Shown one piece after another: positions 1-55,048 of a stretch of DNA of 55,048 nt. Origin of the DNA: Clostridium sp. (GTDB lineage: Bacteria > Bacillota > Clostridia > Clostridiales > Clostridiaceae); NCBI RefSeq assembly GCF_030532265.1, contig NZ_JAUNLM010000005.1:7910-62957 (forward strand). Reading direction: 5' to 3'. The first letter of the stretch is position 1. Every line of letters starts with the position of its first letter. The notes beneath the pieces were generated by a model that made no database searches, was not told where the DNA came from, and saw nothing but the letters and a program-made list of their open reading frames with translations. A program made the position numbers and the translations under genes.

Positions 1-201
1 TTTCTTAAATATATTAATTATTACATTAATATTAATAATTAAATATTAATATAATCATCTATTATATTAGAATTATTCTAAAAACTCTTATTCGTCATAA
101 GAGCAAACTATCACATTAAATATTTAATTCTATATTTTTCTATTTTATTTCTTTTACAATTAATATACTTTATATTATTAACTTAATTCTATTTTATGCA
201 A
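1..201. other. AT-rich gap at window edge, no gene seen
   Basis: This stretch is almost pure A/T with stops in every frame. I see no ribosome-binding site followed by an open frame, no tRNA-like fold and no convincing riboswitch. It lies downstream of the rhodanese gene and its terminator and may hold the flank of a gene outside the window. Confidence 0.6.
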
Positions 202-240
202 AAAAATTTGTACTAAAATTATATTTAGTACAAATTTTTT
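202..240 (-). terminator. Terminator after the rhodanese gene
   Basis: A perfect 16-bp inverted repeat with arms AAAAATTTGTACTAAA and TTTAGTACAAATTTTT and a 7-nt loop begins 3 nt past the rhodanese stop codon. Because the arms end in A and T runs it could work in both directions, but it is placed for the minus-strand gene. Confidence 0.85.
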
Positions 241-242
241 TA

Positions 243-560
243 TTATTTTTCTAATTTTCCATTATAATTTCCTGTTCCACCTGAAACGTTTATTATTTTA
301 TATCCTTTTCTCTCTAAAAAATCACAAGTTCTACTGCTTCTTACTCCTGACTGACATATTATATAATACTCTTTATCTTTAGTTAAATATTTTTCAGGTT
401 GGTTAACTATATTTTCCATAGGTATGTTTTTTGCATTAGGTAAATGTCCATTATTAAATTCATATGGTTCTCTAATATCTATTAAATTTATATTTACTAA
501 TTTATCTTTTAAATCATTCACTTTTACTGAATTATATTTTTTATCTAAAAATGAAAACAT
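243..560 (-). CDS. Single-domain rhodanese-like sulfurtransferase
   Basis: The product is about 105 residues and is a single rhodanese domain. The family signature IDIREPYEFNNGHLPNAKNI lies near the N-terminus, and the active-site loop CQSGVRS, with the catalytic Cys followed by a short loop, lies near residue 70. Family members move sulfane sulfur between thiols or thiolate acceptors in the cytoplasm. The ATG at 558-560 is preferred because GAGAGGAGGAAG precedes it at good spacing; the frame stays open upstream for 17 more codons without a ribosome-binding site. It lies about 70 nt downstream of mgtA on the same strand with no terminator seen between them, so it may be transcribed with the Mg2+ pump. 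A functional link to Mg2+ is not evident. Confidence 0.88.
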   Translation of the reverse strand: MFSFLDKKYNSVKVNDLKDKLVNINLIDIREPYEFNNGHLPNAKNIPMENIVNQPEKYLTKDKEYYIICQSGVRSSRTCDFLERKGYKIINVSGGTGNYNGKLEK

Positions 561-631
561 AATCTTCCTCCTCTCTTTTAATAATTTTATTTTTATATAA
601 TTATTATACACTTATATTATTAATCTATATA

Positions 632-3331
632 TTATAATAATTTCCCATATTTTTTTATATAAATTTTCTTAATAACATTTACTAAAATCATATAAGATAA
701 TATTGTTAAAGTTAAATATATAAAATATACTCCCGGCATTGGTTTCATATCTAAAATTTCTCCAAATGAAGTATATGGAATAATTGTTCCAATTAATATT
801 GCAAGTCCTGTAAATAAAAATACTGAACTTGAAGCTCTACTTTGAATAAATGGAATTTTTGGTGTTCTTATCATGTGTATTACTAAAGTTTGTGTCCATA
901 GTGATTCTACAAACCAGCCCGCATTAAATACTGCTAAAAATACTACATTATTAACTCCTGAAGCTCCATAATGTCCACCTGCTACAATCGGGCATATTAT
1001 AAAATATAAAATTGCATAAGTTGTTATATCAAATATTGAACTTGTTGGTCCAAACCATACCATGAAACTTCCAATTGATGAGGCATCCCATTTACGTGGT
1101 CTTTTCAAATATTCCATATCAACCCTATCCCATGGAACTGCTATGCATGAAATATCATATATAAGATTTAATACTAATATTTGAATTGGTAGCATTGGTA
1201 AAAATGGTAAAAACGCACTTGCAACTAATACACTAAACATATTTCCGAAATTAGAACTTGCTGTCATTTTTATATATTTTATTATATTAGCGAAAGTTTT
1301 ACGTCCCTCAACAACACCTTTTCCAAGTACCATAAGGTTCTTTTCTAAAAGAATTATATCTGCTGATTCTTTTGCTATATCTACTGCTGTATCTACTGAA
1401 ATACTAACATCTGCTTTTTTCATTGCAGGAGCATCATTTATACCGTCTCCCATAAATCCAACAACATGTCCATCATCTCTTAATACTGATACAATTCTTG
1501 CTTTTTGACTTGGTGATAATTTTGCAAAAACATTTGTATGTCTAACAATTTTTTTTAGCTCTTCATCTTTCATATCTTCAATTTCTGAACCTAATAATAT
1601 ATTTTTAACATTTATACCAACTTGACTACATACATATTTAGTTACTTTTTCATTATCTCCAGTTAATACTTTAACTTCTACTCCATAATCATGTAAAAAT
1701 TCTATAGCATCCTTTGATGACTCCTTTGGTGGGTCTAGAAAACTTATATACCCCATAAGAACCATATCACTTTCATCTTTCACTGAAAAACTACCTTCTG
1801 GTGATGGATTATTTTTTTGTGATACTGCAACTACTCTCATACCATTTGTATTAAGTTTACTAACAGTTTCTAATATTTCTTTTCTTAATTCCTCTGTTAA
1901 CTCTACAATTTCATCATTATATTCTGCATAAGAAGATATTTCTAGCATTTCTTCAACTGCACCTTTTGTTATTAATTGAGTTTTTCCATTTTGGTCCTGT
2001 AAAACAACAGACATTCTTCTACGTGAAAAATCAAAAGGAATTTCATCTACTTTTTTATATTTTTCACTTAAATTAGAAAATCCTTCTTTATCTCCATATT
2101 GAAGTATAGCAACATCAAGTAAATTTTTAAGTCCTGTTTGAAAGTAACTATTTAAATAACCATGCTTAAGTACTCTAATATCTTCATTTCCATGTATATC
2201 AAGATGATTTTCTAAAACTATTTTATCTTCTGTAAGTGTTCCTGTCTTATCAGTACAAAGTATATCCATAGCCCCAAAGTTTTGTATTGAATTTAAGTTT
2301 TTAACTATTGTTTTATACTTTGACATTTTTACAGCACCCTTTGCAAGGTTTGTTGTAACTATCATTGGAAGCATTTCTGGAGTCAATCCAACTGCTACTG
2401 ATAACGCAAATAGAAATGCTTGTAACCAGTCACCTTTTGTAATTCCATTAATAACAAATACTACGGGAACCATAATCGCCATAAATCTTATTAATAAAAA
2501 GCTTACTGAATTTACTCCTTTATCAAAGCTTGTCATTTCTTTCTTTTCTGTTATAACATTTGCCATACTACCAATTACTGTATTATTACCTGTACTTAAT
2601 ACAATTCCTATAGCAGTACCACTTATAACATTAGTTCCCATAAACGCTAAATTTTCTAATTCAAAAGTACTTTTTATATCTTTTCCCTTAGTTTCTTGTG
2701 ATAGATCTCCATACTTTTCTACGGCCTCTGATTCTCCAGTCATTGCTGATTCACTTATAAATAAATCTTTTGCAAAAATAATTCTTATATCTGCAGGAAT
2801 CATATCTCCCGCATTTAGCTTTACTACATCTCCCTTAACTATTTCATCCATAGGAATTTCAATATCTTTACCACCTCTAATAACAGTTGCTGTTGTTTCA
2901 ATCATTTCTTTAAGTTTCTCACCAGCTTTATTAGATTTTCCTTCTTGGAAAATACGTAAAATACCACTAATCGTTACCATTACTAAAATTATAATAACAG
3001 TAGTTAAATCTTTATCTTTTGGAGCTGGAATAACGTAATCAGTAAAAAATGATACTATTGCTAATAATATTAATACTAATGAAAAAGGATTTATAAAAGC
3101 ATCAAAAAGTCTTTTATACCATGTTATTCCTTCTCCGTAACTAATCTTATTGTAACCATATTCTTCAATTCTTCTTTCAGCTTCTTCTTTTTCCAAACCT
3201 TCTATTTTTGTATTTAATTTTTTAAAAAATTCTTCTTTCTCTAATAATCCAAATTCAATTAATTTTTTATTTATTTCTTCTCTTCTTAAATTAACTTTAT
3301 TATTTGAAAAATCTTTTCTTAAAATTTTCAT
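632..3331 (-). CDS. mgtA: Magnesium-translocating P-type ATPase
   Basis: This 899-residue protein matches the usual MgtA/MgtB length and order: an N-terminal cation-ATPase domain, an actuator domain with TGES ([14 protein letters not shown]), an ion-path helix with [10 protein letters not shown], the phosphorylation loop [10 protein letters not shown], a nucleotide-binding domain, the hinge [14 protein letters not shown], and a C-terminal bundle of membrane helices. The VGLTPEMLP motif is typical of the Mg2+-importing P3B group rather than of Ca2+ or heavy-metal pumps. It should sit in the cytoplasmic membrane and import Mg2+ using ATP. The ATG is preceded by AAGGAGGG. The gene has an unusually long leader (about 500 nt) with an M-box riboswitch, a terminator, a putative leader ORF and a second terminator, so expression is probably tuned to Mg2+ by premature termination at two successive points. 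Confidence 0.96.
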
Positions 3332-3374
3332 GTTAAAACCCTCCTTACTTTTTAATAGTAATGAGAATTAGGCA

Positions 3375-3410
3375 TAAAAAAACCTGTCAACTAAAGCTTT
3401 AGTAGACAGG
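3375..3410 (-). terminator. Second, mgtA-proximal attenuator terminator
   Basis: The stem CCTGTC-aa-CTAAAG pairs with CTTTAG-ta-GACAGG as an interrupted 12-bp helix, followed on the minus strand by a run of seven T. It ends about 45 nt before the mgtA start. Its 5' arm (minus-strand CCTGTC, 3410-3405) also belongs to GTGCCTGTC (3413-3405), which can pair with GATGGGCAC (3529-3521) upstream. The terminator and that long-range helix are therefore mutually exclusive. Confidence 0.85.
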
Positions 3411-3427
3411 CACTTAATTTTAAGTCT

Positions 3428-3559
3428 CTATATTTTCAGGCAAAACAAATAAACCAGATACTGGCTTCGTATTTTTGATATATTATTTATGTTTTGCTTA
3501 ATTAAATATAGGCTTCTCAGGTGCCCATCAATTCCCAAAATACTACTTGCAGTTTCCAA
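3428..3559 (-). CDS. Putative 43-residue leader ORF in the mgtA leader
   Basis: This open frame starts at TTG (3559) and ends at TAG (3428-3430). It begins METASSILGIDGHLRS and ends YLVYLFCLKI. A good Shine-Dalgarno GAGGTG (3573-3568) lies 8 nt before the TTG, and an in-frame stop lies just upstream, so TTG is the only usable start. It sits between the M-box terminator and the second terminator. Codons 11-13 (GAT GGG CAC) are exactly the strand that can pair with the 5' arm of that terminator, so translation would decide which hairpin forms. Three CTG codons are unusual for this AT-rich genome. I recognise no homologue. It could be a regulatory peptide whose sequence matters, a counter-free ribosome switch, or a chance frame over a structured RNA. 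Confidence 0.5.
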   Translation of the reverse strand: METASSILGIDGHLRSLYLIKQNINNISKIRSQYLVYLFCLKI

Positions 3560-3603
3560 TTTATTTTCACCTCACTTATTTATTAAAATTATTAGTAATT
3601 TAA

Positions 3604-3648
3604 AAAATAAAAAAATCCTTGTTAAAATCTTAAAAGCAGAACAAGGAT
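3604..3648 (-). terminator. M-box riboswitch terminator
   Basis: ATCCTTGTT (minus strand, 3648-3640) pairs with AACAAGGAT (3623-3615) around a loop, followed on the minus strand by a long T-rich run. It lies directly 3' of the M-box and is the expected expression platform: high Mg2+ should favour this hairpin and stop transcription before mgtA. Confidence 0.8.
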
Positions 3649-3659
3649 AATAATCTTTA

Positions 3660-3815
3660 AATTACCTCGTTCAAGCTTCAACTCCGTAGGGCAATGAAAT
3701 TGCATTAGAATACGCCTTGAAATTCGACGTATACTGCTAACCTTCAAATTAATGTCTCCATTAATCCGCGGCAGCAACCCGTATCCCTATGGTAGCCTCA
3801 CCTACCGAGAACTTA
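3660..3815 (-). promoter_or_regulatory. M-box (ykoK) magnesium riboswitch
   Basis: Read on the minus strand, the element opens with CTCGGTAGGTGAGGCTACCA, then GGGATACGG, then TTGCTGCCGCGG. This is the conserved 5' half of the M-box (GGTGAGGCTCC...ATACG..GCTGCC in Bacillus). The 3' half includes TGCCCTACGGAGTTGAAG and ends with CGAGG, which can close the first helix with CTCGG. M-box RNAs bind several Mg2+ ions and fold compactly when Mg2+ is plentiful, here expected to favour the downstream terminator. The position, between a good promoter and mgtA, agrees with that role. Confidence 0.93.
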
Positions 3816-3846
3816 TTTAATTTATAAATTTACTATGTTTTATATC

Positions 3847-3875
3847 ATTGTAGTAATGAAACTTAATTTAGTCAA
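3847..3875 (-). promoter_or_regulatory. Promoter of the mgtA leader
   Basis: On the minus strand TTGACT (3875-3870) and TACAAT (3852-3847) are separated by exactly 17 nt, a near-consensus vegetative promoter. Transcription would begin about 7 nt further on, close to the 5' end of the M-box. Confidence 0.75.
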
Positions 3876-4111
3876 GCATATATAATTACTTTAATACAAT
3901 AGTAACTTATTGTTAACTTTTGTTAAATTTATATTTAATCTAATTTAAAATTAAAATTTTTTATTTTTATTTATAAATTAAAAATAATTTATATATATTT
4001 TTTTTATCAATATTTAATGATATGAAAACCTTTCTAATTGTAAAAAAGCTACTCATTTTGTATAATCTATTGTATACCATTTAACAATATTAAAATAGAA
4101 GGAGAAAAATA

Positions 4112-4798
4112 TTGAATATTTTAGTAGTTGATGATGAAATTAGTATATTACAACTTATAAAAATGAACTTAGAATTACAAAATTATAATGTTATTACAGC
4201 AACATGTGGAAATGAAGCTTTAGACCTTACTATAAAACATAAACCTGACATAATAATTTTAGATGCTATGCTTCCTGATATAAGTGGTTTTGAACTTATT
4301 AATAAAATTAAATTAATTAAAGATGTACCTATAATTATGCTTACAGCTAAAGACGATATTAACGATAAAATTTTAGGGTTTAGACTTGGTGCAGAAGATT
4401 ATATTACTAAACCATTTAACAGTACGGAATTGTTACTTAGGGTAAAAGTTATCTCCAAACGATTAGAAAAAACCTCTGAAGAAAAACCAACTTTACTTTC
4501 CTTTGGAAATCTTAAAATAAACCCTATTGAAAGAAAGGTTTCTATAGATTCTAATTATGTAGATTTAACATTTAAAGAATTTGAAGTTTTACTTTGTCTT
4601 GCTGAAAATAAAGGTAGAGTATTTAGTCGTGAAGATTTATTAAATAAAATATGGGGATATGATTTTGAAGGAACAACTAGAGCTGTAGACATTTTAATTC
4701 AAAGGCTTAGAAAAAAATTAGGCTCTTGTCAAAAATATATAAAAACTTTATATAAAGCAGGTTACAAATTTGATATTGAAGATGAATCTAACTCTTAA
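4112..4798 (+). CDS. OmpR/PhoB-family response regulator
   Basis: This 228-residue two-domain regulator has a receiver domain at about 1-118 with the acidic pocket VVDDE, the phospho-acceptor Asp in ILDAMLPDISG, the conserved Thr in IIMLTAK and the Lys in ITKPF. A C-terminal winged helix at about 130-225 ends with the family pattern TTRAVDILIQRLRKKLG and KTLYKAGYKF. The start is TTG at 4112, supported by AGAAGGAG at the right spacing; there is no nearby ATG. Its 3' end overlaps the sensor kinase gene, so the two are translationally coupled. From context it probably controls the organophosphate antiporter about 3.3 kb downstream. Its target DNA site is not identifiable by eye. Confidence 0.95.
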   Translation: MNILVVDDEISILQLIKMNLELQNYNVITATCGNEALDLTIKHKPDIIILDAMLPDISGFELINKIKLIKDVPIIMLTAKDDINDKILGFRLGAEDYITKPFNSTELLLRVKVISKRLEKTSEEKPTLLSFGNLKINPIERKVSIDSNYVDLTFKEFEVLLCLAENKGRVFSREDLLNKIWGYDFEGTTRAVDILIQRLRKKLGSCQKYIKTLYKAGYKFDIEDESNS

Positions 4799-6167
4799 AC
4801 AAAAAATAATTTTAACTAATATATCAATTTTAATACCTATTATAGCTTTTATATATATAATAACCTTCAATACCCTTTCAGAAAATTTATTAGATAACTC
4901 TCTTAAATACTTACTTAAAGAAAATACAACTATGGGGGCATACATAGAAAACTTATTAGAATCAAACAAAAATCCAAATAAAGAAGAGGTTTTTAAATCA
5001 CTTTCTCCATTTATTGCTACAAATTTAAGTAACAGGTTTGACACAAGAGTTCAGATAATAAGTAATTCAGGACAAATATTTTATGATTCTGATAAAAAAC
5101 AATTAAGCCTTTATAATTTAGATATAGATAAAGCATTAGAAGGTTCAGAAGCTTACATAATAAAAAAAATTGATGGTGTTCCCTACATATTTTTGTCTAC
5201 ACCAATTTTTTATAATAATATTAACTGTGGTGTATTAAGACTTATACTTAAAAATGATTCTTACGGAAGCATATTGAATAATACCCTATTAATAATGATT
5301 TTAGTTAGTATCATTTCATTAGGTATAGGTATAATTTTAATATATAACTTTTCAAAAGAATTAGTAACACCATTACTTATGTTAAAGGATAAAACACATG
5401 AAATTGCTAATGGTAATTTTGGTGAAACAATAGAAATCAAAAGTGGAGATGAAGTAGAAGATTTAGCAAATACCTTTAATATAATGAGTAAAAATATAGA
5501 TGTTTATATTAAAGAACTTAAGTCTGCAAAAATTAAACAAAAAAAATTCTTTGACAATATATCTCATGAATTCAAAACCCCTTTAACTGCAATAATTGGT
5601 TTTTCAGAAATAATACCAAAGTTATCAGATAAAGAAAAAGTTATACATAGCTCTTCCCTTATTGAAAAAGAAGGAAGAAGATTATTATCTTTAGTTGAAG
5701 AAATATTAACCATATCAAAAGGAAATAAAGAAAATTTTTCAATTGAATCAACTTATATAGATATAAAATCTTTAATTGATGAATGCTTGTCTATTTTAAG
5801 TGTAAATCTTCAAAAATATCATATTCAAGTAATAAAAAATTACGATAACCTTTTTATATACGGCGATTATGATAAAACAAAACAAGTATTTATAAACATA
5901 TTAATTAATTCAATAAAATATAGCGGATGTGAGTATATAAAAATATCCTCAAAAAACCTTAATGATAGAATAGAAATTTATATATCAGATGACGGAATAG
6001 GATTTGATATAAATAATATGTCAAATATAAACAATATAAAAGGAAACGGTTTTGGGCTTAATATATGCAAAGAAATTTTATCTACTCAAAATGGAAGTTT
6101 TAAAATTGAAAGTATTTTAGATGAAGGTACAACTGCAACATTAACATTTTTTAAACAAAGGAAATAG
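4782..6167 (+). CDS. Membrane sensor histidine kinase
   Basis: About 461 residues. A first membrane helix (residues ~10-30) and a second (~165-190) bracket an extracytoplasmic sensor region of about 130 residues. Then come a HAMP linker (EIANGNFGETIEIKSGDE), a HisKA dimerisation domain with the phospho-acceptor His in FFDNISHEFKTPL, and an ATPase domain with N box FINILINSIKYSG, G1 box DDGIGFD and G2 box GNGFGLNICKEIL. It should phosphorylate the regulator encoded just upstream. The ATG at 4782 lies inside the regulator gene (17-nt overlap); an in-frame TTG at 4770 is an alternative start. The anchored binding protein encoded two genes downstream is a likely extracytoplasmic partner for signal input, by analogy with the HptA-HptS and PgtC-PgtB arrangements. 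Confidence 0.93.
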   Translation: MNLTLKQKIILTNISILIPIIAFIYIITFNTLSENLLDNSLKYLLKENTTMGAYIENLLESNKNPNKEEVFKSLSPFIATNLSNRFDTRVQIISNSGQIFYDSDKKQLSLYNLDIDKALEGSEAYIIKKIDGVPYIFLSTPIFYNNINCGVLRLILKNDSYGSILNNTLLIMILVSIISLGIGIILIYNFSKELVTPLLMLKDKTHEIANGNFGETIEIKSGDEVEDLANTFNIMSKNIDVYIKELKSAKIKQKKFFDNISHEFKTPLTAIIGFSEIIPKLSDKEKVIHSSSLIEKEGRRLLSLVEEILTISKGNKENFSIESTYIDIKSLIDECLSILSVNLQKYHIQVIKNYDNLFIYGDYDKTKQVFINILINSIKYSGCEYIKISSKNLNDRIEIYISDDGIGFDINNMSNINNIKGNGFGLNICKEILSTQNGSFKIESILDEGTTATLTFFKQRK

Positions 6168-6195
6168 TCCTTTATAAATAACGAAAGGATTTTTT

Positions 6196-6984
6196 ATGAA
6201 TAAGAATTTTAAAAATATTATTGTATTATATATAGCTTTTATAATTTTAATTTTATCTTTTTTACTTTATTCAACAAAAGCAATTTATAATAACTTAACT
6301 ATTATAGATAGTTCTAGTTTTAATAAAAAAAGTTTTTCAACTAAATTTCCAACAAAAATAATAATACATAATGACTACTTAGGCACTACTACTTCAACTG
6401 ATAATTTACTTATGAATGATACAGTTCAATATTTCAATGACATAAAATCTTCAAAAATGTCTAAAGAGAATAAAATTAAAAATACTAACACCATAACAAT
6501 ATCAGGTGAAATATTTTACTCAAACGGCACTTCCGAAAAGTATAAAGTAAATAATCACCTAACCATTGACAATAAGAAATTTTATGATGATTCATATTTG
6601 ATTAATACTCTTAGAAACAGCTTATTTAATAACTTATATACTTATCCAAACATATTAAATATATTAAAATCTAATAAAACAAAAATTATTTATGAAAAAG
6701 AAAACTTATCTTACACGCTTAATAATGAGAAAAAAAAGAAGCTAATAGAATGTTTAAATAAATTTAGTACTATGAAAGATAATAAAGATTTTTTAAATAC
6801 TAATCTTAATGAGGATTCAAAAGGTGTTTTAAAAATTTTTATAAATGGTTTAAACACTATTAATGCAAATAATACAATATACATTGCTATATATAAAAAT
6901 TATTTAGCAATTCAATATTTAGGCGATGAAAATGGTAAAAATATTTATATTAAAGGTGAACTAAATGAAAAAGATTTTAAATAA
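6196..6984 (+). CDS. Membrane-anchored protein of unknown function in sensory operon
   Basis: A 262-residue protein with a single N-terminal hydrophobic helix (residues ~8-27) and a hydrophilic, Asn/Lys-rich remainder expected outside the membrane. There is no lipobox. I recognise no enzyme motif; it may fall in a clostridial DUF family (DUF3919 is my best guess, not verified). AAAGGA precedes the ATG. It lies 28 nt after the kinase gene, and its 3' end overlaps the binding-protein gene by 20 nt, so it is almost surely co-translated with the sensory genes. A role as an accessory to signal perception or as a small extracytoplasmic scaffold is inference from position only. Confidence 0.75.
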   Translation: MNKNFKNIIVLYIAFIILILSFLLYSTKAIYNNLTIIDSSSFNKKSFSTKFPTKIIIHNDYLGTTTSTDNLLMNDTVQYFNDIKSSKMSKENKIKNTNTITISGEIFYSNGTSEKYKVNNHLTIDNKKFYDDSYLINTLRNSLFNNLYTYPNILNILKSNKTKIIYEKENLSYTLNNEKKKKLIECLNKFSTMKDNKDFLNTNLNEDSKGVLKIFINGLNTINANNTIYIAIYKNYLAIQYLGDENGKNIYIKGELNEKDFK

Positions 6985-7999
6985 AAAAGTCATAATTATC
7001 TTTTTTATATTAATATCAATTATTTTTATTATCTTTGCCTTTAAAAATAAAGATAATAAAAAGGATAAATTGAATCTAAAAGGAAAACATTTAACAGTTT
7101 ATGTAGCAATGAGAGAAGAAGAAGCTATATCACTTTTAGAAAAATTTAAAAAAGAAACTGGCTGTACATATGAATTTATAAAACTCCCTACCGAAGAAGC
7201 TGTTAATAAAATATTAGCTGAAAAAGGAAAATCAAGTGGTGATATATTTATAGGAGGAAGTTGTGATGCCTATGAAGTTTTAAAGTCACATGGAGCTTTA
7301 GCAAAATATAAATCACCAAACTCTAATGATATACAAGCAAAATACAAAGATCCAGATAGCTACTGGACTGGATTTCAAGTTGATGTATTAGCAATAGGAA
7401 TAAATAAAAAAATATGGGATAAGGATTTTAAAAGTAAAGGAATTTCACTTCCTAAAACCTTTGATGATTTACTACAAAAAGAATATAAAGGAAAAATAAT
7501 AATGCCTAATCCTGAAACCTCAGGTACTGGTTATACATTTTTAGCTTCTTTATATCAAGAGTTAGGTAAAGATAAATATAAAGAATATTTATCCAAATTC
7601 ACAGAAAATGTACCTGCCTATACTGTAAGTGGTTTTAATTCAATTCAAAGAGTCTCATCTGGTGAATATGCAGTTACAGTAAACTTTTTAGGAGATCAAC
7701 TTCTTCAAAGTAAATTTAACAAAGATATAATAAGCATAGTTCCTAAAAACACTGGTTGGAATGTAGATTCTATAGCAGAACTTAAAAACTGTGTAAATAA
7801 AGAAGCAGCAGAAAGCTTTATAGATTTTATATTATCTCAAGAAGTTGCTAATAATTTATCTAACTATTCAAAGGCTACCTCAACAAAACAAGCCAATAAT
7901 AACATATATAATACTATATTTTTAGATTACGATTTCAACAAAGCAGCTATGAATCGTGACGAAATTATGAATATATTTAACAAAAATGTATATAAATAA
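6965..7999 (+). CDS. Anchored ferric-type extracellular binding protein, probable sensor partner
   Basis: This 344-residue protein has an N-terminal membrane helix (residues ~8-26) with no lipobox Cys, then a periplasmic-binding-protein fold of the Fe3+/phosphonate (SfuA/AfuA, HptA/PgtC) type: LTVYVAMREEEAISLLEKFK, DIFIGGS, YWTGFQVDVLAIGIN, PNPETSGTGYTFLA and the late helix AESFIDFILSQEVANNL. No ABC permease or ATPase gene is adjacent. Instead it is encoded with a two-component system and upstream of an organophosphate antiporter, as in the staphylococcal hexose-phosphate and Salmonella phosphoglycerate systems. I therefore infer a ligand-sensing rather than a transport role. The ligand (hexose phosphate, glycerol-3-phosphate, phosphoglycerate or free phosphate ester) cannot be told from sequence. 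Confidence 0.88.
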   Translation: MKKILNKKVIIIFFILISIIFIIFAFKNKDNKKDKLNLKGKHLTVYVAMREEEAISLLEKFKKETGCTYEFIKLPTEEAVNKILAEKGKSSGDIFIGGSCDAYEVLKSHGALAKYKSPNSNDIQAKYKDPDSYWTGFQVDVLAIGINKKIWDKDFKSKGISLPKTFDDLLQKEYKGKIIMPNPETSGTGYTFLASLYQELGKDKYKEYLSKFTENVPAYTVSGFNSIQRVSSGEYAVTVNFLGDQLLQSKFNKDIISIVPKNTGWNVDSIAELKNCVNKEAAESFIDFILSQEVANNLSNYSKATSTKQANNNIYNTIFLDYDFNKAAMNRDEIMNIFNKNVYK

Positions 8000-8007
8000 T
8001 AAAAGCT

Positions 8008-8070
8008 ACAACAAAATCTCCTAATTGTTACATTTGCGAAACAATTAGGAGATTTTGTTGTTAATTTTTT
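8008..8070 (+). terminator. 22-bp perfect hairpin between binding-protein and antiporter genes
   Basis: The arms 8008-8029 and 8040-8061 are perfect 22-bp complements around a 10-nt loop, followed by TTAATTTTTT. The length of the helix is unusual for this window. It should end the sensory transcript, leaving the antiporter gene to its own promoter (about 80 nt remain before its start), which fits regulation of that promoter by the response regulator. Confidence 0.88.
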
Positions 8071-8143
8071 ATTTTATTATATTAATGTGATTTAAATACA
8101 GAAAACGTAATCAATTTATTATGTTTTTAGGGAGGATTTATAA

Positions 8144-9472
8144 ATGTTTAATTTTTTTAAACCTGCACCTGCAATGCCAAGGTTAGCAAAAGATAAAATC
8201 CCTTCAGCCTACAAAATGTATCGTTTAAGAGTTTTTCTTATGATATTTGTTGGTTATGCTGGATATTATCTAGTTAGAAAAAACTTTGCAGTTGCATCAC
8301 CATTTTTAATTAGTAATTATCACTTTACAAAAACTGATATAGGTTTAATTAGTACTGGACTTGCTGTAGCTTACGGCTTAGGTAAGTTTGTTTTAGGAAG
8401 TTTAGCAGATAGATCAAACGTTAAATATTTCTTAGGTTTTGGTCTTTTAGCATCTGCAGTAGTAAGTATCCTTATGGGATTCACAAGTACTGTTTGGATA
8501 TTTTTAATACTTATGATTATAAACGGTTTATTCCAAGCTATGGGAGCACCTCCATGTTCAATCGTTATAGGTAAATGGTTCTCACAAAATGAAAGAGGAC
8601 TTAAAATGGGAATATGGAATACTTCACATAACATTGGTGGTGGACTTATAGCTCCTTTAGCTACATTAGCTTTAGTATTATTTGGAGCTAGTAATTTCCA
8701 AAGCATATTCTTCTTACCAGCAGTAATATGTATAGTAGTTGCAATATTCGTATTTATAGTTGGAGCTGATACTCCAGAATCAGTTGGATTACCTCCAATT
8801 GATGAATATAGAAATGACTATTCAGAAATCAAAACTGAAGAAGACCCAGTAAAATTATCAACTAAAGAAATAATTTTCAAATATGTTTTAACTAATAAAT
8901 ATGTTTGGTATTTATGTTTAGCAAATATCTTTGTTTACTTAATCAGACAAGGTGTTGTTAACTGGATTCCAATATACTTACACGAAGCTAAGAACTTTAC
9001 AAATGCCGATGCAAACTGGGCTATGTTCTTATTTGAATACGCAGCAATACCTGCATCAATATTACTTGGATGGTTATCAGACGTATTATTTAAAGGAAAA
9101 CGTGCTCCTTTAAGTATAATATGTATGGTAGGAGTTATCTTCGCTGTTGTAGCTTACTGGACAACTTCTAACTACATGGTAACTATGATATCAGTAGCTG
9201 TAATAGGATGCTTTATATATGGTCCACAATTATTAATAGGTATGAACCTAATTGATATTGTTCCAAACTTCGCTGTTGGTGCAGCAGTTGGATTATCAGG
9301 ACTTTGTGCATATATCCTAGGTGAGCTTATGGCTGACTTAGTTATAGGATTTATAGCTGATAACTTTGGATGGAATGGAGCATTTATTTTTATAATATGC
9401 GGAGCAGTAATTGCTTTAATCCTTCTATCATTAACTTTAAACACAAAAAAAGCTAACAACCATAATAATTAA
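8144..9472 (+). CDS. glpT: Organophosphate:phosphate antiporter (GlpT/UhpT/PgtP class)
   Basis: This 442-residue major-facilitator protein has about 12 membrane helices. Family signatures are GYAGYYLVRKNFAVASPF in helix 1, ADRSNVKYFL after helix 2, IWNTSHNIGGG around helix 5, and YGPQLLIGMNLIDIVP near helix 9. The N-terminal FFKPAPAMPRL and the TPESVGLPPIDEYRNDY loop resemble E. coli GlpT more closely than UhpT, so glycerol-3-phosphate or another small phosphate ester is the likeliest substrate, exchanged for Pi. The symbol is assigned on that resemblance; PgtP or hexose-phosphate specificity remains possible. GGGAGG precedes the ATG. It has its own leader after a strong terminator and is flanked upstream by the sensor kinase, regulator and binding protein that probably induce it. 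Confidence 0.92.
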   Translation: MFNFFKPAPAMPRLAKDKIPSAYKMYRLRVFLMIFVGYAGYYLVRKNFAVASPFLISNYHFTKTDIGLISTGLAVAYGLGKFVLGSLADRSNVKYFLGFGLLASAVVSILMGFTSTVWIFLILMIINGLFQAMGAPPCSIVIGKWFSQNERGLKMGIWNTSHNIGGGLIAPLATLALVLFGASNFQSIFFLPAVICIVVAIFVFIVGADTPESVGLPPIDEYRNDYSEIKTEEDPVKLSTKEIIFKYVLTNKYVWYLCLANIFVYLIRQGVVNWIPIYLHEAKNFTNADANWAMFLFEYAAIPASILLGWLSDVLFKGKRAPLSIICMVGVIFAVVAYWTTSNYMVTMISVAVIGCFIYGPQLLIGMNLIDIVPNFAVGAAVGLSGLCAYILGELMADLVIGFIADNFGWNGAFIFIICGAVIALILLSLTLNTKKANNHNN

Positions 9473-9498
9473 TATAAATAAACAAACCTTTCTTATTG

Positions 9499-9536
9499 AA
9501 AAGACCAGATGAATATTCATCTGGTCTTTTCTTTTT
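9499..9536. terminator. Bidirectional terminator between convergent genes
   Basis: A perfect palindromic stem AAAAGACCAGATGAAT/ATTCATCTGGTCTTTT, with A and T runs at both ends, lies between the antiporter stop and the convergent CGGC-protein stop (9535), overlapping the latter's end. Confidence 0.9.
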
Positions 9537-9858
9537 AATGAGTTCCATGGACAACATCAAAACCTTCTTTTTTTAAAATCTCCTCATGCTTTTTATACGT
9601 CTTACACTCTCTTTTTATACAATCTGATATATGTACTACTTTAACATTATTTTTCTTTAACTGACTTAACTTATGACTCCAATTCTCACCTTCTATTAAT
9701 GTATCTTTACATCCTATACAATAGAAGAAACTTGCAAGCTCCTGTTTATTATTTTTATATATAGAAAAATATTTATCAGAATTATTATATGCCTTAAAGC
9801 ATCCTGATCCTGCACACTTTCCTATAAGTTTTCTACATGCCATTATAGCTATACTCAT
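9535..9858 (-). CDS. CGGC-domain (Cys/His-rich) protein
   Basis: About 107 residues. Conserved features are CRKLIGKCAGSGCFKAY near the N-terminus, FFYCIGCKD in the middle and HISDCIKRECKTYKKHEEIL near the C-terminus. This Cys spacing is that of the CGGC domain, which is presumed to bind metal; its function is not known. The ATG at 9856-9858 is preferred because AAAGG lies 9 nt before it; an ATG three codons upstream has no room for a site. The gene is monocistronic, between a terminator and an AT-rich gap, so context says nothing about its job. Confidence 0.82.
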   Translation of the reverse strand: MSIAIMACRKLIGKCAGSGCFKAYNNSDKYFSIYKNNKQELASFFYCIGCKDTLIEGENWSHKLSQLKKNNVKVVHISDCIKRECKTYKKHEEILKKEGFDVVHGTH

Positions 9859-9867
9859 CTTTATCAT

Positions 9868-10146
9868 CCTTTAATCATTAAATTATAAACAAATGTTATT
9901 TTTCTTAATTAAATATAATTATATCTTTTTACTTATATTTAACCTACAATAAAATTACTACAAAATTTATATTAACATCTTTATTTATATAAAGTCTATC
10001 TGAATAAAATTAAAATAACTTAAATACCAAACTAATTTTTATATTTAAATACATTTATATAGTTATTTTAATTTTATATCTAATATACTGTTTAAACTTA
10101 TTTATATTAACTTTTTAATGTGATTTAATTATATAGTATTCACAAA
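9868..10146. other. AT-rich gap with a 16-bp inverted repeat
   Basis: There is no gene. The only structure is a perfect 16-bp inverted repeat, TAAAATTAAAATAACT (10005-10020) against AGTTATTTTAATTTTA (10061-10076), with a 40-nt spacer and no T run. It is all A/T apart from one C/G pair and may be chance in such DNA. The promoter of the CGGC gene must lie at the left end. Confidence 0.4.
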
Positions 10147-10182
10147 TAAAAAAACTTCCTAACAATAATCAGTTAAGAAGTT
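10147..10182 (-). terminator. Terminator of the DUF1097 gene
   Basis: Minus-strand AACTTCTTAAC pairs with GTTAGGAAGTT (one mismatch) and is followed by TTTTTTT. It begins about 40 nt after the stop codon of the gene at 10224. Confidence 0.8.
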
Positions 10183-10223
10183 ATAAAAGTAACTATTTTA
10201 ATTATTAATTTATTAAATTAATC

Positions 10224-10679
10224 TTAATCTTCTTTTCCAAATTTACCATGCATAAGTAATCCTACTATATCTGATAAACGACCTATTAAATTACCAACAA
10301 TTATTGATATTAATACTATCTTCCAGTTACCATTAGTTCCAAATGTTGAACATGCTCCTAAAAATGCTCCCGGAATAAATGTTAAAGGCTTAGCCTTAGA
10401 TTGAAAACACATAACAAAAGAAAAAAATCCTGTAAGTATATAAGCTATATATGGAGAGCCAAAATAATTAGTTCCTCCAATTATGCACATAGCCCAAATT
10501 ATTCCTGTAATATTTGCAACAATTGATTTTTTAAGACCAACAGCCTTTCCTCCTGATGCAAAATAACTAGTAAATCCTATAAACCCAACCCATGTCAATA
10601 ATCCAAGAGCATCGCTTATAAATGCCCATAATGCAGAAAAAATCCCAACACTTATAGCCGATACCGTTATTAAATCCAT
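10224..10679 (-). CDS. DUF1097-family small membrane protein
   Basis: A 151-residue, strongly hydrophobic protein with about five membrane helices and Gly/Ser-rich turns (TWVGFIGFTSYFASGGK, ANITGIIWAMCIIGG, FIPGAFLGACSTFG). The pattern is that of the DUF1097 family (YiaW/YcgI-like inner-membrane proteins), whose function is unknown. GGAGG precedes the ATG at 8 nt. It is monocistronic, with a terminator on its 3' side, and lies just upstream of the SDMH island but separated from ridA by that gene's terminator, so I would not assign it to the island. No transport signature is visible. Confidence 0.83.
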   Translation of the reverse strand: MDLITVSAISVGIFSALWAFISDALGLLTWVGFIGFTSYFASGGKAVGLKKSIVANITGIIWAMCIIGGTNYFGSPYIAYILTGFFSFVMCFQSKAKPLTFIPGAFLGACSTFGTNGNWKIVLISIIVGNLIGRLSDIVGLLMHGKFGKED

Positions 10680-10802
10680 ACTGTTTCCTCCTGAGTAAAA
10701 ACAAAAATATATTCATGATTTCAATAGAATTATACCATATTTTTAATACATTATTTAAGTTTATGCTTATATTTTTAGTTTATCCTAAATAAAATATTTA
10801 TA

Positions 10803-10830
10803 CTAAAAAAGGATGCTTAAAAGCATCCTT
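10803..10830 (-). terminator. Terminator after ridA
   Basis: AAGGATGCTT pairs with AAGCATCCTT across a 2-nt centre, with TTTTTT following on the minus strand. It ends 15 nt past the ridA stop codon and marks the distal end of the SDMH island. Confidence 0.88.
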
Positions 10831-10844
10831 AACCAAAATAATAT

Positions 10845-11219
10845 TTATTTAATAGCAATTACCTCTATCTCTACAGGTGCATCCATAGGTAATTTTGCTA
10901 CTTGTACACAACTTCTTGCTGGTGGATTTTCATTAAAGTATGTTCCATATACTTCATTAACTGCAGCAAAATCATTTAAATCTTTTACAAAAACAGTTGT
11001 CTTTATTACTTTATCAAATCCTGTTCCTGCCTTTTCTAAAATTGCTTTACAATTTTCTAAACTTTGTTTAGTTGCAGCTTTTATTTCTGTTTCTAAAACT
11101 TTTGTTTCAGGGTTTAATGGTAATTGTCCTGATGTATAAACTAAATTTTGAATTTCAATACCTTGTGAATATGGTCCTATAGCAGCTGGTGCCTTTTCTG
11201 TGTTAATTACTTTTTTCAT
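10845..11219 (-). CDS. ridA: RidA-family reactive imine/enamine deaminase
   Basis: A 124-residue protein matching RidA/TdcF over its whole length: MKKVINTEKAPAAIGPYSQG, LVYTSGQLPLNPET, the catalytic Arg in NPPARSCVQVAKLPMDAPVEIE. RidA trimers hydrolyse the 2-aminoacrylate and related enamines released by PLP-dependent lyases. That suits its place here, because the island also encodes the PLP enzyme YgeX, which makes aminoacrylate from 2,3-diaminopropionate. AGAGGT precedes the ATG. It follows the molybdenum hydroxylase gene by about 120 nt with only a weak hairpin between, so it may be read from the same transcript or separately. Confidence 0.94.
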   Translation of the reverse strand: MKKVINTEKAPAAIGPYSQGIEIQNLVYTSGQLPLNPETKVLETEIKAATKQSLENCKAILEKAGTGFDKVIKTTVFVKDLNDFAAVNEVYGTYFNENPPARSCVQVAKLPMDAPVEIEVIAIK

Positions 11220-11342
11220 AACATTTACCTCTTTTCATATTAATTTATCTTTTAAGTATTATTATTTATTTTTTAATACTAAGCATATTTATAATAAGTC
11301 TAGAAATAGAAATTTTTGATTAACTATTTCTATATATTTATA

Positions 11343-13910
11343 TTATTTTTTCTTTTTATAAAAAGTATCTTTAAGTGGAAGTTCTGTTCTAAACACTCCA
11401 TCTAATTTATAATAAGCTCCTTGTACAGCTGGGGCAGTTGGTATACATGTAATTTCTCCAACCCCCTTAGCTCCAAATGACAATTCTGCTGTATTTTTCT
11501 CAATTATTATAGGTTCTATTTCTGGTATTTGATTTGCTCTTAAAAGACCTAATGTTCCAAATTTTGATTTTGGTACACTATTTTCTATAATGTAATCTTC
11601 AGTTAATCCATAACCAAGTCCCATTACAACTCCGCCTTCAATTTGACCTTCTACACTTCTTGGGTTAATTGCACGTCCAACATCATGAGCTGCAATTACT
11701 TTTACAAGTTTTCCTTTGTCATCTATAATTACAACTTGAGTTGCATAACCATAAGCTACGTGGCTTACTGGATTTTCTTTAGGACTACCCATTGGGTCAG
11801 TTACACCTAGATATTCACCATAGAACTCTTCACCTTCAAGCTCCTCTAAAGTTTTATCTCTTAATGCATCTCTAAGCTTCATTGCTGCAATTTTTGTAGC
11901 TTCACCTGTAAACACTGTTTGTCTTGAAGCAGTTGATGTTCCTGAATCTGGAGTTATTTTAGTATCTGGTGTTTCGTATACTATATCTTCATTTTTTAAT
12001 TTAAGAACTTCACCAACTATTTGAACAACTACAGTTCCAAGACCTTGACCCATACATGCTGCTGATGTTCTAATATGAATCTTACCATCTACTACAGCAA
12101 CTCTACATCTACCTGTGTCAGGAAGCCCAACACCTATACCTGCATTTTTAAATGTACAAGCAATTCCGGCTCTATCCCTATTAGCATAATACTCATCTTT
12201 AACTGCATCTAGAGTTTCAACTAATCCAGTTCCTTCATCTGCTATTTGTCCATTTGGTAAAACTTGACCAGGTCTTATAGCATTTTTATATCTTATTTCA
12301 AATGGATCTATACCTACTAATTCTGCAAGTTTATTTAAGTTACATTCAGTTGCAAATGCTGATTGAGTAACTCCAAAACCTCTAAATGCTCCTCCTGGAG
12401 TATTATTTGTATAATAGGCCTTTCCATCTATATCTACATTTTGATAATTATATGGTCCTGCTGCATGAGTACAAGCTCTTTGAAGGACTGGACCTCCAAG
12501 TGATGCATACGCACCTGTATCAGCAACTATTACGGCTTTCATTCCTGTTAACATACCATTTTCATCACAAGCAGTTGTAAATTCCATTTCCATTGCATGT
12601 CTCTTTGTATCTACTATAATACTTTCTTGTCTTGGTAATACCATTTTAACTGGCTTCTTTGTTAAATATGCAAGAAGTGCTGTATGATGTTGACAGCTCA
12701 TATCTTCTTTTCCACCAAAACCTCCACCAACATACTTAGAAATTACTCTTAATTTATCTGGACCTAAATCTAATAATGATCCTATTTCTCTTAAATCATC
12801 ATATATACTTTGAGTTCCTGTATAAACTACTAAGCCATCTTCTCCTTCTGGTACTGCAACAGCACATTCTGGTTCTAAAAAAGCATGTTCAGTAAATGGA
12901 ACTTTATATTTATAAGTAACTACATACTTAGAGTTTTTTATAGCTTCATCAGCATTTCCTCTTACTAAATGCTCATGTGATAAAAGATTTCCTTTTTCAT
13001 GTATCTTTGGAGCATCTTCTTTTGCTGCTTCTTCTGGTGATGTAACTGGCTTTAATTCTTCATATTCAACTTTTATATGCTTAATAGCTTCTCTTGCTAT
13101 TTCTTCAGTTTCTGCTGCTACTAAAGCAACTGCATCACCTAAATATCTTGTTTCTTCTCCAACTTCTACAAGTGCTGGAGTATCTTTAAATATATGTCCT
13201 AAATATCTTTTTCCTGGAATATCCTTTGCAGTTACAACCTTTACTACACCTTCTATCTTTTCAGCTTCACTAATATCAATTGATTTAACTAAAGCTCTTG
13301 GATATTTAGTTCTAAGGGCAACTCCATGAAGCATTCCATCTATTCTAATATCATCAGCATATTCACCTATTCCAAGAGTTTTTTCCATTGCATCAACTCT
13401 TTCTAATCTTTCTCCAACTCTTGGTATTCCTTTACAAGGTACTTTTGGTACTTCTTTGTTTTCTCTAAATATTTCAGCAGCCATCATAATAGCTTTTTCT
13501 ATTTTTACATAACCAGTACATCTACATATATTTCCTATAAGTGCCTTTTTAACTTCTTCAGAAGTAGGATTTAATGTTTTATTAAATAATCCTTTAGCAC
13601 TCATAACCATTCCTGGTATACAGAAACCACATTGAACAGCTCCTGCTTCTGTAAATGCATAAGCAAATACATCTCTTTCTCTTTCTGTAAATCCTTCTAT
13701 AGTAGTTATTTCTTTTCCATCAACCTTATCAGTAGTTACTACACAAGCCTTTTTAGCAACTCCGTCAATTAAAATAGTACATGTTCCACATGCACCTTCT
13801 GAACATCCATTTTTTACTGATGTTATATTACAATCTTCTCTTAAGTATGTTAATAACTTCTTATTCTGATTTACAACTTTCCTCTCTCCATTAAGTATGA
13901 ATTCAGCCAT
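11343..13910 (-). CDS. Selenium-dependent molybdenum hydroxylase (fused 2Fe-2S and molybdopterin subunits, xanthine dehydrogenase-like)
   Basis: About 855 residues. The N-terminus holds two [2Fe-2S] domains: a plant-type cluster with Cys36, 41, 44 and 56 (CSEGACGTC) and a helical cluster with CGFC and CRCTGY near residues 95-130. These are fused to the molybdopterin domain (GGGFGGKED, GGAFRGFGVTQ, GQGLGTVVVQI, and the catalytic Glu in GAKGVGEITC near the C-terminus). This fusion without an FAD domain is the layout of the family annotated as selenium-dependent xanthine dehydrogenase. The neighbouring yqeB, yqeC, mocA and xdhC genes mark it as a selenium-type enzyme, with labile inorganic selenium rather than selenocysteine; no in-frame TGA is visible. 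The start at ATG 13908-13910 has AGAGGTGG before it; a GTG three codons earlier would overlap that site. Xanthine is the probable substrate but purine or nicotinate-like rings are possible. Confidence 0.92.
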   Translation of the reverse strand: MAEFILNGERKVVNQNKKLLTYLREDCNITSVKNGCSEGACGTCTILIDGVAKKACVVTTDKVDGKEITTIEGFTERERDVFAYAFTEAGAVQCGFCIPGMVMSAKGLFNKTLNPTSEEVKKALIGNICRCTGYVKIEKAIMMAAEIFRENKEVPKVPCKGIPRVGERLERVDAMEKTLGIGEYADDIRIDGMLHGVALRTKYPRALVKSIDISEAEKIEGVVKVVTAKDIPGKRYLGHIFKDTPALVEVGEETRYLGDAVALVAAETEEIAREAIKHIKVEYEELKPVTSPEEAAKEDAPKIHEKGNLLSHEHLVRGNADEAIKNSKYVVTYKYKVPFTEHAFLEPECAVAVPEGEDGLVVYTGTQSIYDDLREIGSLLDLGPDKLRVISKYVGGGFGGKEDMSCQHHTALLAYLTKKPVKMVLPRQESIIVDTKRHAMEMEFTTACDENGMLTGMKAVIVADTGAYASLGGPVLQRACTHAAGPYNYQNVDIDGKAYYTNNTPGGAFRGFGVTQSAFATECNLNKLAELVGIDPFEIRYKNAIRPGQVLPNGQIADEGTGLVETLDAVKDEYYANRDRAGIACTFKNAGIGVGLPDTGRCRVAVVDGKIHIRTSAACMGQGLGTVVVQIVGEVLKLKNEDIVYETPDTKITPDSGTSTASRQTVFTGEATKIAAMKLRDALRDKTLEELEGEEFYGEYLGVTDPMGSPKENPVSHVAYGYATQVVIIDDKGKLVKVIAAHDVGRAINPRSVEGQIEGGVVMGLGYGLTEDYIIENSVPKSKFGTLGLLRANQIPEIEPIIIEKNTAELSFGAKGVGEITCIPTAPAVQGAYYKLDGVFRTELPLKDTFYKKKK

Positions 13911-13932
13911 AACTTCCACCTCTCATAGTCAC

Positions 13933-13962
13933 ACTTGTTTTGTATATACTAACAAAACAAGT
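13933..13962 (-). promoter_or_regulatory. 11-bp inverted repeat in the hydroxylase 5' region
   Basis: ACTTGTTTTGT (13933-13943) and ACAAAACAAGT (13952-13962) are perfect complements with an 8-nt centre, 22 nt before the hydroxylase start. The half TTGTTTTGTATAT recurs at about 14392-14404, at the other end of the same gap. It could be an operator or an RNA hairpin near the ribosome-binding site. No known regulator signature matches. Confidence 0.45.
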
Positions 13963-14455
13963 TTTCCCATATAATCTTATATCAAATTATTATGTTCCCC
14001 TTATATAAACATATTCTTTAAACAGATATTTATATTCTAATAAATATCTAAAAATTTTCTGTTTTATTAAAACTAATAAATTTAATAAATTTATTACTAT
14101 TAAATAATTATTATTTTTATTATTAATATTAAAAGATAGTAGGGTATTTTTTTATTACTTAATTAATTTTTAATATTATACTTAGATTTTTGAACTATAA
14201 AATTTTGGGTAATCTATTTTTTATCATGTTTAGCTATTTTGTAAGTGTCATACTAATGTGTACTTAACATTTGAAGGTCTTAACGCGTAATTATGTTATT
14301 TCGCAATATTAATTTGAATAATATTTTATTATTAAATTTAAGTAATTTAAAATAAAATACCCAAACTACCATCTTTTCAAAAATAATTTATTTGTTTTGT
14401 ATATCTATTTTTACTTATTTATATAAACTCAATATAAATAAGTATCAATTTAAAA
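13963..14455. other. Long gap inside the SDMH island, mostly a MITE-like block
   Basis: There is no open frame with a ribosome-binding site. Most of the gap (14131-14377) is bracketed by imperfect terminal inverted repeats listed separately. I searched by eye for xanthine/guanine, molybdenum-cofactor and sigma-54 signatures on both strands and saw none. Any promoter for the hydroxylase gene would have to lie between about 13963 and 14130. Confidence 0.5.
14131..14377. mobile_element. MITE-like element with imperfect terminal inverted repeats
   Basis: The left end reads AAAAGATAGTAGGGTATTTT. The right end, read on the opposite strand, is AAAAGATGGTAGTTTGGGTA then TTTTATTTTAAATTACTTAA. Allowing 4-nt and 3-nt gaps, about 35 of the first 40 positions agree, including GGGTATTTT and TTACTTAA. 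The enclosed ~247 bp has no coding capacity. This size and structure suit a miniature inverted-repeat element, but I find no clear target-site duplication, and a very AT-rich sequence makes some of the match cheap. Confidence 0.35.
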
Positions 14456-15544
14456 TTATTTATATTGGATGCTTAATGCATGTTTTGGACATCTTGTAAC
14501 ACATAATCCACATCCAAAACACTTATCTTTATCAATTATTAATTTATCTGAAACTTCAATTGCATCATATACACAGCTTGTCTTACATATTCCACATTTA
14601 ATACATAAGTCTTGATCTACTTCTGGTGCAATTGATGTTGTTCTAAAATGTCTATCAGCTGACTTTTTATGAGCTAATCCAATTATTTCATTTACATCTT
14701 TATAACCGTGGCTATCTAAGAACTCATCTAATTCTTTAGCTATTTTTCCATAAACGCTAGGTCCTTTTAATATAGCCTCTGTACAAACTTGAACTGCAGT
14801 AGCTCCAGCCATTAACATTTCTGCTGCATCTCTTCCGCAAGTTACTCCACCAACACCAATTATAGGAATATTTATAACTTGTGATGCATCATATATATTT
14901 CTTATTGCAACTGGTCTTACTGGTGAACCTGAAAGCCATCCATATCCTTTTTCACTTCCCATAATTGGGTAACCAGTTTCAACATCTATTGCCATACATG
15001 GTCCTAATGAATTAATCATTACTAATCCATCTGCTCCTGCTTCTTCTAATGCTTTAGCAATTTTTTGAATATCAGTATGAGGACTCATTTTCATGAATAC
15101 TGGACAATCTAATGCAGCTTTTGCTGCCTTCATAGCCTCAACAATTGGAGTTACATCTGTTCCTACATAGTGAGTTGAAAGTTCAACTGCATCTGCATAA
15201 GGTTTTACAAGAGGAGCAACCTTTTCTATTTGCTCTTTTGTATATCCCATACTAACAATCATTGGAACTCCAGCTTCTTTTGCTCTTTTATATTCTTTTT
15301 CAATCCATTGTTCCTTTGGTAATTCTGACCATAATTCTGTATTTAAAAATCCTGAATTTGTTTTTCCCATACAAGGTCTTGGTACTGGAGCTGGATCTAC
15401 TGATATTGTTTTTGTAACAATTCCACCTGCTCCACCTTCTACTGCTTTAACACAAAGATCTCCATCTTTAGCTCCTGGACCTGCTGCAGTAAATACTGGA
15501 TTATTAAATTCCATTCCTAATATATTAACCTTTAAACTTGCCAT
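14456..15544 (-). CDS. preA: PreA-like flavoprotein with two C-terminal 4Fe-4S clusters
   Basis: This 362-residue protein has a dihydroorotate-dehydrogenase-type FMN barrel (residues ~1-300) with the phosphate-binding IIGVGGVTCGRDAAEMLMAGA. A bacterial ferredoxin tail follows, with CIKCGICKTSC and CFGCGLCVTRCP. That order is the one of PreA, the catalytic subunit of NAD-dependent dihydropyrimidine dehydrogenase. The active-site loop differs, however: where dihydropyrimidine dehydrogenases have NLSCPHG-type sequence, this protein reads ELSTHYVGTD, so the catalytic Cys is not where expected. No PreT partner gene is nearby. Within the island it may pass electrons to or from a purine-derived ring, as YgfK-type proteins (a PreA-like domain plus a GltD-like domain) do in other SDMH clusters. 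The symbol reflects domain order, not proven substrate. Confidence 0.82.
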   Translation of the reverse strand: MASLKVNILGMEFNNPVFTAAGPGAKDGDLCVKAVEGGAGGIVTKTISVDPAPVPRPCMGKTNSGFLNTELWSELPKEQWIEKEYKRAKEAGVPMIVSMGYTKEQIEKVAPLVKPYADAVELSTHYVGTDVTPIVEAMKAAKAALDCPVFMKMSPHTDIQKIAKALEEAGADGLVMINSLGPCMAIDVETGYPIMGSEKGYGWLSGSPVRPVAIRNIYDASQVINIPIIGVGGVTCGRDAAEMLMAGATAVQVCTEAILKGPSVYGKIAKELDEFLDSHGYKDVNEIIGLAHKKSADRHFRTTSIAPEVDQDLCIKCGICKTSCVYDAIEVSDKLIIDKDKCFGCGLCVTRCPKHALSIQYK

Positions 15545-15617
15545 TTTGACTCCCCCTAATTACCATTAGATTTTTTATATTATTTTTCTATAAAATTTTA
15601 ATTTTATAGATTATCTT

Positions 15618-15650
15618 AAACTAATAAATTTTAATGTTATTAGTTTATTT
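15618..15650. repeat. 11-bp inverted repeat upstream of the PreA-like gene
   Basis: TAAACTAATAA and TTATTAGTTTA flank a short centre in the 210-nt gap between ssnA and the PreA-like gene. There is no T run on the minus strand, so it reads more like an operator or a processing hairpin than a terminator. All A/T except one pair per arm, hence the low confidence. Confidence 0.35.
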
Positions 15651-15754
15651 TTAACACACTTACTATACTCATATTAAAAACAACACTATATTAAATATAA
15701 ATGTTCACGTTTTCAAAAAGGATTATTATTACTTAAAATATTAAAATTTCATTA

Positions 15755-17083
15755 TTATGCTCTATTCCATAATTCAGCACTTAACTCTCTTGTTTTTTCT
15801 AATATTTTATTTTCATCTACATTAACAATTTGACCTCTTCTTACAACAATTTTTCCATTAACTATTGTTGTATCAACTGATTTTCCCATCATTCCAAACA
15901 AAATATGTGAGTTATAATTGCTTGCATTCATTGGAGTTAAAGGATTATAATCTACTACTATTACATCAGCATTAGCATCCTTTTTAATTATTCCAAACAT
16001 TCCCTCAAAATGCTTCTGTGCAATTTTTCTATTATTATCAAATAACATCATTGGAGTTTCTCCCCATGCAACTGAAGGATTTCTAAGATGATGTTTATGA
16101 ATTATATTACAAACTTTCATTGATTCAAACATGTCTTGTGTATATCCATCAGTTCCAAGACCTACTGTAACTCCTTCTTTTATAAGTTTTATTACAGGAG
16201 ATACTCCTACTGCATTTCCCATATTTGATTCAGGATTATGAACTACTGAAGTACCTGTTTTTAAAAGTAATTCTCTTTCATCTTCATCAGCATGTATACA
16301 GTGAATTGTTAAAGTCTTATCACCAAGTATTCCAAACTTATTAAGTCTTTCAACAACTCTCATATCATACTTTTCTATACAATCCTCTTCATCAGCAATT
16401 CCTTCTGCTACATGAATATGATATCCACAATCTAATCCTTCTGCTGCCTTTACACATTTTTCAAGTGACTTATCTGAAAGAGTAAAACTTGCATGTAATC
16501 CAAACATTGCTGAATTCATATTATTATTTTCTTCCTTACAATGCTTTATGTAATCTACATTTTCTTTTATTCCTTTTTCTAAGATTTCTTCTCCATCTCT
16601 ATCAGAAACTTCATAACAAAGAGAAGTTCTTATTCCAAGCTCCTTAGCAACTTTTTCTATTTCAAAAAGACTTCCTTCAACAGCATGTGGGCTAGCATGA
16701 TGATCAAAAAATGTTGTTACACCATACTTTAAGCTATCCATAAGTGTACTATAAGCACTATATTTTATATCTTCTAATGTTAATGCCTTATCTAATCTCC
16801 ACCAAAGATTATTAAGTATATCAATAAAGTTTTTAGATACTGGACCTTCTAAATTCATCCCTCTTGCAAAAGCACTATATATATGTCCATGAGTATTTAT
16901 AAGTCCTGGCATTATAACTTTTCCTTCTGCATTTAAATATTCTATTTCCTTATATTTTTCAAGAATATTTTCAGTATTTCCATAATCAATTATTTTTCCA
17001 CCATCAATTACTACGGCACCATTATCTATAAATGGGTTTTCATTATTTTGAGTTATTAATCTTCCATTACCTACAACTAACAT
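15755..17083 (-). CDS. ssnA: SsnA-type amidohydrolase (aminohydrolase of the SDMH cluster)
   Basis: A 442-residue member of the guanine/cytosine-deaminase branch of the amidohydrolases. Metal ligands are visible as HGH in NTHGHIYSAFARG, His in GYHIHVAE, His in LTIHCIHAD and the Asp in GLGTDGYTQDMFE. The full length and the GINTHGH/HASP pattern agree with SsnA, a standard neighbour of selenium-dependent hydroxylase genes. It probably deaminates or opens an N-heterocycle produced by or feeding the hydroxylase; the substrate is not established. GGGGGAGAG precedes the ATG. It follows the D-aminoacylase-like gene by 15 nt, in the sigma-54-driven ygeX operon. Confidence 0.93.
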   Translation of the reverse strand: MLVVGNGRLITQNNENPFIDNGAVVIDGGKIIDYGNTENILEKYKEIEYLNAEGKVIMPGLINTHGHIYSAFARGMNLEGPVSKNFIDILNNLWWRLDKALTLEDIKYSAYSTLMDSLKYGVTTFFDHHASPHAVEGSLFEIEKVAKELGIRTSLCYEVSDRDGEEILEKGIKENVDYIKHCKEENNNMNSAMFGLHASFTLSDKSLEKCVKAAEGLDCGYHIHVAEGIADEEDCIEKYDMRVVERLNKFGILGDKTLTIHCIHADEDERELLLKTGTSVVHNPESNMGNAVGVSPVIKLIKEGVTVGLGTDGYTQDMFESMKVCNIIHKHHLRNPSVAWGETPMMLFDNNRKIAQKHFEGMFGIIKKDANADVIVVDYNPLTPMNASNYNSHILFGMMGKSVDTTIVNGKIVVRRGQIVNVDENKILEKTRELSAELWNRA

Positions 17084-17097
17084 AAACTCTCCCCCTA

Positions 17098-18684
17098 TTA
17101 TTTTCTTAATACCATACCAGCCTTTACTCTATTGTACTTATTTTTCTCAACAACTATATTTCCATTGATAATTACATAGTCTATTCCTTCTGGATATTGA
17201 GTTGGATTTTCATATGTTCCAACATCTCTTACAGTATCTTTATTAAATATAACCAAATCCGCAAAATATCCTTCTTTTATATATCCCCTAAGTTTTATAC
17301 CAAAAGCTTCTGCAGCTTTACTAGACATTTTCATAACTCCTTCTTCAAGAGTTATAACTTTAAGTTCCCTTACATATCTACCAAGTATTCTTGGAAATGA
17401 TCCATATGCTCTTGGATGAGGTTTTCCTGATAATAATCCATCAGTGCAAACATTTTGTTCTGGCAATTTCATAAATTCAATTATTTGTTCTTCTTTACCA
17501 TAAAAGTCATACATTCCAACAGCATTTTCTTCCTCTAATAAAAGATCAAATGTTGCATTGTAAGGGTCTTTTCCTCTTAAAAGTCCAATTTCAACTAAGT
17601 TTTTTCCTATAACATCTTCATTCTTTTTTGTTTTTACAGAAGTTATGTATATTGAATCAAGTGGTATGAATTCAAGAAAGTTTTCCCAACCTTCTATTCC
17701 ATTTTTCATATCATATATCATTCTTTCACGCATTTCTTTTGATGCTAGTCTTTTCATAAGGTTATCTGTTCCACCATCATGAGCCCAAGGTGGTAAAATT
17801 ACTCCAAGCATTGTACTTCCTGTTATATAAGGATATTGGTCAACTGTTACCCTAATCCCCTTTTTTTCTGCTTCTTTAAGAAGACTTATAACTTCATTTA
17901 TATGTTTCCAATTTTTCTTTCCACAAATCTTAAAATGAGAAAAATGAACTCTTACACCTGATTTTTCACCAATTTCTATTACTTCTTTCATTGATGATAT
18001 TATTTCATTTGCTTCACTTCTTTGATGAACTACAAATACTCCATCATATTCTGCAACAACTTTACAAAGTTCTATAAGTTCTTTTGTTTTAGAATATGCA
18101 CATGGCATATATATAAGACCTGTTGAAAGCCCAAATGCCCCTGCATCCATTTCTCTTCTTAGAACTTTACACATATCCTTTATTTCTTTATCTGTAACTT
18201 CTGTATTTCCAAGTCCTACAACTTCCATTCTTATATTTCCATGAGGAACTAAATAAGCTTCATTTAAGCCTACTCCATTTTCCTCCATAAGTTTTAAATA
18301 TCCATCTGTAGTTTCATATTCCCAGTTTATATCATCAGATTCACCATCTAAACCAGCTAAATTTTTTCTCCAAGGTGAAATAAATTCTTTTGGTAAAGGT
18401 GCCATTGATATACCATCTTGTCCTAAAACCTCGGTAGTTACACCTTGTCTTATTTTTATCTCATTATATGGATTTTCAAGTATCTTAAGATCACTATGTG
18501 AATGTGTATCGATAAATCCTGGGGCTACAACTAGCCCCTTAGCATCTATCAATCTATCATAAGATTTATCATCTATATTTTTATTTATTTTTTCTATCTT
18601 ATTACCATTAACTAAGATATCTCCAATCCATCCTTTTTCTCCACTTCCATCTGCTATAAACCCATTTTTTATTAATATTTTCAT
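17098..18684 (-). CDS. D-aminoacylase / N-acyl-D-amino-acid deacylase-family amidohydrolase
   Basis: About 528 residues with the D-aminoacylase layout: N-terminal IKNGFIADGSGEKGWIGDI, metal site GFIDTHSHSDLKI, GVTTEVLGQDG, the Glu/His pairs in VHFSHFKICGKKNW and the late CTDGLLSG. The family hydrolyses amide bonds of N-acyl or N-carbamoyl D-amino acids and similar cyclic amides. Many SDMH and purine-degradation clusters carry a hydantoinase-type amidohydrolase at this position, so this enzyme may open or deacylate an imidazole- or hydantoin-like intermediate; that is inference. The ATG at 18682-18684 has GAGGGTG 9 nt upstream; a GTG three codons before it is less likely. It is 12 nt after ygeY and shares its operon. 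Confidence 0.87.
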   Translation of the reverse strand: MKILIKNGFIADGSGEKGWIGDILVNGNKIEKINKNIDDKSYDRLIDAKGLVVAPGFIDTHSHSDLKILENPYNEIKIRQGVTTEVLGQDGISMAPLPKEFISPWRKNLAGLDGESDDINWEYETTDGYLKLMEENGVGLNEAYLVPHGNIRMEVVGLGNTEVTDKEIKDMCKVLRREMDAGAFGLSTGLIYMPCAYSKTKELIELCKVVAEYDGVFVVHQRSEANEIISSMKEVIEIGEKSGVRVHFSHFKICGKKNWKHINEVISLLKEAEKKGIRVTVDQYPYITGSTMLGVILPPWAHDGGTDNLMKRLASKEMRERMIYDMKNGIEGWENFLEFIPLDSIYITSVKTKKNEDVIGKNLVEIGLLRGKDPYNATFDLLLEEENAVGMYDFYGKEEQIIEFMKLPEQNVCTDGLLSGKPHPRAYGSFPRILGRYVRELKVITLEEGVMKMSSKAAEAFGIKLRGYIKEGYFADLVIFNKDTVRDVGTYENPTQYPEGIDYVIINGNIVVEKNKYNRVKAGMVLRK

Positions 18685-18696
18685 GTTAATCACCCT

Positions 18697-19884
18697 CTAT
18701 TTGTTATAAACAGATTTTAATATTCCGTAGTATCCTTCAGCTCCCTTAAATAATTGTTCTTCTTCTATATATTCATCTATTGTATGAGCTAAATTTTCCT
18801 TTGATGGACCAAAACCAATAGTTTTAATACCTGCTTCTCCAGCATAATGTGATCCATTAGTGCAGAAAGAATATTGAGTGATTTCTGGTTCTATTCCAGC
18901 TTCTCTTAAACCTTTAAGAGCTGCTTTTACAAATTCATCATCTTCATCATATAACCATGCTGGGAAAAATCTTTCTCCATGAATTGTTTCTCCTGTATAA
19001 CATGTTTCTGTACCTATTGCATAAGATACTTTTGCATTAAATTCTTTATCTTCTTTCTTTAGCTCATCTATTATTTTTTGAATTGGTGCTAAAACTTCTT
19101 CTTTAGTTTCACCAACTAGAAGTCTTCTATCAAAAGTAGCTTTACAATAATCCGGAACAACTGATGCTCCTGGATAAGGTGATGATTTTATATCTGTTAA
19201 AACTAAAATTCCCTTACCTAAAACATCATGCTCTACTGGTTCTATTTCTTGTATTTTTTCAATTATTTTTGACATTTTATAGACAGCATTTATTCCTTTT
19301 TCAGGATTTGCTGAGTGAGCTGGCTTTCCAAAAGTTTCAACTACTATTTCAGCTCTACCTCTTTGTCCTATTTTTAAATTAAGTTCTGATGACTCACCTA
19401 TTACTACATAATCTGGTTTTATAGCTTCGCTTATTTTTCTTGCTGAAACACCTTCAAATATTTCTTCAAAAACTACTCCTGCTACAAATATATCTCCATC
19501 AAAATCCTTATTTGTATCTTTTGCAAAGAAAGCTGCTGCCGCCATCATAGCTGACAATTGCCCCTTCATATCTGAAGTTCCTCTGCCATATATCTTTCCA
19601 TCAACTCTTTCTCCACTAAAAGGTGCATGGGACCATTTTGTATCATCTGGAACTGGTACAGTGTCTATATGACCATCAAAAAGAATTTTTTTACCTTCTC
19701 TTTTTCCTTTAATATGTCCAATAACATTTCCATAAGAATCTACAAAACATTCATCATATCCAAGTGTTTCAAATGCATTTTTTATAGCTAATGCAACATT
19801 TTCTTCTTCTCCTGAAAGTGATTGATTTCTAATAAGTTCTTGACATAAACTTATTAATTCTTCTTTTCTTTGTCCGTCTAACAT
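18697..19884 (-). CDS. ygeY: YgeY-type M20 metallo-amidohydrolase/peptidase
   Basis: About 395 residues. M20 signatures are DGHIDTVPVPD (first metal His/Asp), YGRGTSDMKGQLSAMMAA (bridging Asp), FEEIFEGVSARK (catalytic Glu) and the late TNGSHYAGEAGIKTIGFGPS. A dimerisation lid lies in the middle. It matches YgeY, which in SDMH and purine-fermentation clusters is thought to release 2,3-diaminopropionate or a related amino acid from a precursor, for YgeX to cleave. The ATG at 19882-19884 is strongly favoured by GGAGGTGAACTTT directly before it; earlier starts would overlap that site. It sits 38 nt after ygeX in the same operon. Confidence 0.92.
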   Translation of the reverse strand: MLDGQRKEELISLCQELIRNQSLSGEEENVALAIKNAFETLGYDECFVDSYGNVIGHIKGKREGKKILFDGHIDTVPVPDDTKWSHAPFSGERVDGKIYGRGTSDMKGQLSAMMAAAAFFAKDTNKDFDGDIFVAGVVFEEIFEGVSARKISEAIKPDYVVIGESSELNLKIGQRGRAEIVVETFGKPAHSANPEKGINAVYKMSKIIEKIQEIEPVEHDVLGKGILVLTDIKSSPYPGASVVPDYCKATFDRRLLVGETKEEVLAPIQKIIDELKKEDKEFNAKVSYAIGTETCYTGETIHGERFFPAWLYDEDDEFVKAALKGLREAGIEPEITQYSFCTNGSHYAGEAGIKTIGFGPSKENLAHTIDEYIEEEQLFKGAEGYYGILKSVYNK

Positions 19885-19922
19885 AAAGTTCACCTCCATG
19901 CTCAAATATATAATCTAAAAAT

Positions 19923-21125
19923 TTAATATTTACCTTCCCAAACTATTTCTCTATATTTATCTGGATCTGTATCTCCTTCTGTGCTAAATAATAATACTTT
20001 TGAATTTTCATCAAGCTCTAAAGCTTCTTTTAAATCTTTATAATCTTCATTTGTCATAATTTCATATAAAAGACCTGCTGTTACTGCTCCTGATTCTCCT
20101 GATGTTACCTTTGTATCTCCTTTTAATGGATTTCCAAGTATTCTCATACCCTTTGCTGAAACCCAATCAGGACATGATACAAAAGCAGTTGCATGATTCT
20201 TTAAAACTTCCCATCCTATTGTATTAACTTCACCACATGCAAGTCCTGCCATTATTGTTTGCATATCTCCACCAACAGCTCTTGCTTTACCATCATTTGC
20301 TACTGCTGATTTATAGAAACAATCTGCTAAGTTTGCTTCAACTATAACAGTTTTTGGACAATCCTCTCCAAATTCTGATGCAAAGAATCCTTGAACTCCT
20401 CCAGCTAATGAACCAACACCAGCTTGTACAAATATATGAGTTGGTTTTTCAATTCCTTTTTCCTTTAATTGTTCTTCAGCCTCTAAAGCCATTGTTCCAT
20501 AACCTTGCATTATCCAAGCAGGAATTTTTTCATATCCTTCCCATGCTGTATCTTGAATAACAACTCCATTATGTTCATCTGCATATTTAGCAGCAAGTCT
20601 TACAGCATCATCGTAATTCATATCAGTTATACTAGCTTCTGCACCTTCTGCTCTAATATTTTCAAGTCTAGTTTTTGATGATCCTTTTGGCATATAAACT
20701 ACTGATTTTTGTTTTAATCTATTTGCAGTCCAAGCAACTCCTCTTCCATGGTTACCATCTGTAGCAGTTACAAAAGTAATATCTCCTAATTTATCTCTTA
20801 CTTTATCTGAAGTTATTACTTCATAAGGTAAATTTGCAATATCTTCTCCTAATTTATCAGCAAGAAATTTTCCCATCGCAAATGATCCACCTAGAACCTT
20901 GAAAGCGTTTAACCCAAATCTATAAGATTCATCTTTTAAGTAAATTCCTGAAAGTCCTATTTTTTTTGCTAAATGATCTAAGCTAACTAATGGTGTTTCT
21001 TTATATTCTGAAAAACTTTTGTGAAAGTTTCTAGCTTTTGATACTTCCTCTTTACTTAAAAATTTTACACATCCTTCTTTATCTGTTTTTGGTAAAGTAT
21101 TTTCTTTCCATAATATTTTTTCCAT
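19923..21125 (-). CDS. ygeX: 2,3-diaminopropionate ammonia-lyase (PLP)
   Basis: A 400-residue fold-type II PLP enzyme. The Schiff-base Lys is Lys76 in GLNAFKVLGGSFA. The phosphate-binding loop appears as VGSLAGGVQGFF, with TATDGNHGRGVAWTANRL (substrate-side loop) and the C-terminal SGESGAVTAGLL. Length and motifs agree with E. coli YgeX/DpaL, which converts diaminopropionate to pyruvate and two ammonia. It is the first gene after the sigma-54-type promoter at 21199-21214 and leads the catabolic operon ygeX-ygeY-(D-aminoacylase)-ssnA. GGAGG precedes the ATG. Its aminoacrylate intermediate gives a natural reason for ridA at the other end of the island. Confidence 0.95.
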   Translation of the reverse strand: MEKILWKENTLPKTDKEGCVKFLSKEEVSKARNFHKSFSEYKETPLVSLDHLAKKIGLSGIYLKDESYRFGLNAFKVLGGSFAMGKFLADKLGEDIANLPYEVITSDKVRDKLGDITFVTATDGNHGRGVAWTANRLKQKSVVYMPKGSSKTRLENIRAEGAEASITDMNYDDAVRLAAKYADEHNGVVIQDTAWEGYEKIPAWIMQGYGTMALEAEEQLKEKGIEKPTHIFVQAGVGSLAGGVQGFFASEFGEDCPKTVIVEANLADCFYKSAVANDGKARAVGGDMQTIMAGLACGEVNTIGWEVLKNHATAFVSCPDWVSAKGMRILGNPLKGDTKVTSGESGAVTAGLLYEIMTNEDYKDLKEALELDENSKVLLFSTEGDTDPDKYREIVWEGKY

Positions 21126-21198
21126 AGCATTATCCTCCTAAAGTTATTTTTTTATCCCCCACTATTTTCTAGAGTTTATTCCTTATAACTATACTGAT

Positions 21199-21214
21199 AG
21201 CAATTGCTATGCCA
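21199..21214 (-). promoter_or_regulatory. Sigma-54 (-24/-12) promoter of the ygeX operon
   Basis: The minus strand reads TGGCATAGCAATTGCT, an exact fit to TGGCAYR-N4-TTGCW: GG and GC are separated by 10 nt as required. It lies 74 nt before the ygeX start. The gene directly upstream encodes a sigma-54 activator, and three copies of a candidate activator site lie 150-265 nt upstream. The block ATAGCAATTGCTAT is also palindromic. Confidence 0.9.
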
Positions 21215-21358
21215 AAACCACCTCTATTTTTTATTGTTAATTAAATCTACAATTATTTTGAAAATATTTCTATAAAGTCAATAAAACTAACAGTTTAGTA
21301 TAAATATTTAAACTTATATTTTTTTATATAAACCTATTCTTTTTTTTATATAAAAATA

Positions 21359-21406
21359 GGCCTAATTATCATTTTGAGAATTAATTGTCAAAGTGATAAT
21401 TAGGCC
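21359..21406 (-). terminator. Terminator after the sigma-54 activator gene, overlapping activator-site copies
   Basis: Arms 21359-21377 and 21388-21406 form a 19-bp helix with one mismatch and a 10-nt loop, followed on the minus strand by TATTTTTATA. It lies between the activator stop (21493) and the ygeX promoter, so it should separate the accessory/regulator transcript from the catabolic one. The same DNA holds two of the three TTATCAYTTTGANAA copies, so it may serve both as RNA hairpin and protein site. Confidence 0.65.
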
Positions 21407-21476
21407 GTAACCCTCTATTTTTCTAAGTTTATATACTTATATATCAAAATAATATTAAATTTTATCAAAATGATAA
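21366..21476. promoter_or_regulatory. Three copies of TTATCAYTTTGANAA, candidate sigma-54 activator sites
   Basis: Copies are at 21366-21380 (plus, TTATCATTTTGAGAA), 21385-21399 (minus, TTATCACTTTGACAA) and 21462-21476 (minus, TTATCATTTTGATAA). Thirteen of 15 positions are invariant. The first two face each other 4 nt apart. They lie about 150-265 nt upstream of the -24/-12 promoter, the usual distance for enhancer-like sites, and directly after the activator gene. Confidence 0.65.
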
Positions 21477-21492
21477 ATATAAAATTTAAAAA

Positions 21493-23277
21493 TTATTCTT
21501 TATGACTTTCTATCTTTCTATATAAAGTTGCAATACCTATCCCAAGCATCTTAGCTGCTTTTTTCTTTCCTGCTGTATCTTTACCACATAAATTTAATAC
21601 CTTTTCAATATATTCCATTTCCATATCCTTTAAAGGTTTTATTTCATTTTTATCAAATTTTATATTTTCTTCTATATTTTTAACTTCAAAATCTACATTA
21701 TTCTTTTCAAAATCTAATATAGATTTTGGTATCATATCTTTTTTTATTATTCCATCTTCACCTGCAACATTTACCATAAATTCAACTACATTTTGTAACT
21801 CTCTTACATTACCAGGCCAATTATATTCCTTTAATATTCTATACACTTCATTTTCTATTGTATGAACATCTTTATTAAATAAATTATTATACTTCTTAAT
21901 AAGTTTATTTATTATTAAGATAACATCATCATCTCTTTTTCTAAGAGGAGGAACTTCTATAGGTATTACATTCAATCTATAGTACAAATCTTCTCTAAAC
22001 TCACCTTTTTCAACAAGCTCCTTTAAATTTTTATTAGTTGCAGCAACAACTCTTATATCTAAATCTATAAGCTTATTTGATCCAACTCTTACTAAAGTTC
22101 TTTCCTGAAGAACTCTTAATAACTTAACTTGTAAATAAAGTGGCATATCTCCTATTTCATCTAAGAAAATTACTCCTTTATTTGCAAGTTCAAATTTACC
22201 TACTCTTCCATTTGAATTTGCTCCTGAAAATGCACCTTTCGCATATCCAAAAAGTTCACTTTCCAAAAGACTTTCTGGAATAGCTCCACAGTTTATAGCA
22301 ATAAATGGTTTATTTCTTCTATCACCTTCTGCATGTATTGCCCTTGCAACTAACTCTTTTCCTGTTCCACTATCCCCAGTAATAAGTACTGTTGATTTAG
22401 ATGAAGCTATTTTCTTTATTTTACTTTTTAATTGAACCATTGGATGAGATTCACCAATTATTTCATCACAAGAAATTCTATTTTTACCAAATGTTAAATT
22501 AACAGCTTCTTTTTGTGCGCTTTTAAATTCCTTAAATATTAATATCTTTTCGCACTCCTTAAAATTTATGTAATTATATATTATTTTTCCAACTACTGAA
22601 TATTTTTTTCTATCTATCTTTAAATTAAATAGTTCTCCTCTAGGATAATATTCTCCAGTGTTTTCTATTTTTATTTCTTTATTTAATACATCTATTGTAA
22701 GATTTAACATAGTTAAAGCCTTATTGCTTACTAATGTCATCTTATGATCTTTACTTATTGTTATAATTCCATCATCTACTGAATTTATTATTTGTTTTAA
22801 AAAATCTAAATTATTTTTATTATCTAGTACTTCTCTTTCTTCCATTATTTTTATTGCTATAAAATCTGCTATTTTCTTTAAAAATTCTAAATTAGTATTT
22901 AGATTTTCCATTAATCTAGTTTTTTGTTCCTCTGTTGAGCATATAAGTCCTATAACTCCAAGTTTATCATTTCCATATATTATAGGAACGCATATTTCCA
23001 TACACTCTTTACATTTACCCTTATCTTTGCAATTTTTGCAAAGTATATCTAATCCAGGATTTTCAATAACTTTTGGTTCCCCAGATCTTAATGCTTCTTT
23101 ATAAACATACCCTGAAAACTCTATGTTTTGACCACTTTGATTCTCATAGATTCCAGTTGCTGCTATTCTATTCATATTATTATCTACAATTTCAACATCT
23201 ATTTTTAATACATTAGAAAGTAAAACAACATATTCATTTACAACATCTGAAATATCTTTTAATCCTATTTTATTCAT
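21493..23277 (-). CDS. Sigma-54-dependent transcriptional activator of the SDMH island
   Basis: About 594 residues. The N-terminal ~150 residues look like a GAF-type sensor and carry a Cys cluster, CKNCKDKGKCKECMEIC. A PAS-like segment follows (~165-260), then an AAA+ domain with Walker A GDSGTGKE, the sigma-54 contact loop GAFSGA (usual form GAFTGA), Walker B VIFLDEIGD, the sensor motifs DIRVVAATN and the Arg finger region FREDLYYRLNVIPI. A Fis-type helix-turn-helix ends the protein (KKKAAKMLGIGIATLYRKIESH). It should activate the ygeX promoter just downstream. The Cys cluster may hold metal or an Fe-S centre and sense redox or selenium/metal state. The ATG at 23277 and a GTG four codons earlier are both possible starts. 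It follows xdhC by about 30 nt. Confidence 0.93.
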   Translation of the reverse strand: MNKIGLKDISDVVNEYVVLLSNVLKIDVEIVDNNMNRIAATGIYENQSGQNIEFSGYVYKEALRSGEPKVIENPGLDILCKNCKDKGKCKECMEICVPIIYGNDKLGVIGLICSTEEQKTRLMENLNTNLEFLKKIADFIAIKIMEEREVLDNKNNLDFLKQIINSVDDGIITISKDHKMTLVSNKALTMLNLTIDVLNKEIKIENTGEYYPRGELFNLKIDRKKYSVVGKIIYNYINFKECEKILIFKEFKSAQKEAVNLTFGKNRISCDEIIGESHPMVQLKSKIKKIASSKSTVLITGDSGTGKELVARAIHAEGDRRNKPFIAINCGAIPESLLESELFGYAKGAFSGANSNGRVGKFELANKGVIFLDEIGDMPLYLQVKLLRVLQERTLVRVGSNKLIDLDIRVVAATNKNLKELVEKGEFREDLYYRLNVIPIEVPPLRKRDDDVILIINKLIKKYNNLFNKDVHTIENEVYRILKEYNWPGNVRELQNVVEFMVNVAGEDGIIKKDMIPKSILDFEKNNVDFEVKNIEENIKFDKNEIKPLKDMEMEYIEKVLNLCGKDTAGKKKAAKMLGIGIATLYRKIESHKE

Positions 23278-23308
23278 ATAAAATTTCACCCTTTTAGAAA
23301 TATTTTAG

Positions 23309-24118
23309 TTAATTAAATTGTTTTTTTGATTTATCCTTCATACATATTAAGTTACCATTGTTTTTTTCAAATAATATTTCTGCAATTATACTAAATGCTA
23401 TTTCTTCTGGCGTTCCATCTGATATATCAAGCCCTATTGGCATATGAATATTATTTATTATTTTTTCTTCAATTCCCTTTTCTACAAGATATTCTTTTAA
23501 TCCTGAAACCTTCTTTTTACTACCTACTACCCCTATATATTTATATGGCTTATCTATAACAGCTTTAAGCCATTTACGATCACTAGCATGTCCTCTAGTT
23601 GCTAAAACTACAAAAGAATCTTTAAAATCAATATTTTCAATATAATTCTCATCATCTGTAACTATGAACTCATCAACATTTTTAAATGTTTCGTAGCTTT
23701 TATATTCTTCTCTATCTTCTATTATTATTCTTCTAAAGTTCATGCTATCTGTTATTTTTATAATATTTTGTGATATGTGCCCAGCCCCAAATATTATAAG
23801 TTTTGGTTTTGGTATAAACACTTTTATGTACCCTGAAATATCTCCACCACAAGTCATTTTAAGATTTCCTTTTTCATTTAATCTGTAATCAAAGCTTGTA
23901 CCTATTCCTTCTTTTATTGCATTTTTACACGCTTTTATTACTCTTGCTTCAACAGCTCCTCCACCAATTGTTCCTACTATAACTCCATCTTCATTAACAC
24001 TCATCATCGTCCCTGCTTTCCTTGGTGTTGAACCTCCAGCTTCAGTTATAATTGCAAGAGCAACCTTTCTACAATTATTTAATTCCATAGTTATATTTCT
24101 CAAAATTCTCTCTTCCAT
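23309..24118 (-). CDS. xdhC: XdhC-family molybdenum cofactor insertion/sulfuration chaperone
   Basis: A 269-residue protein with the two XdhC halves: an N-terminal part with GSTPRKAGTMM and VGTIGGGAVEARVI, and a Rossmann-like part with IIFGAGHISQNI, the acidic strand end IEDREEY, LATRGHASDRKWL, IGVVGSKKK and the C-terminal MPIGLDISDGTPEEIAFSI. XdhC proteins bind molybdenum cofactor and assist its terminal sulfido, here presumably selenido, modification before insertion into the hydroxylase. GGAGG precedes the ATG. It lies 3 nt after yqeB, within the yqeC-mocA-yqeB-xdhC-activator operon. Confidence 0.94.
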   Translation of the reverse strand: MEERILRNITMELNNCRKVALAIITEAGGSTPRKAGTMMSVNEDGVIVGTIGGGAVEARVIKACKNAIKEGIGTSFDYRLNEKGNLKMTCGGDISGYIKVFIPKPKLIIFGAGHISQNIIKITDSMNFRRIIIEDREEYKSYETFKNVDEFIVTDDENYIENIDFKDSFVVLATRGHASDRKWLKAVIDKPYKYIGVVGSKKKVSGLKEYLVEKGIEEKIINNIHMPIGLDISDGTPEEIAFSIIAEILFEKNNGNLICMKDKSKKQFN

Positions 24119-24121
24119 AAT

Positions 24122-24928
24122 TTAAACCTCCATAATACTTCTTAAATAAAGTATTCCTTCTAAAGCTGCTCCACCTACGCATCTTGCTTTATCTGAAATT
24201 AAATCACAATTTTTCTTTTCTTCTATTCTTGGATCTATATCAGCTATTTTAAATCCTTTAGTTACATAAAACCCTTCTCTTATCATTCCTCTTAACAAAC
24301 CACTCATAGTTGCATATACATATTCACTTCCAACTTTACATATTGGCTCACCCTTTTCAACTACATCACCAATATCTTTTATTATGTGTAATGATCCCTC
24401 ACAAGGTGAATAAACAACCCTCTCTTTTCCATATCCTTTTATAATTCCAGGAACTCCAGTATTTTTTTCAGCTGGCCCTTTAAATATAAGTCTTCCTAAA
24501 TTATGTCCTCTATTTGTTTCAACAACTATATCAACATCTTTTCCAGCTTCATAACCTGGTCCTAATGCTATTGTTATTGGAGCCATACTTTTATTAGTTC
24601 CTATATTTTTTTTGCATAAAGTTCCATCAACAACTGCAATTGGATTTATTTTTTCTATTAAATCACCACTTGAGTCAACCATAACACATACCTTATTTTC
24701 TTTTAATACATTATGCATTTCTTCTATTGACTCAGCCTTTTTAGCAATTATATCCTCAACTGTACATTCGCCATCATATATAGCCTCACTTAGACATACA
24801 TTTCTTCTTATTGATGAAGGTTTTTGAACTTCAAGTGAAACCACTGAAAATCCTGCCCTCTTAAGTTTTTGAATAGTCCCAGTTGCTATATCTCCAGCAC
24901 CTCTTACTACTATTATTTCATCTTTCAT
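24122..24928 (-). CDS. yqeB: YqeB-type selenium-dependent molybdenum hydroxylase system protein
   Basis: A 268-residue protein of the YqeB/EF2563 family: GAGDIATGTIQKLKRAGF near the N-terminus as a dinucleotide-binding-like turn, then MVDSSGDLIEKI, TIALGPGYEAG, ETNRGHNLGR, and a C-terminal biotinyl-lipoyl-like region (SPCEGSLHIIKDIGDVVEKGEPICKVG). The family occurs almost only beside selenium-dependent molybdenum hydroxylases and orphan SelD, and is taken to act in delivering labile selenium or maturing the cofactor; its reaction is unproven. Its ATG overlaps the mocA stop (ATGA), so the two are translationally coupled. It is the strongest marker that this is a selenium-type island. Confidence 0.92.
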   Translation of the reverse strand: MKDEIIVVRGAGDIATGTIQKLKRAGFSVVSLEVQKPSSIRRNVCLSEAIYDGECTVEDIIAKKAESIEEMHNVLKENKVCVMVDSSGDLIEKINPIAVVDGTLCKKNIGTNKSMAPITIALGPGYEAGKDVDIVVETNRGHNLGRLIFKGPAEKNTGVPGIIKGYGKERVVYSPCEGSLHIIKDIGDVVEKGEPICKVGSEYVYATMSGLLRGMIREGFYVTKGFKIADIDPRIEEKKNCDLISDKARCVGGAALEGILYLRSIMEV

Positions 24929-25512
24929 AACTTTTCCCCCTCATATATAGCTTTTGCCATTTTTAAATCTTCTTTTGTATCAATATCAAAAAACTCTATA
25001 CTTTTATTAAAATAAACAGGTGTAACTTTTTTAATGTTATTTTTTATTACATTTCTTCCACCTATATCACCTTCAATATTCATTAATTCAAACTTAAATT
25101 CCCTTGAAAAAATTACTGGACTTTTATTTTTGCCATTTACTTTTGGAAGTATTATTCCACCCCTCTTTATAAACGTTTTCATAAGTATTTTAATAGTTTC
25201 CTTTTTAATAAAAGGCTGATCTCCAGTAAAAAAAATATATCCATCATATTCCTTTTTCAAAGAACTTAAAGCTAATTTTATACTCTCACTTTGTCCATAT
25301 TTAAACCTTCCATTATATATAGTTTTAACTTGTAAATTCTCTGCTATATCTTTAACTTCTTTATCTTTATAAACTACTATTACATCTTCAAAATCACAAC
25401 TTTTTGCTAATTCAATAGTCCATCTTATTAAAGGCTTATTATATAAATTTATAAGAAGCTTATTTTCACTCATTCTTCTAGACATCCCAGATGCCATAAT
25501 TATTGCTACCAA
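24925..25512 (-). CDS. mocA: MocA-like molybdenum cofactor cytidylyltransferase
   Basis: A 195-residue nucleotidyltransferase with the N-terminal loop AIIMASGMSRRMSENKLLI (nucleotide-binding, with the conserved Lys), FFTGDQPFIKKE (metal-binding Asp), and IEGDIGGRNVIK. It resembles MocA/YgfJ enzymes that add CMP to molybdopterin to make the cytosine dinucleotide cofactor used by xanthine-dehydrogenase-family enzymes of this kind. The start is TTG at 25510-25512: GAGGTG lies 6 nt before it and the frame aligns with family N-termini only there. It overlaps yqeB by 4 nt and follows yqeC by 22 nt. Confidence 0.92.
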   Translation of the reverse strand: MVAIIMASGMSRRMSENKLLINLYNKPLIRWTIELAKSCDFEDVIVVYKDKEVKDIAENLQVKTIYNGRFKYGQSESIKLALSSLKKEYDGYIFFTGDQPFIKKETIKILMKTFIKRGGIILPKVNGKNKSPVIFSREFKFELMNIEGDIGGRNVIKNNIKKVTPVYFNKSIEFFDIDTKEDLKMAKAIYEGEKL

Positions 25513-25534
25513 CTAAAACACCTCAATATAAAAC

Positions 25535-26251
25535 TTAAAATAAAAAATAACTTTCATTTAAGAGACTTCCACCTATTATTTTATTTATATTTATATTTTT
25601 CCTCTCTAATATTTTTAGCAACTTACATGCCATTTCATATTGTTTTTTATTCTCTATCTTATTTAAAAATAATATTTTTTCTCCAACACTATTTTTAAAT
25701 AATCCATTTTTACTTGAAATAACATTTGCTATCGCCTCAGGAGTTATTTCCTCTCCTTCTGATATAAGAGATATTTTTGAAAACTTTTCTATTCTATGAA
25801 TTATATCCTCTTTAGCAACTTTCCCTATAATATCTATAGGTATTATTCCTACTGTTTTATTTGTTCTCTTACTTATTACTGGTTCAGTTTCATTCCAACC
25901 TTTTAATGGCTTTCTCTTTGAACCATCACTCTCTATTAATAAATAATCAAATCCATATACATTTTCATCTATTAATTCTACATTTGTATGAAATTTGTTT
26001 TCAGAAACAATTTCTCCAATTAAAAAATTTATACCTTTTTCTAAATTAATATTTTTAGATTCATTTAAAAATATAATATTAAATTTTTCATCTTCTTTTG
26101 GGATAAACATTTTAGTAGAGGTAGTTATAATAACTTTTTTATTAGATAACTCTTTAGATAATTTGTACATAAATGTCGTCTTTCCACCAGATCCAACAAC
26201 AGAAACTATATCACCATTTTTTAAATCAATTAAGTCAAATAAATTTTTCAT
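25535..26251 (-). CDS. yqeC: YqeC-type selenium-dependent hydroxylase accessory protein
   Basis: About 238 residues with an N-terminal P-loop GSGGKTTFMYKLSKEL, then ITTSTKMFIPKE and the acidic strand LLIESDGSKRKPLKGW, and a C-terminal KNGLFKN and VGEKILFLNKIENKKQ. This is the YqeC family, GTPase/ATPase-like proteins restricted to SDMH loci; the role in selenium or cofactor delivery is unproven. The ATG at 26249-26251 follows GGAGG at 6 nt, and an upstream TTG would overlap that site. It is the first gene of the accessory operon, preceded by a likely vegetative promoter. Confidence 0.92.
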   Translation of the reverse strand: MKNLFDLIDLKNGDIVSVVGSGGKTTFMYKLSKELSNKKVIITTSTKMFIPKEDEKFNIIFLNESKNINLEKGINFLIGEIVSENKFHTNVELIDENVYGFDYLLIESDGSKRKPLKGWNETEPVISKRTNKTVGIIPIDIIGKVAKEDIIHRIEKFSKISLISEGEEITPEAIANVISSKNGLFKNSVGEKILFLNKIENKKQYEMACKLLKILERKNININKIIGGSLLNESYFLF

Positions 26252-26277
26252 AAATTCCTCCAAAGTCCCTTGGTTTA

Positions 26278-26305
26278 ATTATACAATTTATTTAAATTTT
26301 TTCAA
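26278..26305 (-). promoter_or_regulatory. Promoter of the yqeC-mocA-yqeB-xdhC-activator operon
   Basis: Minus-strand TTGAAA (26305-26300) and TATAAT (26283-26278) are spaced by 16 nt. The site is just downstream of the terminator that closes the aldolase operon and about 27 nt before the yqeC start, leaving a short leader. Confidence 0.55.
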
Positions 26306-26315
26306 ATTTTTATAT

Positions 26316-26357
26316 ATAAAAAATCGTCTATAAATTATTATTAATTTATAGACGATT
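26316..26357 (-). terminator. Terminator of the glycyl radical enzyme operon
   Basis: AATCGTCTATAAATTA and its exact complement (16 bp, 4-nt loop; 26322-26337 with 26342-26357), followed by TTTTTTTATA on the minus strand. It lies 33 nt past the aldolase stop codon. Confidence 0.9.
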
Positions 26358-26389
26358 AATTTCTTAATAACATAAAATTTTTAAATTTA

Positions 26390-27070
26390 CTATTTTACAT
26401 CAGTTGTTAAATTACCTTCACCATATACACTTTCCCAATCTTTAATAAATTGTTCAACACTCCAATCAGTTAATGGATGCTCTAACATTTTATCCATTAT
26501 TTCTGGATTTACAGTTACTGAATCAACCCCATATTTGCTTAATTCATGGACTTGTTGAACATTTTTAAATGATGCTGCCAAAACTTTGCAATCTAAGCTA
26601 TAAAGTTTTAATTCATCAATAATATCCTTTACTACTTGTACACCATTTCCACTTATATTATCAATTCTATTTACATATGGAGCAACAAACTTAGCACCAC
26701 TTACTGCAGCCATTAATGCTTGCTGAGCTGTAAATATTGCAGTAGCTGTTATATTTATCCCATCTTTACTTAAAACTTTAATTGCTTTAATTCCTTCTTT
26801 AGTTACAGGAATTTTAATATAAAGATTTCCCCCTATAGTTTTATTTAAATATTTAGCTTCTCTTACCATTTCTTCTGAAGTCTTACCTAAAACTTGTACA
26901 TGTAACATTGTATCTTTATCAATTATTTCTCTTATATCTTTTAAAAGTCTTAAAAATTTTTTATTCTCCTTTGATATTATTGTTGGATTTGTTGTTACTC
27001 CTGTTATTGGATATAAATCAAAAGCTCTCTTTATATCAGCTATATTTGCAGTATCTAACATGTATATCAT
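26390..27070 (-). CDS. fsa: Fructose-6-phosphate aldolase / transaldolase-like (FSA family)
   Basis: About 226 residues, the short single-barrel length of FsaA/TalC. Signatures are MIYMLDTANIADIKRAFDLYPITGVTTNPTI (start in two parts of the barrel), the Schiff-base Lys in LYIKIPVTKEGIKAIK, FTAQQALMAAVSGAKFVAPYVNRI and the C-terminal KMLEHPLTDWSVEQFIKDW. FSA enzymes split or join C3 units of 6-phosphate sugars. It follows the glycyl radical enzyme gene by about 60 nt, the same pairing as E. coli ybiW/fsaA and pflD/fsaB. There, to my recollection, the aldolase cleaves 1-deoxyfructose-6-phosphate made by the radical enzyme into glyceraldehyde-3-phosphate and hydroxyacetone. The ATG at 27068-27070 has GGGGAG upstream. 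Confidence 0.92.
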   Translation of the reverse strand: MIYMLDTANIADIKRAFDLYPITGVTTNPTIISKENKKFLRLLKDIREIIDKDTMLHVQVLGKTSEEMVREAKYLNKTIGGNLYIKIPVTKEGIKAIKVLSKDGINITATAIFTAQQALMAAVSGAKFVAPYVNRIDNISGNGVQVVKDIIDELKLYSLDCKVLAASFKNVQQVHELSKYGVDSVTVNPEIMDKMLEHPLTDWSVEQFIKDWESVYGEGNLTTDVK

Positions 27071-27132
27071 AATTATTTCTCCCCTTTTAATATATAAATT
27101 TTGCACTTTAAAATATTTTTATTTAATTAAAT

Positions 27133-29538
27133 TTATAATGCTTCTTCTGTTCTTGATATTATGTCTTCTTGAGTTGTAGGATCTAATGTAACAAACTGTG
27201 CACAATACCCTGCAACTCTAACTATTACATCTCTGTATTTTTCTGGGTCCTTTTGTGCTGCTCTTAATGTTTCAGTTGAAATTATATTAAATTGTATATG
27301 CCATCCCTTCATTGCTACAAAAGATTTTATTAAAGCTACAAACTTTTCAAATTGAGCATCTCCCTTTAATAATTCCGGTGAAAACTTTTGATTTAATAAT
27401 TGTCCACCTGTCATTAATATAGTTTTAAGTTTAGTTATTGATTTTAATACAGATGTTGGTCCATTTACATCTGTTCCTTGAACTGGTGATGCTCCCTCTG
27501 CTGCTGGAGTCCATGCTTTTCTACCATCTGGAGTTGCTCCTGTTACTGTTCCCATAGGTACATTTGATGAAATTCCAGAAGTTGATAAGCCATATTTGCA
27601 ACCAATTGGACCTTTTCCTTTTCTTGTTGTATCATATTTTACTATTTCATTAATATAAGTATCATAAGCTTCTTTTGCTATATTATCTACATAATCTATA
27701 TCATTACCATACTTTGGTGCTTCTAATAATATTTTTTGAATAACTTTTCCTTTTTCTCCTTCAAAGTTATTATTTAAAGCACTCATAACTTCTTCCTTAC
27801 TTAAATATTTATTTTCATATACTACACTCTTTAATGCTGCTAAGGAATTTGCCACATTTGCAAGTCCAACTTGAAGACCTGAAACAAAATCATATACAGA
27901 GCCACCTTCTTTTATACTCTTGCCTCTTTCTATACAATTATCTACAAGTGATGAACATAACATATCTGGAAACTCTTCAAGATGAGTATCAGCAAGTTTA
28001 TCAAGGGCTACTGTAAGTTTTGTATAATATTTAATATTTTTATTCCAAGCTTCCCAAAGTTCATTATAAGTATTAAAGTTTGTAAGATTACCATTTCCAG
28101 TTAAAAGAGTTTTTCCTGTTCTCTTATCAAAACCATCATTTAATGTAAGTTCTAAAGCTTTTATCATATTTAAAAATGTCATTCCTGTACATCTATATCC
28201 CCATTTACCTGGAACTGCTACTTCAACACAACCAACCATTGTGTAATTATAAGCATCTTTATAACTTACACCCTTATTTAAAAGTGCAGGTACTATTATT
28301 TCATCTGTATGCAGTGCAGGCATCCCAAAACCTGTTCTTATTACATTTGCACATTCTCTTATAAATTTTTCTGGACTATTTGAATGTAATCTTGCTGAAA
28401 GATTTGGTTGAGTAAGCTTTGCTTCTCCAACACTCTCTAAAATAAGATAGCTTAATTCATTAACACAATCACTTCCATCAAAGTTAGAGCCTCCAATAGT
28501 TACATTTTGATATGTTGGATATCCAGCGCCATATCCTGAGTGTGAAGTTGGTCTAACTTTTAATATTGAATAAAGTTTTATCCATAAACACTGTAATATT
28601 TCCTTTGCTTCATCTCTAGTTATAATGCCTTTTTCAATATCATTTTTATAATATTTATATAAATATTGATCTAGTCTTCCAAGTGATGCTGAATGTCCAT
28701 TACTTTCAATTTGAATTACTAAATGAATAAACCAAACTAATTGCACAGCCTCATAAAAACTTCTTGGTGGATTTTCTGGAACAATACTACAAACTTCTGC
28801 GATTTTGATTAATTCAAGTCTTCTTTTTTCATTATCTTCATTTTTAGCAAGTTCCATAGCAAGATTTGCATATCTATTTGCAAATTTAATTACTGCTTCA
28901 TTAGTTATAATTACACCCTCTAAAAATGCTTTTTTTCTTAATCCATCATTTTCACTTATATCTACATTTTTAAGCTTTTCCTTTGCTTCATCAATTACAC
29001 CTTTTAATCCTAAATTAAGTGCCTTTTCAAAATCTGGAACTATATGTCCATCTCCTGATGTCATATTTCCTTCACCATGTATTACTTTAACTGAAATTGC
29101 ATCTTCTATTTCTTTTGGTATTTCTCCATAACATTTATCTCTTAATGTTTTTCCATTCCAATAATCTACTATCTCTAATAATTCATCTATATCATCTTCA
29201 TTAAGATGGAAGTTATCTCCTTCCCTTTTATCAAAATTTCCTTTTTCTTTAATTTCATCTTTCATCCATTTTGCTGCATATTCAGGAAAAATTGGAGCAG
29301 TTCTTTCATTCGAAGCCTGATTACCAACTATAAGTTCTCCATCTTTAATGTATATAGTCATATTTTTTAATATTTTTTCAACTGCCTTAGCTCTCTTTAT
29401 ATAAACTGGAGCATTTTCATATTCCTTATACGCCTCTGTTACATATCTAGCTCTTTCAATACAAACACTAGGTGTTTGTGATAAAACTGATTCTCTTAAA
29501 GCCTTTACTCTCTCACTTCTAATCTCATAAACTTTCAT
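27133..29538 (-). CDS. Glycyl radical enzyme of the PFL2 (YbiW/PflD-like) group
   Basis: An 801-residue glycyl radical enzyme. The thiyl Cys is Cys437 in YTMVGCVEVAVPG, followed two residues later by Glu439, the general-base position of C-O lyases and dehydratases and unlike the Cys-Cys of true pyruvate formate-lyase. The radical site is Gly777 in VIVRVAGYCAQF. Such enzymes catalyse radical eliminations (glycerol, choline, isethionate, anhydrohexitol phosphates). The neighbours, an FSA aldolase and a DeoR sugar-phosphate regulator, point to a phosphorylated sugar derivative. By analogy with YbiW/PflD a 1,5-anhydrohexitol-6-phosphate is the leading candidate; no kinase or PTS gene for it is in the window. 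Do not read it as formate C-acetyltransferase. Confidence 0.93.
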   Translation of the reverse strand: MKVYEIRSERVKALRESVLSQTPSVCIERARYVTEAYKEYENAPVYIKRAKAVEKILKNMTIYIKDGELIVGNQASNERTAPIFPEYAAKWMKDEIKEKGNFDKREGDNFHLNEDDIDELLEIVDYWNGKTLRDKCYGEIPKEIEDAISVKVIHGEGNMTSGDGHIVPDFEKALNLGLKGVIDEAKEKLKNVDISENDGLRKKAFLEGVIITNEAVIKFANRYANLAMELAKNEDNEKRRLELIKIAEVCSIVPENPPRSFYEAVQLVWFIHLVIQIESNGHSASLGRLDQYLYKYYKNDIEKGIITRDEAKEILQCLWIKLYSILKVRPTSHSGYGAGYPTYQNVTIGGSNFDGSDCVNELSYLILESVGEAKLTQPNLSARLHSNSPEKFIRECANVIRTGFGMPALHTDEIIVPALLNKGVSYKDAYNYTMVGCVEVAVPGKWGYRCTGMTFLNMIKALELTLNDGFDKRTGKTLLTGNGNLTNFNTYNELWEAWNKNIKYYTKLTVALDKLADTHLEEFPDMLCSSLVDNCIERGKSIKEGGSVYDFVSGLQVGLANVANSLAALKSVVYENKYLSKEEVMSALNNNFEGEKGKVIQKILLEAPKYGNDIDYVDNIAKEAYDTYINEIVKYDTTRKGKGPIGCKYGLSTSGISSNVPMGTVTGATPDGRKAWTPAAEGASPVQGTDVNGPTSVLKSITKLKTILMTGGQLLNQKFSPELLKGDAQFEKFVALIKSFVAMKGWHIQFNIISTETLRAAQKDPEKYRDVIVRVAGYCAQFVTLDPTTQEDIISRTEEAL

Positions 29539-29553
29539 AAATTTAACCTCCTC

Positions 29554-30456
29554 TTATCCACCAATTACACATTTTAAGCCTTTATTTTGAACAATATTTT
29601 TTAAATGTTCTATGTCAATTTCGTTTAAGTTCTTCAATTCTTTTAATTTATAATCTCTTTGAAGTTGTCTATACTTGTCTTTTCCTAATGAATGATACGG
29701 TAATAAATGAATTTCTTTTATATCGTTTTCAATAGCTATATCTGCTGTTTTTGAAATATTTTCTTCATTATCATTTAAACCTGTAATTACAGGAATCCTA
29801 ATAATTATATTATGATGAATTTTACTTAACTTTTTTAAATTATCTAATATAATTTTATTGCTTGCTCCAGTAAACTTCTTATGCATATTATCATCAGTAC
29901 TTTTTATATCAAACATAACAGTATCGCAAAGATTTGCTATATTCTTTAAATCATTAAAGTCTCCAAACCCACTTGTTTCTATAGCTGTATTAATATAATT
30001 TTCCTTACACATATTTAGAAGTTCTAATACAAATTTACTATTCATCAAAACTTCCCCACCCGAAATAGTAACTCCACCACCAGATTGTTTATAAAAAATA
30101 TTATCTTTATAAACTTCATTAAACACTTCTTTTACATCTCGTTCTTTTCCTACAAAATTTAAAGCAGACATTGGACATGTTTTTATACATTCGCCACATA
30201 ATATACACTTATTCCTGTTTATTACTACTTTATTATTTTTAAAAATAATTGCATTATTATTGCATGAATTTATACATCTTTTACATTTTATACACTTATT
30301 TTCGTTATAATAAATATCATTTTCTTTTCTTTGAGTTTCCGGATTTGCACACCATATACATTTTAATGGACACCCTTTTAAAAAAACTACTGTTCTAATT
30401 CCAGGACCATCATGTGTAGCGTATTTTTCTATTTCACACACAACAGCTTTGTTCAT
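29554..30456 (-). CDS. Glycyl radical enzyme activating protein (radical SAM)
   Basis: About 300 residues. GPGIRTVVFLKGCPLKCIWCANPE holds the radical-SAM CxxxCxxC cluster, and two extra 4Fe-4S ferredoxin motifs follow (CIKCKRCINSC and CILCGECIKTCP), as in activases of the non-PFL glycyl radical enzymes. SGGGVTISGGEVLM (SAM-binding GGE region) and ETSGFG come next. It abstracts the H atom from Gly777 of the enzyme encoded 15 nt downstream. The ATG at 30454-30456 follows GGGAGGTGG. It is the first gene of the operon, and the divergent DeoR regulator gene lies 150 nt upstream, across a region of direct repeats. Confidence 0.94.
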   Translation of the reverse strand: MNKAVVCEIEKYATHDGPGIRTVVFLKGCPLKCIWCANPETQRKENDIYYNENKCIKCKRCINSCNNNAIIFKNNKVVINRNKCILCGECIKTCPMSALNFVGKERDVKEVFNEVYKDNIFYKQSGGGVTISGGEVLMNSKFVLELLNMCKENYINTAIETSGFGDFNDLKNIANLCDTVMFDIKSTDDNMHKKFTGASNKIILDNLKKLSKIHHNIIIRIPVITGLNDNEENISKTADIAIENDIKEIHLLPYHSLGKDKYRQLQRDYKLKELKNLNEIDIEHLKNIVQNKGLKCVIGG

Positions 30457-30470
30457 ATAAACCACCTCCC

Positions 30471-30505
30471 ATTTATTATCATTTAATTTTATTTATTATC
30501 ATTTA
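30471..30505. promoter_or_regulatory. Direct-repeat operator in front of the glycyl radical operon
   Basis: ATTTATTATCATTTA occurs twice, at 30471-30485 and 30491-30505: a perfect 15-nt repeat with a 20-nt period, placed just before the activase start. A looser pair, TTTTCATTTA and TTCTCATTTTA, lies at about 30559-30579 near the DeoR gene start. Tandem repeats of this spacing are typical of DeoR-family operators. Confidence 0.65.
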
Positions 30506-30606
30506 TCTATATTTTATAGTTATTAATTATTAATGTCAATATATTCAATTCTTATTTGTTTTCATTTATTCTCATTTTATATATAATAATAATGAGGTGA
30601 ATTAAA

Positions 30607-31371
30607 ATGTTTATGGAAGAAAGACTTAATGAAATATTAGAATTAGTAAAAAAAAATAATAAAGTCTTAGTTAAAGATTTAAGTAATAAATTTAATGTTA
30701 CAGAAAGTATGATAAGAAAAGATTTAAATAAACTTGAAAAGGAAGGTTTGGTTGAAAGGACTTATGGTGGTGCTATACTTCCAAGAAATTTAGCTGAAAG
30801 CACAAATATTTCTAATAGACTTATAAATAATATAGATACAAAAAAAATTATAGCCAATAAAGCTTTTGAAAATATAAAAGATAATGATACTATATTTTTA
30901 GATATATCAAGTACAAACTACTTACTTGCTGAATTATTATCTAAAAGTTCAAAAAAAATAACATTAGTTACTAATATGGTTGAAATAACTTCTCTTTTTA
31001 ATAATCCTGAACTTAAAATAGATGTTATTTGTATAGGCGGTATGTATAACAAAAAACTTGGAGGCGTTGTTGGTTCTGAAGCTATACAAGGTATCTCTAA
31101 ATATAGATTTAATAAAGCGTTTATAGGAAGTTGTGGAATAAACATTTTTGATAAAAGTATAAATAACTTTGATTTAGAAGAAGGTAACACTAAGAAAGCA
31201 ATAATTGAAGCATCAAATAAAACTTATCTTCTAATAGAAAATAGAAAATTTAATTTTGATGGAACTTATAAATTTGGAACTCTATCTGATATAAATTATA
31301 TAATTACAGAAAATACACCTGATAGTAAAATATTAAAAATTATAAATAAATTAAGTATAAATATTATATAA
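30607..31371 (+). CDS. DeoR-family transcriptional repressor
   Basis: A 254-residue regulator. An N-terminal helix-turn-helix of the DeoR type (RLNEILELVKKNNKVLVKDL then KDLNKLEKEGLVERTYGGA) is joined to a sugar-phosphate-isomerase-like effector domain (DTIFLDISSTNYLLAELL, VTNMVEITSLF, GGMYNKKLGGVVGSEA, FIGSCGIN). These proteins usually bind a sugar phosphate and release direct-repeat operators. It is divergent from the activase gene and flanked by matching repeats, so it most likely represses the glycyl radical operon and itself. GAGGTG precedes the ATG. The sugar-phosphate effector domain supports a phosphorylated-sugar substrate for the operon. Confidence 0.93.
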   Translation: MFMEERLNEILELVKKNNKVLVKDLSNKFNVTESMIRKDLNKLEKEGLVERTYGGAILPRNLAESTNISNRLINNIDTKKIIANKAFENIKDNDTIFLDISSTNYLLAELLSKSSKKITLVTNMVEITSLFNNPELKIDVICIGGMYNKKLGGVVGSEAIQGISKYRFNKAFIGSCGINIFDKSINNFDLEEGNTKKAIIEASNKTYLLIENRKFNFDGTYKFGTLSDINYIITENTPDSKILKIINKLSINII

Positions 31372-31442
31372 ATAACTTAGTTATTTAATATATAAGTTTA
31401 TTTTTTATTAAAACTATCTATATATTTTTATTTTTAAATTTA

Positions 31443-31474
31443 ATAAGGATATATTTAATTAAATATATCCTTAT
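31443..31474. terminator. 32-nt perfect palindrome between convergent genes
   Basis: ATAAGGATATATTTAA and its exact complement meet with no spacer, between the DeoR stop and the queF stop (31481). T-rich DNA lies on both sides, so it can end either transcript. Confidence 0.7.
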
Positions 31475-31480
31475 ACACTA

Positions 31481-31975
31481 TTATCTATTATCTATTTTTT
31501 CTGGATAAAGATCATGGTTTACTAATCTATTGTAAGCAACCTGTTCCCATTTGGTGCCTTTCTTACCGTAATTGCAATAAGGATCTATTGATATACCGCC
31601 TCTTGGAGTAAATTTTCCCCAAACTTCTATATATTTAGGATCCATTACTTTAATTAAATCTTTCATTATTATGTTAATACAATCTTCATGAAAATCTCCA
31701 TGATTTCTAAAACTAAATAAATATAATTTTAAAGACTTACTTTCTACCATATTTATATTTGGTACATATGATATATATATTGTTGCAAAGTCAGGTTGTC
31801 CAGTTATTGGACAAAGACTTGTAAACTCTGGAAAGTTAAATTTTACAAAGTAATCATTATCTTTATGTTTATTTTCAAAAACTTCTAAAACCTCTGGTGT
31901 ATATGAAAATTCATAATTTGTATTTTTATTTCCAAGTAGTGTTAATCCTTCATTTTCTCTATTTAAATTTTGCAT
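31481..31975 (-). CDS. queF: NADPH-dependent preQ0 reductase (QueF)
   Basis: A 164-residue unimodular QueF. The catalytic Cys is in [16 protein letters not shown], and the NADPH-binding QueF motif appears as [22 protein letters not shown]. It reduces the nitrile of 7-cyano-7-deazaguanine to preQ1, the base inserted into tRNA on the way to queuosine. It is the last gene of the operon, 16 nt after queC. A run GGGGGA precedes the ATG. Having QueF confirms that the pathway proceeds to preQ1 rather than stopping at preQ0. Confidence 0.96.
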
Positions 31976-31991
31976 AACAAAAAATCCCCCA

Positions 31992-32648
31992 TTATTTAAA
32001 TTTATTTTTAAACTTTATATAACCATTTTTCCTTAATGTACATGATGGACAATGACCACATCCATTTCCTATTATTCCGTTATAACAAGTTAAAGTTTCA
32101 TTTTTAACTATATCTAAAACACCTAAATCATCCGCTAATTTCCAAGTTTCTGCTTTATCTATCCACATAAGTGGCGTTATTATTTCAAATTGATAGTCCA
32201 TTGATAAGTTCAATGTGACATTTAATGATTTTATAAACACATCTCTACAATCTGGATAACCACTAAAATCACTTTGTGAAACACCTGTAATTATATTATT
32301 TATTCCTCTTTGCTTTGCAAATATTGCAACAAAACTTAGAAACAAAAGGTTTCTTCCATCTACAAAGCTATTTGGAACTGTATCTTTCTTCACCTCTTTA
32401 TCAACTTCTATATCTACTCTAGTTAATGAATTTGGAGCTAATTGATTTAACAAATTTAAATCTAATATATAATGTTCCACATTATACTTTTTACAAATAT
32501 TTTTTGCACATTCAAGTTCAAGGTTATGTCTTTGACCATAGTCAAAAGATACTGCAATTACATTTTTATATTTTTTCTTTGCCCAAAATAAACAAGTTGT
32601 ACTATCTTGTCCACCACTAAAAACTACTATTGCTTCTTCCTTATTCAT
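31992..32648 (-). CDS. queC: 7-cyano-7-deazaguanine synthase (QueC)
   Basis: A 218-residue PP-loop ATPase: [18 protein letters not shown] near the N-terminus, the adenine-side [13 protein letters not shown], and the zinc site [10 protein letters not shown] preceded by [10 protein letters not shown]. It turns carboxydeazaguanine plus ammonia and ATP into preQ0. The ATG overlaps the region of the folE stop with only 2 nt between, consistent with tight coupling in the operon. Confidence 0.97.
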
Positions 32649-32650
32649 TA

Positions 32651-33259
32651 CTAAAATCCACCTTTCATATTTAACAATAACTCTTGTCTTAAAAGTATAT
32701 TTTCTTTAAATTTTCCTTTATAAATACTTGTTTTAGTACATGATCCATTCTTTTTAATTCCTCTAGTTGTCATACAGGAATGTTCCCCTTCTATAATAAC
32801 TGCTATATCAGAACTTTCAGTTATAATTTCTATAATTTCTGCTATATCTTTACCTATTTTTTCTTGAAGTTGCAATCTTCTGCCTACCATATCTGCAATT
32901 CTAGCTATTTTGCTAAGTCCTATTACTTTTCCATTAGGAATATATGCAACTGTAACTTTCATGTTATACATTAAAGCTAAATGATGTTCACAATAACTAA
33001 ATATAGGTATATCTTTAACTATAACCATTTCGTCACTATCTGATATTTCAAAACTTTCATTAAAACATTTATTAAACATTTCTGCTATTTCTTTATTGGA
33101 ATAATTATTACCTTCTAAAACTTCCTTTAACATATTTACATATCTTTTTGGAGTTTCAATTAATCCCTCTCTATTTGGATTTTCTCCAATTAATTCTAAA
33201 AGTTCTCTAACTAACTCTATTGCTCTTTCTTCCTTTTCCTTTGAATTCCAAATATTCAT
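32651..33259 (-). CDS. folE: GTP cyclohydrolase I (queuosine operon FolE)
   Basis: A 202-residue type IA enzyme: zinc and catalytic residues in [14 protein letters not shown], substrate site [20 protein letters not shown] and [14 protein letters not shown] with the second zinc Cys. It makes dihydroneopterin triphosphate, the common precursor of folate and queuosine. Since it sits inside the que operon under a preQ1 riboswitch, its main use here is 7-deazapurine synthesis, although supply to folate synthesis is possible. Spacing to its neighbours is 4 nt or less. Confidence 0.96.
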
Positions 33260-33263
33260 TTTC

Positions 33264-33920
33264 TTAAACTCCCTTTTTCATAGGATTCCATATTATTTTA
33301 TGCATTTGTAATTGAAGTCTTATTCCATTTAATTTTCTTAATTTCAAATAATTCACTATATCTTCAAGATTAATTTCATTAAATACTGCACTAACAAATA
33401 CATTAATATTTCTATCTTCTAAATTTTTTTCCTTATATACTTTTTCCATAGTTTTTAAATCTTCTAAATTAGAAACAACAAATTTTACACAATCTATATT
33501 TCTTACAACCTCAAAATTTTCTAATATCATTTTATTTTCCATATTACTTGAAGGGCTTTTGTAATCAACTATATAAGATACAGTTGGAAATTCTTCTATA
33601 TACTCCTTAATATTTATAGAACCATTAGTTTCTACACTTACATTAAATCCATTTTCTATTAATTTTTTTAATAAGCAACTAACATTTTCTTTATGTAAAA
33701 GTGGCTCTCCACCTGTTAATGTTACATTTTTTATATTAAAATCAAGCTTATTTAAAATCTCATTTACATTCATTTCTACACCATCTGATTCATTTTGTGC
33801 ATAACAAGTATCACAATATGAACATCTTAAATTACATTCAGAAAGTCTTATAAAATTAGTGATAAAACCAGCTCTATTTGCTTCTCCATCTATACTTTGA
33901 AAAATTTCAACTACTTTCAT
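33264..33920 (-). CDS. queE: 7-carboxy-7-deazaguanine synthase (QueE, radical SAM)
   Basis: A 218-residue radical-SAM enzyme with [19 protein letters not shown] (CxxxCxxC cluster), LTGGEPLL and [10 protein letters not shown]. It rearranges carboxytetrahydropterin to the deazaguanine ring. The N-terminus ([16 protein letters not shown]) is typical. Its ATG shares one base with the queD stop (TAATG-type junction), so translation is coupled. Confidence 0.95.
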
Positions 33921-34381
33921 TAATTACACTCCCTATATGTTGCTTTATTATTTGGTGTTTCATATACAGTTATATAATCAATTTTAAAATTTTTATTTTT
34001 AATTACTTTTGAAAGCTCATTTTCAAGTTCACAAAAAAATAATTTACACATATTTTCTGCTGTTGATCTAACAGAAATATTAACTATTTTAAAATTCATC
34101 CTTCTACATGCATCTATAAAAATTCTTTCTTCATTTGTTACATTTTCATCAGTAAAAATTAAAGCATGATCATAATTTTTAAAATACTCTTTTATTATAT
34201 TTTTAATATCAGAAAAATCTATTATCATTCCTTTAGAGCTACCACTCTCTATTAGATTTTCTGCTTTTAGTCCATACTTTACCCTCCAACGATGCCCATG
34301 TAAATTTTTACATTTACCAGAATGTCCTTTTAAAAAATGACTTGAATCAAAACTTTCTTCTCCTTCTAAAAAATAACTCAT
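33920..34381 (-). CDS. queD: 6-carboxytetrahydropterin synthase (QueD)
   Basis: A 153-residue pterin-fold enzyme. Zinc ligands are His in FDSSHFLKGHSGKC and the HGH of NLHGHRWRV; the catalytic Cys is in KCKNLHGH, and the Glu in YETPNNKATY binds the pterin. It is the first gene of the que operon, read from a leader of about 200 nt that carries the preQ1 riboswitch and its terminator. GGAG precedes the ATG. Confidence 0.95.
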   Translation of the reverse strand: MSYFLEGEESFDSSHFLKGHSGKCKNLHGHRWRVKYGLKAENLIESGSSKGMIIDFSDIKNIIKEYFKNYDHALIFTDENVTNEERIFIDACRRMNFKIVNISVRSTAENMCKLFFCELENELSKVIKNKNFKIDYITVYETPNNKATYRECN

Positions 34382-34519
34382 AAAATTTTCTCCTTATTTA
34401 ATTATTTAACTAAATAAGACATTTCTAAATCTGTATTTTATTAATACATTATAAAATTCATTTTATAAACTAAAACATTTCAATAATTATAGTCATATAA
34501 TTAATTTAATATTTTTTGC

Positions 34520-34556
34520 ATAAAAAAAAGGGCATAAACTGCCCTAATAAACAAAT
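34520..34556 (-). terminator. Riboswitch-controlled terminator of the que operon
   Basis: Minus-strand AGGGCA (34545-34540) pairs with TGCCCT (34534-34529) around GTTTA, followed by TTTTTTT. Directly 5' of it lies TTTGTTTAT (34555-34547), the exact complement of ATAAACAAA in the riboswitch tail. When the tail is free it can pair here and reach into the terminator base; when preQ1 locks the tail in the pseudoknot, the terminator is free to form. Confidence 0.85.
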
Positions 34557-34581
34557 AAAAAATATATATAATATATTATAA

Positions 34582-34622
34582 TCCTAGTTTTGTTTATAGA
34601 CAGGATGGTTTCGAACTGTCTT
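34582..34622 (-). promoter_or_regulatory. preQ1-I riboswitch
   Basis: On the minus strand: stem AGACAG/CTGTCT (34621-34616 with 34603-34598), a 12-nt loop TTCGAAACCATC with C-rich end, then the A-rich tail ATAAACAAAACTAGGA. This is the tiny class-I preQ1 aptamer, which folds as an H-type pseudoknot in which the tail docks in the stem groove. It sits upstream of queD, the expected target gene set, and the terminator that follows makes it an OFF switch by premature termination. Confidence 0.92.
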
Positions 34623-34637
34623 ATTAAGTTATTTTTG

Positions 34638-34666
34638 CCATAATATAATTTTAATTCAAAAATTTA
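34638..34666 (-). promoter_or_regulatory. Probable promoter of the que operon
   Basis: Minus-strand TTGATT (34666-34661) and TAAAAT (34643-34638) with a 17-nt spacer lie just upstream of the riboswitch. Other AT-rich hexamers nearby could also serve, so this is only the best fit. Confidence 0.4.
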
Positions 34667-34749
34667 TTATAATCAACCCAAATTGTTTTATATCAAATTT
34701 AAAATATTTTAAATAATATATATTAATTCTAAAATATGGAGGCTTAAAT

Positions 34750-35037
34750 ATGGATTTAGGTTTTTTGCAAAATTATTGCATTCCTACTATAGTTGGAATT
34801 TGTTTATGCATTGGCTATGTAATTAAAAGTAGCTTACATTTTATTTCTAATAAATATATACCATTAATTATGCTAATACTTGGTTTATCATTAAATATCT
34901 TTATAAACAAATCAATTACTTTAGATATAATTCTTGCTGGTATGTTTTCTGGACTTGCAAGTACAGGAGTCCATCAAATGTTTAAAAACCTTATAAATGA
35001 ATCTAATTATACCAATAGTGAAAATAATAAAAAATAA
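34750..35037 (+). CDS. Holin-like small membrane protein (phage holin family)
   Basis: A 95-residue protein with three hydrophobic segments (residues ~10-27, ~33-52, ~58-75) and a charged, hydrophilic tail ending SENNKK. The size, the segments and the GLASTGVHQMFKNLI end resemble Hol44/Phi-type holins of Gram-positive phages. TGGAGG precedes the ATG. There is no lysin or other phage gene beside it: its left neighbour is the divergent que operon and its right neighbour phosphofructokinase. It may be a domesticated phage remnant or a cell protein used in export or lysis. Confidence 0.7.
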   Translation: MDLGFLQNYCIPTIVGICLCIGYVIKSSLHFISNKYIPLIMLILGLSLNIFINKSITLDIILAGMFSGLASTGVHQMFKNLINESNYTNSENNKK

Positions 35038-35063
35038 AAAGGACATTAAAAATGTCCTTTTTA
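35036..35063. terminator. Bidirectional terminator between holin-like gene and pfkA
   Basis: AAAAAGGACATT and AATGTCCTTTTT form a 12-bp stem with a 3-nt loop and A/T runs on both sides, between two convergent genes. Confidence 0.9.
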
Positions 35064-35093
35064 TTTTATGCGTAAACTAAATCTATATTTATC

Positions 35094-36044
35094 TTATAAA
35101 AGCAATTCCATAAGATTGTACTTGCTTTCCTTTATGTCTCTTTTCTTATTTACATCACATATATCAACACTTATCATATTATTGTCTTGAATTCCTACTG
35201 CTTTTCCAGATTCATTTTTTCTAAGAAGCTCTACAGCATGAATACCCATTCTTGATGCTAAAACTCTATCAAAAGCAGATGGATTTCCACCTCTTTGTAT
35301 AAATCCTAAAACCGTGTTTCTTACTCCAATATTTAATGTTTCTTCTAAATATCTTTGAAGATCTTCTATATTATACATTCTTTCAGTTATTATTATAATA
35401 CTGTCTTGCTTTCCTTTTTCTATATTCTTTTTAAGCTTTTGTGCAATTTCTTCAAAACTTAATTTTCTCTCTGGTGTTGATATTATATCGCCACCACCAG
35501 CCATTGCTGAATATAGAGCTAAATCTCCACAGTATCTCCCCATAACCTCAACTATTGTTGGCTTTTCATGTGATGCATCTGTATCTTTTATCTTACTTAT
35601 ACATTCTAATACTGTATTTAAAGTTGTATCAAAGCCAATACAATAATCTGTATACTCTAAATCATTATCGATAGTTCCAGGAATTCCAATAACCTTTACA
35701 CCTAATTCATGTAATTTATTTGCTCCTTGAAAAGAACCATCTCCACCAATTACAATTACAGCATCTATATTATATTTTTTTAAATTTTCTATTGCTTTCA
35801 TTCTTCCTTCTACTGTCGTAAATTCTGGACATCTAGATGTTTTTAGTATAGTTCCTCCTGCTTCTGAAATATAATCTACATCAAATTCACCAATCTTTTT
35901 AATTTCTTCATTTAAAAGACCTGTATAACCTCTCTTTATTCCAAAAGTCTCAATACCATAGTTATTAGAAACCTTTACTATAGCACGAATAACTGCATTC
36001 ATTCCTGGAGCATCTCCACCACTTGTTAAAATTCCAATCTTCAT
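35094..36044 (-). CDS. pfkA: ATP-dependent 6-phosphofructokinase
   Basis: A 316-residue PfkA-type enzyme: ILTSGGDAPGMNAVIRA (ATP site), VIGGDGSFQGA (GGDG, typical of the ATP-using group), the catalytic PGTIDNDLEYTDYCIGFDTTLN with Asp, VEVMGRYCGDLALYSA and FIQRGGNPSAFDR. It phosphorylates fructose-6-phosphate in the cytoplasm. It is monocistronic, without pyruvate kinase beside it as is common in clostridia, so it may be a second PfkA copy. GAGGAG precedes the ATG. Confidence 0.93.
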   Translation of the reverse strand: MKIGILTSGGDAPGMNAVIRAIVKVSNNYGIETFGIKRGYTGLLNEEIKKIGEFDVDYISEAGGTILKTSRCPEFTTVEGRMKAIENLKKYNIDAVIVIGGDGSFQGANKLHELGVKVIGIPGTIDNDLEYTDYCIGFDTTLNTVLECISKIKDTDASHEKPTIVEVMGRYCGDLALYSAMAGGGDIISTPERKLSFEEIAQKLKKNIEKGKQDSIIIITERMYNIEDLQRYLEETLNIGVRNTVLGFIQRGGNPSAFDRVLASRMGIHAVELLRKNESGKAVGIQDNNMISVDICDVNKKRDIKESKYNLMELLL

Positions 36045-36224
36045 AAATTTCTCCTCTGTATATCCATAATTTTGCTAATGTAATTGTATACACTTATATT
36101 ATTATAATAATACTTTTTTGCAAAATTATAAATAGTTAACCGGTAAATTTATAAAAATTTTTCATTTTTAAAACCTTAATATGATATTTCTTCAATTTAA
36201 TTAAATTAACCTTACAATAAAAAT

Positions 36225-37379
36225 TTATAAAGCTTTATTTAATATTTCTCTTGATACTTCTAATGTTACATCTCCATTTTCCCCTAAGTTTGTAAGTCCA
36301 TGTTTTTGTAATGAATTTATTACTTCATCAATATTTTTTTCATCTAAACCATAATCTGAAAGCTTTGTTTTAACTCCTAAACTTTCAAAAAATTCTCTTG
36401 TCTTACTTATAGCCATTTCAATTCTACTATCTTCATCCCCATCTTTTATGTTAAATACACGATCTGCATACTGCAATAACTTTTCCTTCTTTTCCTTCTT
36501 TCTTACACTCCATGATGCTGGTTGAACTATTGCTAAAGTTTTCCCATGATCTATTCCATATAAAGCTGTAAGTTCATGTCCTATCATATGAGTGCTCCAA
36601 TCTTCTGGAACCCCCATAGCTATTAAACCATTTAGTCCCATTGTTGCACATAAAACAAGATTTGCTCTTAAATCATAATCATTTGGATTTTCAATTGTAT
36701 CTTTACCGATTTCAATTAAAGTTTTAAGTATTCCTTCTGCTGTTCTATCTTGAAATCTTGCATCAACTGGATATGTTACATATTGTTCAACAACATGAAT
36801 AAATGTATCAACTACCCCATTTGCAACTTGAGTTTTTGGTAAAGTAAATGTTATTTCAGGCTCTAATATTGAAAACTTAGGGAAAACTAAAGGATTTCCA
36901 ATTACAAATTTTCCTTTATCATATGTTATAACTCCACCACTATTCATTTCTGAGCCTGTTGCTGGTAAAGTTAGTACAACTCCTATAGGTAAAGCTTTTT
37001 TGATTTTTCCTGATACTTCCCTTAATAAAACATCAGTTAAATCTCCATCATAATTGCAAGCTAATGATATAAACTTAGTTCCATCAATAACAGAACCTCC
37101 ACCTACAGCAAGTAAAAAATCTATTTTTTCTTTCTTAATTAAATCTACTGCCTTTATTAATGTTTCATATTTTGGATTTGGTTCAATTCCTGAAAACTCA
37201 AATACACTTCTATCTCCTAAAGCTTCTTTTACCCTTTCTAAAGTTCCAAACCTTTTAACACTTCCACCACCATAAAGAATTAATACTCTTGAATCATTTG
37301 GTACAAGACTACTTAGCTCCTTTATTCTATCCTTTCCAAATACTATATGAGTTGGATTGTAAAAATCAAAATTATTCAT
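36225..37379 (-). CDS. Iron-dependent alcohol dehydrogenase (butanol dehydrogenase-like), copy 1
   Basis: About 384 residues of the iron ADH family: ILYGGGSVKRFG (cofactor side), LLAVGGGSVIDGTKFI, LTLPATGSEMNSGGVI, and metal-site residues in NGVVDTFIHVVEQY, THMIGHELTALYGIDHGKTLA. It resembles clostridial NADPH-dependent butanol dehydrogenase (BdhA/BdhB/YugJ). The start at MNNFDFY (37377-37379) is chosen because the second copy starts there; in-frame starts six codons earlier exist. It lies about 320 nt downstream of the second copy with a terminator between, so the two are transcribed separately. Copy 1 and 2 are near-duplicates. Confidence 0.92.
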   Translation of the reverse strand: MNNFDFYNPTHIVFGKDRIKELSSLVPNDSRVLILYGGGSVKRFGTLERVKEALGDRSVFEFSGIEPNPKYETLIKAVDLIKKEKIDFLLAVGGGSVIDGTKFISLACNYDGDLTDVLLREVSGKIKKALPIGVVLTLPATGSEMNSGGVITYDKGKFVIGNPLVFPKFSILEPEITFTLPKTQVANGVVDTFIHVVEQYVTYPVDARFQDRTAEGILKTLIEIGKDTIENPNDYDLRANLVLCATMGLNGLIAMGVPEDWSTHMIGHELTALYGIDHGKTLAIVQPASWSVRKKEKKEKLLQYADRVFNIKDGDEDSRIEMAISKTREFFESLGVKTKLSDYGLDEKNIDEVINSLQKHGLTNLGENGDVTLEVSREILNKAL

Positions 37380-37397
37380 ACTCCTCATTCCTTTCAT

Positions 37398-37657
37398 ACA
37401 TAAAATTTAAGTTTCTAAAATAAAATTTATATTTTTGCATTTTATATATTAGCATACAAATTCTTTAAACCAGTAATTAATAATACCTTAAATACATTTA
37501 AATTTAATTATTATTGATAAGTAAATAAAACATATAAATAATTCTATTAATTAAAGTTTACTATAAACTAATGAAATATTTATAATATTAAGAAAAACTT
37601 ATAGTTAACATAAATAAAACAGAATTATTATATTAAAGATATCTCATTAAACCTTAA
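37398..37657. other. Gap between the two alcohol dehydrogenase genes
   Basis: AT-rich and non-coding. It must contain the promoter of copy 1; several TATAAT-like hexamers exist but none stands out. I see no riboswitch or palindrome in it. Confidence 0.4.
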
Positions 37658-37689
37658 ATAAAAAACCAATTAATTTATCATTAATTGGT
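37658..37689 (-). terminator. Terminator after alcohol dehydrogenase copy 2
   Basis: ACCAATTAAT and ATTAATTGGT pair around a 5-nt loop, followed on the minus strand by TTTTTTATTT. It begins 10 nt past the stop codon. Confidence 0.88.
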
Positions 37690-37698
37690 CTTTATTTT

Positions 37699-38856
37699 TT
37701 ATAACGCTTCTATTAATATTTCTCTTACTATATTAGGTGTTAAATCTCCTGTTTCTGATAAATTAGTTAGTCCTTGTTTCTTTAATGAATCAACTACTAA
37801 TTCAATTTGTTCCTTATTTATATTATAATTTGAAAGTTTAGTAGTTATATCAAGACTTTCAAAAAACTCTCTTGTTTTTTGTATAGCCATATCAGCTTTA
37901 TAATCATCATTACCTTCTGTAATATTAAATATTCTTTCTGCATATTGTACTAATTTTGCTTTCTTTTTATCTTTTCTTACAGTCCATAATGCTGGTAAAA
38001 CTACTGCTAAAGTTTTTGCATGGTCAATTTCAAATAAAGCAGTAAGTGCATGACCAATCTTATGAGTACTCCAATCTCCTGGAACTCCCATCTTAAGCAA
38101 TCCATTTAATGCCATAGTTGCGCATAGCATAAGATTTGCCCTTAAGTCATAATTTTCTGGTTCATCAATAGTTTTTCTTCCTATTTCAATTAAGCTTAAA
38201 AGTATCCCCTCAGCCATTCTATCTTGAAATTTTGCATCAACTGGATATGTTAAATATTGTTCAAGAACATGAACATATGTGTCAACAACACCATTTGCAA
38301 CTTGAGTTTTTGGTAAAGTAAATGTTATTTCTGGTTCTAATACTGAGAACTTTGGAAATACTAAAGGACTATAAACACTATATTTTCCCTTATCATATGT
38401 TATAACAGCACCACTATTCATCTCTGAACCTGTTGCAGGTAATGTTAATACAACTCCTATTGGAAGTGCTACTTTTATATTTTCTAAAGTAAAGTTTGGT
38501 ATTAATAAATCAGTTAAATTTCCATCATAATGTGATGCTAATGATATAAACTTAGTTCCATCTATAACAGAGCCTCCACCTACTGCAAGTAAAAAATCTA
38601 TCTTTTCTTTCTTAATTAAATCTACTGCCTTTATTAATGTTTCATATTTTGGATTTGGTTCAATTCCTGAAAATTCAAATACAATTCTATCTCCTAAAGC
38701 TTCTTTTACTTTATCTAATGTTCCAAATTTTTTAACGCTTCCACCACCATAAAGAATTAATACTCTTGAATCTGTTGGTACAAGATTATTTATATCCTTT
38801 ATTCTATCTTTTCCAAATACTATATGAGTTGGATTATAAAAATCAAAGTTATTCAT
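37699..38856 (-). CDS. Iron-dependent alcohol dehydrogenase (butanol dehydrogenase-like), copy 2
   Basis: A 385-residue iron ADH, collinear with copy 1 and identical to it over many blocks (for example LVILYGGGSVK-type start, LLAVGGGSVIDGTKFISLA, LTLPATGSEMNSG). Metal-site changes are small: it has THKIGHALTALFEIDHAKTLA where copy 1 has THMIGHELTALYGIDHGKTLA. The two should reduce similar aldehydes with NAD(P)H at the end of fermentation, perhaps with shifted substrate range. AAAGGAGG precedes the ATG. It lies 44 nt downstream of a MerR regulator gene and is probably read from that gene's palindromic promoter, unlike copy 1. Confidence 0.93.
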   Translation of the reverse strand: MNNFDFYNPTHIVFGKDRIKDINNLVPTDSRVLILYGGGSVKKFGTLDKVKEALGDRIVFEFSGIEPNPKYETLIKAVDLIKKEKIDFLLAVGGGSVIDGTKFISLASHYDGNLTDLLIPNFTLENIKVALPIGVVLTLPATGSEMNSGAVITYDKGKYSVYSPLVFPKFSVLEPEITFTLPKTQVANGVVDTYVHVLEQYLTYPVDAKFQDRMAEGILLSLIEIGRKTIDEPENYDLRANLMLCATMALNGLLKMGVPGDWSTHKIGHALTALFEIDHAKTLAVVLPALWTVRKDKKKAKLVQYAERIFNITEGNDDYKADMAIQKTREFFESLDITTKLSNYNINKEQIELVVDSLKKQGLTNLSETGDLTPNIVREILIEAL

Positions 38857-38900
38857 AACTTTTCCTCCTTTATATTTTATTTAAAATCTATATAAATATT

Positions 38901-39269
38901 TTAATGTCTATCCTTTATTTTTCCTTCATACATATTTAATTTAGCATCAATTCTATTTAAATATTCTCTTAATTCTTTTATTTGATTCTCTATCTTTTCT
39001 CTATGCTTTTCTATAAGTTTTTTTCTTTCTTCTAATGTATGGTCTCCTTCTTCATAAAGAGCTACTACATTTTTTATATCATCAATTGACATATTTGTAT
39101 CTCTAAAACACTTTACTATGTTTACCCAGTTTAAATCTTCTTCACTAAATATTCTGATTCCATTTTTATTTCTTTTTATATTTGGTATTAGCTTTTCTTT
39201 TTCATAAAATCTTATAGTATACTCACTTAATCCTGTTATTTTTGAAATTTGTCCTATAGTATATTCCAT
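38901..39269 (-). CDS. MerR-family regulator (AdhR/NmlR-like)
   Basis: A 122-residue MerR protein: YTIGQISKITGLSEYTIRFYEKEKLIP (winged helix), NKNGIRIFSEEDL, VNIVKCFRDTNMSIDDIKN and a C-terminal dimerisation coil. The single Cys, in the VKCFRDT segment near residue 71, is the position of the reactive Cys in aldehyde-sensing AdhR/NmlR proteins. The neighbours, an iron alcohol dehydrogenase and an operator of the MerR type upstream, fit control of aldehyde reduction. GGAG precedes the ATG. Confidence 0.92.
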   Translation of the reverse strand: MEYTIGQISKITGLSEYTIRFYEKEKLIPNIKRNKNGIRIFSEEDLNWVNIVKCFRDTNMSIDDIKNVVALYEEGDHTLEERKKLIEKHREKIENQIKELREYLNRIDAKLNMYEGKIKDRH

Positions 39270-39312
39270 CTTTATACTCCAATTTTTATATTAAATAATT
39301 TTTATAAATTAT

Positions 39313-39343
39313 ATTGTATTACTTAGAGTTTACTCTAAGTCAA
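39313..39343 (-). promoter_or_regulatory. MerR-type promoter with 19-bp spacer and palindromic operator
   Basis: Minus-strand TTGACT (39343-39338) and TACAAT (39318-39313) are 19 nt apart, the long spacer that MerR activators correct by twisting DNA. The spacer holds ACTTAGAGT-tt-ACTCTAAGT (39321-39340), a 9-bp-armed palindrome. The site precedes the MerR gene and alcohol dehydrogenase copy 2. Confidence 0.85.
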
Positions 39344-39444
39344 TAAGTTTATGTATTAACATTTTTTTAATTAGTAAAAATACCAATTCATTTCTAAATA
39401 AAAAATAATATAAATAAACTAAAATTAGAATATAATTGTTAAAC

Positions 39445-39486
39445 AAGAAAGGAGAGTACTGAAATAATCAATACTCTCCTTTTCTC
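39445..39486 (-). terminator. Terminator after the DUF2085 gene
   Basis: AAAGGAGAGTA and TACTCTCCTTT, with an imperfect inner segment, form a long stem immediately after the stop codon at 39486, followed on the minus strand by TTCTTGTTT. The T run is modest. Confidence 0.7.
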
Positions 39487-39845
39487 TATTTATTCAATAT
39501 AAATTTACTTATATATCTACCGCTATTTAATCCTAATTCTGCTGAAAATTTTAAAAAAAGTATAGTTGCTATACCTGCAAATATTCCCGTAATTAGTCTT
39601 CTAAAATTATTGCTTATCCATTTTCCTTTTAGCTGTCCTACTCCATCAATTAAAAGAGGAGTTATTAATAATACTATAATAGCAAAATTACTTTTACCAA
39701 CTATAATCAAATATATAATTCCTATTAAATATCCTAAAAGTATTCCCGTACATCTTGCACATATTGGAAACTGCTTACCTTTGAAAAAAAATGATCTTTC
39801 CGGTAGTCTATGACAAAAAAACATATAATGAAGTATTTTTTCCAT
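39486..39845 (-). CDS. DUF2085-family small membrane protein
   Basis: A 119-residue protein with the family signature FFCHRLPERSFFFKGKQFPI followed by CARCTGILLGYLIG, then two or three more membrane helices. The three Cys and one His in the signature suggest metal or haem binding, but no function is known to me. It begins 5 nt past the stop codon of the zinc-ribbon gene and has only a weak ribosome-binding site, so it probably relies on coupling to that gene. Confidence 0.85.
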   Translation of the reverse strand: MEKILHYMFFCHRLPERSFFFKGKQFPICARCTGILLGYLIGIIYLIIVGKSNFAIIVLLITPLLIDGVGQLKGKWISNNFRRLITGIFAGIATILFLKFSAELGLNSGRYISKFILNK

Positions 39846-39850
39846 ATGTA

Positions 39851-40138
39851 TTATAACTCACTTGCTATTCCAAGCATAAAGAATAAAATATAAATTATTA
39901 CCCAAACAATTATTCCACCTATCATCCATTTACAAATAAGTTTTGCTGAATTTGGCTTCTCATCCTTCCATAAAAAATATAATATTAATCCTACAACTGG
40001 AAAACAACAAGAAACTGCTCCTGCTAAGTTTGAAGGATTATCAATTTTTTTATCATCCTCATTATTAACTTTTACTCCACAGTGTACACATACATAAGCA
40101 TTATCATCGATTTCCTTACCACAATTCTTACAGTACAT
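39851..40138 (-). CDS. Zinc-ribbon small membrane protein
   Basis: A 95-residue protein with an N-terminal zinc ribbon (MYCKNCGKEIDDNAYVCVHCG) and two membrane segments (residues ~40-58 and ~68-90). This domain order, ribbon in the cytoplasm and hydrophobic tail in the membrane, recurs in the envelope cluster at 49-52 kb. GGGGGAAA precedes the ATG. It forms a two-gene operon with the DUF2085 gene. Function unknown. Confidence 0.8.
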   Translation of the reverse strand: MYCKNCGKEIDDNAYVCVHCGVKVNNEDDKKIDNPSNLAGAVSCCFPVVGLILYFLWKDEKPNSAKLICKWMIGGIIVWVIIYILFFMLGIASEL

Positions 40139-40339
40139 AATTTTCCCCCTAATATAAAAAAGTCTATTTAATTATAATATCAAATTTAATACTTTTTAGT
40201 AGTTGTTAGTAATTTTTACCTTTTATTAACTTTATTAATATAACTTTAATAAATAAAATTAATAATTGTATTATTAAAGTTATATTAAAGTAGTTTTAAT
40301 GTATATTTTTTATTACCTTTGCTATACAAACTTAAAATA

Positions 40340-40375
40340 AATAAAATAGACTGTCTAATTTTTAGACAGTCTATT
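40340..40375 (-). terminator. Terminator after htpG
   Basis: AATAGACTGTCTAA and TTAGACAGTCTATT form a 14-bp stem with a 3-nt loop, followed on the minus strand by TTATTTATTTT. It starts about 10 nt past the htpG stop codon. Confidence 0.88.
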
Positions 40376-40384
40376 TCATTCAAA

Positions 40385-42256
40385 CTATTTCATTAATTTA
40401 CATATATCATTTGTAAATTCTACTGGATCTTGGATGCTTAATCCTTCTACAAGTAATGCTTGATTATATAAAAGATTTGTATAAAGATTAAACTTCTCTT
40501 TATCATTTGAAAAAGCATCTTTTAATGAAGAAAATACTTCGTGATCTGTATTTACTTCTAATATCTTATCAGCTTTAACTTCACCATTATTTGGCATTTG
40601 ACTTAATATTTTTTCCATCTCTATTGAAAGTTCACCTTCACTTGATAAACATACTGGATAATTTTTAAGTCTACTTGAAGCTTTAACTTCTTTTATTTTT
40701 CCATTTAAAGTTTCTTTCATAGCTTCAAATATATCTTTATTTTCTTCATTTGCCTTTTCATTATCTTTTTCTGATTCTATTCCTAAATCTCCACTTGATA
40801 CTGACTTAAATTCTTTTTCGTTATAGTTCATAAGCATCTTAATTGCAAATTCATCTATATCCTCAGTGAAATAAAGAATTTCATATCCTTTATCTAATAC
40901 CATTTCTGTTTGTGGCATTTTTTCTATTCTTTCATTTGATTCACCAACTGCATAGTAAATATATTTTTGATCTTCTGACATTCTATCTAAATATTCAGCT
41001 AATGTTACCATTTTCTTTTCTTTTGATGAATAGAACATTAATAAATCTTTTAATGTATCCTTATTTGCTCCAAACTCATCATAAACACCATATTTTAATT
41101 GTCTTCCAAATGATTTATAGAATTTTTCATAAGATTCTCTATCATTCTTAAGCATATTTTCTAATTCATTTTTAATTTTATTTTTAATATTTTTAGCAAT
41201 ACGTCTTAATTGTCTATCATGTTGAAGTAATTCCCTTGATATATTAAGTGATAAATCTTGTGAATCAACTATACCTTTTACAAATCCAAAATAATCTGGT
41301 AATAAATCAGAACATTTTTCCATTATTAATACACCATTTGAATATAACTCTAATCCTTTTTCATATTCTTTTGTGTAATAATCATATGGTATATTTTCTG
41401 GAATATAAAGTATTGCATTATAACTTATCATACCATCAACACTTATATGAATATGTTTTAATGGTTTATCAAATCCAAATCTTTTTTCAAAATAAAAATT
41501 GTTGTAATCTTCATCTGTAAGTTCATTTTTATTTCTTCTCCAAATAGGAACCATACTATTTATTGTTTCTTCTTCTTTGTATTCTTCATATTCATTTTCT
41601 GTTCCTTCTTTAAGCTTTGATTTTGTAACATCAAGCTTTATTGGATATCTTATAAAATCTGAATACTTCTTAATTAAAGATCTTAATTTATACTCATCTA
41701 AAAACTCATCAAAATTTTCATCTTCTGTATTTTCTTTTAAATGAAGAATTATATCTGTTCCATGACCCTCTTTTTCTGCATCTTCTATTGTATATCCATC
41801 TACTCCGTCTGATTCCCATCTATAAGCTTTTTCTTCACCAAAAGCTTTTGTTATAACAGTAACCTTATCCGCAACTAAAAATGCTGAATAAAATCCAACA
41901 CCAAATTGTCCTATTATATCAAATCCATCTTTTAAATCATTTTCTTCTTTAAATTTAAGTGAACCACTCTTTGCAATAACACCAAGATTTTCATCTAATT
42001 CTTCTTTTGTCATTCCTATACCAGTATCAGATATAGTAAGAGTTCTATTTTCTTTGTTTGGAACTATTTTTATAAAATAATCATCTTTATTAAATGATAA
42101 TGAATTATCACCTAATGTTTTATAATAAATTTTATCTATTGCATCACTTGCATTTGAAATTAATTCTCTTAAAAATATTTCTCTGTTAGTATAAATTGAA
42201 TTAATTACTATATCTAATAATCTTTTTGATTCTGCTTTAAATTGTCTTTTTTCCAA
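40385..42256 (-). CDS. htpG: Chaperone protein HtpG (Hsp90)
   Basis: A 623-residue bacterial Hsp90. The N-terminal GHKL ATPase has [23 protein letters not shown] and [15 protein letters not shown]. The middle domain has [16 protein letters not shown] (catalytic Arg loop), and a C-terminal dimerisation domain follows. It starts at TTG (42254-42256) with GGGAGAG upstream. A perfect CIRCE element lies 38 nt upstream, so it is probably under the HrcA repressor, with groE and dnaK. That differs from Bacillus subtilis, where htpG is not in the CIRCE regulon. Confidence 0.97.
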
Positions 42257-42293
42257 TTTAAATCTCTCCCTTCAAATTCAAAAGATATTTTTA

Positions 42294-42320
42294 TTAGCAC
42301 TCTTATAACTTGAGTGCTAA
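42294..42320. promoter_or_regulatory. CIRCE element (HrcA operator)
   Basis: TTAGCACTC-N9-GAGTGCTAA, a perfect copy of the consensus, lies immediately upstream of the htpG ribosome-binding site. Confidence 0.97.
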
Positions 42321-42372
42321 TGCATAATTTATATATATCACTATTTGAAATTTATGTCAATATTAATTTTCC

Positions 42373-43788
42373 TTAATACTTTTTTGACCTTATTATACTT
42401 AATATTGTTGCTAATACACATATAAAACCTGTAGTTAAAAATACAATATCCATTGCATAAATAAATACATCATTTCTTCCTGGTACATAATTTGAAACTT
42501 CATAACCAATAATATGACTCATTCTATTATATAAAAGAGTTGTTGAAAGAGTTATACCAAACACCATCCCAACATTTCTAAGTAATGCATTAACACTTCC
42601 TGCTATACCAAGTTGACTTTTTTTAATTTCCTTCATAACAAGTCCATTATTAGGTGATTTAAATAAACCATTACCAAGTCCCATTATTCCACTATAAATA
42701 GCAACTTGAAATAAAGATGTATTTTCTTTTACTGTACCTAAAAGAATTAATCCTATTGATAATATTAAACAACCAATAGTTGCTATATATTTTGAATTTA
42801 ACTTATCAGAAAGCTTACCACTATATGGTGAAACTATTCCTAATACTAATGGATATATCATAAGAAAAAATCCCGCATGTAAAGTTGACATTTTAAGTAC
42901 ATCTTGCAAATAAAATGGTAATATTATTGTTACTGAACTTAGTCCTATAAAAGTTAAGAAGTTGCATAATATACTTGTTGAAAATAATTTATTTTTAAAT
43001 AATTTTAAATCTAGTACTGGTGACTTAACTGTTTTTTGTAAATATAAAAATATAATAAGCCCTATTATTGAAATTAAAAATCCAAATAATATATATTTAT
43101 TTGTATATCCTACAAACTCACCTTTAGTTACTGACAATATAAGTGAAACTATAAAAAATCCAAAAGCAATTGTTCCTCTAACATCAATTTTCTCTTCAAT
43201 TTTAATATTATCTTTTTCTAAAACCTTGTTAGCTAATATTAAATTTATTATTCCAATAGGTACATTAATCCAAAATATAAGATCCCATCTAATTGATGCA
43301 AGTATACCTCCAATTGATGGACCTATCATTGTTCCCAAAGCAACTGCACTTGCAGATATTCCAAGAGCTTTTCCTCTACCTTCCCCTTCCTTATATATAC
43401 CAGTTATTATTCCCATATTAACTGCCATTGTACAAGATGCTCCAATACCTTGTATAACTCTTGAAACAATAAGTAATACTAAATTTTTTGAAAATCCACT
43501 ACAAATAGATCCAATAGTAAATACTAAAATTCCAAACTTAAAAACTTTATTTTTACCCTTTATATCTCCTATTCTTCCATTTAATAAAACTAATACTGAA
43601 ATTATTAAAAGATAGCTTGTAACTACCCACTCAACCTGAGCCATTGTTACATTTAAATCACGTGCTATAAGTGGAAGTGCAACATTTACTATACTTCCAT
43701 CAATACATGACATAAATGTCATTATAACAACACACATTAATATTTTTGATTTTCTACTTTCAGAAACTTCATTATCTATATTACCCAT
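42373..43788 (-). CDS. DHA2-type (EmrB/QacA) multidrug MFS exporter
   Basis: A 471-residue protein with about 14 membrane helices. FMSCIDGSIVNVALPLIARD in helix 1, WVVTSYLLIISVLVLLNGRIGDIKG (motif A) and GIGASCTMAVNMGIITGIY then GPSIGGILAS (motif C, antiporter family) identify the DHA2 group. It should export drugs or a metabolite by proton antiport. No regulator gene is adjacent. GGAG precedes the ATG. The 3' end is just upstream of the CIRCE region, without a clear terminator between them. Confidence 0.9.
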   Translation of the reverse strand: MGNIDNEVSESRKSKILMCVVIMTFMSCIDGSIVNVALPLIARDLNVTMAQVEWVVTSYLLIISVLVLLNGRIGDIKGKNKVFKFGILVFTIGSICSGFSKNLVLLIVSRVIQGIGASCTMAVNMGIITGIYKEGEGRGKALGISASAVALGTMIGPSIGGILASIRWDLIFWINVPIGIINLILANKVLEKDNIKIEEKIDVRGTIAFGFFIVSLILSVTKGEFVGYTNKYILFGFLISIIGLIIFLYLQKTVKSPVLDLKLFKNKLFSTSILCNFLTFIGLSSVTIILPFYLQDVLKMSTLHAGFFLMIYPLVLGIVSPYSGKLSDKLNSKYIATIGCLILSIGLILLGTVKENTSLFQVAIYSGIMGLGNGLFKSPNNGLVMKEIKKSQLGIAGSVNALLRNVGMVFGITLSTTLLYNRMSHIIGYEVSNYVPGRNDVFIYAMDIVFLTTGFICVLATILSIIRSKKY

Positions 43789-43897
43789 AGAATTTTACTC
43801 CTTATAATAAAATAATTTTGATTTAATTATAGAAGTAATTTATTAATAATTTGATTTATTGCTGTGTACATGATTTAAACTTTTTTATTTTTAATAA

Positions 43898-44290
43898 TTA
43901 ATTTATTTTTTCTCCACAATATGGACAATATTTAAAATCACCTTCTATTACTTTTCCACAATTCGGACATCTTTTTTCATATTGATAATAATTGTTATTA
44001 TATTCTCTTTTAATCTCTTTTAAATCCCAATAAGTTACATCAACATTCTCTCCTCTTTCTATTGCTTTACCTTTTTCCTTTGGAATTTCATATACAGAAT
44101 TACATCTGTTGCAAACTACATAATAGCTTTCATTCCATTTAAATAAAGGTATAAAGAAAAAGTGAAAACAGTCAAATGTTTTTATCAATTTACCCTTAGT
44201 TTTTAAATTGCATTTTTTACACTGAAGATTTTCTAAAATTTTTATTTCCTTTGACTTACTTTCTATTCCGAATATTCCTATAAAAAACAT
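43898..44290 (-). CDS. Protein with two zinc-ribbon regions
   Basis: A 130-residue soluble-looking protein. CKKCNLKTKGK and CNRCNSVYEI form one four-Cys ribbon split by about 30 residues, and CPNCGKVIEGDFKYCPYCG forms a second, compact ribbon at the C-terminus. The first part resembles the small zinc-ribbon family of clostridia and bacilli that has FF-rich centre segments (FFFIPLFKWNESYYV). GGAGG precedes the ATG. It is monocistronic; function unknown. Confidence 0.8.
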   Translation of the reverse strand: MFFIGIFGIESKSKEIKILENLQCKKCNLKTKGKLIKTFDCFHFFFIPLFKWNESYYVVCNRCNSVYEIPKEKGKAIERGENVDVTYWDLKEIKREYNNNYYQYEKRCPNCGKVIEGDFKYCPYCGEKIN

Positions 44291-44456
44291 ATTTCCTCCT
44301 AACTTAAATTATAAAAATATAACTATTATATATATTTTACAACTATCCAAAATTTATTTTTAAATGCAATATTTTTAATTTTTGTAACATTATACTATAT
44401 ATTTAAAACATTGTGTTATTATAATCATGATTAAAAACAAAGGGGGAAGTTAAATA

Positions 44457-45053
44457 ATGAACTTTAAATCATTTATATCAAAAAATAAGAAAATTTTAGC
44501 TTTTGGTATTATATTTTTATTTTTAGGAATTATATTTGGTAATATTTCATCAGCATCTGCAGATGAAATAGCTTCAGCTCAATCTAGAAATTCTAGTATA
44601 TCATCTGAAATCTCTAATAATAATTTAGCATTGCAATCTAATAATTCTAAAATATCTAAGCTAACAAATGAGATTTCTACTTTACAATCAAAAAAAGATG
44701 AAATTGAAACGAAAAAAGAAGCTGAAAAATTAAAAGCAGAAAAAGCAAAAGAAGAATTAAAAGAAAAACAAACTGCTTCGGCTGAATCTAGTACTAACAT
44801 AAAAAAAAGTAGTAATAGCTCTCATAAATCTACTACTAATAATACAAGCTCTTCATCAAAAGCAAAAAATAATTCTTCAAATTATGAAGATAACAACAAT
44901 AATACTGTTGGAACTACTGTTTGGATAACTGCAACTGGTAAAAAATATCATAGAACAAACCATTGTGGAAATACTAATCCAAACAACGCAAGACAAGCAT
45001 CATTAAAAGAAGCACAAAGTTTAGGATTAGATGCTTGCTCTAAATGTTTTTAA
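44457..45053 (+). CDS. Secreted/anchored coiled-coil protein with C-terminal Cys/His motif
   Basis: A 198-residue protein: an N-terminal membrane helix or signal sequence (residues ~13-32, ending ASADE), a coiled coil at ~35-105 (SKLTNEISTLQSKKDEIETK), a Ser/Asn-rich linker and a C-terminal WITATGKKYHRTNHCGN...LDACSKCF segment. That last part matches the short Cys-His repeat found at the end of some secreted nucleases and ComEC-type proteins (TGKKYHR..C....A...G..PCxxC) and is likely to bind metal. GGGGGAAG precedes the ATG. It starts a two-gene unit with the lipoprotein-like gene 16 nt downstream. Function unknown. Confidence 0.78.
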   Translation: MNFKSFISKNKKILAFGIIFLFLGIIFGNISSASADEIASAQSRNSSISSEISNNNLALQSNNSKISKLTNEISTLQSKKDEIETKKEAEKLKAEKAKEELKEKQTASAESSTNIKKSSNSSHKSTTNNTSSSSKAKNNSSNYEDNNNNTVGTTVWITATGKKYHRTNHCGNTNPNNARQASLKEAQSLGLDACSKCF

Positions 45054-45069
45054 TTAAGGGGAGAAATTA

Positions 45070-45318
45070 ATGAATAAATTAGTAAAAAAACTACTTACTA
45101 TCGTATTAGTATTTATTTGTTTTTTTGTTGGAATTATCATAGGTTGCGGTTCAAATAAAAATAATGAACTAAAAGCTAAACTAGATAAAGAATATAGCAA
45201 TAAACAAATAACTCTTTCTGATACTAATAATGAACTTTCAAATTCTAATAAAAAAATTGATGAGTTAAATAACCAAATAACTAATTTAAATAATTATATA
45301 AAAGAAAATTCTAAATAA
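45070..45318 (+). CDS. Small putative lipoprotein with coiled coil
   Basis: An 82-residue protein. A hydrophobic N-terminus ending VGIIIGC gives a plausible though not classical lipobox with Cys at about residue 26; the rest is a charged, heptad-like coil (NELKAKLDKEY, NKKIDELNNQITNLNNYIKE). GGGGAG precedes the ATG. It follows the coiled-coil protein gene by 16 nt and is closed by a strong terminator. The shared coil character suggests the two products interact at the cell surface; that is inference. Confidence 0.72.
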   Translation: MNKLVKKLLTIVLVFICFFVGIIIGCGSNKNNELKAKLDKEYSNKQITLSDTNNELSNSNKKIDELNNQITNLNNYIKENSK

Positions 45319-45363
45319 AAATAAACTCTATAAAGGAATACTCCTTTATAGAGTTTATTTTTA
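45319..45363 (+). terminator. Terminator of the coiled-coil gene pair
   Basis: ATAAACTCTATAAAGGA and TCCTTTATAGAGTTTAT form a 17-bp stem with a 4-nt loop, followed by TTTTTATTT. Confidence 0.92.
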
Positions 45364-45400
45364 TTTGTGATAGTAACCAATTATTTTATATACCTATAAT

Positions 45401-45868
45401 TTATAACGTATTTTCTTTTTCTATATTTAAAAGTTTTTGCTTCATATCAATTCCACCAGCATATCCAATTAAATTTCCATTTGATCCAATTACTCTATGA
45501 CAAGGTATGACTATAAGTATTGGATTTTTATTATTAGCCATTCCTACTGCCCTTGAAGCATTTTTATTTCCAATAAAATTTGCAATTTCTTTATAACTTA
45601 ATGTTTTTCCATAAGGTATTTTCATCAGAGATTTCCAAACTTTCTTTTGAAACTCTGTTCCCTTTGGATTAATTGGTAAATTAAATTTTTTTCTCTTTCC
45701 ATTTAAGTACTCTTCTATTTGAATTTTTGCATCTTTTATTAATTCCGTTTCTATATTATTTGAGTTTACTTCTTTACTTTCACCAAAATAAATTTTTGTT
45801 ATATAATTTTCCTCTTGAACAATAGTAATTTTTCCTAAACTTGTGTAGTAATAATAAGTATTAATCAA
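45401..45868 (-). CDS. ogt: Methylated-DNA-[protein]-cysteine S-methyltransferase
   Basis: A 155-residue O6-alkylguanine transferase: FQKKVWKSLMKIPYGKTLSY (helix-turn-helix), ASRAVGMANNKNP (Arg finger region), and the acceptor Cys in ILIVIPCHRVIGSNGNLIGY. It repairs alkylated guanine by transferring the alkyl group to itself. It starts at TTG (45866-45868) with GAGAGG upstream. It is monocistronic, in convergent orientation to the coiled-coil pair and divergent from the permease. Confidence 0.95.
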   Translation of the reverse strand: MINTYYYYTSLGKITIVQEENYITKIYFGESKEVNSNNIETELIKDAKIQIEEYLNGKRKKFNLPINPKGTEFQKKVWKSLMKIPYGKTLSYKEIANFIGNKNASRAVGMANNKNPILIVIPCHRVIGSNGNLIGYAGGIDMKQKLLNIEKENTL

Positions 45869-45990
45869 TTATTTCCTCTCCTTTAGTGGTATTTTAGAAT
45901 ATTTATTTATTCCACAAATACAAACAAATTGTTCGCCTATAATACACAAATGTCCTTGACTATTTATATTCATTATATTAAACTTATTTT

Positions 45991-46030
45991 TATACAATTA
46001 TTATACAATTAAATGTACATTTAATTGTAT
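45991..46030. promoter_or_regulatory. Palindromic operator upstream of the amino-acid permease
   Basis: ATACAATTAAATGT and its exact complement form a 28-nt uninterrupted palindrome (46003-46030). A further TATACAATTA lies directly before it (45991-46000), so the half-site occurs three times. It is about 60 nt before the permease start, without a T run, so it is more likely a protein site than a terminator. The regulator is unknown. Confidence 0.65.
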
Positions 46031-46088
46031 ATTTGAAATTATCTATAGTTTTATTAAAATAAAAATTTTATAATTGGGGGAGTTTCAT

Positions 46089-47510
46089 ATGGAAGGAACT
46101 AAAGAAACTAAAAAAATTATGTGGTATAGCCTTGCTCTTATGGCATTCTCTGCTGTTTGGGGATTCGGTAATGTAGTTAATGGATTCTCAGAATTTGGTG
46201 GATTAAAGGCTATAGTATCATGGATTCTTATTTTTGCTATTTATTTTGTACCTTATGCTTTAATGGTAGGTGAACTTGGTTCTGCCTTCAAAGATTTAGG
46301 TGGTGGTGTAAGTTCATGGATCAATGAAACTATTGGACCTAGACTTGCATATTATGCTGGTTGGACTTATTGGGTTGTACATCTTCCTTATATTTCTCAA
46401 AAGCCACAAGGTGCTATTATTGCTGGTTTCTGGGCTATATTCCAAAACAACGGGGTTAGTTCTTTAAATCCAATTCTTTTACAAACACTTTGTTTAATAA
46501 TATTCTTAATAGGAATATGGGTTGCATCAAGAGGTATAAAACCTTTAAAAAGAATAACAACTATTGCTGGTACATCAATGTTTGTTATGTCAATCTTATT
46601 TATACTTCTTATGATAGCAGCACCTGCTATTACTGATGCTAAATTAGTAAATATTGATTGGTCATTTAAAACATTTATGCCTACATTTGATGTTAAATAC
46701 TTTACTAGTCTTTCAATATTAGTATTTGCTGTTGGAGGATGTGAAAAGATTTCACCTTATGTAAATAAAATGGACAATCCTTCAAAGGGATTCCCTAAAG
46801 GTATGATTGCTTTAGCAATTATGGTTGCAGTATGTGCTATATTAGGAACTATTTCTCTTGGTATGATGTTTAGTTCTGATAATGTACCAAAAGACTTATT
46901 AACTAATGGTGCTTATTATGCATTCCAAAAACTTGGTGAGTATTACGGAATCGGAAATACATTCGTTGTAATATATGCTATAACAAATGTTATAGGACAA
47001 ATTTCAACTTTAATACTATCAATTGATGCTCCTTTACGTATTTTACTTGAAAATGCTGATGAACAATTTATTCCATCAAAATTACTTAAGAAAAATGAAC
47101 ATGGTGCATTTATAAATGGTAATATATTAATTACTATAATTGTATCAATATTAATTATAATTCCTGCATTTGGTATAGGAAATGTTGATGCTATAGTTAA
47201 ATGGTTAGTTAAATTAAATGCTGTTTGTATGCCATTACGTTATTTATGGGTGTTTGTAGCTTATATCGCATTAAAGAAAGCTGGAGACAAGTTCCATGCA
47301 GAATATCGTTTCACAAAGAGCAAAGTTCTTGGAATAATTTTAGGAGCATGGTGCTTCTTCTTCACAGCTTTTGCTTGTATAGGTGGTATGTATTCAGAAA
47401 ATACTTTCCAATTAGTATTAAATATAATAACTCCTTTCGTATTAGTAGGACTTGGTTTAATAATGCCAAAGCTTGCTGAAAGAGAAAGAAGACAAAAAGG
47501 ATTAATATAA
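46089..47510 (+). CDS. APC-family amino-acid permease
   Basis: About 473 residues with some 12 membrane helices. The first helix holds SAVWGFGNVVNGFSEFGG, the Gly-rich substrate loop of APC transporters; LGGGVSSWINETIGPRLAYYAGWTYW and GGCEKISPYVNKMDNPSKGFP are further family landmarks. It should import an amino acid (or exchange one) across the cytoplasmic membrane; the substrate is not clear. The ATG at 46089 is chosen because GGGGGAG lies just before it; an upstream TTG at 46074 would overlap that site. A strong palindrome in the leader suggests tight repression. Confidence 0.9.
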   Translation: MEGTKETKKIMWYSLALMAFSAVWGFGNVVNGFSEFGGLKAIVSWILIFAIYFVPYALMVGELGSAFKDLGGGVSSWINETIGPRLAYYAGWTYWVVHLPYISQKPQGAIIAGFWAIFQNNGVSSLNPILLQTLCLIIFLIGIWVASRGIKPLKRITTIAGTSMFVMSILFILLMIAAPAITDAKLVNIDWSFKTFMPTFDVKYFTSLSILVFAVGGCEKISPYVNKMDNPSKGFPKGMIALAIMVAVCAILGTISLGMMFSSDNVPKDLLTNGAYYAFQKLGEYYGIGNTFVVIYAITNVIGQISTLILSIDAPLRILLENADEQFIPSKLLKKNEHGAFINGNILITIIVSILIIIPAFGIGNVDAIVKWLVKLNAVCMPLRYLWVFVAYIALKKAGDKFHAEYRFTKSKVLGIILGAWCFFFTAFACIGGMYSENTFQLVLNIITPFVLVGLGLIMPKLAERERRQKGLI

Positions 47511-47526
47511 TTTATAATTATTAAAA

Positions 47527-47552
47527 AAGGAGCTAAATTTTAGCTCCTTCTA
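47527..47552 (+). terminator. Terminator of the permease gene
   Basis: AAGGAGCTAAA pairs with TTTAGCTCCTT with no loop to spare, just past the stop codon. The T run is short (TCTATTAT), so its efficiency is uncertain. Confidence 0.7.
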
Positions 47553-47895
47553 TTATAGATATAATTTCAAAACTTAATTATTATATACTTAAATAACAAA
47601 TCTTTTGTAATTAATTCACTATTTGATTTCTTATAATGAAATAACCTAAATATAAAATTAAATATTTTATACCTATATAAACCAATCCACTAAAAAACAT
47701 AGTCTAATATCAATATCTATTTTTAGTAATAAAAAACTTAAATACATATTTAGATAATTTAAATGATAATTTATTAAAATAATAATTTTTAGCTCATTTT
47801 TCAGCAATTGTTGCTAAAAATTAACCATTATGTAACTAATAATATTAATATTTAATATATAGTTTAAATATAGTAATAAAAGGGGGTAATAAAAA
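47553..47895. other. AT-rich gap upstream of the polysaccharide deacetylase gene
   Basis: No gene. An 11-bp inverted repeat, TAATTTTTAGC (47783-47793) and GCTAAAAATTA (47813-47823), encloses CAGCAATTGTTG and lies about 75 nt before the deacetylase start; it may be an operator or leader hairpin. No riboswitch is recognised. Confidence 0.4.
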
Positions 47896-48891
47896 ATGAA
47901 AAATAATAATCGTAAAAGTATGCAAATAATGAAAAGAAAAAAAGCAATGAGAAGAAGAAAAATAATTTCAATTTCATTTATTGCTATATTAATTATTTGT
48001 ATTCCTTTATTTTTAATTTTAAATAAAAAAAGTACTAATAATGAAGTTGTTAAAGCCGATACTAACAAAGTTACTACTGATTCATCTAATAACAACAATA
48101 ATGATAATATTAATAACGAAGCAAAAGAAAAACCTGAAGAAAAAAAATTAGATAATAGTGGATATATAGCATTAAAAGATGACCCAAATGCTGATGATGC
48201 TGAAATGGTAGCAAAAAATACAAATGATTTATTAACTGGAGCTAAACAGTACCCTGTTAGAACAGATGGTAAAAAAGTTGTTTACTTAACTTTTGATGAT
48301 GGTCCTTCAACTACTAATACACCAACAGTCCTTAAAACTCTAGAAAAATATAATGTTAAAGGTACATTTTTTGTAATGGGAAAATCTCTAGCTGCAAATG
48401 ATACAGCTAAGGAATTATTAAAAGAAATAGCTAAAAATGGACATGCTATTGCAAATCATAGTTATAGCCATGATTATGCTTACTTATACCCAGGTAGAAC
48501 TATGAATGTACATAATATGCTAAAAGACTTTAATAAAAATGATGAACTTATGAAAAGTGTTTTAGGAAAAGACTTTTCAACTAGAGTAATAAGATTACCT
48601 GGTGGATATTGGTCATGGAAAGGTAGAGAACCTTTTAAAAAGAAAATGCAAGAACTTAATATAAGTAATATTGACTGGAACGCTCTAAATGGTGATGCTG
48701 AAGGTAAAAAGAAAAACGCACCTGAACTTGTTGAATTCTTAAAGAAAAGCGTTAATGAACTTGGCCCAAATGCAGATAGTATTGTTGTATTAATGCACGA
48801 TACTTATGGAAAAGCTGAAACAGCAAAAGCTCTACCTCAAATAATTGAATATTTTAAAGATAAAGGCTTTGAATTTAGAACAATAAAATAG
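47896..48891 (+). CDS. Membrane-anchored polysaccharide deacetylase (PgdA-like)
   Basis: A 331-residue protein. A basic N-terminus (NNNRKSMQIMKRKKAMRRRK) and a membrane helix (residues ~22-42) are followed by an Asn-rich linker and a NodB-type catalytic domain (~130-325): VYLTFDDGPSTTNTP (metal Asp and catalytic Asp), NHSYSHDY (two metal His), RLPGGYWSW, SNIDWNAL and IVVLMHDTYG. It probably removes acetyl groups from cell-wall N-acetylglucosamine, which blocks lysozyme. GGGGG precedes the ATG. It opens the envelope group in this region but is separated from the others by terminators. Confidence 0.93.
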   Translation: MKNNNRKSMQIMKRKKAMRRRKIISISFIAILIICIPLFLILNKKSTNNEVVKADTNKVTTDSSNNNNNDNINNEAKEKPEEKKLDNSGYIALKDDPNADDAEMVAKNTNDLLTGAKQYPVRTDGKKVVYLTFDDGPSTTNTPTVLKTLEKYNVKGTFFVMGKSLAANDTAKELLKEIAKNGHAIANHSYSHDYAYLYPGRTMNVHNMLKDFNKNDELMKSVLGKDFSTRVIRLPGGYWSWKGREPFKKKMQELNISNIDWNALNGDAEGKKKNAPELVEFLKKSVNELGPNADSIVVLMHDTYGKAETAKALPQIIEYFKDKGFEFRTIK

Positions 48892-48903
48892 TCTACATAA
48901 TGA

Positions 48904-48943
48904 AAGAGTTGCTTTAATACTTTTAAAGCAACTCTATTTTATT
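48904..48943 (+). terminator. Terminator of the deacetylase gene
   Basis: AGAGTTGCTTTAA and TTAAAGCAACTCT form a stem with a short loop followed by ATTTTATTTAC. Confidence 0.88.
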
Positions 48944-49007
48944 TACAAAAATATTTTAATTCGTTTTTATTAAAAACTTTATAATTAAATCTATTACTTT
49001 TGAATTT

Positions 49008-49832
49008 TTAAAAATTTAATCCACTAGAATGATAAATAATTTTTGTTATTATAGATGTTATATTATTAATTGAAACCCATAAAACTATTCCAAATGCTAT
49101 TACATAAGCAAACGAAAATAAATACACTAATTTATTTTTCCCCTTTAATATACTGTTAAAACCACTATAAATTAAAATTACTGAAGTTATTGAAGCAAAT
49201 ATACTTACTATAGCCCAAGGTATAAATCCTATAAATAATGCTAAAGATTGAATTATAACAAGTATAAAATTAATTACTGAAAAAACAAAAAATATATTTC
49301 CTAAATTTTTTCTATCTATCTTTTCTTTTATTAAATATTTATAAATTAAATATACTATAAAAATTATTATTCCATAAAATAATATATAATTTAATAAATC
49401 TAAGAAATATACACTTCCAGTAGGAAATACCATATCTAATTGAGTGTTAAATTGCTGTTTTAAAAATATAGAATCATTCTTACTAAAATACTCTCCTGAT
49501 ATACTATAAACCAATTCCATAATTGATTTTAATAAGTTGTAGCTAAATATTTTTATAGATAATACCTTTATTAAAGGAATTATCAAAGTTATTATTACGC
49601 CATATATTAAACTTAACTTCAATGAAAGTCCTAGTATACCATCTTTCATACTAGTAAATGGATGTTTTATTGCAGTTAATACATAACTTTTATGCTTTTT
49701 TATATCAACTTCTGGAGTTGATATATTTATAGTTGTTTTATTATTTTTTGTTTCTCCACCGCAACTATTTCCACATTCTGGACAAAATTTTGAATCATCT
49801 GGAATCTTACTTCCACACTTGGTACAATACAT
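49008..49832 (-). CDS. Zinc-ribbon polytopic membrane protein
   Basis: A 274-residue protein. The N-terminal zinc ribbon MYCTKCGSKIPDDSKFCPECG is followed by a polar linker and five or six membrane segments in the remaining ~200 residues (for example LSLIYGVIITLIIPLIKVL, ILFYGIIIFIVYLIY, IFFVFSVINFILVII). It has the layout of Firmicute zinc-ribbon membrane proteins of the YIP1/DUF-type. GGGGGAG precedes the ATG. It is divergent from the TcaA-like gene (146 nt apart), so they may share control. Function unknown. Confidence 0.8.
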   Translation of the reverse strand: MYCTKCGSKIPDDSKFCPECGNSCGGETKNNKTTINISTPEVDIKKHKSYVLTAIKHPFTSMKDGILGLSLKLSLIYGVIITLIIPLIKVLSIKIFSYNLLKSIMELVYSISGEYFSKNDSIFLKQQFNTQLDMVFPTGSVYFLDLLNYILFYGIIIFIVYLIYKYLIKEKIDRKNLGNIFFVFSVINFILVIIQSLALFIGFIPWAIVSIFASITSVILIYSGFNSILKGKNKLVYLFSFAYVIAFGIVLWVSINNITSIITKIIYHSSGLNF

Positions 49833-49977
49833 TATTTCTCCCCCTTTAATTTAATTAAATATTATATTGAAAATTATACCTTCCGCATACTATTTATGTC
49901 AATTTTTAATTATATTTGTAAATTATACATAAAAATGATAAATTATTTATATAAGTTTTTACTAAGGAGGATATATT

Positions 49978-51237
49978 ATGAATTTTTGCAGCAAATGTGG
50001 TAGTAGGCTTGAAAACGGCTCTTGTCCTAATTGCTCTACTATTTCTAATTCAAACAAAAATAAAAATTATTTTAAACTTATAATTGGATTTATTATAATT
50101 TTATTTATTTTAATAGGAGGTATTTTTATTTATGGAAAATCAACCTCAAAAACACAGTCTGAAATTGCAATGGATTTTTCTAATGCAATATCTAATAAAA
50201 ACGCTGATGAACTTCAAGAAATTCTTTATTGTGATAATCAAAAACTACAAATTAATACAACAAATGCAAATGTTTTAATTGATTATTTTACTAAAAATCC
50301 ATCTAAATTTTCTGATATAAATGATAACTTTAACGCTGGAAAATATGTTGATACTGGTTATCCTTTATCAATAAAAGAGATTTCTAAAAAGTTTTTCTTT
50401 TTCCCAGTATATAAAGTTGTTGTTAAACCTACATTTATGAAAGTAAAATGTAATTTTAAAAATTTTAAAATTAAAGTGTTAGATCAAACTTATAGTGATT
50501 TAAATGAATCAACAGAAATAGGTCCTTTAATGCCTGGAAACTATAATATCACAGCAGAATTATCTAATTCTTATTTAAATAAAAGTGAAGTTATAGATGT
50601 AAATACTTTTGATAATAATTGTCCAGATATTGAAGTATTTAAAGATTTAAAAATTATACATATAGATAGTGATATACCAAACGCTGACTTATATATAAAT
50701 AACAAAAATACTGGAATTAAAGTAAAAGATGCTAAGGATTTTGGTCCAGTTGACCCAAATAGTACTATTTATGCTATATCAAATGAAAATGGTCAAAAAC
50801 TTATGAGTAAAAAATATACTATTGATTCTTCATCTGAAATTTACATTAATTTTGCTGATGCTAAAGCATCAGAAGATGATTTTAAAACAGAACTTTATAG
50901 CCTTTTAAATAATTACTCATCTGGGTTCGCTTATGCTGTTAATTATAATGACTTTAATTATATTTCATCATACCTTAAAGAAAATAGTCCTATATATAAT
51001 AAACAAAAGAAGGTTGTACCAGATATTTATAAACAAAATATTACTGAATCATTTAATAGTACAGAAATACTAAATTATAAATTTAATAATGATACAAATA
51101 CTGGAGAAGTTACTTGTAATGAAGTATACTCTATTGCTAAAAATAATAACGTTCCAAAATATAAAGAATTTAAAAATACTTATACTTTTGAAAGAAATTC
51201 TAATGGTCTATTAGTTTTAACTGATATTAAAGATTAG
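49978..51237 (+). CDS. TcaA/YvbJ-like zinc-ribbon membrane protein
   Basis: A 419-residue single-pass protein: zinc ribbon MNFCSKCGSRLENGSCPNC, a membrane helix at ~35-52, then about 365 extracytoplasmic residues. The outside part has repeated beta-rich segments (IGPLMPGNYNITAELSN, FGPVDPNSTIYAISNENG, two copies of a GP-(L/V)-xPx-(N/S) turn) and an NTF2-like end (FNSTEILNYKFNND). This is the architecture of TcaA and YvbJ; TcaA is linked to glycopeptide response and cell-wall traffic in staphylococci. GGAGG precedes the ATG. It begins a three-gene operon with the YARHG protein and the amidase, which supports an envelope role. Confidence 0.85.
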   Translation: MNFCSKCGSRLENGSCPNCSTISNSNKNKNYFKLIIGFIIILFILIGGIFIYGKSTSKTQSEIAMDFSNAISNKNADELQEILYCDNQKLQINTTNANVLIDYFTKNPSKFSDINDNFNAGKYVDTGYPLSIKEISKKFFFFPVYKVVVKPTFMKVKCNFKNFKIKVLDQTYSDLNESTEIGPLMPGNYNITAELSNSYLNKSEVIDVNTFDNNCPDIEVFKDLKIIHIDSDIPNADLYINNKNTGIKVKDAKDFGPVDPNSTIYAISNENGQKLMSKKYTIDSSSEIYINFADAKASEDDFKTELYSLLNNYSSGFAYAVNYNDFNYISSYLKENSPIYNKQKKVVPDIYKQNITESFNSTEILNYKFNNDTNTGEVTCNEVYSIAKNNNVPKYKEFKNTYTFERNSNGLLVLTDIKD

Positions 51238-51248
51238 AGGTGTATTTA

Positions 51249-52487
51249 ATGAAATATTGTAATAAATGTGGAAATAAATTAGAAAGTTCAGCTAAGTTTT
51301 GTAATAAATGTGGGAATAAAATTATTAAAAATGAAGTAGAAATATCATCTAATAATACTAAAGATTTATCTAATGAAGAGTTATCAAAAAATAATGATAT
51401 TAATATAAAGAGTAATCTTGACACTAATTCTAATAATATTATTAATAAAAATAAAATTAATATTGATGAGTCAAAATATAGTAAAAGCAAAATTAATGAA
51501 TCACAAAAATCCGATTCTAATGATTTAGATAAAACTACACTATATGATAAAAATGATTATGATTTAAACAATAATATTAATAATTCATCTAAAGAAACTA
51601 TTAATAAAAATACTAATAATATAATTAACAATAATAAAATAGATGAGGAATCATATTCTTATGATGACCAAATTAAACCTAAAAATAAAAAAAAGAAATA
51701 CATAATAATAAGTATAATTATTATAGTTATTTTATCCATTGGTAGTTTCATTTATTTTTCAAGAGATTCGCTAATGTATAATCATTATGTAAATAAAGCA
51801 GATTCTGCTACATCTACTTTTGAAAAATTAAAAGATTATAATAATGCTTTAGAATATAGATATAATGATGATGTTATTAATTCAATATATAATGTATTAA
51901 AAGGTGATTCATCATTCATAGATGAAATGTCTCCTCTTACTAACTTGAATAAAGAAGATACCAATAAATTAATATATAAATTATGTACATTTTATGCGGA
52001 TAAAAACTTTGATGGCAAAAACTACGATGCATGCCTTAGTTACTTATCTTTAGCTAAGAAATATGGCTATAACGAAAAAGATTATATAAACTATAACGAA
52101 TTAATGAAAAAAATAGATGAATCAAAAGAAAACCATAAATCTACAGATTCATCACAAAATATTTATAGTTTTAAAAATGAGACTCCAACTAATAATATTC
52201 CTAAAAATATTTATGATTATAAAGGAGATTATTTAATTCCCTATAGTAACTCAAGTTATATAGATAAATCTGATATTAATCAGTACAACAAAGAAACATT
52301 AGCTCTTATGAGAAATGAAATTTATGCAAGACATGGTTATATATTTGGAACAGAACCTTATAAATCATATTTTAATTCAAAGTCTTGGTATTCTCCAGAT
52401 TCATCATTTAAAGGTGATGATAAAGAACTTAATGAATATGAAGTAGCAAATGTAAAAACTATAAAATCAGTTGAAAATTCTAAGTAA
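51249..52487 (+). CDS. Zinc-ribbon membrane protein with C-terminal YARHG domain
   Basis: About 412 residues. The zinc ribbon KYCNKCGNKLESSAKFCNKC is followed by ~120 residues of very Asn/Ser/Lys-rich linker, a membrane helix (~154-175, IIISIIIIVILSIGSFIYF), a tetratricopeptide-like helical stretch, and a C-terminal YARHG domain (MRNEIYARHGYIFGTEPYKS then FNSKSWYSP). YARHG domains are extracellular and presumed to bind peptidoglycan or another wall component. The ATG at 51249 follows AGAGGTG, only 11 nt after the TcaA-like stop, so the genes are coupled. Low-complexity linkers of this kind are common in clostridial wall proteins. Confidence 0.85.
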   Translation: MKYCNKCGNKLESSAKFCNKCGNKIIKNEVEISSNNTKDLSNEELSKNNDINIKSNLDTNSNNIINKNKINIDESKYSKSKINESQKSDSNDLDKTTLYDKNDYDLNNNINNSSKETINKNTNNIINNNKIDEESYSYDDQIKPKNKKKKYIIISIIIIVILSIGSFIYFSRDSLMYNHYVNKADSATSTFEKLKDYNNALEYRYNDDVINSIYNVLKGDSSFIDEMSPLTNLNKEDTNKLIYKLCTFYADKNFDGKNYDACLSYLSLAKKYGYNEKDYINYNELMKKIDESKENHKSTDSSQNIYSFKNETPTNNIPKNIYDYKGDYLIPYSNSSYIDKSDINQYNKETLALMRNEIYARHGYIFGTEPYKSYFNSKSWYSPDSSFKGDDKELNEYEVANVKTIKSVENSK

Positions 52488-52502
52488 AAGAAGGTAATAT
52501 AA

Positions 52503-53396
52503 ATGAAGAAATTTATGAAATTCATTTTATTAACATTAAGTTTATCAATACTTTTATTTGGTTGTACTAATAATAAATCTAAAGTTAATTCATCTGATTC
52601 TAATACTGTTAATTCAAAAATAAATTCTGAATCAGATAATATAATCAATGATACTAAAGATATTGATAAATCTAACGATAAAGAAAAGAAAAATACTAAA
52701 GATACTAATTCTACATCTAATAATAAAAACTTAAATGAAAATAATCTTAATAAAAATACTAATAACTTAAAAAAGATAACTATAGTTATTGATCCAGGAC
52801 ATTCAAGTAAAAGCTCAAATGAAAAAGAATGTGTATCACCAGATTCAAAAGAAAAAAAATTAAAAGATACTAGTGGAGCAACTGGTGTGAGTAGTGGTAT
52901 ACCTGAATATACAATAACTCACAAAATAAGTATTAAATTAAAAAATTTATTAGAAAAAGAAGGTTATAATGTTATTTTAACTAAAGATAATATAAATGAA
53001 CAACGTAGTAATATAGAAAGAGCAAATATAGGAAATAAAGCTAATGCAAATCTACTAATACGAATTCATTGTGATGGAGTTGATTCACCAAGCGCTAAAG
53101 GAGCTTCTATACTTGTTCCTGAAGTGAAAGGATATATAACAGAAAATATAGCAAAGAAAAGTTATTCTTATGGTGAAAAGATACTAAACTCTTATACCAA
53201 AACTACTGGTATATATAATAGAGGTGTAGTTAAAAGAGACGATTTAACTGGATTTAATTGGTCAAAAGTTCCTGTTGTTTTACTTGAATTAGGATTTATT
53301 TCAAATCCTAAAGAAGATTCTTACCTAAGTAATGATAAAAATTATAATCAAATATGTGAAGGAATAGCTCAAGGCATTAATAATTGCTTTAAATAA
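52503..53396 (+). CDS. Lipoprotein N-acetylmuramoyl-L-alanine amidase
   Basis: A 297-residue protein. The signal peptide ends with lipobox LLFGC (Cys at ~21), followed by an Asn/Lys-rich linker of ~70 residues and an Amidase_3 domain: TIVIDPGHSSKSSNEKE (metal His), an expected Glu ligand in VSSGIPEYTITHKI, LIRIHCDGVDSPSA (second His) and VVLLELGFISNPKED (catalytic Glu). It should cut peptidoglycan stem peptides from glycan at the outer membrane face. It is the last gene of the TcaA-like/YARHG operon, 15 nt after the YARHG gene. The membrane-anchored enzyme beside two wall-sensing proteins suggests a cell-wall remodelling unit. Confidence 0.93.
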   Translation: MKKFMKFILLTLSLSILLFGCTNNKSKVNSSDSNTVNSKINSESDNIINDTKDIDKSNDKEKKNTKDTNSTSNNKNLNENNLNKNTNNLKKITIVIDPGHSSKSSNEKECVSPDSKEKKLKDTSGATGVSSGIPEYTITHKISIKLKNLLEKEGYNVILTKDNINEQRSNIERANIGNKANANLLIRIHCDGVDSPSAKGASILVPEVKGYITENIAKKSYSYGEKILNSYTKTTGIYNRGVVKRDDLTGFNWSKVPVVLLELGFISNPKEDSYLSNDKNYNQICEGIAQGINNCFK

Positions 53397-53419
53397 TTCT
53401 TAAACATTATAGTATAAAA

Positions 53420-53460
53420 TATAGACTGTAGATAAAAATTCTACGGTCTATATTTATTAT
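53420..53460 (+). terminator. Terminator of the TcaA-like/YARHG/amidase operon
   Basis: TATAGACTGTAGA pairs with TCTACGGTCTATA (one G-T wobble) around a 7-nt loop, followed by TTTATTATTG. Confidence 0.8.
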
Positions 53461-53559
53461 TGTATTAATATATAATAATTAATTTTTTATTATTAATACT
53501 TTATATTCAAACTTCTTGTTCTTTCTATATATAATAAATTAATTAATCAAATAAGAATT

Positions 53560-54939
53560 TTATAACTCTAATTCACTTAAATTTACCTTTTCCTCATTAA
53601 TTTCTTTTTCTAAAATTTCATTATTATTAACCTTATACTTAAATAATACAACTAAAGAACTTAATAAAGCTACCAAAAATGCTGGAACTACCCAACCTAA
53701 CCCTTTATCATAAAGTGGTAACCATCTAACTATACCTTCAAGGAATTTCATATTTAATGAAGTATTGCTTAATGCATAAATAACACTTACACAAGCTGTA
53801 ATTAAAACTGTTGCTGAATAAACTAACTTATTTCCCTTTAAAAGTTTATCAAACATTGCAAGTAAAATTAAAACAATAGCAACTGGATAAATTGCATCAA
53901 GTACAGGAACTGAAATACTTAAAATTTTTGTAAGTCCCATATTAGCAAGAACCATACTTGATAATGCTAAAACTCTAACCCAAGTTTTATAACTTATCTT
54001 TGAGTTTAATGTTACAAAATATTGACTGCATGATGTTATAAGTCCTACGCAAGTAGTAAGACAAGCTAGTGTAAATATTACTGCAAGAAGTACAGCTCCC
54101 ATATCTCCAAAAAGATATGTCATAACATTTGATAAAGTTTGAGCACCATTTTCAGTTGCTCCAAATCTACCACCACTGGTTGCACCTAAATGAGCAAGCA
54201 TTGAGTAAATTAAAATTAATAATCCACCTGCAAATACACCAGCTTTTACTGAATTTTTTACAACTGCCTTTTCTCCTTTTATTCCCTTTTGTTTAATTAC
54301 AAGTGAGATAACAATACCAAAATTTAATGCTGCAATTGTATCCATGGTCATATATCCTTCTAAGAATCCACTTACTAAAGGTGCATTTACATATTCTCCA
54401 GTTACTTCACCATAAGCACCTAATGGCTTAAAAATACTTGCAATAAATATTGAAAAAATTAATATTAATAACGTAGGAGTTAAAACTTTCCCCATACGAT
54501 CTACTAATTTAGATGGAGTTAAGCAAAGCCAATAAGCTACTGAAAAAAATATAAATGTATAAATAAATAATGCCAATCCATGAGATATAAAACCTTCTCC
54601 TAAATATGGTCTTACTGCCATTTCAAATGGTAAGCTTCCCGCCCTTGGTATTCCAAGTCCAGGTCCAATTGAAAGATAAATAAGAATTGTAAATACCGTT
54701 GCAAATAAAGGACTTACTCTACTTGCTAAATTATATAGTCCTGATGATTTTGCTACTGCAACTACACCTAAAATAGGAAATCCTACTGATGTAATTAAAA
54801 ATCCAATCATAGTAATCCAAGTATCTACTCCAGCTGACTGTCCTAAAAATGGCGGGAAAATTAAGTTTCCTGCACCAAAAAATAATGAGAAAAGCATTAA
54901 GCTTACTAATAATAAATCTTTTTTTGATAAATTTTTCAT
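53560..54939 (-). CDS. brnQ: Branched-chain amino-acid:cation symporter BrnQ
   Basis: About 459 residues with some 12 membrane helices of the LIVCS family: LMLFSLFFGAGNLIFPPFLGQSAG in the first helix, GIPRAGSLPFEMAVRPYLGEG (signature loop), EGYMTMDTIAALNFGIVI and LATTCVGLITSCSQYF-like (here LTTCVGLITSCSQYF). It imports leucine, isoleucine and valine with Na+ or H+. The ATG at 54937-54939 is preceded by GGGGGCG; a TTG five codons earlier would overlap that site. The leader holds a possible 10-codon ORF. It is the last feature at the right edge, transcribed toward the amidase terminator. Confidence 0.94.
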   Translation of the reverse strand: MKNLSKKDLLLVSLMLFSLFFGAGNLIFPPFLGQSAGVDTWITMIGFLITSVGFPILGVVAVAKSSGLYNLASRVSPLFATVFTILIYLSIGPGLGIPRAGSLPFEMAVRPYLGEGFISHGLALFIYTFIFFSVAYWLCLTPSKLVDRMGKVLTPTLLILIFSIFIASIFKPLGAYGEVTGEYVNAPLVSGFLEGYMTMDTIAALNFGIVISLVIKQKGIKGEKAVVKNSVKAGVFAGGLLILIYSMLAHLGATSGGRFGATENGAQTLSNVMTYLFGDMGAVLLAVIFTLACLTTCVGLITSCSQYFVTLNSKISYKTWVRVLALSSMVLANMGLTKILSISVPVLDAIYPVAIVLILLAMFDKLLKGNKLVYSATVLITACVSVIYALSNTSLNMKFLEGIVRWLPLYDKGLGWVVPAFLVALLSSLVVLFKYKVNNNEILEKEINEEKVNLSELEL

Positions 54940-54971
54940 TAAAAACGCCCCCAATTAATCAATTTTAAAAA

Positions 54972-55004
54972 TCATTCTAATTGTATGTCTCCTTCTATGT
55001 CCAT
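54972..55004 (-). CDS. Possible 10-residue leader peptide of brnQ
   Basis: Minus-strand ATG at 55002-55004, reading MDIEGDIQLE then TGA. A purine-rich GGGGGC lies 6 nt before it (55016-55011), the same site type as brnQ itself. It contains two Ile and one Leu codon out of ten. It could be a translated leader that senses branched-chain aminoacyl-tRNA, or just an abandoned frame; only about 30 nt lie between it and brnQ, and no terminator hairpin is visible there. Confidence 0.3.
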   Translation of the reverse strand: MDIEGDIQLE

Positions 55005-55048
55005 GAAATTGCCCCCTTTTAATTTATTTAACATTCTTTTTATATTTA

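Follow-up and report, generated by a model that had tools for sequence, protein, structure and literature searches.

A proposed ribosome-based checkpoint behind the M-box of a Clostridium mgtA gene and its counterparts in related Mg2+ transporter leaders

Mg2+-responsive leaders and the layout of the mgtA locus

The M-box is the textbook RNA-only sensor of Mg2+. Leaders that destabilise the ribosome are known in Enterobacteria, and upstream ORFs (uORFs) behind an M-box are known in M. tuberculosis. In E. coli and Salmonella, the leader peptide MgtL carries an acidic N-terminus (EPDP, with Glu2 and Asp4), and early ribosome dissociation permits transcription of mgtA, according to the accessible text of PMC11282234. 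For mgtQ, located between mgtC and mgtB in Salmonella, the accessible text of PMC8092293 describes how Asp2 and Glu5 lower mgtQ translation, and how this lowered translation frees the mgtB ribosome site via alternative stem-loops. At the pe20 locus of M. tuberculosis an M-box is followed by uORFs and acts on their translation together with Rho, and masking of a Rho site by uORF1 translation is discussed (PMC12810186, accessible part). A search of the open-access literature, a scope that leaves most subscription papers outside, returned no account of acidic leader peptides in Clostridia and none that links such peptides to M-boxes. By word search, the accessible text of one structured-RNA survey (PMC8632094) mentions neither the M-box nor mgtE nor Mg2+, and that of another (PMC11109978) holds one mgtE motif, confined to Thioalkalivibrio.

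The locus considered here lies on the minus strand of the window, by which we mean the whole stretch of DNA that was analysed (55,048 nucleotides from Clostridium sp.). A candidate promoter, TTGACT-17-TACAAT (3847..3875), put forward on its match to the consensus at 10 of 12 positions, precedes an M-box Mg2+ riboswitch aptamer (RF00380, 3657..3816) that scores 94.4 bits against a gathering score of 44 and spans the covariance model from end to end (positions 1-169). A terminator stands directly 3' of the aptamer and a Mg2+ transporter gene follows downstream, as expected of an M-box riboswitch. This M-box terminator (3601..3648), recognised by reading the sequence, consists of ATCCTTGTT (3648-3640), AACAAGGAT (3623-3615) and a T-run, and counterparts were seen by eye in relatives. 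Next come a Shine-Dalgarno (SD) sequence, GAGGTG (3568..3573), conserved across a clade of five genomes, and a mechanically called small ORF (sORF) of 43 codons (3428..3559) that begins METASSILGIDGHLRSLYLIKQ, with a TTG start at 3559 and its stop at 3428. Between the sORF and mgtA lies a second intrinsic terminator, CCTGTC...GACAGG with a T-run (3376..3410, -14.8 kcal/mol). The mgtA gene itself (632..3331) encodes a P-type Mg2+ ATPase with the Pfam domains E1-E2_ATPase, Cation_ATPase_N and Cation_ATPase_C. A sequence-only reading of this leader had proposed a translated attenuator stacked on the M-box, and its feature positions and both of its nine-base segments agree with the sequence and the ORF list.

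A simple terminator scan listed neither the M-box terminator nor the second terminator, which we ascribe to the large loop of one and the mismatched stem of the other; it did list a terminator-like site inside the sORF (3467-3451). Two other candidates were considered and rejected: a second known riboswitch in 3600-3375, where seven non-M-box Rfam matches at E up to 5 all fell far below gathering scores, and a mobile inverted repeat, as clear homologues sit in the leaders of close relatives and other DNA matches are short. The surroundings, as judged by eye, comprise a small rhodanese-like protein directly downstream of mgtA (243-611, minus strand), a response regulator with a sensor kinase divergent from mgtA (4112-6167, plus strand) and, after this pair, a solute-binding protein (6965-7999).

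Like MgtL and MgtQ, the sORF is short, has an SD of its own and sits ahead of a Mg2+ transporter gene, and it shares with MgtL its place upstream of mgtA and an acidic start. The likeness to MgtL is confined to this N-terminal pattern, with one early acidic residue in the window's peptide. The MgtL terminator is Rho-dependent, whereas the Clostridium leader combines an intrinsic terminator with SD masking, and the accessible text mentions no M-box for MgtL, whereas here one lies upstream (PMC11282234). On the accessible account, mgtQ is the nearest match to the SD-masking Clostridium leaders, but it has 8 codons, is intergenic and does not stand behind an M-box as the Clostridium sORF does. 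The pe20 locus does have uORFs after an M-box, but neither an acidic leader peptide nor ribosome-driven intrinsic antitermination is described in the accessible part of PMC12810186.

Competing pairings in the mgtA leaders of five genomes

Codons 11-13 of the sORF (GATGGGCAC, 3529-3521) can pair with GTGCCTGTC (3413-3405) at nine of nine positions, including two G-U pairs, as the sequence-only reading had claimed. Upon folding, this helix forms the base of a long imperfect hairpin (3405..3529), the proposed antiterminator: the fold of 3560-3405 reaches -33.8 kcal/mol (z -2.1), equalled by 2 of 200 shuffles. The fold of 3600-3375 has a z of -1.9, equalled by 11 of 200 shuffles, and its best structure is the second terminator, with the nine-base helix absent. 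The complete arrangement recurs in four relatives (G024, G035, G018 and G065). When the RNA ends at the terminator 5' arm, all five leaders adopt the antiterminator fold (-33.6 to -35.7 kcal/mol); when it ends at the mgtA SD, the best folds of all five contain the terminator, with the inner stem largely retained. The terminator can thus coexist with the inner part of the long hairpin, and only the nine-base helix competes with it. This helix is worth -12.5, -10.4, -9.5, -8.1 and -10.6 kcal/mol, and the second terminator -14.8, -15.7, -11.3, -16.9 and -16.6 kcal/mol, in the window, G024, G035, G018 and G065, respectively. As in the MgtL and MgtQ systems, mutually exclusive pairings involving the ORF are possible, with the full-length fold on the side of the terminator. 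The antiterminator would consequently have to act by timing, probably only through its partner being made first.

The same stretch of the sORF has a second partner, which the sequence-only reading missed. The switch segment, codons 8-13 (TTGGGAATTGATGGGCAC, 3521..3538), may base-pair either to the terminator 5' arm or to a post-terminator segment, TGCCTAATTCTCAT (3361..3374), to which it is complementary and which lies partly within a weak hairpin around the mgtA SD (3339..3369; SD AAGGAGGG, 3346-3339). Across the five leaders, in the same order, this pairing amounts to -14.1, -15.7, -11.0, -17.0 and -15.5 kcal/mol and in every case exceeds the nine-base helix by itself, while the SD hairpin, which includes the post-terminator segment, reaches -6.3 kcal/mol in the window and -4.5 to -6.9 kcal/mol in the relatives. 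In four of the five full-length folds, G035 being the exception, the post-terminator pairing is present at least in part alongside the terminator. Because this second partner lies partly in the mgtA SD hairpin, the switch may act on both transcription and mgtA translation.

The frame is conserved where these pairings lie. The window and its four relatives share the SD, a TTG or GTG start codon and an unbroken frame over the first 15 codons (METASSILGIDGHLR, METGSSHLGIDGHLR, METGSSCMGIDGHLR, MEAGGSFMGIDGHLR and MEAGSSFMGIDGHLR), as the attenuator proposal expected. Further on the expectation fails, as there is one base more after codon 15 in G018 and in G065, and the second halves of the window's and the G024 sORFs diverge in frame; thus the frameshifts that had been named as grounds for refutation do exist, only behind the switch codons. 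As to synonymous bias, dS exceeds dN over codons 2-16 in 7 of 10 clade pairs, with the reverse in 3 of 10 and very few changes altogether, and the excess of third-position changes is slight in codons 2-13 (0.39 vs 0.33) and absent later in the sORF. Covariation of the nine-base helix is thin as well. A single event, a clean double change from G-C to T-A at helix position 6 in G035, turns codon 12 from GGG to GGT silently and is matched in the 5' and the 3' arm of the terminator, and G035 also lacks pairs 1-3 of the helix. With arms picked by hand, since the 3' arms misalign in the clade alignment, cognate segments form 9, 8, 6, 7 and 8 of 9 pairs across the five genomes; the sORFs of three of the four relatives pair better with the window's arm than with their own, and only in G035 and the window itself do cognate segments outdo swapped ones.

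Acidic small ORFs behind M-boxes of the order and the class

A DNA search found only the four clear relatives and a partial match to the leader in G025, and therefore a comparison anchored on M-boxes was used. A search with MgtA yielded 13 related loci, of which one, from Clostridium sp. Ade.TY, is close; otherwise these served only as a background of 72 SD-bearing long ORFs. The order set comprises 166 leaders: the window's own, 55 from the genus, 30 with M-boxes below 115 bits and 80 with high-scoring M-boxes, the last drawn from a longer list. L125, at a contig end, is left out of the genus set, a sub-threshold second M-box in G023 is not separated, and L128, L129 and L021 are replaced by L154, L146 and L143. 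Outside the order, 29 of 30 loci were used from 79 genomes with a match (L264 was already present), and complete loci behind SAM (26 of 30; 4 incomplete) and TPP (27 of 30; 3 incomplete) riboswitches were taken for comparison.

Most M-boxes examined in the order have a similar sORF behind them. In 150 of the 166 leaders the first frame with an SD is an sORF, 12-60 codons long; in 13 it is a long gene, and 3 have none. Of the 150 sORFs, 142 have Asp or Glu at residue 2; related species in these counts are not independent, and among distinct strings of the first eight residues the fraction is 110/118. This count takes the first frame strictly, and some of the eight non-acidic frames lie in or near an acidic sORF; a looser scan, to which the shuffled counts below do not apply, places an acidic sORF in 150/166 leaders and none in 16/166. 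Five dinucleotide-shuffled sets gave 31-39 sORFs and 2-8 acidic ones per 166, and the reverse strand of the 166 leaders gave 5 and 0. SAM leaders hold 2 sORFs in 26 and TPP leaders 1 in 27, with 1 acidic among all 53, and residue 2 is acidic in 13 of the 72 long ORFs. Outside the order, an sORF comes first in 15/29 leaders (11/29 when shuffled), a long gene in 12 and neither in 2; here the motif M[DE]x[DG]P alone stands out (11 of the 15 sORFs vs 0 shuffled). Scanned a second time, the two sets together yielded 164 sORFs whose residue 2 is acidic, from 139 genomes, and 61 M[DE]x[DG]P sORFs, from 59 genomes; MDSDPYS, MEADPSN, MESGPYGGR, MDCDPDSN and MDDPDTDS are examples of the N-termini. The earlier interpretation is partly supported: its core, a translated attenuator stacked on the M-box, is strongly backed by this wider family. 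The earlier statement that the peptide is unrelated to MgtL does not hold so simply, as residue 2 is acidic throughout most of the family and the M[DE]x[DG]P pattern is frequent. The pair of acidic residues seen in MgtL and MgtQ (2 and 4, or 2 and 5) is not present in the first 13 residues of the window's peptide (METASSILGIDGH), and many relatives pass a looser test (acidic residue 2 with D/E/G at 4 or D/E at 3, 116/166 order leaders).

Codon usage bears on whether the frame matters at all. The second terminator might answer Mg2+ or another ligand by folding, the frame being incidental, and the high nucleotide conservation of the switch region and the use of AGT as codon 6 in 39 of 42 SS-type sORFs would suit this. 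Such an explanation would leave unexplained why the SD, the start and the acidic residue 2 occur together in 142/166 leaders while the third base of codon 2 is free (GAA 61, GAT 37, GAG 23 and GAC 21), although the 'GA' at codon 2 could partly reflect RNA pairing. Among the 61 M[DE]x[DG]P sORFs residue 2 is drawn from four codons and residue 4 from six, and the proline at residue 5 is CCT in 51. As the M-box is, moreover, the sole Rfam family that reaches its gathering score in the window, we consider a device of RNA alone unlikely.

The M-boxes of these leaders occur in roughly two forms, of about 90-115 bits and about 125-155 bits, the former commoner before mgtA and the latter before mgtE as judged by eye, and the sORFs of the two forms differ in the codons that pair. 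In five leaders (L075, L080, L084, L152 and L157) the start of the sORF (AAGAGGAATGGA or AAAAAGAATGGA) is complementary, by eye, to its own 3' end (CATTCCTCTT, CCATTCTTTTT and similar), which might block re-initiation after drop-off. The L077 leader (G015) carries a stretch of about 75-80 bases in tandem repeat between sORF and mgtA, and in L088 (G023) the M-box is followed by a sub-threshold second M-box match (42.2 bits) and an mgtA fragment, which looks like a decayed copy.

Downstream genes were classed by the top tblastn hit among ten representative genes, all of which come from behind these same leaders, and Mg2+ importers are the commonest. The acidic sORF precedes MgtA in 44/44 leaders, MgtE in 31/32, PRC-barrel MgtE in 65/67, Nramp in 3/4, CorA in 2/3, an ABC permease in 4/12, a cation-efflux gene in 0/1 and unassigned genes in 1/3. 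A natural control is given by the 8 of 12 M-boxes before an L173-like ABC permease (BPD_transp_1) that have no acidic sORF (L117, L124, L173, L178, L180, L203, L216 and L238). The very wide occurrence of sORFs beside Mg2+ importers might also be expected if they encoded a working small protein with an effect in trans on the transporter, a reading that we regard as very improbable: the frame is lost beyond about codon 15 even in the five-genome clade, sORF lengths run from 12 to 60 codons, the conserved codons also serve as pairing partners, and the 43 residues of the window's sORF have no Pfam match at E 0.001. Among the 23 genomes of the genus with no M-box match, G063 (locus L270, the one read out of 25 loci) keeps before mgtA a similar acidic sORF, MEEGSSKVIN..., and the SD-masking complement, with a promoter-like sequence upstream by eye. 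The peptide module may thus stand alone.

The N-termini also bear on what would stop the ribosome. Poor initiation, stalling at Gly-Pro or Asp-Pro, or limiting elongation factors might trigger a ribosome-based attenuator in place of Mg2+-dependent drop-off; 41 of the 118 distinct N-termini have proline at residue 5, and the first 13 residues of the window's peptide are acidic only at Glu2 and Asp11. An acidic residue 2 is the more general feature (110/118), however, and the genes downstream are most commonly Mg2+ importers, and we consider such a trigger rather unlikely.

For the position of pairing within sORFs, 15-base sORF windows were tested against the real downstream leader and against shuffled versions; 137/166 leaders passed the filter, 114 of them differed in their first 10 residues, and the analysis covers 105. 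In 57 leaders with a short M-box (span at most 163 bases), the class to which the window belongs, complementarity peaks at codons 8-12 (mean Z -2.15). The other 48 give no signal for windows starting at codons 1-10 and peak at codons 20-24 (mean Z -1.75), and the sORF SD region gives a weaker signal in both classes (-1.05 overall). For codons 6-14, the best partner could be scored in 49 of the 57 leaders, and it has a further complement closer to the main gene (mean z -1.12, vs -0.33 for random segments); the window's own leader is unremarkable in its pairing of sORF codons with a downstream partner (z -1.4). The alternative partner is often the SD and start of the main gene, imitated by the sORF codons, as in G079 with GTAAGATTATAGATCC, then GGATCTATGTCTTAC, then GGTAAGACTATG. 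Within the short class, the pairing platform changes by lineage and the position in the sORF is constant.

A probable checkpoint in series with the riboswitch

We consider it probable that a ribosome-based checkpoint, in series after the M-box, controls mgtA. At high Mg2+ the M-box would halt transcription upstream of the sORF. Once RNA polymerase has passed the M-box, a ribosome would start on the sORF, and translation past about codon 13 would leave those codons unpaired, so that the second terminator forms and the mgtA SD is open to masking in transcripts that read through; both would keep mgtA off. Early failure of translation, or no start, would leave codons 8-13 free to pair downstream, first with the emerging terminator 5' arm before its 3' arm exists and next with the SD-masking segment, and mgtA would be on. 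The conserved acidic N-terminus would supply the trigger by early ribosome drop-off at low Mg2+, as reported for MgtL and MgtQ, and in the short class, whose pairing codons closely follow the acidic N-terminus, a ribosome aborting there would leave them free. For the leader group as a whole we give drop-off as the trigger an even chance; for the window's peptide, with only Glu2 and Asp11, it is the weakest step and we propose it only tentatively. Expression upon aborted sORF translation is the direction that a Mg2+ importer needs, and it is also that described for MgtL and MgtQ (PMC11282234, PMC8092293). It is the comparison among leaders that points to a dependence on translation.

In attenuators of the trp and ilv type, the position of the ribosome selects between antiterminator and terminator, and completed translation terminates. 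An untranslated trp leader terminates, whereas an untranslated Clostridium leader would be expected to read through. An amino-acid attenuator of this type was considered and rejected, as no run of regulatory codons was seen by eye in the sORF peptides.

If a translated checkpoint routinely follows the M-box in Clostridia, the regulation there of importers such as MgtA and MgtE has so far been read incompletely. The evidence is evenly poised on a class-wide sensor of this kind, in which MgtL-like acidic peptides, encoded after most M-boxes that precede Mg2+ importers, would switch lineage-specific terminators or SD-masking hairpins. If true, distant phyla would use the ribosome's own need for Mg2+ as a sensor, in series with a riboswitch and, in the one case of G063, apparently alone. 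The many natural variants of the acidic N-terminus would then make the rules of ribosome destabilisation outside E. coli testable with simple reporters.
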